A stretch of DNA of 40,372 bases, taken from the NCBI RefSeq assembly GCF_035474595.1, contig NZ_DATIND010000160.1, positions 1 to 40,372 on the forward strand. Reading direction: 5' to 3'. The position numbers and the translations under genes were made by a program. This document shows, piece after piece, positions 1 through 40,372 of the stretch. The notes beneath the pieces were generated by a model. The model searched no databases. It had not been told where the DNA came from and saw nothing but the letters and a program-made list of their open reading frames with translations. The stretch comes from Longimicrobium sp. (lineage in GTDB: Bacteria > Gemmatimonadota > Gemmatimonadetes > Longimicrobiales > Longimicrobiaceae). Numbering within the stretch: the first letter of the stretch is position 1; each line of letters begins with the position of its first letter.

Positions 1-3
1 GAG

Positions 4-300
4 ATGAAGATCGAGGTCCCGCGCGAGCGGATCGAGGAGTTCTGCCGGAAGTGGCACGTGAGCGAGCTGGCGCTGTTCGGCTCCGTCCTGCGCGACGACT
101 TCCGCCCGGACAGCGACGTGGACGTGCTGGTGACGTTCGAGGCGGGCGTCCGTCCGTCGCTCGACGACTGGCTCGACATGGAGGACGAGCTGCAGGCCGC
201 CTTCGGACGCAGGATCGACCTGGTGGAGAAGGCGCGCGTCGAGAACCCGTTCATCCGCCGGCACGTCCTGCACAACCATCAGGTGCTCCATGCCGCCTGA
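4..300 (+). CDS. MNT-type nucleotidyltransferase (MntA/antitoxin-like)
   Basis: A 98-residue minimal nucleotidyltransferase of the DNA polymerase beta superfamily. The signature is G-S-V-L-R-x-D-x(4)-S-D-V-D-V-L-V at residues 26-43, which holds the two metal-binding Asp residues; a further acidic residue lies in 'RRIDLVE' near residue 72. Family knowledge: these small proteins usually pair with a HEPN (DUF86) ribonuclease toxin encoded just downstream, and the MNT partner AMPylates and silences it. Here the next in-frame ATG, at 290, overlaps the stop but opens only about 20 codons before a stop, so no HEPN partner is present downstream. A partner could lie upstream, outside the window. The fold is confident; the toxin-antitoxin role is inferred. 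Confidence 0.8.
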   Translation: MKIEVPRERIEEFCRKWHVSELALFGSVLRDDFRPDSDVDVLVTFEAGVRPSLDDWLDMEDELQAAFGRRIDLVEKARVENPFIRRHVLHNHQVLHAA

Positions 301-339
301 CGATGACGTCGCGACCGTCGGAGGAGAATTCGGTAACCC

Positions 340-915
340 GTGCTGCTGGTGATCGATAACTACGATTCCTTCACCTGGAATCTCGTGCAGTATCTGGGCG
401 AGCTGGGGGCGGAGATGACCGTGCGGCGCAACGACGAGGTCTCCGCCGACGAGGTGGAGCGGATGGCGCCGGAGCGCATCGTCATCTCCCCCGGTCCGGG
501 GACGCCGGCCGACGCGGGCGTGTCGGTGGAGGTCATCCGCCGTATGGGCGCGGCCACGCCGATCCTGGGCGTCTGCCTGGGGCACCAGGCCATCGCCGCG
601 GCGTACGGCGGCCGGGTGGTGCGCGCGCGGCGGGTGATGCACGGCAAGACGTCGCCCATCCGCCACGGCGGCGTGGGAATCTTCCGCGGCGTGCCGTCGC
701 CCGTCACGGTGGCGCGGTACCACTCGCTGACCATCGACCCGGCGGCGCTGCCGGACGGGCTGGAGGCGGTGGCGTGGACGGACGAGGCGGGGTGGGAAGA
801 CGAGATCCAGGCGCTGCGCCATCGCCTGCATCCCGTGTGGGGCGTGCAGTTTCACCCGGAGTCGATCGCGAGCGAGGCAGGGAAGGACATCCTGCGCAAC
901 TTCCTCCAATCGTGA
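340..915 (+). CDS. trpG: Anthranilate/aminodeoxychorismate synthase glutamine amidotransferase subunit
   Basis: Class I glutamine amidotransferase, 191 residues, the usual length for TrpG/PabA. It hydrolyses glutamine and passes ammonia to the chorismate-binding partner (TrpE or PabB) in tryptophan or folate synthesis. The start 'MLLVIDNYDSFTWNLVQ' is the family N-terminus. The nucleophile is Cys79 in 'GVCLGHQA', and the triad is completed by His172 and Glu174 in 'GVQFHPES'. The start is GTG at 340, with GGAGGAG at 320-326 about 13 bases upstream, a slightly long spacing. No trpE or pabB lies next to it. The next gene starts at its stop codon and is an outer-membrane protein, so the gene sits apart from its pathway partners. 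Sequence alone cannot separate TrpG from PabA; many bacteria use one subunit for both. Confidence 0.93.
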   Translation: MLLVIDNYDSFTWNLVQYLGELGAEMTVRRNDEVSADEVERMAPERIVISPGPGTPADAGVSVEVIRRMGAATPILGVCLGHQAIAAAYGGRVVRARRVMHGKTSPIRHGGVGIFRGVPSPVTVARYHSLTIDPAALPDGLEAVAWTDEAGWEDEIQALRHRLHPVWGVQFHPESIASEAGKDILRNFLQS

Positions 916-917
916 AG

Positions 918-2420
918 ATGATCCTTCGTTCCGCCGCGCTGGCCGCGGCCCTGCTTCTCGCCCTCGCCACGCATCCCCTTGCCGCGCAGGAGATCCACGT
1001 CTCCGGCGACGACCACTCGCCGGCGGCGGAGCTGGCGCGGCAGATCCTGGCGCGCGGCAACTACCTGCGCATCGACCGCGACACGGTGCTCCCCGCCTCG
1101 TTCCACGCGCCCGGCGACGTGGTGGTCTACGACGCCGACGTGCGGCTGGAGGGGCAGATCGACGGGAGCGTGGCGGTGATCGGCGGCGAATTCTTCATCC
1201 GCCCGCGCGCCGTGGTCCGCGGCGAGATCGCCAACCTGGGCGGCGGCGTGTACACCTCCGCGCTGGCCACCACCGGGCAGATCCTGGAGATGGGCGCGGG
1301 GACGCAGGTGGCCATCGCGGGCGACACCGCGGTGCAGGACACGGGGGCGTACGCGGCGCGCATCATCCCCCCCGCGCGCCCCAGCGCGGTCGGCTTCTCG
1401 TTCCGCCCGCTCCCCACCTACGACCGGGTGAACGGGGTCACGCTCACGCTGCCGCTGCGCGTGCTGCTGGCGCGCAACGACAGCGGGCCGCGCATCGACG
1501 CGTGGGCGGCGTACCGCTTCGAGAACCCCGACCGCCTGGGCGGCGGCGTGCGCTTCACCATGCCGCTGGGCTTCGAGAACGTGCGCGCCTCGGTCGAGGC
1601 GTCGCGGGCCACGCGCACCAACGACGCCTGGCAGCGCGGCGACCTGTCGAACTCGCTGTCGGTGCTCGCCTCGGGCCGCGACTACCGCGACTACTGGGAC
1701 GCCGACGTGCTGCGGGCCACGGTGTTCCGCCCGGTCGGCAAGCCGATCATCGCGGGGGAGAGCTGGCTCAATCCCACCGCCGGCATGCAGTGGTCCAGCG
1801 ACCGCTCGCTGCGGGCCAAGCACGTGTTCTCCATCTGGCAGGGGAACGACAAGGACCGCCCGAACCCGCCTGTGATGGACGGGCACATCCTCTCCGCCTT
1901 TGCGGGCGCCGAGCTGCGCGTGGTGGGCCGGCTCTCGCAGTGGACGGCGAGCGCGCAGGTGGAGCGGTCCATCCCCGGCGAGTCGGTGGCGGACTTCACG
2001 CAGCTGGTGGGCGAGGCCACGTACACCGCGCTGGCCTTCCGCACGCACACGCTCACCGTGTACCTGCGCGGCGCCACGCCGTTCGCCAGCGACGCGCCGC
2101 CGCAGCGCTTCCAGATCCTGGGCGGCCCGGCCACCATCCCCACGCTCCCGGTCGGCTACTTCCGCGGCGACCACCTGGCGTTCGTGGACGCGCGCTACAC
2201 CGTGCCGCTCCCTGTGGAGGTGCCGTTCCTCGGCATCCCCAGCGTGCAGGTGGCGTACGCGGCCGGCGCGGCGTGGACGGGCGGAGACTCGCCGCCGTGG
2301 GTGCAGAACATCGGCGGCGGGCTGGCCTTCCGCTTCGCCACGGCGCTGCTGTACGTCGATCCGACGACGGGACTCGACAAGTCGCGCTTCGTCTTCACCT
2401 TCGCCATCCCAAGATTCTAA
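918..2420 (+). CDS. Outer-membrane beta-barrel protein with bactofilin-like N-terminal repeats
   Basis: About 500 residues. A Sec signal peptide (residues 1-22, ending A-A-Q) is followed by a hydrophilic segment. Residues 60-130 have the short-period 'GDVVVYDADVRLEGQIDGS' and 'IGGEFFIRPRAVVRGEI' pattern of right-handed beta-helix, polymer-forming (bactofilin-like) repeats. The rest alternates amphipathic strands and turns and ends in 'FVFTFAIPRF', with the terminal aromatic Phe typical of BAM-assembled barrels. The region around 'HLAFVDARYTVPLP...GGGLAFRFATALLYVDPTTGLDKS' resembles the C-terminal strands of Omp85/surface-antigen barrels. The start is ATG 918; an in-frame GTG at 912 overlaps the trpG stop (GTGA) and is an alternative. 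No POTRA domains are seen, so it is probably not BamA itself. Substrate unknown. Confidence 0.75.
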   Translation: MILRSAALAAALLLALATHPLAAQEIHVSGDDHSPAAELARQILARGNYLRIDRDTVLPASFHAPGDVVVYDADVRLEGQIDGSVAVIGGEFFIRPRAVVRGEIANLGGGVYTSALATTGQILEMGAGTQVAIAGDTAVQDTGAYAARIIPPARPSAVGFSFRPLPTYDRVNGVTLTLPLRVLLARNDSGPRIDAWAAYRFENPDRLGGGVRFTMPLGFENVRASVEASRATRTNDAWQRGDLSNSLSVLASGRDYRDYWDADVLRATVFRPVGKPIIAGESWLNPTAGMQWSSDRSLRAKHVFSIWQGNDKDRPNPPVMDGHILSAFAGAELRVVGRLSQWTASAQVERSIPGESVADFTQLVGEATYTALAFRTHTLTVYLRGATPFASDAPPQRFQILGGPATIPTLPVGYFRGDHLAFVDARYTVPLPVEVPFLGIPSVQVAYAAGAAWTGGDSPPWVQNIGGGLAFRFATALLYVDPTTGLDKSRFVFTFAIPRF

Positions 2421-2608
2421 AGAGATCTCACTCACATGGAGTTCGGCGTTGTTGAGACGTCCATATGCATCCCCACGTTCCCAGGCTGGGGGACACGCCC
2501 TCAACTGCGTCATCGGGTGGATCGGGTGAACGACAAGCCCGCAGTGCGTAACTGTGCCTGATGCTGAGCCGCTGATCGGATCGCGGAGAGCCGGCCTTCC
2601 AATCTCGC

Positions 2609-2650
2609 TCCCGATTGATATGTCGGAAATTTCCGACATATCAATCGGGA
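2609..2650. repeat. Perfect 42-bp palindrome
   Basis: The left half begins TCCCGATTGATATGTCGGAA and the right half is its exact reverse complement around a central AT, giving 21-bp arms with no spacer and no mismatch. It is much richer in AT than its surroundings. No poly-T tract follows on either side, so a simple intrinsic terminator is not the obvious reading. It may be a protein-binding operator, a REP/MITE-like dispersed element or a replication-related cruciform. Confidence 0.9.
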
Positions 2651-2847
2651 ACGAAGGAGAGGGCCATCACACCGCCGCCACGGCGAGATATCGGCGGGCG
2701 GACGCCACGCCAGTCTGCCGCCCCACCATCTTCCGATGACGCAGTTGGCAATCTCGCGGCCGCGCTCCAACGGTGGCCAGGCGGGAGAAGTCTGCGGCCC
2801 GGGGTCGGAGCGTTCTGGCTGGCAGCGATGGGTGAAGTACCCTGATA

Positions 2848-2903
2848 GACGCGGAGACGCGGAGAACTGCGATCGGTTCTCCGCGTCTCCGCGTCTCCGC
2901 GTG
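2848..2903. repeat. ACGCGGAG-type inverted repeat (copy 1)
   Basis: The left arm at 2848-2867 (GACGCGGAGACGCGGAGAAC) and the right arm at 2876-2895 are perfect 20-bp reverse complements around an 8-base loop. The arms are built from tandem 'ACGCGGAG' units, and the right arm continues with a further 'TCCGCGTGAGA' unit. A related copy lies at 34564-34634, which marks this as a dispersed family in the genome. Confidence 0.85.
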
Positions 2904-2932
2904 AGACCATCGATCTTCGACTGCACGAATGC

Positions 2933-2967
2933 GGAAGCCCCACGCCGGAATCCGGCGCGGGGCTTCC
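2933..2967 (-). terminator. Hairpin terminator for the minus-strand 2993-5100 genes
   Basis: GGAAGCCCC at 2933-2941 pairs with GGGGCTTCC at 2959-2967. An inner CGCCGG/CCGGCG stem closes a short AAT loop. It lies about 26 bases past the stop of the minus-strand gene ending at 2993. No long T tract follows, so terminator function is inferred from the position and strength of the stem. Confidence 0.6.
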
Positions 2968-2992
2968 CATCGTCCCTCACCCGCGGCGGAGC

Positions 2993-4048
2993 CTACGGCT
3001 TCGGCTGCAGCATCTGCTCGATGCGCTCCAGCCGCGCGCGCAGCTCGGCGTTCTCGGCGCGGAGCGCGGCGTTGTCGCGCTCCACGGCCTGGATGCGGGC
3101 GTCCTGCGTGGTGGTGCGGGCGTCCAGCGCCTTGATGGCGGAGAGCGCCACGCCGCCCTCGTCGATCGGGGCGATGGTGACGTTGTCGCGCCCCAGCCCG
3201 AACACCGCGTGGAAATCCTGCGCGGTGGGGCCGATGTGGCGGACCCCGGCGTCGTCCACGCGGTAGCTCCAGGTGCGCACCGGCAGCGCGCGCAGGCGGA
3301 CGAGCACGTCCTCGCCCGACACGTCCTCGAACAGGTGCTTGCGGCGCACGTCGGAGACGTCGTGCCACACGCCGTCGGTGCCGAGGTAGGCGCCGGTGCT
3401 GGTGCTGATCACCGCGTTCGACTGCCCCCAGTTGCTGGCGACGCTGCCGCTCTGGATGGTGACGCCGGTGGACAGGTTGGAGGAAGTGAAGATCCGGAAG
3501 CCGCCGGAGACGCGCCAGTTGGCCGAGTGGTTCACCCCGGCGCGCAGCGTGTCGACCGAAGAGCGGTCGGAGAACACGAACGAGCCCTGCCGCGCGTTGG
3601 TGTGCGCGTGGTAGCCCAGCGCCACCGAGGCCGCGCCCGAGGCGGTGTTGTCCTCGCCCGCCGCGAAGCTGCTGACCTGGGCGGCGGTGGAGCGAAGCCC
3701 GAATGCCGTGGCGTTGTCGGCGCTGGCGCGCACGTCCTGGCCCATGGCCACGGAGTAGTTGCCGATGTTGGCGGCGTCCCACTGCGTGCCGTTGATGCCG
3801 CCGGCGCGGAACGCACCCTTGCGCGGATACCACATCGCGCGCGTGCCCGAGCCCTCGGCCGGGATCCCCGTGCCGTTGATGTCGCCGTCGAAGGTGCCGC
3901 CCATGAGGACGCCGGCGTCCACGTTCACGCGGAACAGCCCCTGCCCGCCGCTGCTCACCGCGAACGCCGAGTCCGGTGTCTGCGCCCGCGCCGGGGCGGC
4001 AAGGGCCAGCGCCGCCAGCGCCACGCCCGCAAGAATCCTGGTGTTCAT
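2993..4048 (-). CDS. Secreted YadA-head / peptidase S74 (auto-cleaving chaperone) protein, paralogue 1
   Basis: About 351 residues. A Sec signal peptide ('LAALALAAPARAQ') is followed by an N-terminal domain shared with the 5253-6464 protein ('VSSGGQGLFRVNVDAG', 'MWYPRKGAFRAG'). Next come YadA-type trimeric head repeats ('NYSVAMGQDVRASA', 'ASVALGYHAHTNA'). A peptidase S74 domain starts at Ser232 in 'SDVRRK'; Ser232 and Lys237 have the Ser-x4-Lys spacing of the self-cleaving dyad known from phage endosialidase tail spikes. The C-terminus is a coiled coil ('RDNAALRAENAELRARLERIEQML'). Family knowledge: S74 assists trimerisation and then cleaves itself off. The start MNTRIL at 4048 has GGAG 5 bases upstream; an ATG at 4051 is the alternative. 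It lies about 30 bases downstream of the lipoprotein gene, probably in the same transcript. Confidence 0.8.
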   Translation of the reverse strand: MNTRILAGVALAALALAAPARAQTPDSAFAVSSGGQGLFRVNVDAGVLMGGTFDGDINGTGIPAEGSGTRAMWYPRKGAFRAGGINGTQWDAANIGNYSVAMGQDVRASADNATAFGLRSTAAQVSSFAAGEDNTASGAASVALGYHAHTNARQGSFVFSDRSSVDTLRAGVNHSANWRVSGGFRIFTSSNLSTGVTIQSGSVASNWGQSNAVISTSTGAYLGTDGVWHDVSDVRRKHLFEDVSGEDVLVRLRALPVRTWSYRVDDAGVRHIGPTAQDFHAVFGLGRDNVTIAPIDEGGVALSAIKALDARTTTQDARIQAVERDNAALRAENAELRARLERIEQMLQPKP

Positions 4049-4077
4049 CATCGCTCCGGCTGGAAGGGGAGTGGGGG

Positions 4078-5100
4078 TCACGGGAGCTGGATCGACATCA
4101 CCTGGTCCTTCACCGACAGCGAGCCCGTCACCGACACGGCGCCGGTGGCCTTCACGGTGCCCTGCAGCTGCGTGCTCCCGGACACCTGCAGCGCGTCCAC
4201 GTTGCCGCGCAGCAGCGCGCCGGTGCCGCTCATCCACACCGTGCCGCCGCTGATGGTGCCCACCGCGTCGACGTTGGCGCGGGCGCGCAGGGTGAAGCCC
4301 TTGAGCCCCAGCGAGCTGGCCGCGCCCACGCGCAGATAGCCCACGTCGGCGTCGGCGGCCAGCACCGGCTGCGTGTGGCTGGCCAGCAGCGAGTCGGGGG
4401 GGATGGCCACGACGCTCGACGAGTCGGGCACCACGCCGTCCTGCCAGTTGCCGGGGGTGCTCCACACCGAGTCCACCGCGCCGGTCCACACCTTGTCGAC
4501 CAGCGGATCGTTCTCGTTGGGCAGCGGGGTGGAGACGTAGACGGTGAACTCGAACGAAACCACGGTAGACGGGACGTTGAACTGCCACGTCTTCGCCCGC
4601 GACAGCTGGTACGGCGACAGGATCTCGCCGTAGCTGAAGTAGGTCTGGTTCGACGCCAGGAAGGTCCCGTCGGTGCCGTCGGGGTTGGCCACCGTCACGC
4701 TGCCGGTGCCCGAGGTGACCGTGGGCCCGGTCTGGAAGAAGACCTTCACCCCGGAAACCGTAAAGCCGTCGGGCGTGCCCATGGGGCGGTCGGCCAGGTT
4801 CTGCACCACCACGTTGCTCGACAGGATCTCGGTTCCCGCGTCCCAGGTGGTGCCGGAGCTGGAGAGCTTCACGTACACGTCCTGCTTGCCGATGATGCGG
4901 TCGCCGCGCGGGCCGGCGGGCTTCACGCTGGTGCACGACATCGTCTGCGCGGGCACGTTCACCGAGCAGGTCACCTGTCCCACGGTGCCGGCGGGGAGCG
5001 CGGGCGCGGCGGCGGTGGGAAGGAGGCGGTCGGTGCACGCCGCAAGCAGCACGAGCGCCGCACCGCATGCGGTGCGTTGTATCAGTTGCCGATGGGACAT
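4078..5100 (-). CDS. Predicted lipoprotein with repetitive beta-rich C-terminus
   Basis: 340 residues with a lipoprotein signal: 'ACGAALVLLAAC' puts the lipidated Cys at residue 22, followed by T-D (Asp at +3). The mature part is rich in Ser, Thr, Val and Gly. Residues 170-215 resemble an extracellular beta-sandwich ('SFEFTVYVSTPLPNEND'). The 'VWTGAVDSVWSTPGNWQDGVVPD' stretch resembles the W-x-N-x-x-N-W opening of autotransporter-associated beta-strand repeats. The tail has a beta-helix-like 'VSGSTQLQGTVKATGAVSVTGSL' pattern. I do not recognise a named family. It lies between two S74/YadA paralogues on the same strand, which suggests a shared cell-surface structure. A good promoter lies 51 bases upstream of its start. 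Confidence 0.75.
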   Translation of the reverse strand: MSHRQLIQRTACGAALVLLAACTDRLLPTAAAPALPAGTVGQVTCSVNVPAQTMSCTSVKPAGPRGDRIIGKQDVYVKLSSSGTTWDAGTEILSSNVVVQNLADRPMGTPDGFTVSGVKVFFQTGPTVTSGTGSVTVANPDGTDGTFLASNQTYFSYGEILSPYQLSRAKTWQFNVPSTVVSFEFTVYVSTPLPNENDPLVDKVWTGAVDSVWSTPGNWQDGVVPDSSSVVAIPPDSLLASHTQPVLAADADVGYLRVGAASSLGLKGFTLRARANVDAVGTISGGTVWMSGTGALLRGNVDALQVSGSTQLQGTVKATGAVSVTGSLSVKDQVMSIQLP

Positions 5101-5150
5101 GGCCTGGAGGAGTGGGGCGAGGGTGGAGCGGCTTCCCGTTGGGATGCCAC

Positions 5151-5179
5151 AGTATACGACGATTCGTGCTTCCGGACAA
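5151..5179 (-). promoter_or_regulatory. Sigma70-like promoter for the 5100-2993 transcript
   Basis: On the minus strand a TTGTCC -35 box (5174-5179) is followed by a 17-base spacer and a TATACT -10 box (5151-5156). Transcription would start near 5144, about 44 bases before the lipoprotein ATG at 5100. It would drive the lipoprotein and the S74 protein downstream. Confidence 0.6.
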
Positions 5180-5252
5180 GCTTTCTCCGCGTGGACGGCC
5201 GCACGGGGGAGCGTAGCAGCCGAGCCGGGGCCGGAGCCCGCGCGGACGCGCG

Positions 5253-6464
5253 TCAGGGCTTCGGGGCGGCGGGCGGCGGGCCGGCCACCAGCGACTCCAG
5301 CCGCCGCAGCCGCGCCTCGAGGTCGCTCACGCGGCCGCGCAGCTCGGCGTTCTCGGCGGTCAGCGTGCTCACCTCGGCGCGCAGCTGGTCGGTGCGCGCG
5401 GCCACCGCCTGCACGCCGGCCAGGTTCACGCCGTCGATGTCGACGGAGTTGATCATCCGGTCGCTCTCGCCCAGGCCGAAGGCGGCGAACAGGTCCTGCG
5501 CCATGGGGCCCATGTGGCGGATGGCGCGGTCCTGGGTCCGGTAGTTCCAGGTGCTCACCGGCACGCCGCGCAGGCGGGCCAGCAGCTCCTCGCCGCTCAC
5601 CGCCCGGAAGTTCTCCTTGCGGTTGCGGTCCGACACCGCGCTCCAGCCGCTGCCGCCGGCAGCCAGCTCCACGCCCGCGGTCAGCCCCTGGTTGGTGTAG
5701 AACTTCACGCCGCCGCAGCCGCGCGCCACGAACTGGTTGTTGGCGGTGGGATACACCGAGTCCGACGAGAAGGAGGCACAGCCGTCGCCCAGCACGATCG
5801 AGCCCTGCCGGTTGGCGGTGCGGGCGTTCTTGCCGATGGCTACCGAGAACTGCCCGCTGGCGCTGTTCTGCAGCCCGATGGCCACGCCGAAGTTGCCGTT
5901 GGCGATGCTGGGGCCCAGGGTGATGGCCGCCAGCCCGCCCGCGATGGAGCTGGGGCCCATGGCCAGCGCGTCGTCGTTGGTGGCCTGCGCGCCGCTGCCG
6001 ATGGCCACGGCGCCCACCGCGCTGGCGGTGCCGTTGAAGGCGAAGGCTCGGTCGGCGCTGGCCGTGCCGTTGTTCCCCAGCGCCACGCTCTCGTCACCGC
6101 TGGCGGTGGTGGCCAGGTTGGCCGCGAAGGAGTTGCTGCCGCTGGCGCGCGTGTTCTCGCCGAAGGCGGCGGAGCCCGCGCCGATGCTGGCCAGGTCCCA
6201 GTAGGTGGCGCCGAAGCTCTCCACCTTGCCGGCGCGGAAGGCCCACAGCGCCGGGAACCACATCATGCGCACGCCCGCGCCGGTGGCGGGGATGTTCCCG
6301 CTTCCGGCGGTGCCGTTGGCCACCAGGCCGGCGTCCTGGTTCACGCGGAAGAGCTGGGTGCCGCCGCTCGACACGTACAGCGCGCTGTCGGCCTGGGCAT
6401 GCGCCAGGGTCGACGCGCCGAGCACGAGCGCGGCGGTGAGGAGCGTGGAGCGGTAGCGGGGCAT
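5253..6464 (-). CDS. Secreted YadA-head / peptidase S74 (auto-cleaving chaperone) protein, paralogue 2
   Basis: 403 residues. A Sec signal peptide ('LLTAALVLGASTLAHA') is followed by the same N-terminal domain as the 2993-4048 protein ('YVSSGGTQLFRVNQDAG', 'MMWFPALWAFRAG'). About eight YadA/Hia-type head repeats follow, of the form S-x-A-x-G-x-x-x-x-A-S-G ('ESVALGNNGTASADRAFAFN', 'GAVAIGSGAQATNDDALAMG'). The S74 domain begins at Ser278 in 'SDRNRK', with Ser278 and Lys283 as the predicted cleavage dyad. It contains the conserved 'STWNYRTQDRAIRHMGPMAQD'-like core (first 20 residues shared) and ends in a coiled coil. The start ATG at 6464 has AGGA just upstream. No YadA C-terminal membrane anchor is present, so how the head stays on the cell is unclear. 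Public annotation would probably read 'tail fiber domain-containing protein', but no phage genes surround it. Confidence 0.82.
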   Translation of the reverse strand: MPRYRSTLLTAALVLGASTLAHAQADSALYVSSGGTQLFRVNQDAGLVANGTAGSGNIPATGAGVRMMWFPALWAFRAGKVESFGATYWDLASIGAGSAAFGENTRASGSNSFAANLATTASGDESVALGNNGTASADRAFAFNGTASAVGAVAIGSGAQATNDDALAMGPSSIAGGLAAITLGPSIANGNFGVAIGLQNSASGQFSVAIGKNARTANRQGSIVLGDGCASFSSDSVYPTANNQFVARGCGGVKFYTNQGLTAGVELAAGGSGWSAVSDRNRKENFRAVSGEELLARLRGVPVSTWNYRTQDRAIRHMGPMAQDLFAAFGLGESDRMINSVDIDGVNLAGVQAVAARTDQLRAEVSTLTAENAELRGRVSDLEARLRRLESLVAGPPPAAPKP

Positions 6465-6778
6465 CGGTCCTGGGGGGTTGATGTGTGGATCTGGTGCGCG
6501 CACACGCCTCTCCCACCCGCGGGCCCGCGCCGCTTGCACGCGCGGGCACGGCGGCGTCCGGCCACGACGGAATCGCGGTCTTACGGCAGCGGGCGTTTCT
6601 CTGTGTCGGAGAGTGGGATCGCGAGGTGCAGCGCCGAAAAGCTATCATCTGCTACGCTTTTGCACAACGGCGGCTTGCGAAGCTCGTGCGGGCACGGTCC
6701 ATTTCGCCATCGTGGCGGCCGCGCGCCGTGAGCGTGCCGAGCCGCCGATCCCACCCCCCGTCGCCCGGAGCCGCCCGC
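6465..6778. promoter_or_regulatory. Divergent intergenic region
   Basis: These 314 bases separate the divergent starts of the S74 protein (-) and the CopD-like gene (+), so promoters for both must lie here. Around 6640-6665 the composition turns AT-rich ('GAAAAGCTATCATCTGCTAC' then 'GCTTTTGCACAA'). On the minus strand this gives a weak TTGTGC, 17 bases, TAGCTT arrangement. I see no operator dyad and no small gene. Confidence 0.35.
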
Positions 6779-7732
6779 GTGCAGGCAGAGCCCCTCATCA
6801 CCTGGTCCGAGCCCGTCCGGGAGCTCGCCGGCTTCATCGGCCTGTTCCTGGGCGCCGGCGCCGTCGGCTTCCGCTACGCGTCGGTGCGGCGCCGCCTTGC
6901 CGCCGTGACGCCGTCGGACCAAGCGGACGTGTGGGCCGACGCCGCGCGCCGCGCCGCCGTGCTGGGGCTGGTGGGATGGCTCATCCGCGCGGTCCTCACG
7001 GCCATCAACCTCCCCGCGGCCGCCGCGCGCCAGCACACCACCGTCTCCGCGCTGGCGAGCGGCAACCTGCAGACGCAGGTGCAGCTCATCCTCCTCCTGG
7101 TGGCCCTGACCGGCTTCGCGCTGGCGGCGGCGGGGCGGGGGATCGGGTGGCCGCTGGCGGCCGTCGGGGTGATCGTGGGGCAGCTGCGCGGCGTGTTCTT
7201 CGGCCCGCTGGCGCGGCTGGTGAACCCGGTGCACGCGCTGGCCGCCGGGCTGTGGATCGGCACGCTGTTCGTGCTGGTGGTGGCGGGGATCGGCGCGGTG
7301 CTGCGGCACGAGCGCGGGCGCGGGCGGCGCGGGACGCTGGTGGCGGAGATGGTGAACGGCTTCTCGCCGCTGGCGCTGGCCTCCGGCATCGGGGTCGTGA
7401 TCTTCGGCGTCATCACCGCGTGGCGGCACCTGCCGAAGATCGACGCGCTGTGGACCACGCCGTACGGGTGGGCGCTCATCGCCAAGCTGGTGTTCGTGGC
7501 GATGGTGTTCGCGCTGGGCGCGTGGAACTGGCGCCGGCAGCGCCCCACGCTGGGCAGCGAGTCGGCCGCGGACGCCATCCGCCGCTCCGCGATCGCCGAG
7601 CTGTCGGTGGCGGGGGTGGTGCTGGTCGTCACCGCCATCCTCATCTCCCTTCCCGCTCCCCCGCGCCCCAAAAACCCGGGCGCCGGACCCGGAGGCGGGG
7701 GCCCGCCCCCCGCCGCGCAGCCGGGGAAGTAG
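6779..7732 (+). CDS. CopD-family integral membrane protein
   Basis: About 317 residues with eight or so predicted membrane helices. The region 'NPVHALAAGLWIGTLFVLVV' carries the conserved His and the W-I/V-G motif of the copper resistance D domain. 'TPYGWALIAKLVFVAMVFAL' followed by a short basic loop is the other CopD hallmark. Family role: inner-membrane copper uptake or handling, usually paired with periplasmic CopC. No copC is adjacent, so the substrate is inferred from family only. The C-terminal tail is Pro/Gly-rich and unusual. The start is GTG 6779 with GGAG 9 bases upstream; the frame stays open back to 6485, but that part lacks membrane or domain character. Confidence 0.75.
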   Translation: MQAEPLITWSEPVRELAGFIGLFLGAGAVGFRYASVRRRLAAVTPSDQADVWADAARRAAVLGLVGWLIRAVLTAINLPAAAARQHTTVSALASGNLQTQVQLILLLVALTGFALAAAGRGIGWPLAAVGVIVGQLRGVFFGPLARLVNPVHALAAGLWIGTLFVLVVAGIGAVLRHERGRGRRGTLVAEMVNGFSPLALASGIGVVIFGVITAWRHLPKIDALWTTPYGWALIAKLVFVAMVFALGAWNWRRQRPTLGSESAADAIRRSAIAELSVAGVVLVVTAILISLPAPPRPKNPGAGPGGGGPPPAAQPGK

Positions 7733-7846
7733 GAAGATCCAGCGCGCGGCGCCGCCTTCATTCGGGGGATTTCGGGAGATGGGGAACAGTGGCACGGTCC
7801 CCGTTCTCCCGCTGGAGCCGGCGCCGCGCGGAGATGGCGCGGCCGC

Positions 7847-7895
7847 AGTCCGCGAAGGCGGACTTCGGGCCGTTGTTGCCGCGAATTCATTCGCC
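7847..7895 (+). repeat. AGTCCGCG-GGCGGACT dispersed repeat (copy A)
   Basis: The segment opens with the inverted repeat AGTCCGCG-AA-GGCGGACT and continues 'GCCGTTGT(T)GCCGC..TTCA..CGCC'. The same order of blocks recurs on the minus strand at 27562-27610, with substitutions mainly at paired or variable positions. Two diverged copies in 40 kb point to a dispersed, possibly mobile or structured, intergenic element. Confidence 0.8.
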
Positions 7896-7988
7896 CTTGC
7901 ATGCCCGGGCGACGGGCCGATCCTGGTCTCGCGCCCGCGCCTCGCATGAACGGACGATGAGCAGCACGCGCCTGCCGCATCGCGCGCT

Positions 7989-8017
7989 TTGACATTCGTG
8001 CGGGGGGCAGTTAGGTT
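7989..8017 (+). promoter_or_regulatory. Sigma70-like promoter of the kdsB-lpt-rpoN operon
   Basis: A perfect TTGACA -35 box (7989-7994), a 17-base spacer and a TAGGTT -10 box (8012-8017) lie about 60 bases upstream of the kdsB start. Every following gene junction up to 19196 is overlapping or nearly so, so this is the likely single main promoter of the envelope operon. Confidence 0.65.
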
Positions 8018-8080
8018 GCATGGCGTGATTATTGCAATCGCCCGCCGCCCGAAATCCCGCCCCACGGGGCCGGCAAGCCG

Positions 8081-10560
<2,480 letters not shown>

Positions 10561-10564
10561 GCAG

Positions 10565-11470
10565 ATGAGCGACGGGGGATTCGCGATCTTGCAGGCGGTG
10601 CAGGAGCTCTCCGGGCCCGCGGCGTCTCCGCGGGCGGACGTCGGACGGCTCTTCCGGCTGGGCGGCGAGTTCTTCCTGATCGCCGGGCCGTGCGTGCTGG
10701 AGAGCGACGCGCTGAACGTGTGCGTGGCCGAGGCGCTGGCGCGGATGGCGGACGACCTGGACCTCCCCATCCTGTTCAAGGCCAGCTTCGACAAGGCCAA
10801 CCGCTCGTCTCCCGGCTCGCCGCGCGGGCCGGGGATCGACGAGGGGCTGGCGAAGCTGGAGAAGGTGCGGGCGCAGACGGGATTGCCGCTCGTCACCGAC
10901 GTGCATCTCCCCGAGCAGTGCGCCGCGGTGGCCGAGGTCGTCGACGTGCTGCAGATCCCCGCCTTCCTCTGCCGCCAGACCGACCTGCTGGTGGCCGCGG
11001 GCGCCACGGGGAAGCCGGTGAACGTGAAAAAGGGGCAGTGGATGGGGCCGGCCGAGATGCGGGGCGCGGCGGCCAAGGTGCGCGGCGCCGGCGCCCCCGG
11101 CGTGGCGGTGACGGAGCGCGGCACCTTCTTCGGCTACGGCAACCTGGTGGTCGACATGCGCTCGTTCGCGCTGATGCGCGAGGCGTGCGAGGCGCCGGCG
11201 GTGTTCGACGGCACGCATTCCGTCCAGCGCCCCGGCGAGGGCGCGGGCGTCAGCGGCGGCGAGCCGCGCCACATCCCGGCGCTGGTGCGCGCGGCGGTGG
11301 CGGCGGGCGCGGACGCGCTCTTCTTGGAGACGCATCCCGACCCGGCGAAGGGGCTCTCCGACACGACCAACATGCTCCCGCTCGCCCGGCTGAAGCCGCT
11401 GCTGGAGCAGGTGCTGGAGATCCGCGCCGCGTCGCGGACCCTGGACTGGGAGGCGGCGCCCCGTGGCTGA
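10565..11470 (+). CDS. kdsA: 3-deoxy-8-phosphooctulonate (Kdo-8-P) synthase
   Basis: 301 residues. It condenses arabinose-5-phosphate with phosphoenolpyruvate to Kdo-8-phosphate. Conserved segments are 'AGPCVLES', 'LFKASFDKANRSS', 'GPGIDEGLAKLEKV', 'TDVHLPEQ', 'DVLQIPAFLCRQTDLL', 'VNVKKGQWMGP', 'VTERGTFFGYGNLVVDMRS', 'FDGTHSVQ' and 'FLETHPDPAKGLSD'. Cys43 in 'AGPC' marks the metal-dependent class; the metal-independent E. coli-type enzyme has Asn there. The protein has about 30 extra N-terminal residues before the barrel. The start ATG 10565 is 4 bases after the pyrG stop, and the 3' end overlaps kdsC by 8 bases. Confidence 0.97.
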   Translation: MSDGGFAILQAVQELSGPAASPRADVGRLFRLGGEFFLIAGPCVLESDALNVCVAEALARMADDLDLPILFKASFDKANRSSPGSPRGPGIDEGLAKLEKVRAQTGLPLVTDVHLPEQCAAVAEVVDVLQIPAFLCRQTDLLVAAGATGKPVNVKKGQWMGPAEMRGAAAKVRGAGAPGVAVTERGTFFGYGNLVVDMRSFALMREACEAPAVFDGTHSVQRPGEGAGVSGGEPRHIPALVRAAVAAGADALFLETHPDPAKGLSDTTNMLPLARLKPLLEQVLEIRAASRTLDWEAAPRG

Positions 11471-12041
11471 GCGCATCGACGCCGGGCTGGCGAAGCGGAT
11501 CCGCCTGGTGGTGCTGGACGTGGACGGGGTGATGACCGATGGCGGCATCTACCTGGGTGCGACGGAAAGCGGCGAGCCGGTGGAGCTGAAGCGCTTCGAC
11601 ATCCAGGACGGGCTGGGGATCCGGCTGATGAAGGAGGCCGGGATCCACGTCTCCATCGTCACCGGACGCGAGAGCCACGCGGTGCGCATCCGCGCCGAGG
11701 AGCTGGAGATCGACGAGGTGCACCAGGACCGCACCGCGGCCAAGCTCGGGACGGTGACGGCGATGCTGGAGCGGCTGGGGATCGGGTGGGAGGAGACGGC
11801 CTTCATCGGCGACGACCTTCCCGACCTCTCCATCCTCCGCCGCGTCGGGCTCCCGGCCGTCGTCGGCAACGCGACCTCGGACGCGCGGGCGAGCGCCGTC
11901 TGGGCCGCGGAGAAGCACGGCGGGCGCGGCGCGGTGCGCGAGTTCGCCGAGGCGCTGCTGACCGCCCGCGGCGAGTGGGCCGGGCGCGTGGAGGCTTACG
12001 TGCGCGAGCGCGAGGCCGGCTCGGAAAGGCCGGGGGGATGA
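11463..12041 (+). CDS. kdsC: Kdo-8-phosphate phosphatase (HAD family)
   Basis: 192 residues. It removes phosphate from Kdo-8-P to release Kdo. It is a HAD hydrolase of the capless C0 type: motif I is 'LDVDGVMTDG', with nucleophile Asp19 and acid/base Asp21. 'FDIQDGLGIRLMKEAGI' and 'VTGRES' (motif II) follow. 'FIGDDLPDLSIL' is motif IV, and 'NATSDARASAVWAAEKHGGRGAVREF' is the tail over the active site. The tetrameric KdsC/YrbI type is the clear match. GTG start at 11463, overlapping kdsA by 8 bases; the stop overlaps kdsD (ATGA). Confidence 0.96.
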   Translation: MAERIDAGLAKRIRLVVLDVDGVMTDGGIYLGATESGEPVELKRFDIQDGLGIRLMKEAGIHVSIVTGRESHAVRIRAEELEIDEVHQDRTAAKLGTVTAMLERLGIGWEETAFIGDDLPDLSILRRVGLPAVVGNATSDARASAVWAAEKHGGRGAVREFAEALLTARGEWAGRVEAYVREREAGSERPGG

Positions 12042-13039
12042 TGCTGGAGACGCTCGCCGCCGCCACGCCGGGGCTGTCGCTGGCCGAAACGCTGGAGCGC
12101 GCCCGCCGCGTGATCCGCCAGGAGGCGCAGGCCGTGGCCGCGCTCGAGGCCCGCATCGGCAGCGACTTCGCGGGCGCGGTGGAAGCCATCCTGGAAGACG
12201 GCGGCCGCGTGATCGTCTCCGGCATCGGCAAGAGCGGCATCGTCGCCCGGAAGATCGCGGCGACGCTGACCTCGACGGGGACACCGGCCACCTTCCTCCA
12301 CCCCGTGGAGGCGCTGCACGGCGACCTGGGGATCGTGGAGGCGGGCGACGTGGCCATCCTGCTCAGCAAGAGCGGCGAGAGCGAGGAGCTGCGCGGCCTC
12401 GTCGAATACCTCGGCCGGATGGGGGTGCGGCTGGTGGCGCTCACCGGGCAAATGGATTCGTCGCTGGCGCGGCAGAGCGAGTTCGTGCTGGACTGCTCGG
12501 TGGCCGAGGAGGCCTGCCCGCACGACCTGGCGCCCACCTCGTCCACCACCGCCGCGCTGGCGATGGGAGACGCGCTGGCGGTGGCCCTCCTGCTGCGCCG
12601 CGGCTTCGGACGCGACGACTTCGCGCGGCTGCACCCGGGCGGCGCGCTGGGCCGGCGCCTGATCCTGCGCGTGGCCGACGTGATGGTGGCGGAGGAGCTG
12701 CCGCTCCTCGCCCCGGACGCGCCGATGCGCGAGTGCGTGATGCTGCTCGCCGAGCGCCGCGGCACCGTCGCCATCGTGGATGGCGACCGGAAGCTCCTGG
12801 GCGTGGTGACCAGCGGCGACCTGACGCGGCTGATGGAGCGCGAGGAACACTTTTTTGCAATCTCCGTATCGGAGATCATGTCCGCCAATCCGCGCACCGC
12901 CGGGCCCGACCAGCTGGCCGCCGCCGCGGTGGGGGTGATGGAGCGGCACGGGGTGATGGCGCTCCCGGTGCTGAACGAGGAACGGCGCGTGGTGGGGATG
13001 GTGCACCTGCACGACCTGATGCGCGCCGGCGCGGTATGA
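12038..13039 (+). CDS. kdsD: Arabinose-5-phosphate isomerase
   Basis: 333 residues. It converts ribulose-5-phosphate to arabinose-5-phosphate, the first step of Kdo synthesis. The N-terminal SIS domain has 'VSGIGKSGIVARKIAATLTS', 'HPVEALHGDLGIV', 'LLSKSGESEEL' and 'LAPTSSTTAALAMGDALAV'. 'FARLHPGGALGRRL' links to a pair of CBS domains ('VADVMV' to 'VVTSGDLTRLM', and 'VSEIMSANPRT' to 'VGMVHLHDLMR'). This is the KdsD/KpsF layout. The start ATG 12038 follows a GGGGGG run and overlaps the kdsC stop by 4 bases. The 3' end overlaps lptC (ATGA). Confidence 0.96.
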   Translation: MMLETLAAATPGLSLAETLERARRVIRQEAQAVAALEARIGSDFAGAVEAILEDGGRVIVSGIGKSGIVARKIAATLTSTGTPATFLHPVEALHGDLGIVEAGDVAILLSKSGESEELRGLVEYLGRMGVRLVALTGQMDSSLARQSEFVLDCSVAEEACPHDLAPTSSTTAALAMGDALAVALLLRRGFGRDDFARLHPGGALGRRLILRVADVMVAEELPLLAPDAPMRECVMLLAERRGTVAIVDGDRKLLGVVTSGDLTRLMEREEHFFAISVSEIMSANPRTAGPDQLAAAAVGVMERHGVMALPVLNEERRVVGMVHLHDLMRAGAV

Positions 13040-13620
13040 ACCGGAAGACGATGAAATCTGTGACGATCCGCCCGATGGGGCTCACCTGGGTGCCGGTGCT
13101 CGGCCTTGCCCTCCTTGCCGCGTGCGGCGTGGAGCCGGCGGGCCCGGCCATCGCCGCCGACGCCAACAGCAACCAGGTGACCATCGGGATGAACCTGAAG
13201 ATCAGCGAGGCGGGCCGCCTGAAGGCCGACCTCTTCGCCGACACGGCGGTCACCCCCGAGGGCGAGACGCGCTCGCAGCTGAAGAAGGTGCGGCTCACCT
13301 TTTACGAGCCGGGGCGCCAGCCCAGCCGGCTGACCTCGAAGACGGGGGAGTACGACCAGACCTCGGGGATGATGACGGCGCGCGGCAACGTGGTCCTCAT
13401 CACCCAGGGCGACAAGGGGATGCGCACCATCAAGAGCGAGGAGCTGCACTGGGACCAGGGCGGCGACCGCGTGTGGAGCGAGAAATCCACCACCATCGTG
13501 GAGAACGGGCAGACGCTCATCTCCGACGGCTTCACCTCGAACTCGGCCTTCACCAACGTGCAGGGGAAGAACGCGGTGGTGCAGGGCGTGAAGGTCGGCA
13601 GCGGGGGGATCACCTTCTGA
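13036..13620 (+). CDS. lptC: LPS export periplasmic protein LptC-like
   Basis: 194 residues. Residues 17-35 are hydrophobic and end 'LLAACG', a lipobox with Cys at about residue 31, so it may be a lipoprotein rather than the usual single-helix membrane protein. The rest has the beta-jellyroll pattern of LptC/YrbK: 'LKADLFADTAV', 'KKVRLTFYEPG', 'SRLTSKTGEYDQTSGMMTARGNVVL', 'IKSEELHWDQGGDRVWSEKSTTIVENGQTLISDGF'. Family role: a bridge component that takes LPS from LptBFG and hands it to LptA. Its place between kdsD and the lptA-like gene matches the classic order. The start overlaps kdsD by 4 bases; the stop overlaps the next start (TGATG). Confidence 0.9.
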   Translation: MNRKTMKSVTIRPMGLTWVPVLGLALLAACGVEPAGPAIAADANSNQVTIGMNLKISEAGRLKADLFADTAVTPEGETRSQLKKVRLTFYEPGRQPSRLTSKTGEYDQTSGMMTARGNVVLITQGDKGMRTIKSEELHWDQGGDRVWSEKSTTIVENGQTLISDGFTSNSAFTNVQGKNAVVQGVKVGSGGITF

Positions 13621-15317
13621 TGCGCCGCATCCTCCTCGCCCTCGCCCTCTTCGCCGTGCCGTCCGCCGGCCGTGCGGCCGCGCAGAACACCTGCGAGCTG
13701 GTTTCCCAGCGCGGCAACTGGACGGCGATCGGCGACCCGCGCAACCGCGTGATCAGCGCGCAGGGGCCGCTGCTGGTGCGCTGCACCAACGGCGAGGAGC
13801 TGCGCGCCGACAGCGCGGTGATCTACTCCGCGCAGAACGAGGTGCAGCTCTACCGCCAGGTGGACTACCAGGACCCGGGGCGCTCGCTGACCTCGGACTA
13901 CGCGACCTACAACTCGCAGACGGGGCGGCTGTACGCCACCGGCAGCGTGGTCTTCACCGACAAGCAGAAGGGCTCCACCCTGCGCGGCCCCGAGCTGGAG
14001 TACTTCCGCGCCATGGCGGGGCGCCCCGAGGCGCAGTCCACCGCCACGCAGCGCCCGCACGTGACCGTCGTCCCCAAGAGCAACGGCTCGGCGAACCGCC
14101 GCAACCCCATGGAGATCGACGCCGACCGCGTGACCTCCGTCGGCGAGCGGTACATGACGGCCACCGGCAACGTCGTCATCAACGACAACGGCACCCGGTC
14201 GACCGCGGAAGAGGCGTACTACGACCAGGTGGCCGACCACGTGGAGCTGCGGCGGCAGGCGAAGGTCGACAACGAGAAGTACCACCTCTCGGGCGACCTG
14301 ATCACCACCGACCTGCAGAACGGCTCGGTCTCGCGCGTGGTGGCGCAGACCAACGCGCGGCTGGTGAGCGAGCGGCTGACGGTGGACGGGCCGCTGCTGC
14401 GCATGTTCTTCGAGCGCGACCTGCTGCAGCGGATGACCAGCGGGCAGGTGCCGGGAAGCACCACGCCGGGGCGCTCCACCGCCGTCTCCAAGGGCTTCCG
14501 CATGGAGGCCGACTCGATCGAGGCCCTGCTTCCCGACCAGCGGCTGCGGCAGGTAAACGCCGTCGGCAAGGCGCGCGGCGAGAGCTGGGACACCATCGCC
14601 GTCCGCAGCGTGGTCGTCGATTCCGGCGCGGCGGCGGGGCGGACCGCATCCGTTCCAACGGTGCCCCGGTCGATGACGGAGCCGCCGACCGAGCTGGACC
14701 AGAAGGACGTGCTGACGGCCGACACCATCGTCGCCTTCTTCCGCAGCGACTCCGCGCGCGCGGACAGCGCGTCGCGCCCCGCCCGCGGCGACAGCGTGCG
14801 GCTCGCGGGACGTCCGGCGCGTCCCGCGACGGCGCAGGGAGACACGGCGAAGACGGAGATCGAGCGGCTGCTGGCCATCGGCGACGCGCACTCGCTCTAC
14901 CGCATGCGCGACGACTCGGCGAAGGCGGGACAGAAGAAGCCGGGATTGAACTACCTGATCGGCGACCGCATCGACCTGACCTTCAAGGATGGCGAGGTGG
15001 ACGTGGCGCACGTGCGCGGATTGAAGCAGGGCGTGTACCTGGATCCCGACACCCGCACCGCGCAGAACGACACCTCGGCGGCGGGGCGGGCCGCCCGCGC
15101 GAACGGGCAGACGACCGCGCGCCCCGGCACCGTGACCGGCGCGACGCGGGCGACGACGGGGACCACGGGGACCATGCCGGCGCCGTCGAACACGCCGCCG
15201 CGGTCGGGGAGCCCGCCGGTGAACCGTCCCCCCGCGTCCAATCCACCCGCGACTCCGGCGCCTTCGCGGGACTCGCCGAGCGCTCCGTTGCAGCCAGCGG
15301 GAGGACGCAAGCCTTGA
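13620..15317 (+). CDS. lptA: OstA/LptA-like LPS transport protein with long low-complexity tail
   Basis: 565 residues, about three times the usual LptA length. A Sec signal peptide (ending 'GRAAAQ') precedes repeated OstA-type beta segments: 'GPLLVRCTNGEELRADSAVI', 'SLTSDYATYNSQTGRLYATG', 'MEIDADRVTSVGERYMTATG', 'RSTAEEAYYDQVADHVELRR'. From about residue 385 the sequence becomes rich in Ser, Arg, Ala and Asp. After one more OstA-like strand set ('NYLIGDRIDLTFKDGEVDVA') it ends in about 85 residues of Pro/Thr/Gly/Ala low-complexity sequence. Neighbours (lptC before, lptB after) and the OstA fold support a periplasmic bridge role. The extra length may span a wider periplasm or combine LptA with LptD-like N-terminal repeats. 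Confidence 0.82.
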   Translation: MRRILLALALFAVPSAGRAAAQNTCELVSQRGNWTAIGDPRNRVISAQGPLLVRCTNGEELRADSAVIYSAQNEVQLYRQVDYQDPGRSLTSDYATYNSQTGRLYATGSVVFTDKQKGSTLRGPELEYFRAMAGRPEAQSTATQRPHVTVVPKSNGSANRRNPMEIDADRVTSVGERYMTATGNVVINDNGTRSTAEEAYYDQVADHVELRRQAKVDNEKYHLSGDLITTDLQNGSVSRVVAQTNARLVSERLTVDGPLLRMFFERDLLQRMTSGQVPGSTTPGRSTAVSKGFRMEADSIEALLPDQRLRQVNAVGKARGESWDTIAVRSVVVDSGAAAGRTASVPTVPRSMTEPPTELDQKDVLTADTIVAFFRSDSARADSASRPARGDSVRLAGRPARPATAQGDTAKTEIERLLAIGDAHSLYRMRDDSAKAGQKKPGLNYLIGDRIDLTFKDGEVDVAHVRGLKQGVYLDPDTRTAQNDTSAAGRAARANGQTTARPGTVTGATRATTGTTGTMPAPSNTPPRSGSPPVNRPPASNPPATPAPSRDSPSAPLQPAGGRKP

Positions 15318-16642
15318 CGGAGCCCCGGCTGGAGCGAATCGTCAGCGCCACCGGCGCGGGCGGGCTCTCGGCGCTCATGGCGCTGCGGGCGCTGGCCGCC
15401 GCCGACGAGGGCGCGCACCCCGTGGACCGCGCCCGCTGGCTGACCGGCGTGCGCGAGGAGTACCACCGCTGGTACGGCGGCGACGGGCAGGCGCCGGGGA
15501 ACTTCGCCTCGCCCGAGACGGTGCGGTACCTGGACGAGCAGGTGACCGGGCAGCTGGCCGCCGCCGGGGTGGTGGAGTTCCTGGCCGAAGCCGAGGGCGA
15601 GCCGGTTTCGCCCGACGGCGCGGGAACGTGGCAGGCCGTGCGGCTCTCGCCGTGGGCGCTGGCCGAGGTGCAGGCCGGGCGCGAGCGGGCGCTGCAGCAC
15701 ATGGACGCGAGGATACGGGCCATTCTGCACGACACACACGGAAGCGGCCACGAGGGCGGCGAATCCGCCGCCGCGGTCGCCGACTTCGACGGGGAGGCGG
15801 GCGGCGTCGCGCTGGCGCCGGAGGACGAGGCGCTGCTGCACCCGCAGCGCCGCCAGTCGATGATCGTTCCCGGCGGGCTCACGCTGGCGGCCAAGGGGCT
15901 GGTGAAGACCTACCGCGGCCGCCGCGTGGTGAACGACGTGGACGTGCACGTCCGCCAGGGCGAGATCGTGGGGCTGCTGGGGCCCAACGGGGCGGGGAAG
16001 ACCACCAGCTTCTACATGATCGTGGGGCTCATCCGCCCCGACCGCGGCAAGGTGTTCATCGGCCCGCGCGAGCTGACCGGCGTGCCCATGTACAAGCGGG
16101 CGCGCGCGGGGATCGGGTACCTGGCGCAGGAGCCCTCCATCTTCCGCCGGCTGTCGGTGGAGGAGAACGTGATGGCCATCCTGCAGATGATGCCCCTCTC
16201 CCGCGCCGAGCGGAAGCGGCGGCTGGAGGAATTGCTGGACGAGCTGGGGATCAAGCATCTCCGCAAGACCAAGGCGTACGCGCTCTCCGGCGGCGAGCGG
16301 CGGCGGCTGGAGATCACCCGCGCGCTGGTCAGCCAGCCGCGCTTCATGCTGCTGGACGAGCCCTTCGCCGGCGTGGACCCCATCGCCGTGCACGACATCC
16401 AGCAGATCGTGAGCGACCTGCGCCGCCGCGGGATCGGGGTGCTGATCTCCGACCACAACGTGGAGCAGACGCTCGACATCGTGGACCGCGCCTACATCAT
16501 GTACGAGGGCCGTGTGCGGGTGAGCGGCACGGTCAGCGAGCTGGTCTGGAACGACGAAGTGGCCGAGATCTACCTGGGTCCCACGCTGACCGCCCGGATG
16601 CGCGAGCGGTACGACCACCCTGAATCGGAAGACGCGGTATGA
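15314..16642 (+). CDS. lptB: LPS export ABC ATPase LptB with an extra N-terminal domain
   Basis: 442 residues against about 240 for ordinary LptB. Residues 195-435 are a clear LptB: Walker A 'GPNGAGKTTSFYMIVGL' with Lys229, 'GIGYLAQEPSIFRRLSVEEN', signature 'LSGGERRRLEITRAL', Walker B 'FMLLDEPFAGVDPIAV' and switch His in 'LISDHNVEQTLDIVDRAYIM'. Residues 1-180 are a separate helical domain. It contains a winged-helix-like stretch ('VRYLDEQVTGQLAAAGVVEF') and an acidic linker, and I do not recognise it. The TTG start at 15314 overlaps the upstream stop. An internal ATG at 15860 would give a normal-sized LptB but has no ribosome site, so a fusion is preferred. The 3' end overlaps rpoN by 4 bases. 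Confidence 0.92.
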   Translation: MTEPRLERIVSATGAGGLSALMALRALAAADEGAHPVDRARWLTGVREEYHRWYGGDGQAPGNFASPETVRYLDEQVTGQLAAAGVVEFLAEAEGEPVSPDGAGTWQAVRLSPWALAEVQAGRERALQHMDARIRAILHDTHGSGHEGGESAAAVADFDGEAGGVALAPEDEALLHPQRRQSMIVPGGLTLAAKGLVKTYRGRRVVNDVDVHVRQGEIVGLLGPNGAGKTTSFYMIVGLIRPDRGKVFIGPRELTGVPMYKRARAGIGYLAQEPSIFRRLSVEENVMAILQMMPLSRAERKRRLEELLDELGIKHLRKTKAYALSGGERRRLEITRALVSQPRFMLLDEPFAGVDPIAVHDIQQIVSDLRRRGIGVLISDHNVEQTLDIVDRAYIMYEGRVRVSGTVSELVWNDEVAEIYLGPTLTARMRERYDHPESEDAV

Positions 16643-18132
16643 AGACGGGCCTGTACCAGGGGACCACCCTCAAGCAGGAGATGAAGATCAACCCTCGCCT
16701 GTACCAGGCGATGGATCTCCTGTACATGCCCCTCCTGGACCTGCAGCAGCACCTGAAGCAGGAGCTCCTGAACAACCCCTTCCTGGAGATGGTGGAGGGC
16801 GATGTCGAGGAGACGGTGGAGGAGCGCAAGGACGAGAAGGAGCAGGAGAAGGACGACGAGATCGACTGGGAGGAGATCCTCCTGAACGGCTTCGAGACCG
16901 GCGGCCGGCGCGAGGAGTACGAGGAGCGCGAGTACTACGAGCCCGTTTCGGTCGACACCAAGGAGCTGGGCGACCACCTGCACGACCAGCTGACGCTGCT
17001 GCGCCTCTCCGAGCGCGAGCTCCTGCTGGGCGAGGAGATCATCGGCAACATCAACGACGAGGGCTACCTGGAGGCCCCGCTCGAAGAGATCGTGCAGTCG
17101 CTGAACGACTTCATGCGCGACGGCGAGGGGTGGGAGGGGGTGGACCCCTACGACCTGGGCGAGGCCGAGCGGATGCTGTACGTGATCCAGGCCTTCGACC
17201 CGCCGGGGATCGGCGCGCGCGACCTGCGCGAGTGCATCCTGCTGCAGCTGCGCGACTGCGTGGTGCAGGACCTGGTGAAGGAGACCGGCGAGGGCGAGCC
17301 GCCCATCCCCGAGGTGGAGGAGCGGCTGCGCGGGTCGCTGGCCTACCGCATCGTGGACCAGTACTTCGACCAGCTGATCAACCACCGCTGGAGCGAGATC
17401 AGCAAGGAGCTCTCGATCACCCCGCGCGACGTGCAGGACGCGGCCGACGAGGTGGCCAAGCTCGATCCCAAGCCCGGGCTGAAGTACGCGTCGCACGGCG
17501 ACAACTACATCATCCCCGACCTGATCGTGGAGAAGATCGAGGGCGAGTACCTGGTCTTCCTGAACGACACGTCGCTGCCGCGGCTGAAGCTCTCCCGCAC
17601 GTACCGCGACATCGCCAAGGACAAGAAGAAGTTCCAGGGCGAGAACAAGGAGTTCATCTCCAACAAGCTGAACTCGGCCAACTGGATGATCCAGGCCATC
17701 GAGCAGCGCCGGCAGACCATGCTGAAGGTGATGAACTTCATCGTGGACCGGCAGCGCGACTTCTTCGACAAGGGCGTGCAGTACCTGAAGCCGCTCACGC
17801 TGCGCGAGGTGGCCGAGGTCATCGACATGCACGAGTCCACGGTCAGCCGCGTGACCAACGAGAAGTTCGTGCAGACGCCGCGCGGCGTGTTCCCGCTGAA
17901 GTTCTTCTTCTCGTCCGGCCTGTCGACCACGAGCGGCGAGGACGTGTCGGCCCGCGGGATCAAGGCCCAGATCGAGAAGCTGGTGAGCGACGAGGATCCC
18001 GCGCACCCGCTGACCGACCAGGCCATCGTGAACATCCTGAAGGAAGAGGGGATCCAGATCGCCCGGCGCACCGTGGCCAAGTACCGCGACCAGCTGGGCG
18101 TGCTCTCGGCCCGGATGCGGAAGCGCGTGTGA
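16639..18132 (+). CDS. rpoN: RNA polymerase sigma-54 factor
   Basis: 497 residues. Region I: 'LKQEMKINPRLYQAMDLLYM' and the Gln/Leu-rich 'LLDLQQHLKQELLNNPFLEM', which binds activators. Region II is acidic (residues 52-95). The core-binding domain contains 'IIGNINDEGYLEAPLEEI' and 'AFDPPGIGARDLRECILLQL'. The helix-turn-helix lies around 'LTLREVAEVIDMHESTVSRV', and the RpoN box 'ARRTVAKYR' is at residues 475-483. It recognises -24/-12 promoters and needs AAA+ activators. The lptB-rpoN order is the same as in Proteobacteria. It overlaps lptB by 4 bases, so sigma54 synthesis is tied to the envelope operon. Confidence 0.98.
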   Translation: MKTGLYQGTTLKQEMKINPRLYQAMDLLYMPLLDLQQHLKQELLNNPFLEMVEGDVEETVEERKDEKEQEKDDEIDWEEILLNGFETGGRREEYEEREYYEPVSVDTKELGDHLHDQLTLLRLSERELLLGEEIIGNINDEGYLEAPLEEIVQSLNDFMRDGEGWEGVDPYDLGEAERMLYVIQAFDPPGIGARDLRECILLQLRDCVVQDLVKETGEGEPPIPEVEERLRGSLAYRIVDQYFDQLINHRWSEISKELSITPRDVQDAADEVAKLDPKPGLKYASHGDNYIIPDLIVEKIEGEYLVFLNDTSLPRLKLSRTYRDIAKDKKKFQGENKEFISNKLNSANWMIQAIEQRRQTMLKVMNFIVDRQRDFFDKGVQYLKPLTLREVAEVIDMHESTVSRVTNEKFVQTPRGVFPLKFFFSSGLSTTSGEDVSARGIKAQIEKLVSDEDPAHPLTDQAIVNILKEEGIQIARRTVAKYRDQLGVLSARMRKRV

Positions 18133-18140
18133 ACAGCCTC

Positions 18141-18175
18141 AGGGGACAGGGGACAGGGGACAGGGGACAGGGGGG
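18141..18175 (+). repeat. 7-bp tandem repeat AGGGGAC
   Basis: Four perfect copies of AGGGGAC plus a partial fifth lie just after the rpoN stop. Read in frame they would encode 'RGQGTGDRGQG', so the open frame running in from the GTG at 18129 into the glycosyltransferase is probably not the true start. Shorter relatives occur after ligD (about 38920-38937) and before the rhomboid-like gene end (about 39398-39415). Confidence 0.85.
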
Positions 18176-18257
18176 CTCCCGCGCGGGCGTCCCCCTCGCC
18201 GCGTCCGCGGACGGCGGTGCGTCGGCCGCCCTGGCCACGGCGGGGGAGCTGGCGACG

Positions 18258-19196
18258 GTGGCCGTGCCCGAGGCCATGCGGCGCAACTTCGCGGTGCTGG
18301 TGCCGGCGTTCGACGAGGTCGACAACATCCCCGCGCTCTTCCGCGAGCTGCGCGAGACCTTCGAGCGGCACGACCTGGCCGGCGAGCTGATCGTGGTGGA
18401 CGACGGGTCGACCGACGGGACGTACGCGGCCGCGGTGCGCGAGGCGGAGCGCTTTCCGCGCGCGAAGGTCGTCCGGCACCGGAGGAATCTCGGCAAGACC
18501 GAGGCGATGGTGACGGGGGCGATGGCCGCCGAGACCGAGTACCTGGTGCTCTTCGACGCCGACCTGCAGCACTCCACCGAGGAGATCCCCCGCTTCCTGG
18601 CCCGCCTGGGCGATGGCGTCGACATCGTGTGCGGGCGCAAGGTGGGGCAGTACGAGAAGGCGGCGGTCAGCGGCATCTACAACCGCATGTCGCAGCGCCT
18701 GTTCGACATCCCGGTGCGCGACCTGAACGCCATGAAGGCGTTCCGCACCGAGATCCTGCGCGAGATCCCCCTCCGCCACGACTGGCACCGCTTCTTCGTG
18801 GTCCTGGCCCACGCCGAGGGGTACAGCGTGGGGGAGATGGACATCACCCTCTTCCCCCGCCGCGCCGGCGTGGCGAAGTACAGCGGGAAGCGCCGCGTGC
18901 TGGTGGGGGTGGGCGACCTGATCGTCGTCTGGTTCTACCTGAAGTTCAGCGAGAAGCCGATGCAGTTCTTCGGCGGAAGCGGGCTGATCCTGATCCTGCT
19001 GGGGCTGCTGGTGGGGCTGGCGACGGTGGTGCTGCGCGTGGGCAACTGGATGCCGCCCTTCGGCTACCGCCCGCTGCTGACGCTGGTGGTGCTGCTGGAG
19101 ACGATCGGCTTCCTGCTCTTCGGCTTCGGCTTCATCGCCGAGCTCATCGCCACGCTGCGGGCGGAGGTGGAGCAGCTGCGGCGCCGCGCGGGGTGA
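18258..19196 (+). CDS. Family 2 glycosyltransferase with two C-terminal membrane helices
   Basis: About 312 residues. The GT-A domain begins 'FAVLVPAFDEVDNIPALFRE', with 'IVVDDGSTDGT' and the DxD motif in 'LVLFDADLQHSTEEI'. 'NRMSQRLFDIPVRDLNAMKAFRTEILREI' matches the polyprenyl-phosphate transferase (DPM/ArnC/GtrB-like) subgroup. Two hydrophobic helices at the C-terminus ('LILILLGLLVGLATVVL' and 'LLTLVVLLETIGFLLFGFGF') anchor it. It probably loads a sugar on undecaprenyl phosphate for envelope glycan modification. The start is uncertain: GTG 18258 follows GGGGGAG at good spacing, and ATG 18276 is an alternative. It is the last gene of the operon and is followed by a strong terminator. Confidence 0.88.
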   Translation: MAVPEAMRRNFAVLVPAFDEVDNIPALFRELRETFERHDLAGELIVVDDGSTDGTYAAAVREAERFPRAKVVRHRRNLGKTEAMVTGAMAAETEYLVLFDADLQHSTEEIPRFLARLGDGVDIVCGRKVGQYEKAAVSGIYNRMSQRLFDIPVRDLNAMKAFRTEILREIPLRHDWHRFFVVLAHAEGYSVGEMDITLFPRRAGVAKYSGKRRVLVGVGDLIVVWFYLKFSEKPMQFFGGSGLILILLGLLVGLATVVLRVGNWMPPFGYRPLLTLVVLLETIGFLLFGFGFIAELIATLRAEVEQLRRRAG

Positions 19197-19256
19197 CCGG
19201 CCCCGGCATCGGGGTGAGGCGGAGATCGAACAGCGCCGAGAGAGCAGGAGTGACAG

Positions 19257-19288
19257 CGAAGCCCGCCGGGACCACCCGGCGGGCTTCG
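19257..19288 (+). terminator. Terminator of the kdsB-rpoN-GT2 operon
   Basis: A 14-bp perfect stem, CGAAGCCCGCCGGG at 19257-19270 and its complement at 19275-19288, with loop ACCA. It lies 60 bases after the glycosyltransferase stop. The T tract is weak, but the stem is strong and the position fits. Confidence 0.7.
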
Positions 19289-19347
19289 TCATGAATCCCT
19301 CATATCATCCAGCAAGGATTACGTGCGCTGCCGGTTCACCGGGCGGA

Positions 19348-19593
19348 TCACGGCCCGATGTAGCCGATGCACCCGCAGAAGCCCTGCCGCAAGCAGGCGC
19401 CATCGCGGTAGTACTGCGACTGGCAGTAGTTCCGGCAGATCGTCCGTGATCCCGGGTCATCGTACACGCAGGTCCCGTCGGCGGCGGGAGCCCCGCGCGG
19501 CACCGCCAGCGCCTGGGAGGCTCCGAATCCGAGAGAGCCCACGACAACGGCGCCGAGCAGCCCGTGGCGCAGGTGGGAAAGCGACCGGCTCAT
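19348..19593 (-). CDS. Secreted six-cysteine peptide with invertebrate-defensin (CSalphabeta) cysteine spacing
   Basis: 81 residues. A clear Sec signal peptide (residues 1-30: basic start, hydrophobic 'LLGAVVVGSLGFG', cleavage after 'SQALA') precedes a mature peptide of about 51 residues with exactly six cysteines. Spacing is C-x10-C-x3-C-x9-C-x5-C-x1-C. The C2-x3-C3-x9-C4-x5-C5-x1-C6 part equals that of insect defensins such as sapecin. 'DGACLRQGFC' fits the gamma-core G-x-C-x(3-9)-C. C1-C4, C2-C5, C3-C6 pairing is predicted. The start ATG 19593 is fixed by GGAGGA 5 bases upstream; the longer frame back to 19797 lacks this. The fold and antimicrobial or toxin role are inferred from spacing only. 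It could also be an unrelated disulfide-rich exported peptide. It lies 207 bases downstream of the M28 peptidase gene on the same strand. Confidence 0.75.
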   Translation of the reverse strand: MSRSLSHLRHGLLGAVVVGSLGFGASQALAVPRGAPAADGTCVYDDPGSRTICRNYCQSQYYRDGACLRQGFCGCIGYIGP

Positions 19594-19639
19594 GACGTCC
19601 TCCGGCAAAGGTACGACCCGCAGGAATGCGGATGCCATC

Positions 19640-19669
19640 TGGAATGATTTCACGTTATGTCTCATTCCA
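19640..19669 (-). promoter_or_regulatory. Dyad upstream of the defensin-like gene
   Basis: TGGAATGA at 19640-19647 and TCATTCCA at 19662-19669 are perfect 8-bp inverted repeats separated by 14 bases. They lie 47-76 bases before the peptide start, in a locally AT-richer stretch ('TTTCACGTTATGT'). Overlapping the dyad, a minus-strand TTGCCG, 17 bases, TAACGT could be a weak promoter. The arrangement suggests an operator. Confidence 0.4.
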
Positions 19670-19800
19670 ATGGACGGCAAGTGTTCCGCCCCGCGGATAC
19701 CCGGGATCGCTCCTTTTCCTCCCGCTGCCGGCGAACTTTCCTGATCGCGGAACGAGCCACGGATCCGGGTGGTTCGCTGCCGGTCGTCATCCCCCACCCG

Positions 19801-21382
19801 CTACTGTTGGCAGGCGCTGCTGGGGCGGGGGAGAGGCGCGGTGATGGCGGGGCGCGCCGGGCGGTTGGCCAGATCCGCGGCCAGATCGCCCGTCAGCGCC
19901 GTTACCCGCGCCATCTTCTCGTAGTCGAGCGTGGCCGCCTCGTCGGCCGGCGTGTGGTACTGCGGGTGGAGCGAGGAGGTGAGGAAGACCACGGGGATGC
20001 CGAAGCGCGCGAAGCTGGCCTGGTCCGAGCGGCAGTAGACGCGCTGCGGATGCCGCGGCGCGTCGAGCGACCAGTCCAGCGCGAACGGCCGCGGCTGGCG
20101 CGCGTTCACCGCCTCCACCGCGTCGCCCACCTCCGCCGACAGCCGCCGCGCGCCCAGCACGAACAGCGCGTCCGGCGCGTTGCGCCCGATCATGTCCAGG
20201 TTGAGGTAGGCCACGATCGAGTCCCGCGGAACCGTGGGGTGCCCGGCGAAAAAGGCGGAGCCCAGCAGCCCGTTCTCCTCGCCCGTGTGCCAGATGAAGA
20301 GCAGGCTGCGCGCGGGCCGCTCCCCCGGACGGAAGCGCGGCGAAGCGGCGGGCGGTCTCCAGCAGCGCGGCCACGCCGGACGCGTTGTCGTCCGCCCCGT
20401 TGTAGATGGAATCGCCCGCGACGGGGGTGCCGACGCCCAGGTGGTCGTAGTGCGCGCCGAGGGCGACGTACTGGCCGCGGAGCCGCGGGTCGCTCCCGGG
20501 GATCACCGCCACGATCTCCTGTCCCTCCGCGGTCTCCACCGTGTCGCGGATGCGGTAGCTGAGCGTCCCGGCCAGCGGGCGCGTGTCCCGCGCGGTGCCG
20601 AGCGGAGCGCCGAGCGCCCGCTCCAGCGCGGCCGGGCTCACCAGCAGCACCGGCGGCGCGTTCAGCTCGCGCCGCGGCTGCGGGGCGCCCGGCTGCCCGT
20701 TGCGCGCCAGGTCGGCGCGGCGAGCCAGCTGCCGCGCCAGCGCGTCCTCGGCCAGGAAGACGACGGCGGGGACGCCGCTGGTGGGGCGCATCAGCGGCGC
20801 CACCTCGAAGATCGGCGGGAGGGGGAGCTCCGCGTCTTCCGCCGCCAGCGCGCCGGTGTGGAAGACGGGGACGCGCCCCGCCACCCGCTCCGGCTCGGCG
20901 AGGAGCGCGGTGCGCGCGGCCACGTCCGAGACGTAGCCCGCGTACAGCAGGGTGCCCTCGCCACGCGCGCGGTAGGTGCGGGGGAGGAAGTTGAGCACCA
21001 GCGGCACCGCCTCGCCCGGCGCCAGCGCGGTGCGGCCGCGCGGCGTGGTGACGGTGACGACCGCGTTCACGCGCCGGCGCTCCAGCGGCACGCGCTGGAC
21101 GAATCCGCCGTTCTCGCCCGCCGGCTCCAGCCCCAGCGCGCGCGCCGCCCGGACCAGGTACTCGGCGGCGGAACGGGCGCCCGCCGTGCCGGTCTCGCGA
21201 CCGCGCATCGAGTCCGCGGCCAGCACCTCCACACGCGCACGCAGCGCCTCCGCCAGCGCGGGCGGCGAGGGCACGGACGCTGCCCCGGCCTGCGCGGCGA
21301 TGCGCGTCCCCGGCGCGAGCGCCGCCAGCCCGGCGAGAGCTCCGGCGCGGAAAACCAGCCATCGGCGCGTGGGTCCGCTCAC
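19801..21382 (-). pseudogene. M28-family metallopeptidase, broken by a one-base frameshift
   Basis: The N-terminal frame runs from a GTG start at 21382 (AGGAG 6 bases upstream). It carries a possible twin-arginine signal ('TRRWLVF' then hydrophobic), a PA-domain-like insert and the first zinc ligands in 'GAHYDHLG' and 'YNGADDNASG'. After 'FAALPSG' the reading frame is lost. The rest continues one frame over: 'LLFIWHTGEENGLLGSAFFA' (catalytic Glu pair), 'YLNLDMIGRN' (Asp ligand) and 'SLHPQYHTPADE' (last His ligand), stopping at 19801. A run of five C on the plus strand (20322-20326) where four would restore the frame explains the break. All catalytic residues survive on the two halves, so a recent mutation, a slippage site or a sequencing error are all possible. 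Role if intact: exported aminopeptidase of the PepQ/Lap type. Confidence 0.85.
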
Positions 21383-21556
21383 TCGATCTCCTCTTGCGTG
21401 GGTGTCCGCGCTGCCATCCTCCGGCGGAAAATGGCTGGGGCATCTCCCATCGCGCTACCGGGTGAGACGGATTGCGCACGGCGGCCCGCGCGGCGCATGT
21501 TCTCTCGCCCGCTCCTGCCGTCTTCCGTCCGGCAATTCCTCCTGCTCTCTCCCTCG

Positions 21557-22288
21557 ATGAAGCGACCGCCGACTGTGCTCGTGCCTCGCGACGAGTGCCT
21601 CCGCGCGAACCCGTACCTCGCGCACGAGGTGGTGGGGTGGCAGCGGACGCACGCGCCGGACGAGGATCGGGAGGCGTGGATCGCGGAAGTGTGCGACGCT
21701 GTGGAGCCGGATCCGGCGCTGCGGGTCGCGGAGAGCTTCGTCATCCATCACCCCACGCACCGGATCGACGAGGCTGCGGAGGAGATGGGCCCCGCGCTGG
21801 GGCAAATGCTCGCGCCGTTCGGGGACGCCGCGCTGACCTTTCTGCACGCGCCGAAGAGCGGGCGCTGGCCCACGCGCCGCCGCTCGCCGCCGATCCTGGC
21901 GATGTCGGCGGAGGAATTCCGGGAGATGGGGGCGGGGAAGAGCTTCGACGGTGGGATTCGCATTGATGCATCGGCCGCGGCCGCGGTATTCGCGCCCCTG
22001 ATGTGGACCGTGCGGATGGACATCGGCTACGGGCCCGTGTTCATCGCCCCCGGCCGGGCGCCGTTCGTCGCCAGCCTGTGCCAGCACGGCAACCTGCACG
22101 TAAACGTCTACGATGCGGCCGCCGTCGGTCCGCTGCGCGATGCGGCGCGAGACGCCGGGTTCGTGGAGTGGACCGACGGCACGTGCCGCGAGCGCACGGG
22201 AGAGGGCGCCATCCCCGGGCGCGGCCTGTTCACCGGCGCGCGGCCGCCGCGCTCGCGCGGGAAATTCCAGCGGAAGGATGCCGGCTGA
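21557..22288 (+). CDS. Hypothetical protein coupled to a DUF2278 protein
   Basis: About 243 residues, soluble, with no signal peptide or membrane helix. I do not recognise it. Visible features are a His-rich 'SFVIHHPTHRIDEAAEEMG' segment near residues 61-79, a hydrophobic 'APLMWTVRMDIGYGPVFIAP' core and a basic C-terminus ('PPRSRGKFQRK'). The start is uncertain: ATG 21557 lacks a good ribosome site, and an in-frame ATG at 21497 would add 20 residues. The stop overlaps the start of the DUF2278 gene by one base (TGATG), so the two are probably translated together and may act together. It is divergent from the M28 gene, with 174 bases between. Confidence 0.6.
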   Translation: MKRPPTVLVPRDECLRANPYLAHEVVGWQRTHAPDEDREAWIAEVCDAVEPDPALRVAESFVIHHPTHRIDEAAEEMGPALGQMLAPFGDAALTFLHAPKSGRWPTRRRSPPILAMSAEEFREMGAGKSFDGGIRIDASAAAAVFAPLMWTVRMDIGYGPVFIAPGRAPFVASLCQHGNLHVNVYDAAAVGPLRDAARDAGFVEWTDGTCRERTGEGAIPGRGLFTGARPPRSRGKFQRKDAG

Positions 22289-22995
22289 TGCCGATCCGCA
22301 ACTACGGCGTGCTGAAGGGGCGCGTGCTGCACGGCATTCCCGAGCACCGCCTGCGCACCCCGCACTACGAGATCCTGGTGGATGCCGGCGGAATCCGCTT
22401 CCGCGTCGCCGTCGACACGCGCTCGATGGACCGCGGGAGCCCGGACCTGCTCTTCTTCTGCGACGAAGATTTCCGTCACCCGCTCACCGGGGACCTGGAG
22501 GCGCTGGACGACGGATTTCACCCGCTCGGCGGCGGCGCGAGGCTGGACTACGTGCGCGGCGGCTTCGTGCGCCGCGAGCAGATGCAGCCGCTGCCGCTGG
22601 ACCGGCCGGGGCGCGACAACGACCTGAACGAGAAGGTCGGACACTGGGTGGAGATCGCCGCGTCGGACCGGGGCGTGGCGCTGTACGCGTTCGGCGGGCG
22701 CTGGGGGCCCGAGCCGCAGCGGCGCGATGCGGTGTTCGGCTTTCTCCCCGGCAACGGGCTGCACGACGTGCACATGAACCAGGGCAACCCGCCCGGCCGC
22801 CACGCGCACGACAACGGCGCCGGCCAGGACGGCGCGCTCTTCTTCCACCTGCAGCGCGAGAACCGCTGGATCGCGCTCTTCCTGGCCTTCCAGTCGCAGA
22901 GCTGGGAGGCGGATGGAGGCGGCCACACGCTGGAGCCGCACCCGGACGACCTGGGGAGATTCCATGGATACGGACAGAGCCACCGGCGCCGCTGA
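22288..22995 (+). CDS. DUF2278 family protein
   Basis: 235 residues. The N-terminus 'NYGVLKGRVLHGIPE' and the central 'GLHDVHMNQGNPPG' block are the recognised marks of DUF2278. They are followed by 'DNGAGQDGALFFHL' and 'WIALFLAFQSQSW'. The conserved His, Asp and Asn around 'DVHMNQG' look like a metal or phosphate site, but the family has no established function. No signal peptide. The start ATG 22288 overlaps the stop of the upstream hypothetical gene, and a strong hairpin at 23023-23056 ends the pair. Confidence 0.85.
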   Translation: MPIRNYGVLKGRVLHGIPEHRLRTPHYEILVDAGGIRFRVAVDTRSMDRGSPDLLFFCDEDFRHPLTGDLEALDDGFHPLGGGARLDYVRGGFVRREQMQPLPLDRPGRDNDLNEKVGHWVEIAASDRGVALYAFGGRWGPEPQRRDAVFGFLPGNGLHDVHMNQGNPPGRHAHDNGAGQDGALFFHLQRENRWIALFLAFQSQSWEADGGGHTLEPHPDDLGRFHGYGQSHRRR

Positions 22996-23022
22996 GCGCT
23001 CACGAATCGTGGCAGATGAAGG

Positions 23023-23056
23023 CCGCGCCGCAGAGGAAGCATCCTCTGCGGCGCGG
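23023..23056. terminator. Bidirectional hairpin between DUF2278 and the Cys-rich precursor
   Basis: A perfect 15-bp stem (CCGCGCCGCAGAGGA and its complement) closes a four-base AGCA loop and is followed on the plus strand by TTCTTTA. The converging genes end at 22995 (+) and 23083 (-), so it can serve both. Confidence 0.75.
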
Positions 23057-23082
23057 TTCTTTACGTCGCGTGGGGCGCCCCT

Positions 23083-23316
23083 TCAGCAGTCGGTCCAGCA
23101 GCTGTTGTAGCACCAGGTATTGGAGCACGCTTCCCAGGTGCAGTATGCGTTGTAGGGGTCCTGCGTGGGCTGCGTGCTGTTGCACATCCCATAGCACAGC
23201 GATTCCTTGCTGTCGCTGTCGTGCGCGGCCACGGTGCCGCGAGCGGCAGGCGCGGCGTGCGTGTCGAACGCCTCCACCTGGAGCGTGTCGACGTCGAGCT
23301 TCAGCTTCTTCCGCAT
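23083..23316 (-). CDS. Cys-rich lanthipeptide-like (pinensin-type leader) precursor peptide 1
   Basis: 77 residues. The leader 'MRKKLKLDVDTLQVEAF' followed by 'ARGTVAAH' matches the precursor at 39000-39212 ('MKRKLKLNVDALQVDSF', 'GRGTVRGH'). From memory it resembles leaders called class I lanthipeptide/pinensin type in Bacteroidota and Longimicrobium. The core (about residues 36-77) has seven Cys and many Ser, Thr, Trp and Tyr, e.g. 'CYGMCNST' and 'CSNTWCYNSCWTDC', and ends in Cys. There is no Sec signal. No LanB, LanC, protease or ABC exporter is nearby, so modification, if any, would be done in trans. The start ATG 23314-23316 has GGAGAG 6 bases upstream. Lanthionine formation is not shown by sequence alone. 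Confidence 0.7.
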   Translation of the reverse strand: MRKKLKLDVDTLQVEAFDTHAAPAARGTVAAHDSDSKESLCYGMCNSTQPTQDPYNAYCTWEACSNTWCYNSCWTDC

Positions 23317-23420
23317 GGTGTCTCTCCGGACTGAAGGGTGAACCGGTCGGTGATGATAGGAGAGGATGAAGCTTGCTTCCAGTCTGTTTCGGCGCAATGA
23401 GGACGGCGGAGAAGCGAAAA

Positions 23421-23454
23421 CGAGAGCCGCGGAGGATGCGTCCTCCGCGGCTCT
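23421..23454 (-). terminator. Intrinsic terminator after greA
   Basis: A perfect 15-bp stem (GAGAGCCGCGGAGGA and its complement) closes a TGCG loop. On the minus strand it is followed by GTTTTCGCTTCT, a moderate U tract. It lies 34 bases after the greA stop. The loop-proximal GAGGA/TCCTC matches the hairpin at 23023-23056, so similar stems flank the Cys-rich peptide gene. Confidence 0.78.
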
Positions 23455-23487
23455 CGTCATCTCCCGGACCGTCCTGGCGGCCTCTCG

Positions 23488-23979
23488 TCAGGCCGCGTCG
23501 CCCTGGTCGTCGACCATCTGCGGGAGGGTGGTCATCTCCTTGATCATCAGCTTGCGCTCCCCGCGGGGGAGCTGGAGCGATACCTTGTCGCCCTTCTTCT
23601 TCCCAATCAGCGTCTGCCCCAGCGGGCTGGCCACCGAGATCTGGCCGCTGTCGATGTCGATGTAGTCGCCGAAGACAAGCGTGTACGTCTCCTCCTCGCG
23701 CGTGCGCATGTCCACCACGGTCACGCGCGAGCCGAAGCCGATGCGGTCCGACGGGATCTCGGAAAGGTCGATCTTCGACAGCTCGCCGTAGCGCTTGGTC
23801 AGGTGGTTCAGGCGCGCCTGCACGAACTGCTGGCGCTCCAGCGCGCTCTTGTACTCGCTGTTCTCGCGCAGGTCGCCGTGCTCCACCGCCTTCTGAATGG
23901 CCTTCGGCAGGGTGATCTGCAGCTCGTGCGTCAGCCGCTCGATCTCTTCGCCCAGCTTGTTCTTCAGCTCTTCAAGCAT
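23488..23979 (-). CDS. greA: Transcription elongation factor GreA
   Basis: 163 residues. The N-terminal antiparallel coiled coil carries the acidic tip 'HGDLRENSEYKSA', whose Asp and Glu residues are inserted into the RNA polymerase secondary channel to trigger cleavage of backtracked RNA. The C-terminal FKBP-like domain has 'IGFGSRVTVVD', 'YTLVFGDYIDIDSGQISVASPLGQTLIGKKKGDKV' and 'LQLPRGERKLMIKEM'. The length is normal. It ends in 'DDQGDAA', slightly longer than usual. The start ATG is at 23979, the stop is followed by an intrinsic terminator, and it lies 75 bases downstream of the flippase-like gene on the same strand. Confidence 0.95.
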   Translation of the reverse strand: MLEELKNKLGEEIERLTHELQITLPKAIQKAVEHGDLRENSEYKSALERQQFVQARLNHLTKRYGELSKIDLSEIPSDRIGFGSRVTVVDMRTREEETYTLVFGDYIDIDSGQISVASPLGQTLIGKKKGDKVSLQLPRGERKLMIKEMTTLPQMVDDQGDAA

Positions 23980-24054
23980 CTGCGGTCAGCCGATGATGGT
24001 AACGTCGCCCATGTTCCCGAAGGGGCGAATGTAACCGTGTTGCGGGCAAACGCG

Positions 24055-25035
24055 CTACGTCTTTCCCGCTCGCGGCGCGGCGGGGCCAGCGGACTCGGTG
24101 ACGGCGGAGCGATCTGCCGACGAACGCCGGAACAGCGCCAGCACCAGCGCGCCGCCCAGCAGCTCGCCTGCGATGTTCCACAGGCGCGCGGCGATGGAGA
24201 TGAGGGCGGCCACGCCGACGGGTAGGAGGGGGAGGAGGAGCTGCTTCATCGCGTACTCGCGCACGCCCAGGCCGCCGGGGGCGAAGAAGACGATCCATCC
24301 CGCCGCGAACGAGAGCGCGTTCACACCACTGACCATCGGCAGGTGCGCGGGCGCCATCGGCGTCAGCGAGCGGAGGAAGAGCCAGTACGCGGCGCCGTAC
24401 ATTGCCCAGCTGGCCAGCGACATCGCCAGCAGCCCCAGGCCGTATCCCCACGAGCCGTTCCAGCGGATGGTCTCGCGCTTCAGCAGGCGGGGGATGATGC
24501 CGAGCATGGCGTTCAGGAAGCGCGGATGCACGAACCCCGCGGCCGCGACGGTCGCCGCGGCGCCGATCGCGATCACCGCAGGCGGAGGCAGGGCGGGGAA
24601 GAGCGGCGCGGCCAGCGTCCACGCGGAGACGAGGAGCGCGGAGAGGAGCGTGATTCCCGTGTGCACCAGCAGCGACGTCAGCAGCACCGCGGCGGAGAGG
24701 CCGGCCGAGCGGCTGAGCTGCGCGGCGGTGAGGAACTGGAAGACGGTGCCGGGGATGTAGCGCGCCAGGTTGGACAGGAACCAGATGCGCAGCAGCGTGC
24801 CGAAGCGCACCGGCGCGTGCTCGAAGCGGCGCAGCACCATCCCCCACACCCACACGCCCCAGACCAGCATCGCCACCAGCAGCGCGATGCTGGCGGCCAG
24901 CAGGAGCGGGTCCACCTGCCAGTCGAAGGCGCGGACGCGCGGCCAGTCGCGGGCGATGCTGCGGACGAGAAAGAAGGCCGCCGCCGCGATCAGCAGCGCG
25001 GTGGCGGCCTTCTTCCACGCGGGCGAGAGCTTCAT
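24055..25035 (-). CDS. LPG_synthase_TM / YbhN-type (UPF0104) flippase-like membrane protein
   Basis: 326 residues with about eight membrane helices. The conserved C-terminal motif 'FFAPGGLGVREYAMKQLLLP' (P-G-G-L-G-x-R-E) and 'FLSNLARYIPGTVFQFLTA' (Asn-Leu-x-R-Y-x-P-G) identify the aglycosyl-flippase domain shared with MprF and Aglycosyltransferase-associated YbhN proteins. Family role: movement or synthesis of modified lipids, often beside lipid-linked glycosyltransferases; the substrate is not known here. The ATG start overlaps the stop of the YfhO gene by 4 bases (ATGA), so the two are coupled. Confidence 0.85.
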   Translation of the reverse strand: MKLSPAWKKAATALLIAAAAFFLVRSIARDWPRVRAFDWQVDPLLLAASIALLVAMLVWGVWVWGMVLRRFEHAPVRFGTLLRIWFLSNLARYIPGTVFQFLTAAQLSRSAGLSAAVLLTSLLVHTGITLLSALLVSAWTLAAPLFPALPPPAVIAIGAAATVAAAGFVHPRFLNAMLGIIPRLLKRETIRWNGSWGYGLGLLAMSLASWAMYGAAYWLFLRSLTPMAPAHLPMVSGVNALSFAAGWIVFFAPGGLGVREYAMKQLLLPLLPVGVAALISIAARLWNIAGELLGGALVLALFRRSSADRSAVTESAGPAAPRAGKT

Positions 25036-27473
25036 CCCGCCGGGGCCGGCTCGGGCGCCGCGGCGGCCGCGTCACCCCGCCGCCTGCGCCAGGCCACCAG
25101 CAGCCACGCGCCGTACGCGGCGAGCAGCACCAGCGTCGCCAGCCAAACCCAGAAACCGGTGTGCAGCGACGGGGAATCGAAGGTGAAGACGACGCGGTGC
25201 TGCCCGGCGGGGATCACCACGCCGCGGAAGGTGTGGTTCGTCCGGTAGATCTCCGCCGGGCGGCCGTCCACCATGGCCTTCCAGTCCGGGTACCAGTTGT
25301 CCGCCAGCACCAGCAGCCCGGCGCCGCTCGCCTGCGCGGCCACCTCCACGCGGTCGGCGTCCTCGCGGGTGACGCGGGCGGCGCCCTGCAGCTGCGGCCC
25401 GGCGAGCGCCAGGTCGCGCGGGCTCTCCACCACGGCCGACTTCCGGGGGTCCCACCCCGGCTGCTGCATCGCCTGCAGCGTCTGCCCCTCGCCGGCGCGG
25501 ATGGCCTGGCCCACGACCCAGGCGCGCGGCAGGGCGTTCACGTTCTCGTAGACGACGGCCTGCTGCCCCTGGAAGGCGGGACGCAGCCAGTCGACGCCCA
25601 GCGGCTGCGAGCTCACCAGGTAGCGCACGTTGTCGGCGTTGATGAAGCGCGGGTCCTGCAGGAAGTTGTGGAAGTCCGGCGTGGTTCCCGGCCCGGCGCC
25701 CACGTACTCGTTGTAGCGCTGCAGCTGGTTGCCGTGCTCGCCGCCCGCCTGGTCGATGCCGTGGTACATCGGGTAGTTCATCACCCGCGGCCACGCGCTC
25801 TGCTGCCCCAGCGGCCACACGCGGAACGGCCCCGCCGCCTGCTGCGTCTTCAGGAACCCGGCTACGTCGTCCTCGGCGTAGTACTCGGCCGGCGCGGGGA
25901 TGGTGTAGAAGAACTTCTTCCCCAGCATCCACAGGTCCGCCGTGGTCACCGCCGCCAGGATCCACATCGCCGCGGCGGGGCCGATGCGGCGCGAGGTCCA
26001 CGCCCACAGCACCGCCGTGGCGCCCGCCGCGAAGACGGCGAAGCGCATCCACCCCGGCGCGGCGCTGGGCTCGCCCGGCTGGCCGGGGTGCGAGCCCAGC
26101 GCGGCCGCGCCCAGGAAAGCGATCACCACCACCACGCCGCCGATCCACAGCACCAGGTCCAGCCGTTCCCGGTTCTCGGCGGACGCCTTGCGGTCCGCCG
26201 CGGCCTCGCGGGCGCGGGCGAGCGACTCCAGCGCCAGCGCGCCCATCGCCACCACCGAGAAGGCGACCATGCCGTACGCCAGGTCCGGCGCGCGGAACTT
26301 TTTCAGCCCCGGCAGCAGCGTCCAGTACAGGTGGTAGAGCGGGGTGTGGCCGCCGAACGCCAGCGTCAGGAAGAAGAGCGCCGCCCCCGCGAAGAACCAC
26401 CAGTGGCGGTTCCGCCGCGCGTACCAGAAGCCCAGCGCGAAGAGGACGAGCGCCACCGCGCCCACGTACTCGCTGTGCAGCTTGAAGCCGTTCTCGCCGT
26501 GGTACGCCGAGAACGCCGGCCGGCCGTCGGTCGGGTCGACCACGGAAAGCCCGAGCTGCTCCGGCACCGCCATCGCCACCACGTTCACCGGCGGCATCGA
26601 GTACGAGACCGAGTACTCGTAGCCACGCCCCTCGCTCCCCGCGCGCGGCGAGTGCGAGACGTAGCTGGTGAAGGGGAGGAAGTTCACCGCGCCCATCGCG
26701 AACCCGAACGCGACGGCGCCGACGCCCAGGAGCACCACCTTGGCCAGCACCCGCCCGCGGCGGACGGTGCCGAGGTGGACGAGGCAGAAGACGGCCCAGA
26801 CCAGCGCGCCCACCAGCATGTACCACGCGACCTGGATCTGGAACGAGAGCAGCGCGAAGCCGACCGCCGCCGCCGCGCCCGCGAACGGCGCCACCGCGAC
26901 CGTGCGGATGCCGCGGTGCAGGAAGTAGAAGAGCAGGGGAACCAGGGAGAGGACGATGATCCGCCCGTCGTGCCCGGCATACACCCACGAGGTCAGGATC
27001 CCCGTCCACTGGAAGGCCAGGCCGGCCACGAAGGCCACCCACGGCCGCGACCCCATCTCCCGCGCCAGCAGGTACATCCCCCAGCCGGCCACGAAGAACT
27101 GGAAGAGGAAGATGGCCGGCAGGATCCCCTGCACGGGGAGCAGCCAGTCGGCCAGGAAGCGCACCGGATAGTACGCGCTGCCGGGGTTGGCGAAGTACGG
27201 CACGCCGCCGTACACCCACGGCACCCACTGCGGCAGGTGCCCCGCGGCAAAGCTCTTCGAGATGAAGCTCTGGAAGGCGAAGCCGGAGTTGGAGAAGTCC
27301 GTCCCGTACACCTGCCTTCCCGGGAGGAAGGCGGGAAGGAAGTAGACCAGCGCCAGCGCGAGGTAGATCGCGGCGGCGAGGCTCGTTCCCATGCGCGGCT
27401 CGGTCTCGGGCGGCGGGGCCAGCATCGAGGCGCGGCGCGCGGGCGCGGCGGCGGTGGCGGTCTTCTTGGTCAC
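25032..27473 (-). CDS. YfhO-family large membrane protein (GT-C-like)
   Basis: 813 residues. The N-terminal part has a dozen or more membrane helices. The loop after the first helix, 'YGTDFSNSGFAFQSFISKSF...LPQWVPWVYGGVPYFANPGSAYYPVRFL', is characteristic of YfhO and of GT-C enzymes, with the Asp of 'GTD' as likely catalytic residue. A large periplasmic C-terminal beta domain ('LLVLADNWYPDWKAMVDGRPAEIYRTNHTFRGVVIPAG') and one last helix match YfhO closely. Family role: glycosylation of lipoteichoic acid or other envelope polymers using undecaprenyl-linked sugars. The GTG start at 27473 lacks a good ribosome site; 'MLAPPPE' or 'MGTSLAA' (16 and 27 residues in) are alternatives. Confidence 0.88.
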   Translation of the reverse strand: MTKKTATAAAPARRASMLAPPPETEPRMGTSLAAAIYLALALVYFLPAFLPGRQVYGTDFSNSGFAFQSFISKSFAAGHLPQWVPWVYGGVPYFANPGSAYYPVRFLADWLLPVQGILPAIFLFQFFVAGWGMYLLAREMGSRPWVAFVAGLAFQWTGILTSWVYAGHDGRIIVLSLVPLLFYFLHRGIRTVAVAPFAGAAAAVGFALLSFQIQVAWYMLVGALVWAVFCLVHLGTVRRGRVLAKVVLLGVGAVAFGFAMGAVNFLPFTSYVSHSPRAGSEGRGYEYSVSYSMPPVNVVAMAVPEQLGLSVVDPTDGRPAFSAYHGENGFKLHSEYVGAVALVLFALGFWYARRNRHWWFFAGAALFFLTLAFGGHTPLYHLYWTLLPGLKKFRAPDLAYGMVAFSVVAMGALALESLARAREAAADRKASAENRERLDLVLWIGGVVVVIAFLGAAALGSHPGQPGEPSAAPGWMRFAVFAAGATAVLWAWTSRRIGPAAAMWILAAVTTADLWMLGKKFFYTIPAPAEYYAEDDVAGFLKTQQAAGPFRVWPLGQQSAWPRVMNYPMYHGIDQAGGEHGNQLQRYNEYVGAGPGTTPDFHNFLQDPRFINADNVRYLVSSQPLGVDWLRPAFQGQQAVVYENVNALPRAWVVGQAIRAGEGQTLQAMQQPGWDPRKSAVVESPRDLALAGPQLQGAARVTREDADRVEVAAQASGAGLLVLADNWYPDWKAMVDGRPAEIYRTNHTFRGVVIPAGQHRVVFTFDSPSLHTGFWVWLATLVLLAAYGAWLLVAWRRRRGDAAAAAPEPAPAG

Positions 27474-27561
27474 GTTCGGCAGATGGAGATGGGTATCGAC
27501 TCGCGAAATCCCGGAATCCGCGCGAGGTCCGACAGGGAATCGCGCGACGATCGTTGGAAGA

Positions 27562-27610
27562 TGCCACTGAAGTGGCGGCTACAACGGCACGCAGTCCGCC
27601 CGCGCGGACT
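27562..27610 (-). repeat. AGTCCGCG-GGCGGACT dispersed repeat (copy B)
   Basis: Read on the minus strand it opens AGTCCGCG-CG-GGCGGACT, then 'GCCGTTGT(A)GCCGC..CTTCAGTGGC', the same block order as copy A at 7847-7895. It lies in the 153-base gap between the GT4 gene and the YfhO gene, right after the GT4 stop. Changed positions such as 'CCACTTCAGTGG' keep an internal hairpin, which suggests selection for structure. Confidence 0.8.
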
Positions 27611-27626
27611 TCCCGCGATCCGGGCT

Positions 27627-28772
27627 TCAGCCCGTCGCGGCGAGCTTCTGGAGGAACTCGAAGTGGCGGTCGGCCACCTTCTCCCAGCGGAAGCGCTGCG
27701 CGGAGATGCGGGCGGAGGCGGACAGCGTCTCGCGCGCGGCGGCGTCCTCCAGCAGGCGCTCCGTCGCGTCCGCCAGCGCCCGCGCGTCGCCGGCGGGAAC
27801 GAGCATGCCGCCGCGGGGGGCGTCGACCACCTCGGGGAGCGAGCCGGCGGCGGCGGCCACGAGGGGGACGCCGGCGGCCATCGCCTCGGCGGCCACCATC
27901 CCGAAGCCCTCGAAGCGCGACGGCATCAGCTGCACCGCCGCGCCGGCGAACAGGCGCTGCCGCTCCGCCTCGTCCACGGCGCCCAGGAGGCGCACGTTGC
28001 CCTCGATCCCCAGCTCGCGCGACATCGAGCGGACGCGCTCCATGTCCTTGCCGCGCCCCGCGATGCGCATCTCCACCTCAGGCCGTTTCCGGGCCAGGAT
28101 GGCGACCGCCTGGAGGAGCGTGTCGAGCCCCTTCTGGATCACGTCCAGCCGCCCGAAGTAGAGCAGGTAGTCCTCCGGACGGCGCGGCAGCTCGAAAAGC
28201 TCGCCCGGCACGCCCGCGTACACAAGGTCGATGGGGACTTCGGGCGCGACGATGGCGCGCAGCAGCTCGTACGTGGCCGTCGACGTGGCGGTGAGGCGGC
28301 GGGCGCGGCGGATCATCGCCTTCTCCAGCCCCGAAAGGGCGGGAGCGAGCACCGGGCCCCACCGCTCGCGCGCCGTGGGCCCGGTCACGTGGTGCACGGT
28401 GATCCCGGACGGCCGTTTGCGCGGCATCAGGATGGGCGTGTACGACGAGAAGTCGAACACCGCCGCGTCGTACTCCGCCGTCCGCAGGAGCCGGTTCGCC
28501 GCTGCCGCGTACGTCACCCGGCTCCACGCGTACGGCCCGCGCGCGCCCAGGCGCAGGTAGCGCACGCCGTCGATCGTCTCGTCCTTCGCGCCGGGGTAGC
28601 TCCCCGTGGCCACCGTCGCGTCCACGCGGTCGGTGAGGCGGCGGTACAGCTCCAGCACGCGCACGGCGCCGCCGCCCGCCACCCACGGGTTCCGCGGATC
28701 GTCGTAGATGACGTGGAGGACCTTGAGCCGCAACGGAAGCGTTCCGGGATGCGAGGCGGGCGGGCGAGCCAT
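27627..28772 (-). CDS. Family 4 glycosyltransferase
   Basis: 381 residues, GT-B fold. The N-terminal half has the acceptor-domain start 'LKVLHVIYDDPRNPWVAGGGAVRVLELYRRL' (glycine-rich loop). The C-terminal donor domain has 'YLLYFGRLDVIQKGLDTLLQAV', 'RIAGRGKD', 'VRLLGAVDEAER' and the E-x7-E motif in 'PSRFEGFGMVAAEAMAAGVPLVA'. It transfers a nucleotide-activated sugar with retention, probably onto a lipid-linked glycan or exopolysaccharide. The start ATG 28772 precedes 'MARPPASHPG', about 18 residues before the domain. It belongs to the minus-strand glycan cluster with the YfhO and second GT4 genes. Confidence 0.9.
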   Translation of the reverse strand: MARPPASHPGTLPLRLKVLHVIYDDPRNPWVAGGGAVRVLELYRRLTDRVDATVATGSYPGAKDETIDGVRYLRLGARGPYAWSRVTYAAAANRLLRTAEYDAAVFDFSSYTPILMPRKRPSGITVHHVTGPTARERWGPVLAPALSGLEKAMIRRARRLTATSTATYELLRAIVAPEVPIDLVYAGVPGELFELPRRPEDYLLYFGRLDVIQKGLDTLLQAVAILARKRPEVEMRIAGRGKDMERVRSMSRELGIEGNVRLLGAVDEAERQRLFAGAAVQLMPSRFEGFGMVAAEAMAAGVPLVAAAAGSLPEVVDAPRGGMLVPAGDARALADATERLLEDAAARETLSASARISAQRFRWEKVADRHFEFLQKLAATG

Positions 28773-28927
28773 GTGCGTGAGCGGGCGGAAGATAGCCGCG
28801 CCCGGCCCGCGCGGGCAACCGCCGCGGGCGAGCCCACGAAGCCCGCGACGCAAAACGGCGACGGCGCCCGCGCCTTCCGCGCGGACGCCGTCGCTTTCGC
28901 GGCGAAGCGAGCCTGGGGCGCTACCAG

Positions 28928-29590
28928 CTAGCCTGCCACGCGCCGCTGCGATGCGTCCGCCGCGCGGAAGAGCTTCACGTTGTCCAGCAGCAGCCCGAAG
29001 CCGTCGGCGCCGGCGTTCTCGAAGCGCAGCCGCGCCACCACCGGCCGCCGCACGTGGATGGTGCGGGTGAAGACGCGGAACGGCGCCTCGGGCGGCAGCG
29101 TGATCTCCTCGCGGAAGGCGTTGCCCAGGCTCACCGTGGTGGTGTTCACGTCGCCGCGGTGCGAGCCGGCGAGGCGGAAGGAGAGCGCGTAGTCGCCCGG
29201 CTCCAGCGCGAAGCTCTGCCGCGAGACCAGCGCTCCGGACTCGAAGTGCACGTGGTCCGGGCGGTCGCCGTCCAGGTCCACGTACAGGCCGTTCCCCGGC
29301 AGGAAATCCCAGTCCGAGTTGGCGCCCACCAGGTCCACCGTTCCGCCCACCACCTCCCACTGGCGGAAGCGGGCGTACATCAGCGTGGGGATTCCCTCGT
29401 TCTCGCCGTCGAAGTCGTCCTGCAGCAGGGCGGGGGATGGCGAAGCGAGGGAGGCGGAGACGATGGGCGGGATGACGAAGACGGGCGGCAGCGGCGCGGG
29501 TTCCGGACGCGAGTGGCGGAGCGTTGCGACGGAGCCGATCGCGGTGATCGAAACCGCGCCGCAGAGGGCGTAGACGAGCGAGCTGTTCAT
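28928..29590 (-). CDS. Exported beta-sandwich (carbohydrate-binding-like) protein
   Basis: About 220 residues. An N-terminal hydrophobic segment ('LVYALCGAVSITAIGSVATL') acts as signal peptide or anchor. A Pro-rich linker follows, then a single jelly-roll domain: 'WEVVGGTVDLVGANSDWDFLPGNGLYVDLDGD...RQSFALEPGDYALSFRLAGSH...VSLGN...VARLRFENAG..GFGLLLDNVKLF'. The 'GGTVDL...PGNGLYVDLDG' pattern is one I know from PEP-CTERM-type surface proteins of cyanobacteria and Proteobacteria, but the C-terminus here ('SQRRVAG') has no sorting signal. Ligand unknown; the glycan-cluster setting suggests sugar binding. The ATG at 29590 places the hydrophobic stretch at the terminus; ATG 29611 is the alternative. 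Confidence 0.7.
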   Translation of the reverse strand: MNSSLVYALCGAVSITAIGSVATLRHSRPEPAPLPPVFVIPPIVSASLASPSPALLQDDFDGENEGIPTLMYARFRQWEVVGGTVDLVGANSDWDFLPGNGLYVDLDGDRPDHVHFESGALVSRQSFALEPGDYALSFRLAGSHRGDVNTTTVSLGNAFREEITLPPEAPFRVFTRTIHVRRPVVARLRFENAGADGFGLLLDNVKLFRAADASQRRVAG

Positions 29591-29707
29591 CGGATCGGAT
29601 GAGATCGGCATCGGGATGGAGCGGCTTCCGTATAACGAACCGATGCTCCGCCAACTGACGCGGGATCGTAATCTCCCGTCACCCTGCCATCGCAGATCCA
29701 GCGAAAG

Positions 29708-30346
29708 TCAGGGACGCGGGTCGATGGTGACGAGCACGCTGAACGACCCCAGCCACCGCCGCGCCAGCGCCGAGTACTTCCACGCCTCCAGGTCCGCGCG
29801 GTAGTAGCGGGCGGCGACGACGTAGCCGGAGCCGGCCACGCGCTCGGCGATCTGCCGCCAGCGCTCGGGCGGCATCAGGCGCTCGTTCCCCACGTCCTGG
29901 CGCGGGTAGCGGTCGCTGGGGATGGAGAAGACGACGGAGCGGCAGACACGCAGCTGCTCGCGGACCAGCCCGGCGATCGCGTCGTCGTCGAAGTGCTCCA
30001 TCAGCCCCTGCGACAGCGAGACGCCGTACGCCCCGTCGCGGAACGGCATGCGGAAGGCGTCCGCCAGCACCAGCCGCGTCTTCGGCCCGAAGCGCTCCAC
30101 GTTCGGGCGCGCGGCGCGCATGATCCGCGGGTCGTTGTCGATGCTGACCACGCGCTCCGCCCAGCGCGACAGCAGCGCGGACTGCGCCCCGCTCCCGATC
30201 CCCACCTCCAGGATCCCGCCCTTCGCCCGGCGCAGCACCGCGCGCAGCAGCTCCTGGTGGATCAGGTTGCGCTTCCAGAAGGTCAGCGGCCGGATCCGCT
30301 CCACGCGGAAGTTGTCCCAGTCCGCGGGGCGATGTGGCTCCGTCAC
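29708..30346 (-). CDS. Class I SAM-dependent methyltransferase
   Basis: 212 residues, Rossmann-fold methyltransferase. Motif I 'GGILEVGIGSGAQSALL' binds SAM, 'VVSIDNDPRIM' has the ribose-binding acidic residue, 'LVLADAFRMPFRDGAYGVSLSQGLMEHFDDD' covers motifs II-III. The C-terminal 'ERWRQIAERVAGSGYVVAARYYRADLEAW' is a less conserved cap. Substrate not predictable. The GTG start at 30346 lies one base after the stop of the GT4 gene (30348-31562), so it is co-transcribed with it and may methylate a sugar or lipid carrier of the same glycan. Confidence 0.85.
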   Translation of the reverse strand: MTEPHRPADWDNFRVERIRPLTFWKRNLIHQELLRAVLRRAKGGILEVGIGSGAQSALLSRWAERVVSIDNDPRIMRAARPNVERFGPKTRLVLADAFRMPFRDGAYGVSLSQGLMEHFDDDAIAGLVREQLRVCRSVVFSIPSDRYPRQDVGNERLMPPERWRQIAERVAGSGYVVAARYYRADLEAWKYSALARRWLGSFSVLVTIDPRP

Positions 30347-30347
30347 T

Positions 30348-31562
30348 CTATGCTCCCCTGCGCGGCCGTCGCCGCGACACGTCTCGGTAGATCTCCGCCA
30401 GCCGGTCGGCGATCACGTCCCATGAAAAGTTGGCGGCCACGTCCTCGCGGCCGTTCAATCCGAACTCCCGCGCGCGCGCCGGGTCGTCCATCATCCCCGC
30501 GATCGCCGCCGCCAGCGCGGGCGCATCGCCGGGGGGGACGAGCAGGCCGTTGCGGCGGTCGCGCACGATGTCCACGATTCCCCCCGCCGCGCTGGCGATC
30601 ACCGGGCGGGCGTAGCTCATCGCCTCGATGAGGACCACGCCGAGGCCTTCCGTATCCCCCTTCGCGTCGACCACCGCGGGGAGGACGAAGGCGTCGCACG
30701 TCTCCAGCCTGCGCTGCAGCTCTTCCTTGCTGACGAAGCCGTGGAAGATGGCGCGCCCGCCCAGCTCCAGCCGCCGCGCCTGCTCTTCCAGCTTCGCGCG
30801 GTCCGGCCCGTCGCCCACCACGTGAAGGAGGGCGCGGCGCTCCGCCGGGAGCGAGGCCAGCGCGTCCAGCAGCAGGTGCACGCCCTTCCGCTCCACCAGC
30901 CGGCCGACGAACAGGAGCTCGAAGGCCCTCGCGCCGTCGTACGTGTACGGCGGCGGCTCGGCCGGCGCGTCCACCGCGGCGCCGAAGGGGATGATGGCCG
31001 GGTCGACCCCGGGGACCTGCTTGCGGAGGCGGTCCGCCGTGTAGGTGCTGATCGCCGTCACCGCGTCCGAGCCGCGCACGATGCGGCGCAGCAGCGGGGC
31101 CAAAAAGGGGAACTGCCTCTCCATCCACGTCAGCTCCACCCCGAAGAAGGTGGAGACGAGGGGGAGGCCCGAGCGCCGCTTCGCGTGCAAGCCCAGCAGC
31201 CCCTGCGGGATCGGCCAGAAGGCGTGCACGACGTCGAATCCACCGTCCCTGGCCAGCTTGGCCGCCGCGCGCGAACCGGCGGCGACGTAGCCGGGGACCA
31301 GGCCCAGGAACCACGGCCGCTCGCGGATGCGGTCGGGCGCGGTCTGGTCGTGCGTGAGCGTTTCCCACCCGCGCGGGGCGTAGCGGAAGCGATGCACGCG
31401 CACCCCGTCGATCGTCTGCGAGGCCAGGCCCCGGTACGCGGGGGCCAGCACCTCGACGGCCACGCCGCGGGCCGCCAGGCGGCGGATCGTCTCCACCAGC
31501 CAGGGGGTGATGACGTCGGCCGGGTCGCGGGCGTAGGCCGTGACCAGGTACAGGACCTTCAC
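30348..31562 (-). CDS. Family 4 glycosyltransferase
   Basis: 404 residues, GT-B fold. It starts 'VLYLVTAYARDPADVITPWL', the nucleotide-domain beginning of GT4 enzymes with a PIG-A/Glycos_transf_4 type N-half ('GVRVHRFRYAPRG', 'DVVHAFWPIPQGLLG'). The donor half shows 'ELLFVGRLVERKGVHLLLDAL', 'HVVGDGPDRAKLEE', 'FHGFVSKEEL' and the E-x7-E motif 'GDTEGLGVVLIEAMSYARPVIA'. Retaining sugar transfer is expected; the acceptor is unknown. The start is GTG 31562, divergent from the Dpm1-like GT2 gene with under 100 bases between, so both promoters share a short region. Confidence 0.9.
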   Translation of the reverse strand: MKVLYLVTAYARDPADVITPWLVETIRRLAARGVAVEVLAPAYRGLASQTIDGVRVHRFRYAPRGWETLTHDQTAPDRIRERPWFLGLVPGYVAAGSRAAAKLARDGGFDVVHAFWPIPQGLLGLHAKRRSGLPLVSTFFGVELTWMERQFPFLAPLLRRIVRGSDAVTAISTYTADRLRKQVPGVDPAIIPFGAAVDAPAEPPPYTYDGARAFELLFVGRLVERKGVHLLLDALASLPAERRALLHVVGDGPDRAKLEEQARRLELGGRAIFHGFVSKEELQRRLETCDAFVLPAVVDAKGDTEGLGVVLIEAMSYARPVIASAAGGIVDIVRDRRNGLLVPPGDAPALAAAIAGMMDDPARAREFGLNGREDVAANFSWDVIADRLAEIYRDVSRRRPRRGA

Positions 31563-31657
31563 TTGTCGGGAGATTGGCGGCGGGCTATGTTGGACATCTG
31601 GCCCAAGATACGGCCCCCCGCCGACCCCGCAAGCACCCGACCGCAGCAGCCGGAGCC

Positions 31658-32377
31658 TTGGAGCGCGCCCTCGTCATCGTCCCGACGTACAATGAGCGCG
31701 AAAACCTGCCTCGCCTCGTGCCCTCCATCCTCTCGCGCGACGAGCGCCTGGAGATCCTGGTGGTGGACGACGGGTCGCCCGACGGGACCGGGGAGCTGGC
31801 GGACGAGATCGCGGCGGCCGAGCGGCGCGTGCACGTGCTTCACCGCGCCCAGAAGCAGGGGCTGGGAAAGGCGTACATCGCCGGCTTCCGCTGGGGGCTG
31901 GAGCGCGGGTACGACGCCATCTTCGAGATGGACGCCGACTTCAGCCACGACCCGCAGCACCTGCCGCAGTTCCTGGAGGCGGTGGACAAGTACGACGTGG
32001 TGCTCGGCTCGCGCTACCTGCACGGCCGCGTGACGGTGGTGAACTGGCCCATCGGCCGGCTCCTGCTCAGCTACTTCGCCAACGTCTACGCGCGCAAGGT
32101 CACCGGCCTGCCCATCGCCGACCTCACCGGCGGCTACAAGTGCTTCCGCCGCGAGGTGCTGGCCGCCATCGACCTGGACCGGGTGGAGAGCAACGGCTAC
32201 GCCTTCCAGATCGAGATGAGCTTCCGCGCCTGGAAGAAGGGGTACCGCCTGGGCGAGATCCCCATCATGTTCGTGGACCGCGACGTGGGCGAGAGCAAGA
32301 TGAGCAAGTCCATCGTCCGCGAAGCGGTCTGGAGGGTCTGGCGGTTGAGGTGGCTGTCGATCCGCCGGAAGCTGTAG
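31658..32377 (+). CDS. Polyprenol-phosphate mannosyltransferase-like family 2 glycosyltransferase
   Basis: About 239 residues, soluble Dpm1/Ppm1 type. 'ALVIVPTYNERENLPRLVPSI', 'EILVVDDGSPDGTGELADE', 'GLGKAYIAGFRWGLERGYD', the DxD motif 'EMDADFSHDP', and 'DLTGGYKCFRREVLAAIDLDRVESNGYAFQIEMSFRAWKKG' are diagnostic of the family. It makes polyprenyl-phosphate-mannose (or glucose), the donor used by GT-C enzymes such as the YfhO-like protein nearby. No membrane helices. The start is uncertain: TTG 31658 places the domain at the terminus; the frame is open back to a TTG at 31574. Its last 65 bases are copied in the tandem duplication that follows. Confidence 0.87.
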   Translation: MERALVIVPTYNERENLPRLVPSILSRDERLEILVVDDGSPDGTGELADEIAAAERRVHVLHRAQKQGLGKAYIAGFRWGLERGYDAIFEMDADFSHDPQHLPQFLEAVDKYDVVLGSRYLHGRVTVVNWPIGRLLLSYFANVYARKVTGLPIADLTGGYKCFRREVLAAIDLDRVESNGYAFQIEMSFRAWKKGYRLGEIPIMFVDRDVGESKMSKSIVREAVWRVWRLRWLSIRRKL

Positions 32378-32636
32378 AAAAGAAGTCCTGAGTCCTAAGT
32401 CCTGAGTCCTAAGTGGTTGGGTCCCAGGCAGTTCACTTAGGACTTGGGACTTAGCACTCAGGACTTCAGTTCTCTCGTCCGGGAAGCGGTCTGGAGGGTC
32501 TGGCGGTTGAGGTGGCTGTCGATCCGCCGGAAGCTGTAGAAAAGAAGTCCTGAGTCCTAAGTCCTGAGTCCTAAGTGGTTGGGTCCCAGGCAGTTCACTT
32601 AGGAGTTGGGACTTAGCACTCAGGACTTCAGTTCTC
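32313..32636 (+). repeat. 162-bp tandem duplication with nested inverted repeat
   Basis: Copy 1 (32313-32474) and copy 2 (32475-32636) differ at only two positions (C/G at 32320 vs 32482, and a C/G in the 'AGGACTTGGG' vs 'AGGAGTTGGG' block). Each unit holds the last 65 bases of the GT2 gene plus a long inverted repeat. That repeat is made of 'AAGTCCTGAGTCCTAAGTCC' words and their complement '...AGGACTTGGGACTTAG...' around about 20 bases, which may act as terminator. High identity implies a recent event. The second gene tail is non-functional. Confidence 0.92.
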
Positions 32637-32654
32637 TCCTCCCCACCCGCCCCC

Positions 32655-34457
32655 ATGGCCCAGCCCGGCTCCGAGTTCCTCCGCGCCCTCGCGTCCGCCG
32701 CCCTCCGCGAGGAGGATCCCGCGGCGCTGGCCGGGCGCGCCGCCGCGGCGCTCGGCGGCGTCTTCCAGCGCCAGAAGAACCTGGTGCTGGATGTCCAGTT
32801 CACCGGCTTCCTCTTCAAGGGCAAGGCGCTCGGCGGGGTCGATCCCTCGCTCCTGCGCGCGGCCGGGCAGCTCATCGTCCTCCACGTGAAGCGCGTCGGC
32901 TTCACCCCCGACGCGGGCGAGGCCGATCTCCGCACCTTCTTCGAGATCCTGGCCAGGTCTCCCGCCGACCTGGCGGAGGACTCCGTCGTCGTCCGCCTGC
33001 AGCGCCGCAGGCCCGCCGGCATCTACGTCAGCACCATCACCGGCGAGACGTATCGCCCCCCCGCGCGTCCGAAGCCGGAGCCCGCGGCCGAAACGCCCGC
33101 GCAGGCCACCGAACCGCAAACGGCTTCGGGGGATGCGGATGCGGGTGCGGCCGCGTCGCCGACCGTTGTCCAGACGATGGGGACGGGGGATGCCACACCG
33201 TCCATTTCTTCCGCGGATGCGGGACGGGGCGGGGGAGAGGCGGCGGCACCGGATGCGGCGGAGTCGTTCGATGCCTTCGACGTGGGCGAGACCGAGCTCT
33301 CCGACTTCGAGCTGCTGGACGAGTTCCCGGACTTGGGCGCGCCCGCCGCGCCCGCGAAGCCGTCTTCTCCCGCGCCCGCGCCGGGCGGGCGGGGCGAGGA
33401 GGTCTCGTCCAACGACATGTTCCACTTCTTCCGCACCGTGCAGTCGGACCGGACCGATGCGGAGGCGGAGGAGCTGGCGGGGATGCTGCACGCGGCCGAG
33501 AACCCCTCGCGCTTCGACGAGCTGGCCGAGGCGTGCGCGCGCACAGCCCAGCGCCTGGTCCGCGGCGACGGGCACGCGCAGGCGGTGGAACTGCTCGAGG
33601 CGCTGGCGCGCGAGGCGGAGCGCGCCGACCGCACGCGCCTCTTCCGCGACAGCGCGCTGGGGGTGCTGCGGCGGCTGGGCGCGGGGGAGACGCTGCAGCA
33701 GCTGGGCGACCTGCTGCAGCGCGCCGCCGCCGCCGAGCGCGACCGCATCCTCCACATCCTCTCCGTCATCGGCGGCGACGCGACCCCGCTGCTGGAGACG
33801 ATCCTCTTCCGCACGGGCGAGGCGGAGCTGCGCGTGGCCATCTTCCGCCACCTGGCGCGGCACGAGGGCGCGGCGCAGCGTCTGATCGCCCGGGCGATGA
33901 GCGACCCCGCGCCCGCGCGCACCCGGCTGATGCTGGAGCTGGCGGCGCTCCCCGGGCTGGACGGCGACGTCGCGCTGCGCTGGATCGGCGAGGCGGCGGG
34001 GCACGCGGATGCCGGCGTGCGCACCGATGCGGCCAAGTACGCGGCGGTCATCGGCGGGCGGGGCGGGCTGCGCGTGCTGCTGGACCTGCTCAACAACGAC
34101 CGCGACGCCATGGTGAAGCGCGCCGCCATCCACGCCCTGGGCGCGCTGGGCGACGCGGCCGCGGTACCGTTCCTCATCCGCGTCGTGGGCGACAGCGGCG
34201 ACGAAGACGTGCAGGTGGCCGCCATCCACTCGCTCGGCCGCCTGGGCTCGGGCGAGGCGCTGCCGGTGCTGGCCGGCATCATCAACAAGCGCGGCCTGTT
34301 CGCGGGAAAGAAGCTGTCGCGCGTGAAGCACGCGGCGCTCGCGGCCATCGCCCGCATCCCCACGCCCGCCGCCCGCGAGGTCATCCACTCCATCGCGGGA
34401 GGGAAGGACGGCGAGCTCTCCGCCGAGGCCCAGCGCGTCCTGGCCACGATGGACTGA
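32655..34457 (+). CDS. HEAT-repeat protein with unique N-terminal domain
   Basis: 600 residues, cytoplasmic. Residues 1-125 form an alpha/beta domain I do not recognise ('LDVQFTGFLFKGKALGGVDPSL', 'RRRPAGIYVSTITGETY'). Residues 126-250 are a low-complexity Ala/Pro/Asp-rich linker with an acidic patch. Residues 260-600 are alpha-helical HEAT/PBS-lyase-type repeats, clearest in 'HADAGVRTDAAKYAAVIGG', 'RDAMVKRAAIHALGALGDAA' and 'DEDVQVAAIHSLGRLGSGEA'. Such repeats are protein-interaction scaffolds. Function unknown. The start ATG 32655 follows the tandem duplication directly, with no clear ribosome site, so the duplication may have altered its upstream region. Confidence 0.75.
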   Translation: MAQPGSEFLRALASAALREEDPAALAGRAAAALGGVFQRQKNLVLDVQFTGFLFKGKALGGVDPSLLRAAGQLIVLHVKRVGFTPDAGEADLRTFFEILARSPADLAEDSVVVRLQRRRPAGIYVSTITGETYRPPARPKPEPAAETPAQATEPQTASGDADAGAAASPTVVQTMGTGDATPSISSADAGRGGGEAAAPDAAESFDAFDVGETELSDFELLDEFPDLGAPAAPAKPSSPAPAPGGRGEEVSSNDMFHFFRTVQSDRTDAEAEELAGMLHAAENPSRFDELAEACARTAQRLVRGDGHAQAVELLEALAREAERADRTRLFRDSALGVLRRLGAGETLQQLGDLLQRAAAAERDRILHILSVIGGDATPLLETILFRTGEAELRVAIFRHLARHEGAAQRLIARAMSDPAPARTRLMLELAALPGLDGDVALRWIGEAAGHADAGVRTDAAKYAAVIGGRGGLRVLLDLLNNDRDAMVKRAAIHALGALGDAAAVPFLIRVVGDSGDEDVQVAAIHSLGRLGSGEALPVLAGIINKRGLFAGKKLSRVKHAALAAIARIPTPAAREVIHSIAGGKDGELSAEAQRVLATMD

Positions 34458-34487
34458 GCCGATCTCCATCCCCCACATCTTCCCCCC

Positions 34488-34522
34488 CCGGCCCCGCCGC
34501 TCATCCCGAGCCGCGGGGCCGG
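34488..34522 (+). terminator. Possible terminator of the HEAT-repeat gene
   Basis: CCGGCCCCG at 34488-34496 pairs with CGGGGCCGG at 34514-34522 around a 17-base loop, 31 bases after the stop. The loop is long and no T tract follows, so the call is weak. Confidence 0.4.
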
Positions 34523-34563
34523 AGTGCGTTCGGGCATCTCCGCGTCCCTCCAGCATCGTCATG

Positions 34564-34634
34564 TCTCACGCGGAGACGCGGAGTCGCGGAGGTGCAGGGC
34601 GAACGACTCCGCGCCTCCGCGGCTCCGCGTGAGA
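34564..34634. repeat. ACGCGGAG-type inverted repeat (copy 2)
   Basis: The left arm begins TCTCACGCGGAGACGCGGAG and the right arm ends CTCCGCGTGAGA, an imperfect inverted repeat of nearly 30 bp per arm. Units and orientation match the repeat at 2848-2903. It sits between a gene end and the AT-rich segment before ku. Confidence 0.82.
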
Positions 34635-34680
34635 TCCAGCGCTGTCGGGGGACGGCAACGATCCGAATCCGCCGCTGATC

Positions 34681-34800
34681 CCACCTCTTACCATTGCATT
34701 TACATCTGTTGAATGTGTTAAGGGCTACACAGATGTTGAGAGCTTCACATCTTTGACAGGTGTGAAGAGAGCTCACAAATACCTGCACACCAACATCTTA
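34681..34800. promoter_or_regulatory. AT-rich segment with regularly spaced ACATCT words and two dyads
   Basis: ACATCT occurs at 34702, 34747 and 34793 (45 and 46 bases apart), with its complement AGATGT at 34731. ACATCTGT (34702-34709) and ACAGATGT (34729-34736) form one dyad. CTTCACATCT (34743-34752) and AGGTGTGAAG (34758-34767) form a second, with one mismatch. The stretch is far richer in AT than the surrounding DNA. It may be a regulator-binding region for ku-ligD or a remnant of acquired DNA. Confidence 0.45.
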
Positions 34801-35186
34801 CGTTGTTATACCAATGGCTGTGGCCGTGGCGCGCGGTTGTGGCTGCTCGAGGCATGAGTGTCGACGCAGAGGGAAGTTGCGGCCGCTGTCGAAATGCGCT
34901 CTTTGTAATCGTTGCCAAGGGAAGTGTTTACAGCCGCGCGGCCGCGCATCATCATCTACCGGTTGCGGTGATCCCGATCCGCCGGCACAGACGCCACCCG
35001 CCAGGAGACGAGCTGGATGACATCGATCGATGCGACGTGCCGTCAGACCGACGGGGAAGGCCGGCCGGTGGAGAACCATTCGAGTTTCCCACAGGTTTCC
35101 CCAATCTAAGTTTACATAACCTATCTTATACGAACTGGCGCAGCGGTTGCACGAATGGACGAACCTACGCTACCAAGGAGCCACCG

Positions 35187-36170
35187 ATGGCACGCGCGAT
35201 CTGGAAAGGCAGCATCAGCTTCGGACTGGTAAGCATCCCCGTGGGGCTCTTCAGCGCGGAGAGCCCCGACGAGATCCACTTCCGGCAGCTCGACAAGCGG
35301 AACCTGGCCCCGGTCGGCTACAAGAAGTACAACAAGGAGACCGGCGATGAGGTCTCGATGGACGAGATCGTGAAGGGCTACGAGTACGAGGACGACCGCT
35401 ACGTGCTGATCAGCGACGAGGACCTTCGCCGCGCCAACCCCGAGAAGACGCAGACCGTCGACATCACCGACTTCGTGGACCTGGACGAGATCGACCCCGA
35501 GTACTTCGACAAGCCGTATTACCTGGCGCCGACCAACAAGAAGAACATGAAGGCTTACGCGCTGCTGCGCGAAGCCCTGAAGCGCGCCCGCAAGGTCGGC
35601 ATCGCCAAGGTGGTCATCCGCTCGCGCGAGTACCTGTCGGCCGTGATCCCCCACAGGGACGTGCTGGTGCTCGAGATCCTGCGCTACCCGCACGAGATCC
35701 GCGGCACCGGCGAGCTGGAGCTTCCCGGCGAGGACCTGGAGGGGATGGGCGTGACCGACCGAGAGGTGAAGATGGCGGAGATGCTGATCGACGGGATGAC
35801 CGCCGAGTTCGACCCCGCCAAATACCACGACACCTATCGCGACGACCTGATGGGCCTCATCCACAAGAAGATCGAGAGCGGCCAGACCGAGGTGCTGGAC
35901 GAGACGCCCGTGGAGGCGCCCGAGCCGCGCGGCGACGTGATCGACATCATGGCGCTGCTGAAGAAGTCGGTCGAGGCCACCCAGCGCCAGCGCGTGGCCG
36001 CCGACACCGCCTCGAATTCGGCGGACGACGACGAGGACGACGACGCGGAGGAGAAGAAGCCGGGCCGCGCCGCGAAGAAGTCCACCGCGAAGTCATCGGC
36101 CAAGAAGGCGGCCAAGCCCAAGTCCGCCGAGCCCGCGAAGCCGCGGGCCCGCGCGCGCAAGAGCGCCTGA
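35187..36170 (+). CDS. ku: Ku protein, non-homologous end joining
   Basis: 327 residues. Bacterial Ku forms a homodimeric ring that binds DNA double-strand ends and recruits LigD. 'ARAIWKGSISFGLVSIPVGLF', 'FRQLDKRNLAPVGYKKYNKETGDEV', 'GYEYEDDRYVLISDEDL', 'EIDPEYFDKPYYLAPTNK' and 'ARKVGIAKVVIRSREYLSAV' are core family segments. After about residue 275 the chain becomes an acidic run (DDDEDDDAEE) followed by a Lys/Ala/Pro-rich basic tail, like the DNA-binding extensions of mycobacterial Ku. The start ATG 35187 has AAGGAG 6 bases upstream. ligD follows after 13 bases, a classic two-gene end-joining operon. Confidence 0.97.
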   Translation: MARAIWKGSISFGLVSIPVGLFSAESPDEIHFRQLDKRNLAPVGYKKYNKETGDEVSMDEIVKGYEYEDDRYVLISDEDLRRANPEKTQTVDITDFVDLDEIDPEYFDKPYYLAPTNKKNMKAYALLREALKRARKVGIAKVVIRSREYLSAVIPHRDVLVLEILRYPHEIRGTGELELPGEDLEGMGVTDREVKMAEMLIDGMTAEFDPAKYHDTYRDDLMGLIHKKIESGQTEVLDETPVEAPEPRGDVIDIMALLKKSVEATQRQRVAADTASNSADDDEDDDAEEKKPGRAAKKSTAKSSAKKAAKPKSAEPAKPRARARKSA

Positions 36171-36183
36171 GCCGGGGCGCTCG

Positions 36184-38919
36184 ATGGGGCTCTCGGAGTA
36201 CCACCGCAAGCGCGACTTCAGCAGGACGGCCGAGCCGCGGGGGCACGAGCACGAAAGCTCGGGCCCCGCGCTCTCGTTCGTCATCCAGAAGCACGCCGCC
36301 AGCCACCTGCACTACGACTTCCGCCTGGAGCTGGACGGGGTCCTGAAGAGCTGGGCCGTTCCCAAGGGCCCCACCTACGACCCCACCGTGAAGCGCCTGG
36401 CCGTCCACGTCGAGGACCACCCCATCGAGTACGGCGACTTCGAGGGGATCATCCCCAAGGGCGAGTACGGCGGCGGCACGGTGATGCTCTGGGACGCCGG
36501 CACCTGGGAGCCGCTCGAAGACGCGCACCGCGGCTACGCCAAGGGCCACCTCAAGTTCCGGCTGGACGGCCAGAAGATGCACGGCGGCTGGCACCTGGTG
36601 CGCTCGCGCCGCGGCGAGGAGGGCGAAAAGGAACAGTGGCTCCTGTTCAAGGACGACGACGAGCTGGCCCGTCCCGAGTCCGAGGGAAAGGTCGTGGAGG
36701 ACGAAGCGCTCTCCGTCAAAACTGGACGGTCGATCGAGGAGATCGCCACGGACGCGGACGCCACCTGGAACTCCAATCGCCCGCCGAAGAAGGGCCTCTT
36801 CGCCGACGCCGTGCAGAAGGCCGCGTCGAAGGTGAAGGAGAAGATCACGCCCGCGAAGAAGCCGGCGGCGAAATCATCCCGGACGAAGAAGGCGGCCGAA
36901 TCCCCCGCCCCCGCGGTCCCCGGCGCGCGCAGGGCGGCCATGCCGCGCGAGCTCCTTCCCGAGCTGGCCACGCTGGTGGACGACGTCCCCGCCAGCGGCG
37001 ACTGGCTGCACGAGATCAAGTTCGACGGCTACCGCCTGCTGGCGTTCATCGACAGCGGCAAGGTGCGGATGCTGACGCGCAAGGCGAACGACTGGACGGA
37101 CCGCTTCCCCGGCCTGGTGGCGCCGCTGAAGGCGCTCCCCGCGAAGCAGGCCATCCTGGACGGCGAGCTGGTGATCGTGGCCCCGAACGGCACCACCAGC
37201 TTCCAGATGCTGCAGAACGTGCTGAACAACGGCCGGCAGGACGAACTGGTCTTCTACGCCTTCGACCTCCTCTACCTGGACGGGGTGGACCTGCGCGGCG
37301 TACCGCTCTCGGCACGGAAGGAGGCGCTGAACGCGCTGCTGGGCGGCGCGCAGACCGGACAGCTGCGCTACAGCGACCACATCTCCGGGAGCGGCAAGGC
37401 CTTCCACGCGCAGGCGTGCCGGATGGGGCTGGAGGGGATCATCTGCAAGCGCGCCGACAGCCGCTACGTGTCGAAGCGCGCGAAGGACTGGCTGAAGGTG
37501 AAGTGCATGCGGCGCCAGGAGTTCGTCATCGGCGGGTGGACGGACCCCAAGGGCTCGCGCTCGGCGTTCGGCTCGCTGCACCTGGGCTACTACCGCGACG
37601 GCGAGCTGATCCACGCCGGCAAGGTGGGAACGGGGTTCGACGAGGAGCTGCTGCGCGACGTGCACGCCCGGCTGAAGAAGCGGGAGACGGACGAATCGCC
37701 CTTCTCCGACTTCGGGCGCAAGCGCCGGCCGAAGGACGTGCACTGGGCGCGCCCCGAGCTGGTGTGCGAGGTCGCCTTCACGGAGTGGACCGACGCGGGG
37801 ACGCTGCGCCACCCCACCTTCCAGGGGCTGCGCGAGGACAAGTCCGCCCGCGAGGTGGTGCGCGAGGACGCGGTGCCGGTGGCCAAGGCGGCCAGGCCCT
37901 CCCCCGCCCCGCCGCCGGCCGCGCCCGCGAAGGGAGACTACGACCGCCCGCTGCGCAACCGCGACCTGCTGGAGCGGCCGCCCAGCACCAGCCGTTCGCG
38001 CGCGAAAAAGGGCGCCGAGGCCGAGGTGGCCGGCGTGCGCATCACCCACCCGGACAAGGTGCTGTACCCCGACACGGGCGTGACCAAGCTGGAGCTGGCG
38101 CGCTACTACGAGGAGATCGGCGAGGACTGGATGCTGCCGTACTGCGGCGGCCGCCCGCTCACCCTGGTGCGCTGCCCCGAGGGCGCGGGGAAGCCCTGCT
38201 TCTACCAGAAGCACGCCGACGACAACTTCCCGAAGGCCGTCGGGCGGGTCGAGGTGCAGGAGAACACGGGCGACAAAGACGTCTACACCTACGTCGATTC
38301 CGTGGCCGGGCTGGTGTCGCTGGTGCAGATGGGGGTGCTGGAGCTGCACGTCTGGGGGGCCCGGCGCGACAACATCGAGCGCCCGGACCTCTTCATCATC
38401 GACTTGGACCCCGCGGCCGACGTGGCGTGGGAGCGCGTGGTGGCGTCGGCGCTGTGGGTGCGCGGGCAGCTGGGCGAGATGGGGCTGGAGAGCTGGTGCA
38501 AGACCACCGGCGGCAAGGGCTTGCACGTGGTGGTGCCCATCGCCCGCCGCCACACGTGGGACGAGGTGAAGGAGTTCACCCGGCTGTTCTGCGCCGAGCT
38601 GTCACGGCGCGCACCGGGCCAGTACATCACCAAGAGCACGCTGGCCAAGCGCGGGGGCAAGATCTTCCTGGACTACCTGCGCAATGCCCGCGGCGCCACG
38701 GCGATCTCGGCCTACTCGGTCCGCGCCAAGCGCGCCGGCGCGGCCTCGGTCCCGCTGGCGTGGGACGAGGTGAGCGCCAAGATCCGCTCCGACCAGCTCA
38801 CCCCCGCCGCCGTGATCGAGCGCATGAAGAAGCTGACCCGCGACCCGTGGGAGGACTTCTACAAGGCCCGGCAGACGATCACGAAGCAGATGAAGCAGGC
38901 GGTCGGGATGAAGGAGTAG
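36184..38919 (+). CDS. ligD: Multifunctional DNA ligase D (phosphoesterase-ligase-polymerase)
   Basis: 911 residues, with all three LigD modules in the order known from Pseudomonas. The 3'-phosphoesterase (about 20-190) keeps its catalytic set: His37, His43, Asp45, Arg47 in 'QKHAASHLHYDFRLE' and His79/Tyr83 in 'EDHPIEYGDF'. The ATP-dependent ligase (about 240-560) has the adenylated Lys279 in 'EIKFDGYR', 'LDGELVI' and 'GLEGIICKRADSRYVSKRAKDWLKVKC'. The primase-type polymerase (about 615-900) has 'ITHPDKVLYPDTGVTK', the metal pair Asp740/Asp742 in 'IIDLDP', and 'CKTTGGKGLHVVVPI'. It processes, fills and seals broken ends together with Ku. Linkers are basic or Pro/Ala-rich. Confidence 0.97.
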   Translation: MGLSEYHRKRDFSRTAEPRGHEHESSGPALSFVIQKHAASHLHYDFRLELDGVLKSWAVPKGPTYDPTVKRLAVHVEDHPIEYGDFEGIIPKGEYGGGTVMLWDAGTWEPLEDAHRGYAKGHLKFRLDGQKMHGGWHLVRSRRGEEGEKEQWLLFKDDDELARPESEGKVVEDEALSVKTGRSIEEIATDADATWNSNRPPKKGLFADAVQKAASKVKEKITPAKKPAAKSSRTKKAAESPAPAVPGARRAAMPRELLPELATLVDDVPASGDWLHEIKFDGYRLLAFIDSGKVRMLTRKANDWTDRFPGLVAPLKALPAKQAILDGELVIVAPNGTTSFQMLQNVLNNGRQDELVFYAFDLLYLDGVDLRGVPLSARKEALNALLGGAQTGQLRYSDHISGSGKAFHAQACRMGLEGIICKRADSRYVSKRAKDWLKVKCMRRQEFVIGGWTDPKGSRSAFGSLHLGYYRDGELIHAGKVGTGFDEELLRDVHARLKKRETDESPFSDFGRKRRPKDVHWARPELVCEVAFTEWTDAGTLRHPTFQGLREDKSAREVVREDAVPVAKAARPSPAPPPAAPAKGDYDRPLRNRDLLERPPSTSRSRAKKGAEAEVAGVRITHPDKVLYPDTGVTKLELARYYEEIGEDWMLPYCGGRPLTLVRCPEGAGKPCFYQKHADDNFPKAVGRVEVQENTGDKDVYTYVDSVAGLVSLVQMGVLELHVWGARRDNIERPDLFIIDLDPAADVAWERVVASALWVRGQLGEMGLESWCKTTGGKGLHVVVPIARRHTWDEVKEFTRLFCAELSRRAPGQYITKSTLAKRGGKIFLDYLRNARGATAISAYSVRAKRAGAASVPLAWDEVSAKIRSDQLTPAAVIERMKKLTRDPWEDFYKARQTITKQMKQAVGMKE

Positions 38920-38944
38920 GGGCCAGGGGACAGGGGAAAAGTGG

Positions 38945-38977
38945 ACGGCCCGCATCCGGAATCCGGATGCGGGCCGT
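38945..38977. terminator. Hairpin between ligD and the second Cys-rich precursor
   Basis: A perfect 15-bp stem (ACGGCCCGCATCCGG and its complement) closes an AAT loop. Converging genes end at 38919 (+) and 39000 (-). On the minus strand it is followed by CCACTTTTCC, a short T run. The CCGG-AAT-CCGG loop matches hairpins at 2933-2967 and 39352-39374. Confidence 0.7.
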
Positions 38978-38999
38978 CGGTACTTCACGCGCGATGCGT

Positions 39000-39212
39000 C
39001 TACTCGATCGGGCACGGCCAGCAGGTGCCGTCGCAGGAGTAGGCGCAGGTGTACGGGCAGGTGTAGCCGGCGTAGAGCTCGGTGCAGTGGTAGGTCGGGC
39101 ACTGCGCGCTGGGACCGTGCCCGCGCACCGTACCGCGGCCTTCCGGCACGTCGCTGGCCTGGAACGAATCCACCTGCAGCGCGTCGACGTTCAGCTTCAG
39201 CTTCCGCTTCAT
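39000..39212 (-). CDS. Cys-rich lanthipeptide-like (pinensin-type leader) precursor peptide 2
   Basis: 70 residues. The leader 'MKRKLKLNVDALQVDSF' with 'GRGTVRGH' at residues 25-32 is closely related to the peptide at 23083-23316, whereas the cores differ. The core has seven Cys in regular short steps: 'QCPTYHC', 'YTCPYTCAYSCDGTCWPCPIE'. The C-x(2-3)-C rhythm, many Thr/Tyr, and lack of a Sec signal fit a ribosomally made, modified peptide. It could alternatively be an unmodified metal-binding or disulfide peptide. The start ATG 39212 has GAGGGA 4 bases upstream. No maturation enzymes are in the window. The 3' side shares a hairpin with ligD. Confidence 0.7.
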   Translation of the reverse strand: MKRKLKLNVDALQVDSFQASDVPEGRGTVRGHGPSAQCPTYHCTELYAGYTCPYTCAYSCDGTCWPCPIE

Positions 39213-39351
39213 CGTTCCCTCTTGCGTCTGGAGGATGCACGGCGCCGTTGCGCTGCGAAGCGGTTGGGCGCCTTGGTTGCGTCCGTGACGCTATCGGCGG
39301 CAGAGATGAAAATCAATAGGCGTGAAGAGGTATGGTGATCTCCAAATAGAA

Positions 39352-39374
39352 AAGGCGCCGGATTCCGGCGCCTT
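39352..39374 (-). terminator. Intrinsic terminator of the rhomboid-like gene
   Basis: AAGGCGCCGG at 39352-39361 pairs with CCGGCGCCTT at 39365-39374 around a three-base loop. On the minus strand it is followed by TTCTATTTGG, a modest T tract. It lies 53 bases after the stop at 39427. Confidence 0.72.
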
Positions 39375-39426
39375 CCGCTTCTCATATCCCCTTGCAGTCC
39401 CTGTCCCCTGTACCCGGTCCCCTACA

Positions 39427-40326
39427 TCAGTTCGTTCGGTAGCGGCGGCTGACCTCGTCCAGGCGCTTGCGCTCCTCCTCGGTGAGCGAGGTCAGGCCCT
39501 GCGCGCTGATCTTGTCCAGGATGCGGTCCACGTCGTCGAGCAGGTCCTTCTCGGCGCGGGCGGTGCGCGCGCCGGTGGCGGCCGGGCGCGGGGCGGTGCC
39601 CTGCTGCGCGGGCGCCTCCTGCTTGCGCGCGGTCCAGGGCACCACCGCGCGCTGCGTCTTCCGGGTGGGAGCGCGCTTGGTCGGCACCTCGCCCCAGCCG
39701 CGCGGGGCCCACGGGCTGTGCAGCAGCCCCCAGGCGGCCGCCATCGCCGCGGCCATGGGCGCCAGGAAGAGGAAGCCCACCATCCCCATCGAGGCGTACC
39801 CCAGCACGCTGATCACCAGCACGCCCACGAACAGCCAGCGGATCTGCAGGGGGATGATGGCGAAGAGGAGGATCTCCTCGGTGGGCCAGTACAGCGCCCA
39901 GGCCATCAGCAGGCAGTCCAGCACCACCGTGGCGCCCACCAGCGGGAGCGACATGGGCGAGAGCGCCGCCACCGCCAGCGCCCCGATGGCACCGCCGATG
40001 ACCGCCGTGAACCAGTACAGCAGGAAGCCGCGCCCGCCCCACCGCTCCTCCAGCCGCGGGCCGAAGAAGAAGAGCACCATCGAGCTGAACAGCCACGCGA
40101 TCACGCTCAGCCCGTGGGTGAACGCGTAGGTGACCACGGTCCACGGCTGGACCAGCACCCGCGACGGGTCCAGCCCGAGCCAGAACGTGATGTCGGGCCC
40201 GAACAGGTGGATGAAGATGGTGCCGATGAAGATGGCGGTGTTCAGCACCAGCAGCCGCAGCACCCACGGTGAGAGGGTGCCCCGGAAACCGGATCCGTAC
40301 GACGACGACGACGGCGAATAGGGCAT
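39427..40326 (-). CDS. Rhomboid-fold membrane protein lacking catalytic residues, with DUF6576-like tail
   Basis: 299 residues with six predicted helices in residues 15-205. 'VVTYAFTHGLSVIAWLFSSMVLFFFGPRLEERWGGRGFLLYWF' matches the rhomboid TM2/L1 region (TH..F.H/W...M...FG..LE..WG). The catalytic positions are not kept: where active rhomboids have G-x-S-G there is 'PLVGATVVLDCLL', and no His is found in the last helix ('YASMGMVGFLFLAP'). After a basic Ala/Pro-rich linker, the tail 'DVDRILDKISAQGLTSLTEEERKRLDEVSRRYR' matches the short DUF6576-type C-terminus I know from rhomboids of Bacteroidota and Gemmatimonadota. It is probably a pseudoprotease handling membrane proteins. ATG start at 40326. 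Confidence 0.8.
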   Translation of the reverse strand: MPYSPSSSSYGSGFRGTLSPWVLRLLVLNTAIFIGTIFIHLFGPDITFWLGLDPSRVLVQPWTVVTYAFTHGLSVIAWLFSSMVLFFFGPRLEERWGGRGFLLYWFTAVIGGAIGALAVAALSPMSLPLVGATVVLDCLLMAWALYWPTEEILLFAIIPLQIRWLFVGVLVISVLGYASMGMVGFLFLAPMAAAMAAAWGLLHSPWAPRGWGEVPTKRAPTRKTQRAVVPWTARKQEAPAQQGTAPRPAATGARTARAEKDLLDDVDRILDKISAQGLTSLTEEERKRLDEVSRRYRTN

Positions 40327-40372
40327 GACGAAAGCGGCAGAGGGCGTCCGGCGGCGGCGCGCATGCTCGCGC

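Follow-up and report, generated by a model that had tools for sequence, protein, structure and literature searches.

Results

Gene content and surroundings of the cluster

The window (the whole stretch of DNA that was analysed, 40,372 nucleotides) originates from a soil bacterium of the genus Longimicrobium. As a first-pass annotation had described, it holds three neighboring genes, all on the minus strand: S74A (5253..6464), coding for a predicted secreted YadA-head fibre protein of 403 aa with a C-terminal S74 chaperone; S74B (2993..4051), coding for a second predicted secreted YadA-head/S74 fibre protein of 352 aa; and, between the two, the gene of a 340-aa lipoprotein (4078..5100), hereafter the partner gene. 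S74B starts 26 nt past the lipoprotein stop, and a sigma-70-like promoter candidate (TTGTCC-17-TATACT, 5151..5179, minus strand), a consensus match only, lies 51 nt upstream of the lipoprotein gene. The motif was found once, against 0.1 occurrences expected in shuffled sequences, which suggests that the lipoprotein gene and S74B may form a two-gene unit read from this candidate promoter.

The flanks of the cluster consist of housekeeping genes, namely GATase and CopD, followed by KdsB, PyrG, KdsA, KdsC/D-like and Lpt genes in series. None of these neighbors is phage-like, in agreement with the earlier annotation. The same annotation regarded S74 as best known from phage tail spikes; chromosomal S74 fibres had, however, already been described in the mosaic adhesive trimers (MAT) of Bdellovibrio (PMC10769870).

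The fibre proteins carry an invariant putative self-cleavage dyad

Both fibre proteins begin with a Sec signal, recognized by inspection, and both exceed the Pfam cut-offs for Peptidase_S74 (PF13884; 39.9 bits in S74A and 37.8 bits in S74B, cut-off 22 bits) and YadA_head (PF05658; 49.7 and 29.4 bits, respectively, cut-off 25 bits), as the architecture initially proposed for them would predict. An N-terminal domain (Ndom), delineated by HMM at 6132..6389 in S74A and 3713..3973 in S74B (both minus strand), is kept in all fibres of the family. The YadA-head beta-roll of S74A spans approximately residues 97-226 (5787..6176, minus strand), as judged from PF05658, the AlphaFold2 model and VIA-align.

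We found that the S74 profile starts exactly at Ser278 in S74A and at Ser233 in S74B, where each protein has a Ser-x4-Lys dyad, Ser278/Lys283 and Ser233/Lys238 respectively (SDRNRK and SDVRRK in the two proteins). The codons of the two residues lie at 5631-5633 and 5616-5618 in S74A, and at 3353-3355 and 3338-3340 in S74B, all on the minus strand. These are the dyads noticed earlier, the former Ser232/Lys237 being Ser233/Lys238 counted from the second Met. Since neither residue varies among the 7 paralogues that this genome encodes or across 47 proteins from several phyla, the dyad is no chance motif. The putative self-cleaved chaperone parts comprise residues 278-403 of S74A (5256..5633, minus strand; S74 profile, dyad and model) and 233-352 of S74B (2996..3355, minus strand; S74 profile and dyad).

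The AlphaFold2 monomer model of S74A (mean pLDDT 85.6) displays a YadA-head roll that VIA-align places at Z 18-20 to the heads of CbpF, BpaC and YadA. Foldseek matched the model to YadA heads and to the self-cleaving ICA domain of MyRF, the latter with a probability of 1.00 but an E value of only 0.025. A helix at residues 340-393 follows the S74 core, in line with the C-terminal coiled coil anticipated by the first reading of the sequence, which stands as a prediction. We found no YadA_anchor domain (Pfam) in S74A, in S74B or elsewhere in the genome, while an E. coli control did match. The fibres thus lack a YadA anchor, in keeping with the earlier remark that an outer-membrane anchor is missing, and we rejected a classical autotransporter on these grounds.

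Only the C-terminal domain of the lipoprotein tracks S74

The partner owes its designation to the lipobox L19-A-A-C22 (5035..5046, minus strand), which is followed by Thr at +2. At full length it matched none of the library families. We distinguish two modules in it: LIPN, a lipoprotein signal plus beta-sandwich N-domain (4507..5100, minus strand), and NW-beta, a C-terminal beta-solenoid (4081..4500, minus strand). LIPN occurs widely and is not particular to S74 loci: the 21 genomes hold about 100 copies, most of which lie away from S74 genes and are fused to C-termini of other kinds. The whole lipoprotein was therefore rejected as an S74-linked unit, and NW-beta is the domain that tracks the fibres.

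NW-beta (residues 201-340 of the lipoprotein) belongs to no Pfam family, aligns with part of the gliding adhesin RemA (8gl6, E 1.8e-7) and is C-terminal in 28/29 listed proteins. The model of the lipoprotein is weak (pLDDT 72.5, from an alignment of 5 sequences), and the structure search made with the lipoprotein mostly probed its N-domain.

Most NW-beta proteins share the lipobox pattern; wherever a relative has a lipobox, its +2 residue is T, S, A, R or V, nearly always one of the first three. In a few partners no lipobox can be recognized, for example in L035, with a plain Sec signal, and L124, so the lipid anchor itself is not the conserved feature.

Fibre and partner genes are kept together among relatives

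The earlier annotation had proposed to look in relatives for S74 genes near the lipoprotein, a check that its idea withstood. Across 21 genomes of the family we counted 28 NW-beta occurrences, 26 of which have a complete S74 fibre gene directly downstream on the same strand; of the other two, one precedes a contig-truncated S74 gene and one precedes nothing. Random placement would give such an adjacency at about 5e-4 per site. Close orthologues of all three window genes occur together in two genomes, G011 (79, 67 and 74 % identity) and G007 (75, 59 and 73 %), in the same position on the chromosome, and the site between pyrG and the GATase gene is conserved in two genera. Orphan fibre genes were also found: C91 (L019), L127, L128 and L131. 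Copies of NW-beta from a single genome share only 28-35 % identity.

The distances of NW-beta correlated with those of the fibre N-domain at r 0.64 and with those of the S74 domain at 0.51, the partial correlations being 0.49 and 0.21, respectively. Within-genome shuffles abolished the co-variation with the N-domain (0.04 +/- 0.08, with 0/5000 reaching r 0.64). Co-inheritance of adjacent genes alone could generate a mirror-tree signal of this kind.

A T9SS-sorted neighbor in Bacteroidota

In Bacteroidota, the same fibre genes adjoin proteins with a T9SS sorting domain at 16/21 loci, and a second, largely separate set has such a neighbor at 16/34 loci. The Bacteroidota genome sample consisted of the genomes behind ten loci. 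CTD proteins accounted for 17/42 co-directional neighbors of fibre genes, versus 8/166 for other genes. Because the partner in Bacteroidota has a type A T9SS sorting domain, one would expect to find it outside the cell. The order S74 - T9SS partner - S74 is seen in Dyadobacter.

The loci inspected in Myxococcota and Acidobacteriota showed no partner lipoprotein, and a crude scan of other phyla, in which the gene calls missed many ORFs, returned no general one. None of the named loci outside Gemmatimonadota contains NW-beta. Within this phylum, NW-like solenoids are also present elsewhere, as repeats of very long proteins. A search of the Longimicrobium genome for SprA (T9SS) was empty and, as no control matched, uninformative.

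Discussion

Considering the above results, we propose that the cluster may encode short homotrimeric surface fibres together with their cell-surface holder. The S74 proteins would be exported by Sec, and each would trimerize by means of the S74 domain and the coiled coil at its C-terminus. Self-cleavage just before Ser278 (S74A) or Ser233 (S74B) would then release a chaperone of 126 or 120 residues, leaving a mature fibre of about 254 or 209 residues that consists of the N-domain and the YadA-type head. The lipoprotein would carry a lipid anchor, probably in the outer membrane, and with its NW-beta solenoid may grip the N-terminal domain of the fibre, leaving the newly exposed C-terminal tip to point outward. 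The polarity of such a fibre would be opposite to that of YadA-type autotransporters. Taken as a whole, we give this model a probability of roughly one half (about 0.52).

The partner gene product probably holds the fibre on the cell, because relatives keep both genes together and a distant phylum pairs its fibres with a differently anchored surface protein. That a lipoprotein may tether the fibre had been suggested from the window alone. The pairing in relatives and the T9SS-sorted surface partner of Bacteroidota speak for a tether; the non-conserved lipid anchor goes against the lipid part of the suggestion.

A partner that would be surface-anchored in both phyla, lipidated in one and T9SS-sorted in the other, supports a tether over a periplasmic assembly factor of the SadB type, which would help three chains meet and fold without entering the finished fibre. 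The latter reading, which we consider unlikely, draws on the gene order of sadBA, where a trimeric adhesin gene directly follows a lipoprotein gene across a gap of 44 bp (PMC3953254), as against the 26 nt seen here, and on a weak alignment of the LIPN model with SadB (Z 6.0 over 107 residues). However, this Z value is in the range of common sandwiches and tied with unrelated ones, and SadB is retained at the inner membrane by Asp at +2, a position held by Thr, Ser or Ala in almost all partners. The domain conserved here is moreover the C-terminal solenoid and not LIPN, the Bacteroidota partner is expected to be extracellular, and S74 already supplies a chaperone.

Fibres and NW-beta proteins might also be separate adhesins, co-expressed and inherited as neighbors without any contact. 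NW-beta may simply be adhesive, since similar solenoids occur in the long repeat proteins of the phylum and in RemA. Yet the S74-linked subfamily almost never appears without a fibre gene, despite the divergence of its copies within a genome, and the pairing within genomes is strict, which makes this explanation quite improbable in our opinion. Finally, phage spikes were the first known S74 proteins, and PHROG tail-fibre families match the S74 and YadA-head stretches (e.g., phrog_1980, E 3.8e-12), as would be expected of domesticated or remnant phage tail fibres, or of fibres of a phage-like particle. Against this, the fibres have Sec signals, S74 genes are spread over many bacterial phyla, and no phage record covers 80 % of S74B. 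Together with the housekeeping neighbors and the synteny in two genera, this led us to reject a phage origin, to which we concede very little credence.

More tentatively, and with greater doubt than for the model of this locus, the fibre-and-holder reading can be extended to a widespread, unrecognized class of two-part trimeric surface fibres of reversed polarity. Such fibres would lack a membrane anchor, be finished by S74 self-cleavage and be held at the N-terminus by a dedicated solenoid partner that is itself anchored at the surface; the anchoring would have been invented separately, Gemmatimonadota using lipidation and Bacteroidota T9SS sorting. The gene pairing points to a specific candidate for the fibre-holding surface element in two phyla, and could explain how the barrel-less YadA-head/S74 fibres of many environmental genomes stay on the cell. 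We found no such pair of S74 and lipoprotein genes described in the literature. The new part is the partner gene, chromosomal S74 fibres themselves being known since the Bdellovibrio MAT study of 2024.

The fibres share YadA-head repeats and fold with the type Vc trimeric autotransporters (YadA, BpaC, UspA1), from which they differ in that S74A, S74B and the genome are without the C-terminal YadA anchor. Like the endosialidase and T5 tail-fibre chaperones and the MyRF ICA (3GW6, 4UW8, 7DC3), they possess an S74 domain with a Ser-x4-Lys dyad, putatively self-cleaving in our case, and behind it a predicted helical coiled coil, whereas their substrate fibre is a YadA-head roll with a predicted Sec route. 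The dyad spacing is that of MyRF (S587/K592) and endosialidase (S911/K916), and MyRF cleaves itself only as a trimer (PMC8326128). NW-beta starts with the same WTG..W..NW..P pattern as RemA of Flavobacterium johnsoniae (8GL6) and NW-type repeats; RemA is a 1436-residue T9SS cargo, while a single C-terminal copy is found here on a lipoprotein beside S74 fibres.

The SadBA operon of Salmonella (PMC3953254) resembles the cluster in its gene order, the trimer being putative in our case. SadA, unlike the fibres, is an autotransporter that brings its own barrel anchor, and S74 is not described for it; the Thr at +2 (in place of Asp) and the linkage through a C-terminal solenoid set the two lipoproteins apart. 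If our model holds, the cluster would join SadBA as a second example of a dedicated lipoprotein accompanying a trimeric adhesin.

A further likeness in layout is to the S74 subfamily of the MAT superfamily of Bdellovibrio bacteriovorus, in which cleavage was shown for Bd3182 (PMC10769870): both have chromosomal genes and a C-terminal S74 with SDxxxK. Where MAT proteins have a signal peptide and then a conserved, beta-rich N-domain, the fibres have a Sec signal recognized by inspection and a conserved Ndom, which may be the counterpart of that domain. MAT fibres are about 900-1000 residues long and tipped by triple beta-helices with capping loops or by lectin-like domains, in contrast to the short fibres described here, whose monomer model shows a YadA-head roll. 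Here, a partner gene is linked to the fibres; if the two-part class is real, its partner would correspond to the as yet missing surface element that has been postulated to hold the N-domains of MAT fibres.

Results

Layout and age of the locus

The cluster consists of three minus-strand genes: S74A at 6464-5253 (403 aa), the partner lipoprotein at 5100-4078 (340 aa) and S74B at 4051-2993 (352 aa). We identified one candidate sigma-70-like promoter 51 nt upstream of the lipoprotein gene (0.1 expected), and 26 nt separate the lipoprotein stop from the S74B start; this suggests that the lipoprotein and S74B form one unit, with S74A upstream and separate. In the lipoprotein, the lipobox reads LAAC22 and Thr occupies position +2; Pfam, NCBIfam and PHROGs yielded no hit for this protein. 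Beyond the cluster, KdsB, PyrG, KdsA, KdsC/D-like, LptC/OstA-like and ABC genes, that is, KDO and LPS-transport genes (window 8081-16639), are consistent with an LPS-bearing outer membrane.

The window locus is old. Orthologues of S74A, the lipoprotein and S74B occur together in the related genomes G011 (79, 67 and 74 %) and G007, of another genus (75, 59 and 73 %). Their genomic context matches that of the window: PyrG flanks the locus on one side, the OMP-like and GATase genes on the other. The gene order is S74A - lipoprotein - S74 - S74B in G011 and lipoprotein - S74A - S74B in G007.

Fibre proteins and their predicted cleavage

Both fibre proteins scored above the Pfam cut-offs for YadA_head (S74A 49.7 bits, S74B 29.4 bits) and Peptidase_S74 (39.9 and 37.8 bits), and by inspection their Sec signals end after Ala23. 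A monomer model of S74A (47 sequences, mean pLDDT 85.6) comprises an N-domain, a YadA-type beta-roll and an S74 core, followed towards the C-terminus by a long helix (340-393). Its top structural matches were YadA-type heads, namely CbpF (Z 19.6) and BpaC (Z 18.2, E 3.1e-6); the MyRF ICA domain was matched with a Foldseek probability of 1.00, but an E of only 0.025.

The Pfam S74 profile starts at Ser278 in S74A and Ser233 in S74B, with Lys five residues on in both. Neither this Ser nor this Lys varies among 47 proteins drawn from Gemmatimonadota, Bacteroidota, Acidobacteriota, Myxococcota, Chloroflexota and others. Cleavage requires the equivalent S587/K592 in MyRF, which cuts itself only as a trimer, and S911/K916 in endosialidase (PMC8326128), and Bdellovibrio Bd3182, whose SDxxxK motif is that of the window fibres, is cut at Ser782 (PMC10769870). 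Taken together, the invariant dyad and these precedents make self-cleavage a likely prediction for S74A and S74B.

The window genome holds seven S74 genes on four contigs and two secretins; a search of the whole genome found no YadA anchor. S74A stands nearer to Dyadobacter/Siphonobacter fibres (~60 %) than to the paralogues in its own genome (38-48 %) and groups among Bacteroidota in the tree, which suggests acquisition by horizontal transfer. In four Bacteroidota loci (L026, L028, L029, with the S74 gene two places upstream from the match, and the upstream S74 of L030), a hydrophobic helix and arginines end the S74 protein after the coiled coil, e.g. WMGFAGFGLLALVLGAGLMMARRR, as if the chaperone were kept in the inner membrane and cleavage freed the fibre, MYRF-like.

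NW-beta is linked to S74 genes

The last 140 residues of the lipoprotein form NW-beta, in which W205, W219, P245, G286, G292, G299 and G326 are invariant (28 sequences). All four copies in the window genome lie directly upstream of an S74 gene. Among the 28 copies in 21 family genomes, 24 had a PF13884 match downstream on the same strand, two more an S74 gene recognised by our own profile, and one (G011:C145:78920) a fibre N-domain cut by the contig end. The sole exception to S74 pairing, on contig C9 of genome G017, scored weakly and is the only listed copy away from the protein's C-terminus. By our own estimate (~53 S74 genes in 107 Mb), an S74 gene would fall within 2 kb downstream of a random site with a probability of ~5e-4. 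NW-like stretches outside S74 clusters are repeats within very long proteins, and the NW-beta profile matches the gliding adhesin RemA at residues 888-981.

The pairing extends to Roseisolibacter, in a different family of the same phylum, where the partner has a plain Sec signal (L035). Since a few partners, L035 included, lack the lipobox that most possess, the conserved feature of the partner is the NW-beta domain, not the lipid. The N-terminal beta-sandwich, LIPN, is a common module (~100 copies in the 21 family genomes) joined to many other C-termini; this large unnamed family includes fusions to beta-propeller, Ig-like, dockerin-like and peptidase-like domains. Two dockerin-like repeats (DVNGDGRVTAADA...) are present in the L124/L084 partner, which lacks a clear lipobox and may therefore be anchored differently. 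The gene immediately upstream of the NW-beta lipoprotein, on the same strand, encodes a radical SAM protein in four loci (L016:7541-8575 (-), L103, L107 and L116); the partner or the fibre may be a substrate for modification by this protein.

Over 27 pairs, NW-beta distances correlated more strongly with fibre N-domain distances (r 0.64) than with S74-domain distances (0.51), the partial correlations being 0.49 and 0.21, respectively. Within-genome shuffling of partners destroyed the correlation (r 0.04 +/- 0.08; observed value reached in 0/5000); cognate pairs have therefore remained together. These distances suggest that NW-beta may contact the N-domain, although co-inheritance of neighbours could give the same signal.

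A parallel in Bacteroidota

Among 21 Bacteroidota loci fetched by similarity to the fibres, 16 had, within the S74 cluster, a protein bearing a C-terminal T9SS sorting domain, and three Dyadobacter loci had the S74 - partner - S74 layout of the window. Pfam and/or NCBIfam confirmed the sorting domain in the submitted partners, L057 falling under the Pfam cut-off. In a second set, picked by PF13884 in the genomes of first-set matches, a sorting-domain neighbour was present at 16/34 S74 loci, a few of which may duplicate first-set loci. There, sorting-domain proteins made up 17/42 co-directional neighbours versus 8/166 other genes (p 2.6e-8, a value that exaggerates the significance, given possible repeat loci, a profile made from first-set partners and the non-independence of related genomes). 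By inspection, several Bacteroidota partners have a solenoid-like stretch at their start. One Dyadobacter locus (L186, G238:C11:398000-414000) carries six S74 genes in tandem array.

Discussion

The protein paired with the fibre genes can, in either phylum, stay on the cell by itself; type A sorting-domain proteins, for example, attach to the surface via A-LPS (PMC9143113). The fibres themselves have no visible means of staying on the cell, and cleavage would be expected to remove their C-terminus. Most simply, the partner would hold the fibre through the fibre's N-domain. The main rival explanation is that the partner acts as an assembly factor, as does SadB (PMC3953254). Three features speak against such a role: the window lipoprotein has Thr at +2, the linked domain sits at the C-terminus, and the Bacteroidota partners carry T9SS sorting domains.

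Self-cleaving S74 fibres on bacteria are already known from the Bdellovibrio mosaic adhesive trimer (MAT) fibres, and a lipoprotein adjoining a trimeric adhesin from Salmonella SadBA. The papers that we searched did not describe the S74 fibre/lipoprotein combination, in which one specific solenoid domain is strictly linked and a second phylum shows a parallel. The MAT study likewise expected the fibre to be held by its N-domain, with no candidate partner (PMC10769870), whereas fibres of the window type have a candidate in the linked partner gene. As in SadBA, a lipoprotein lies beside the adhesin; here, however, the fibre is of the S74 type and the linkage is specific to the NW-beta solenoid.
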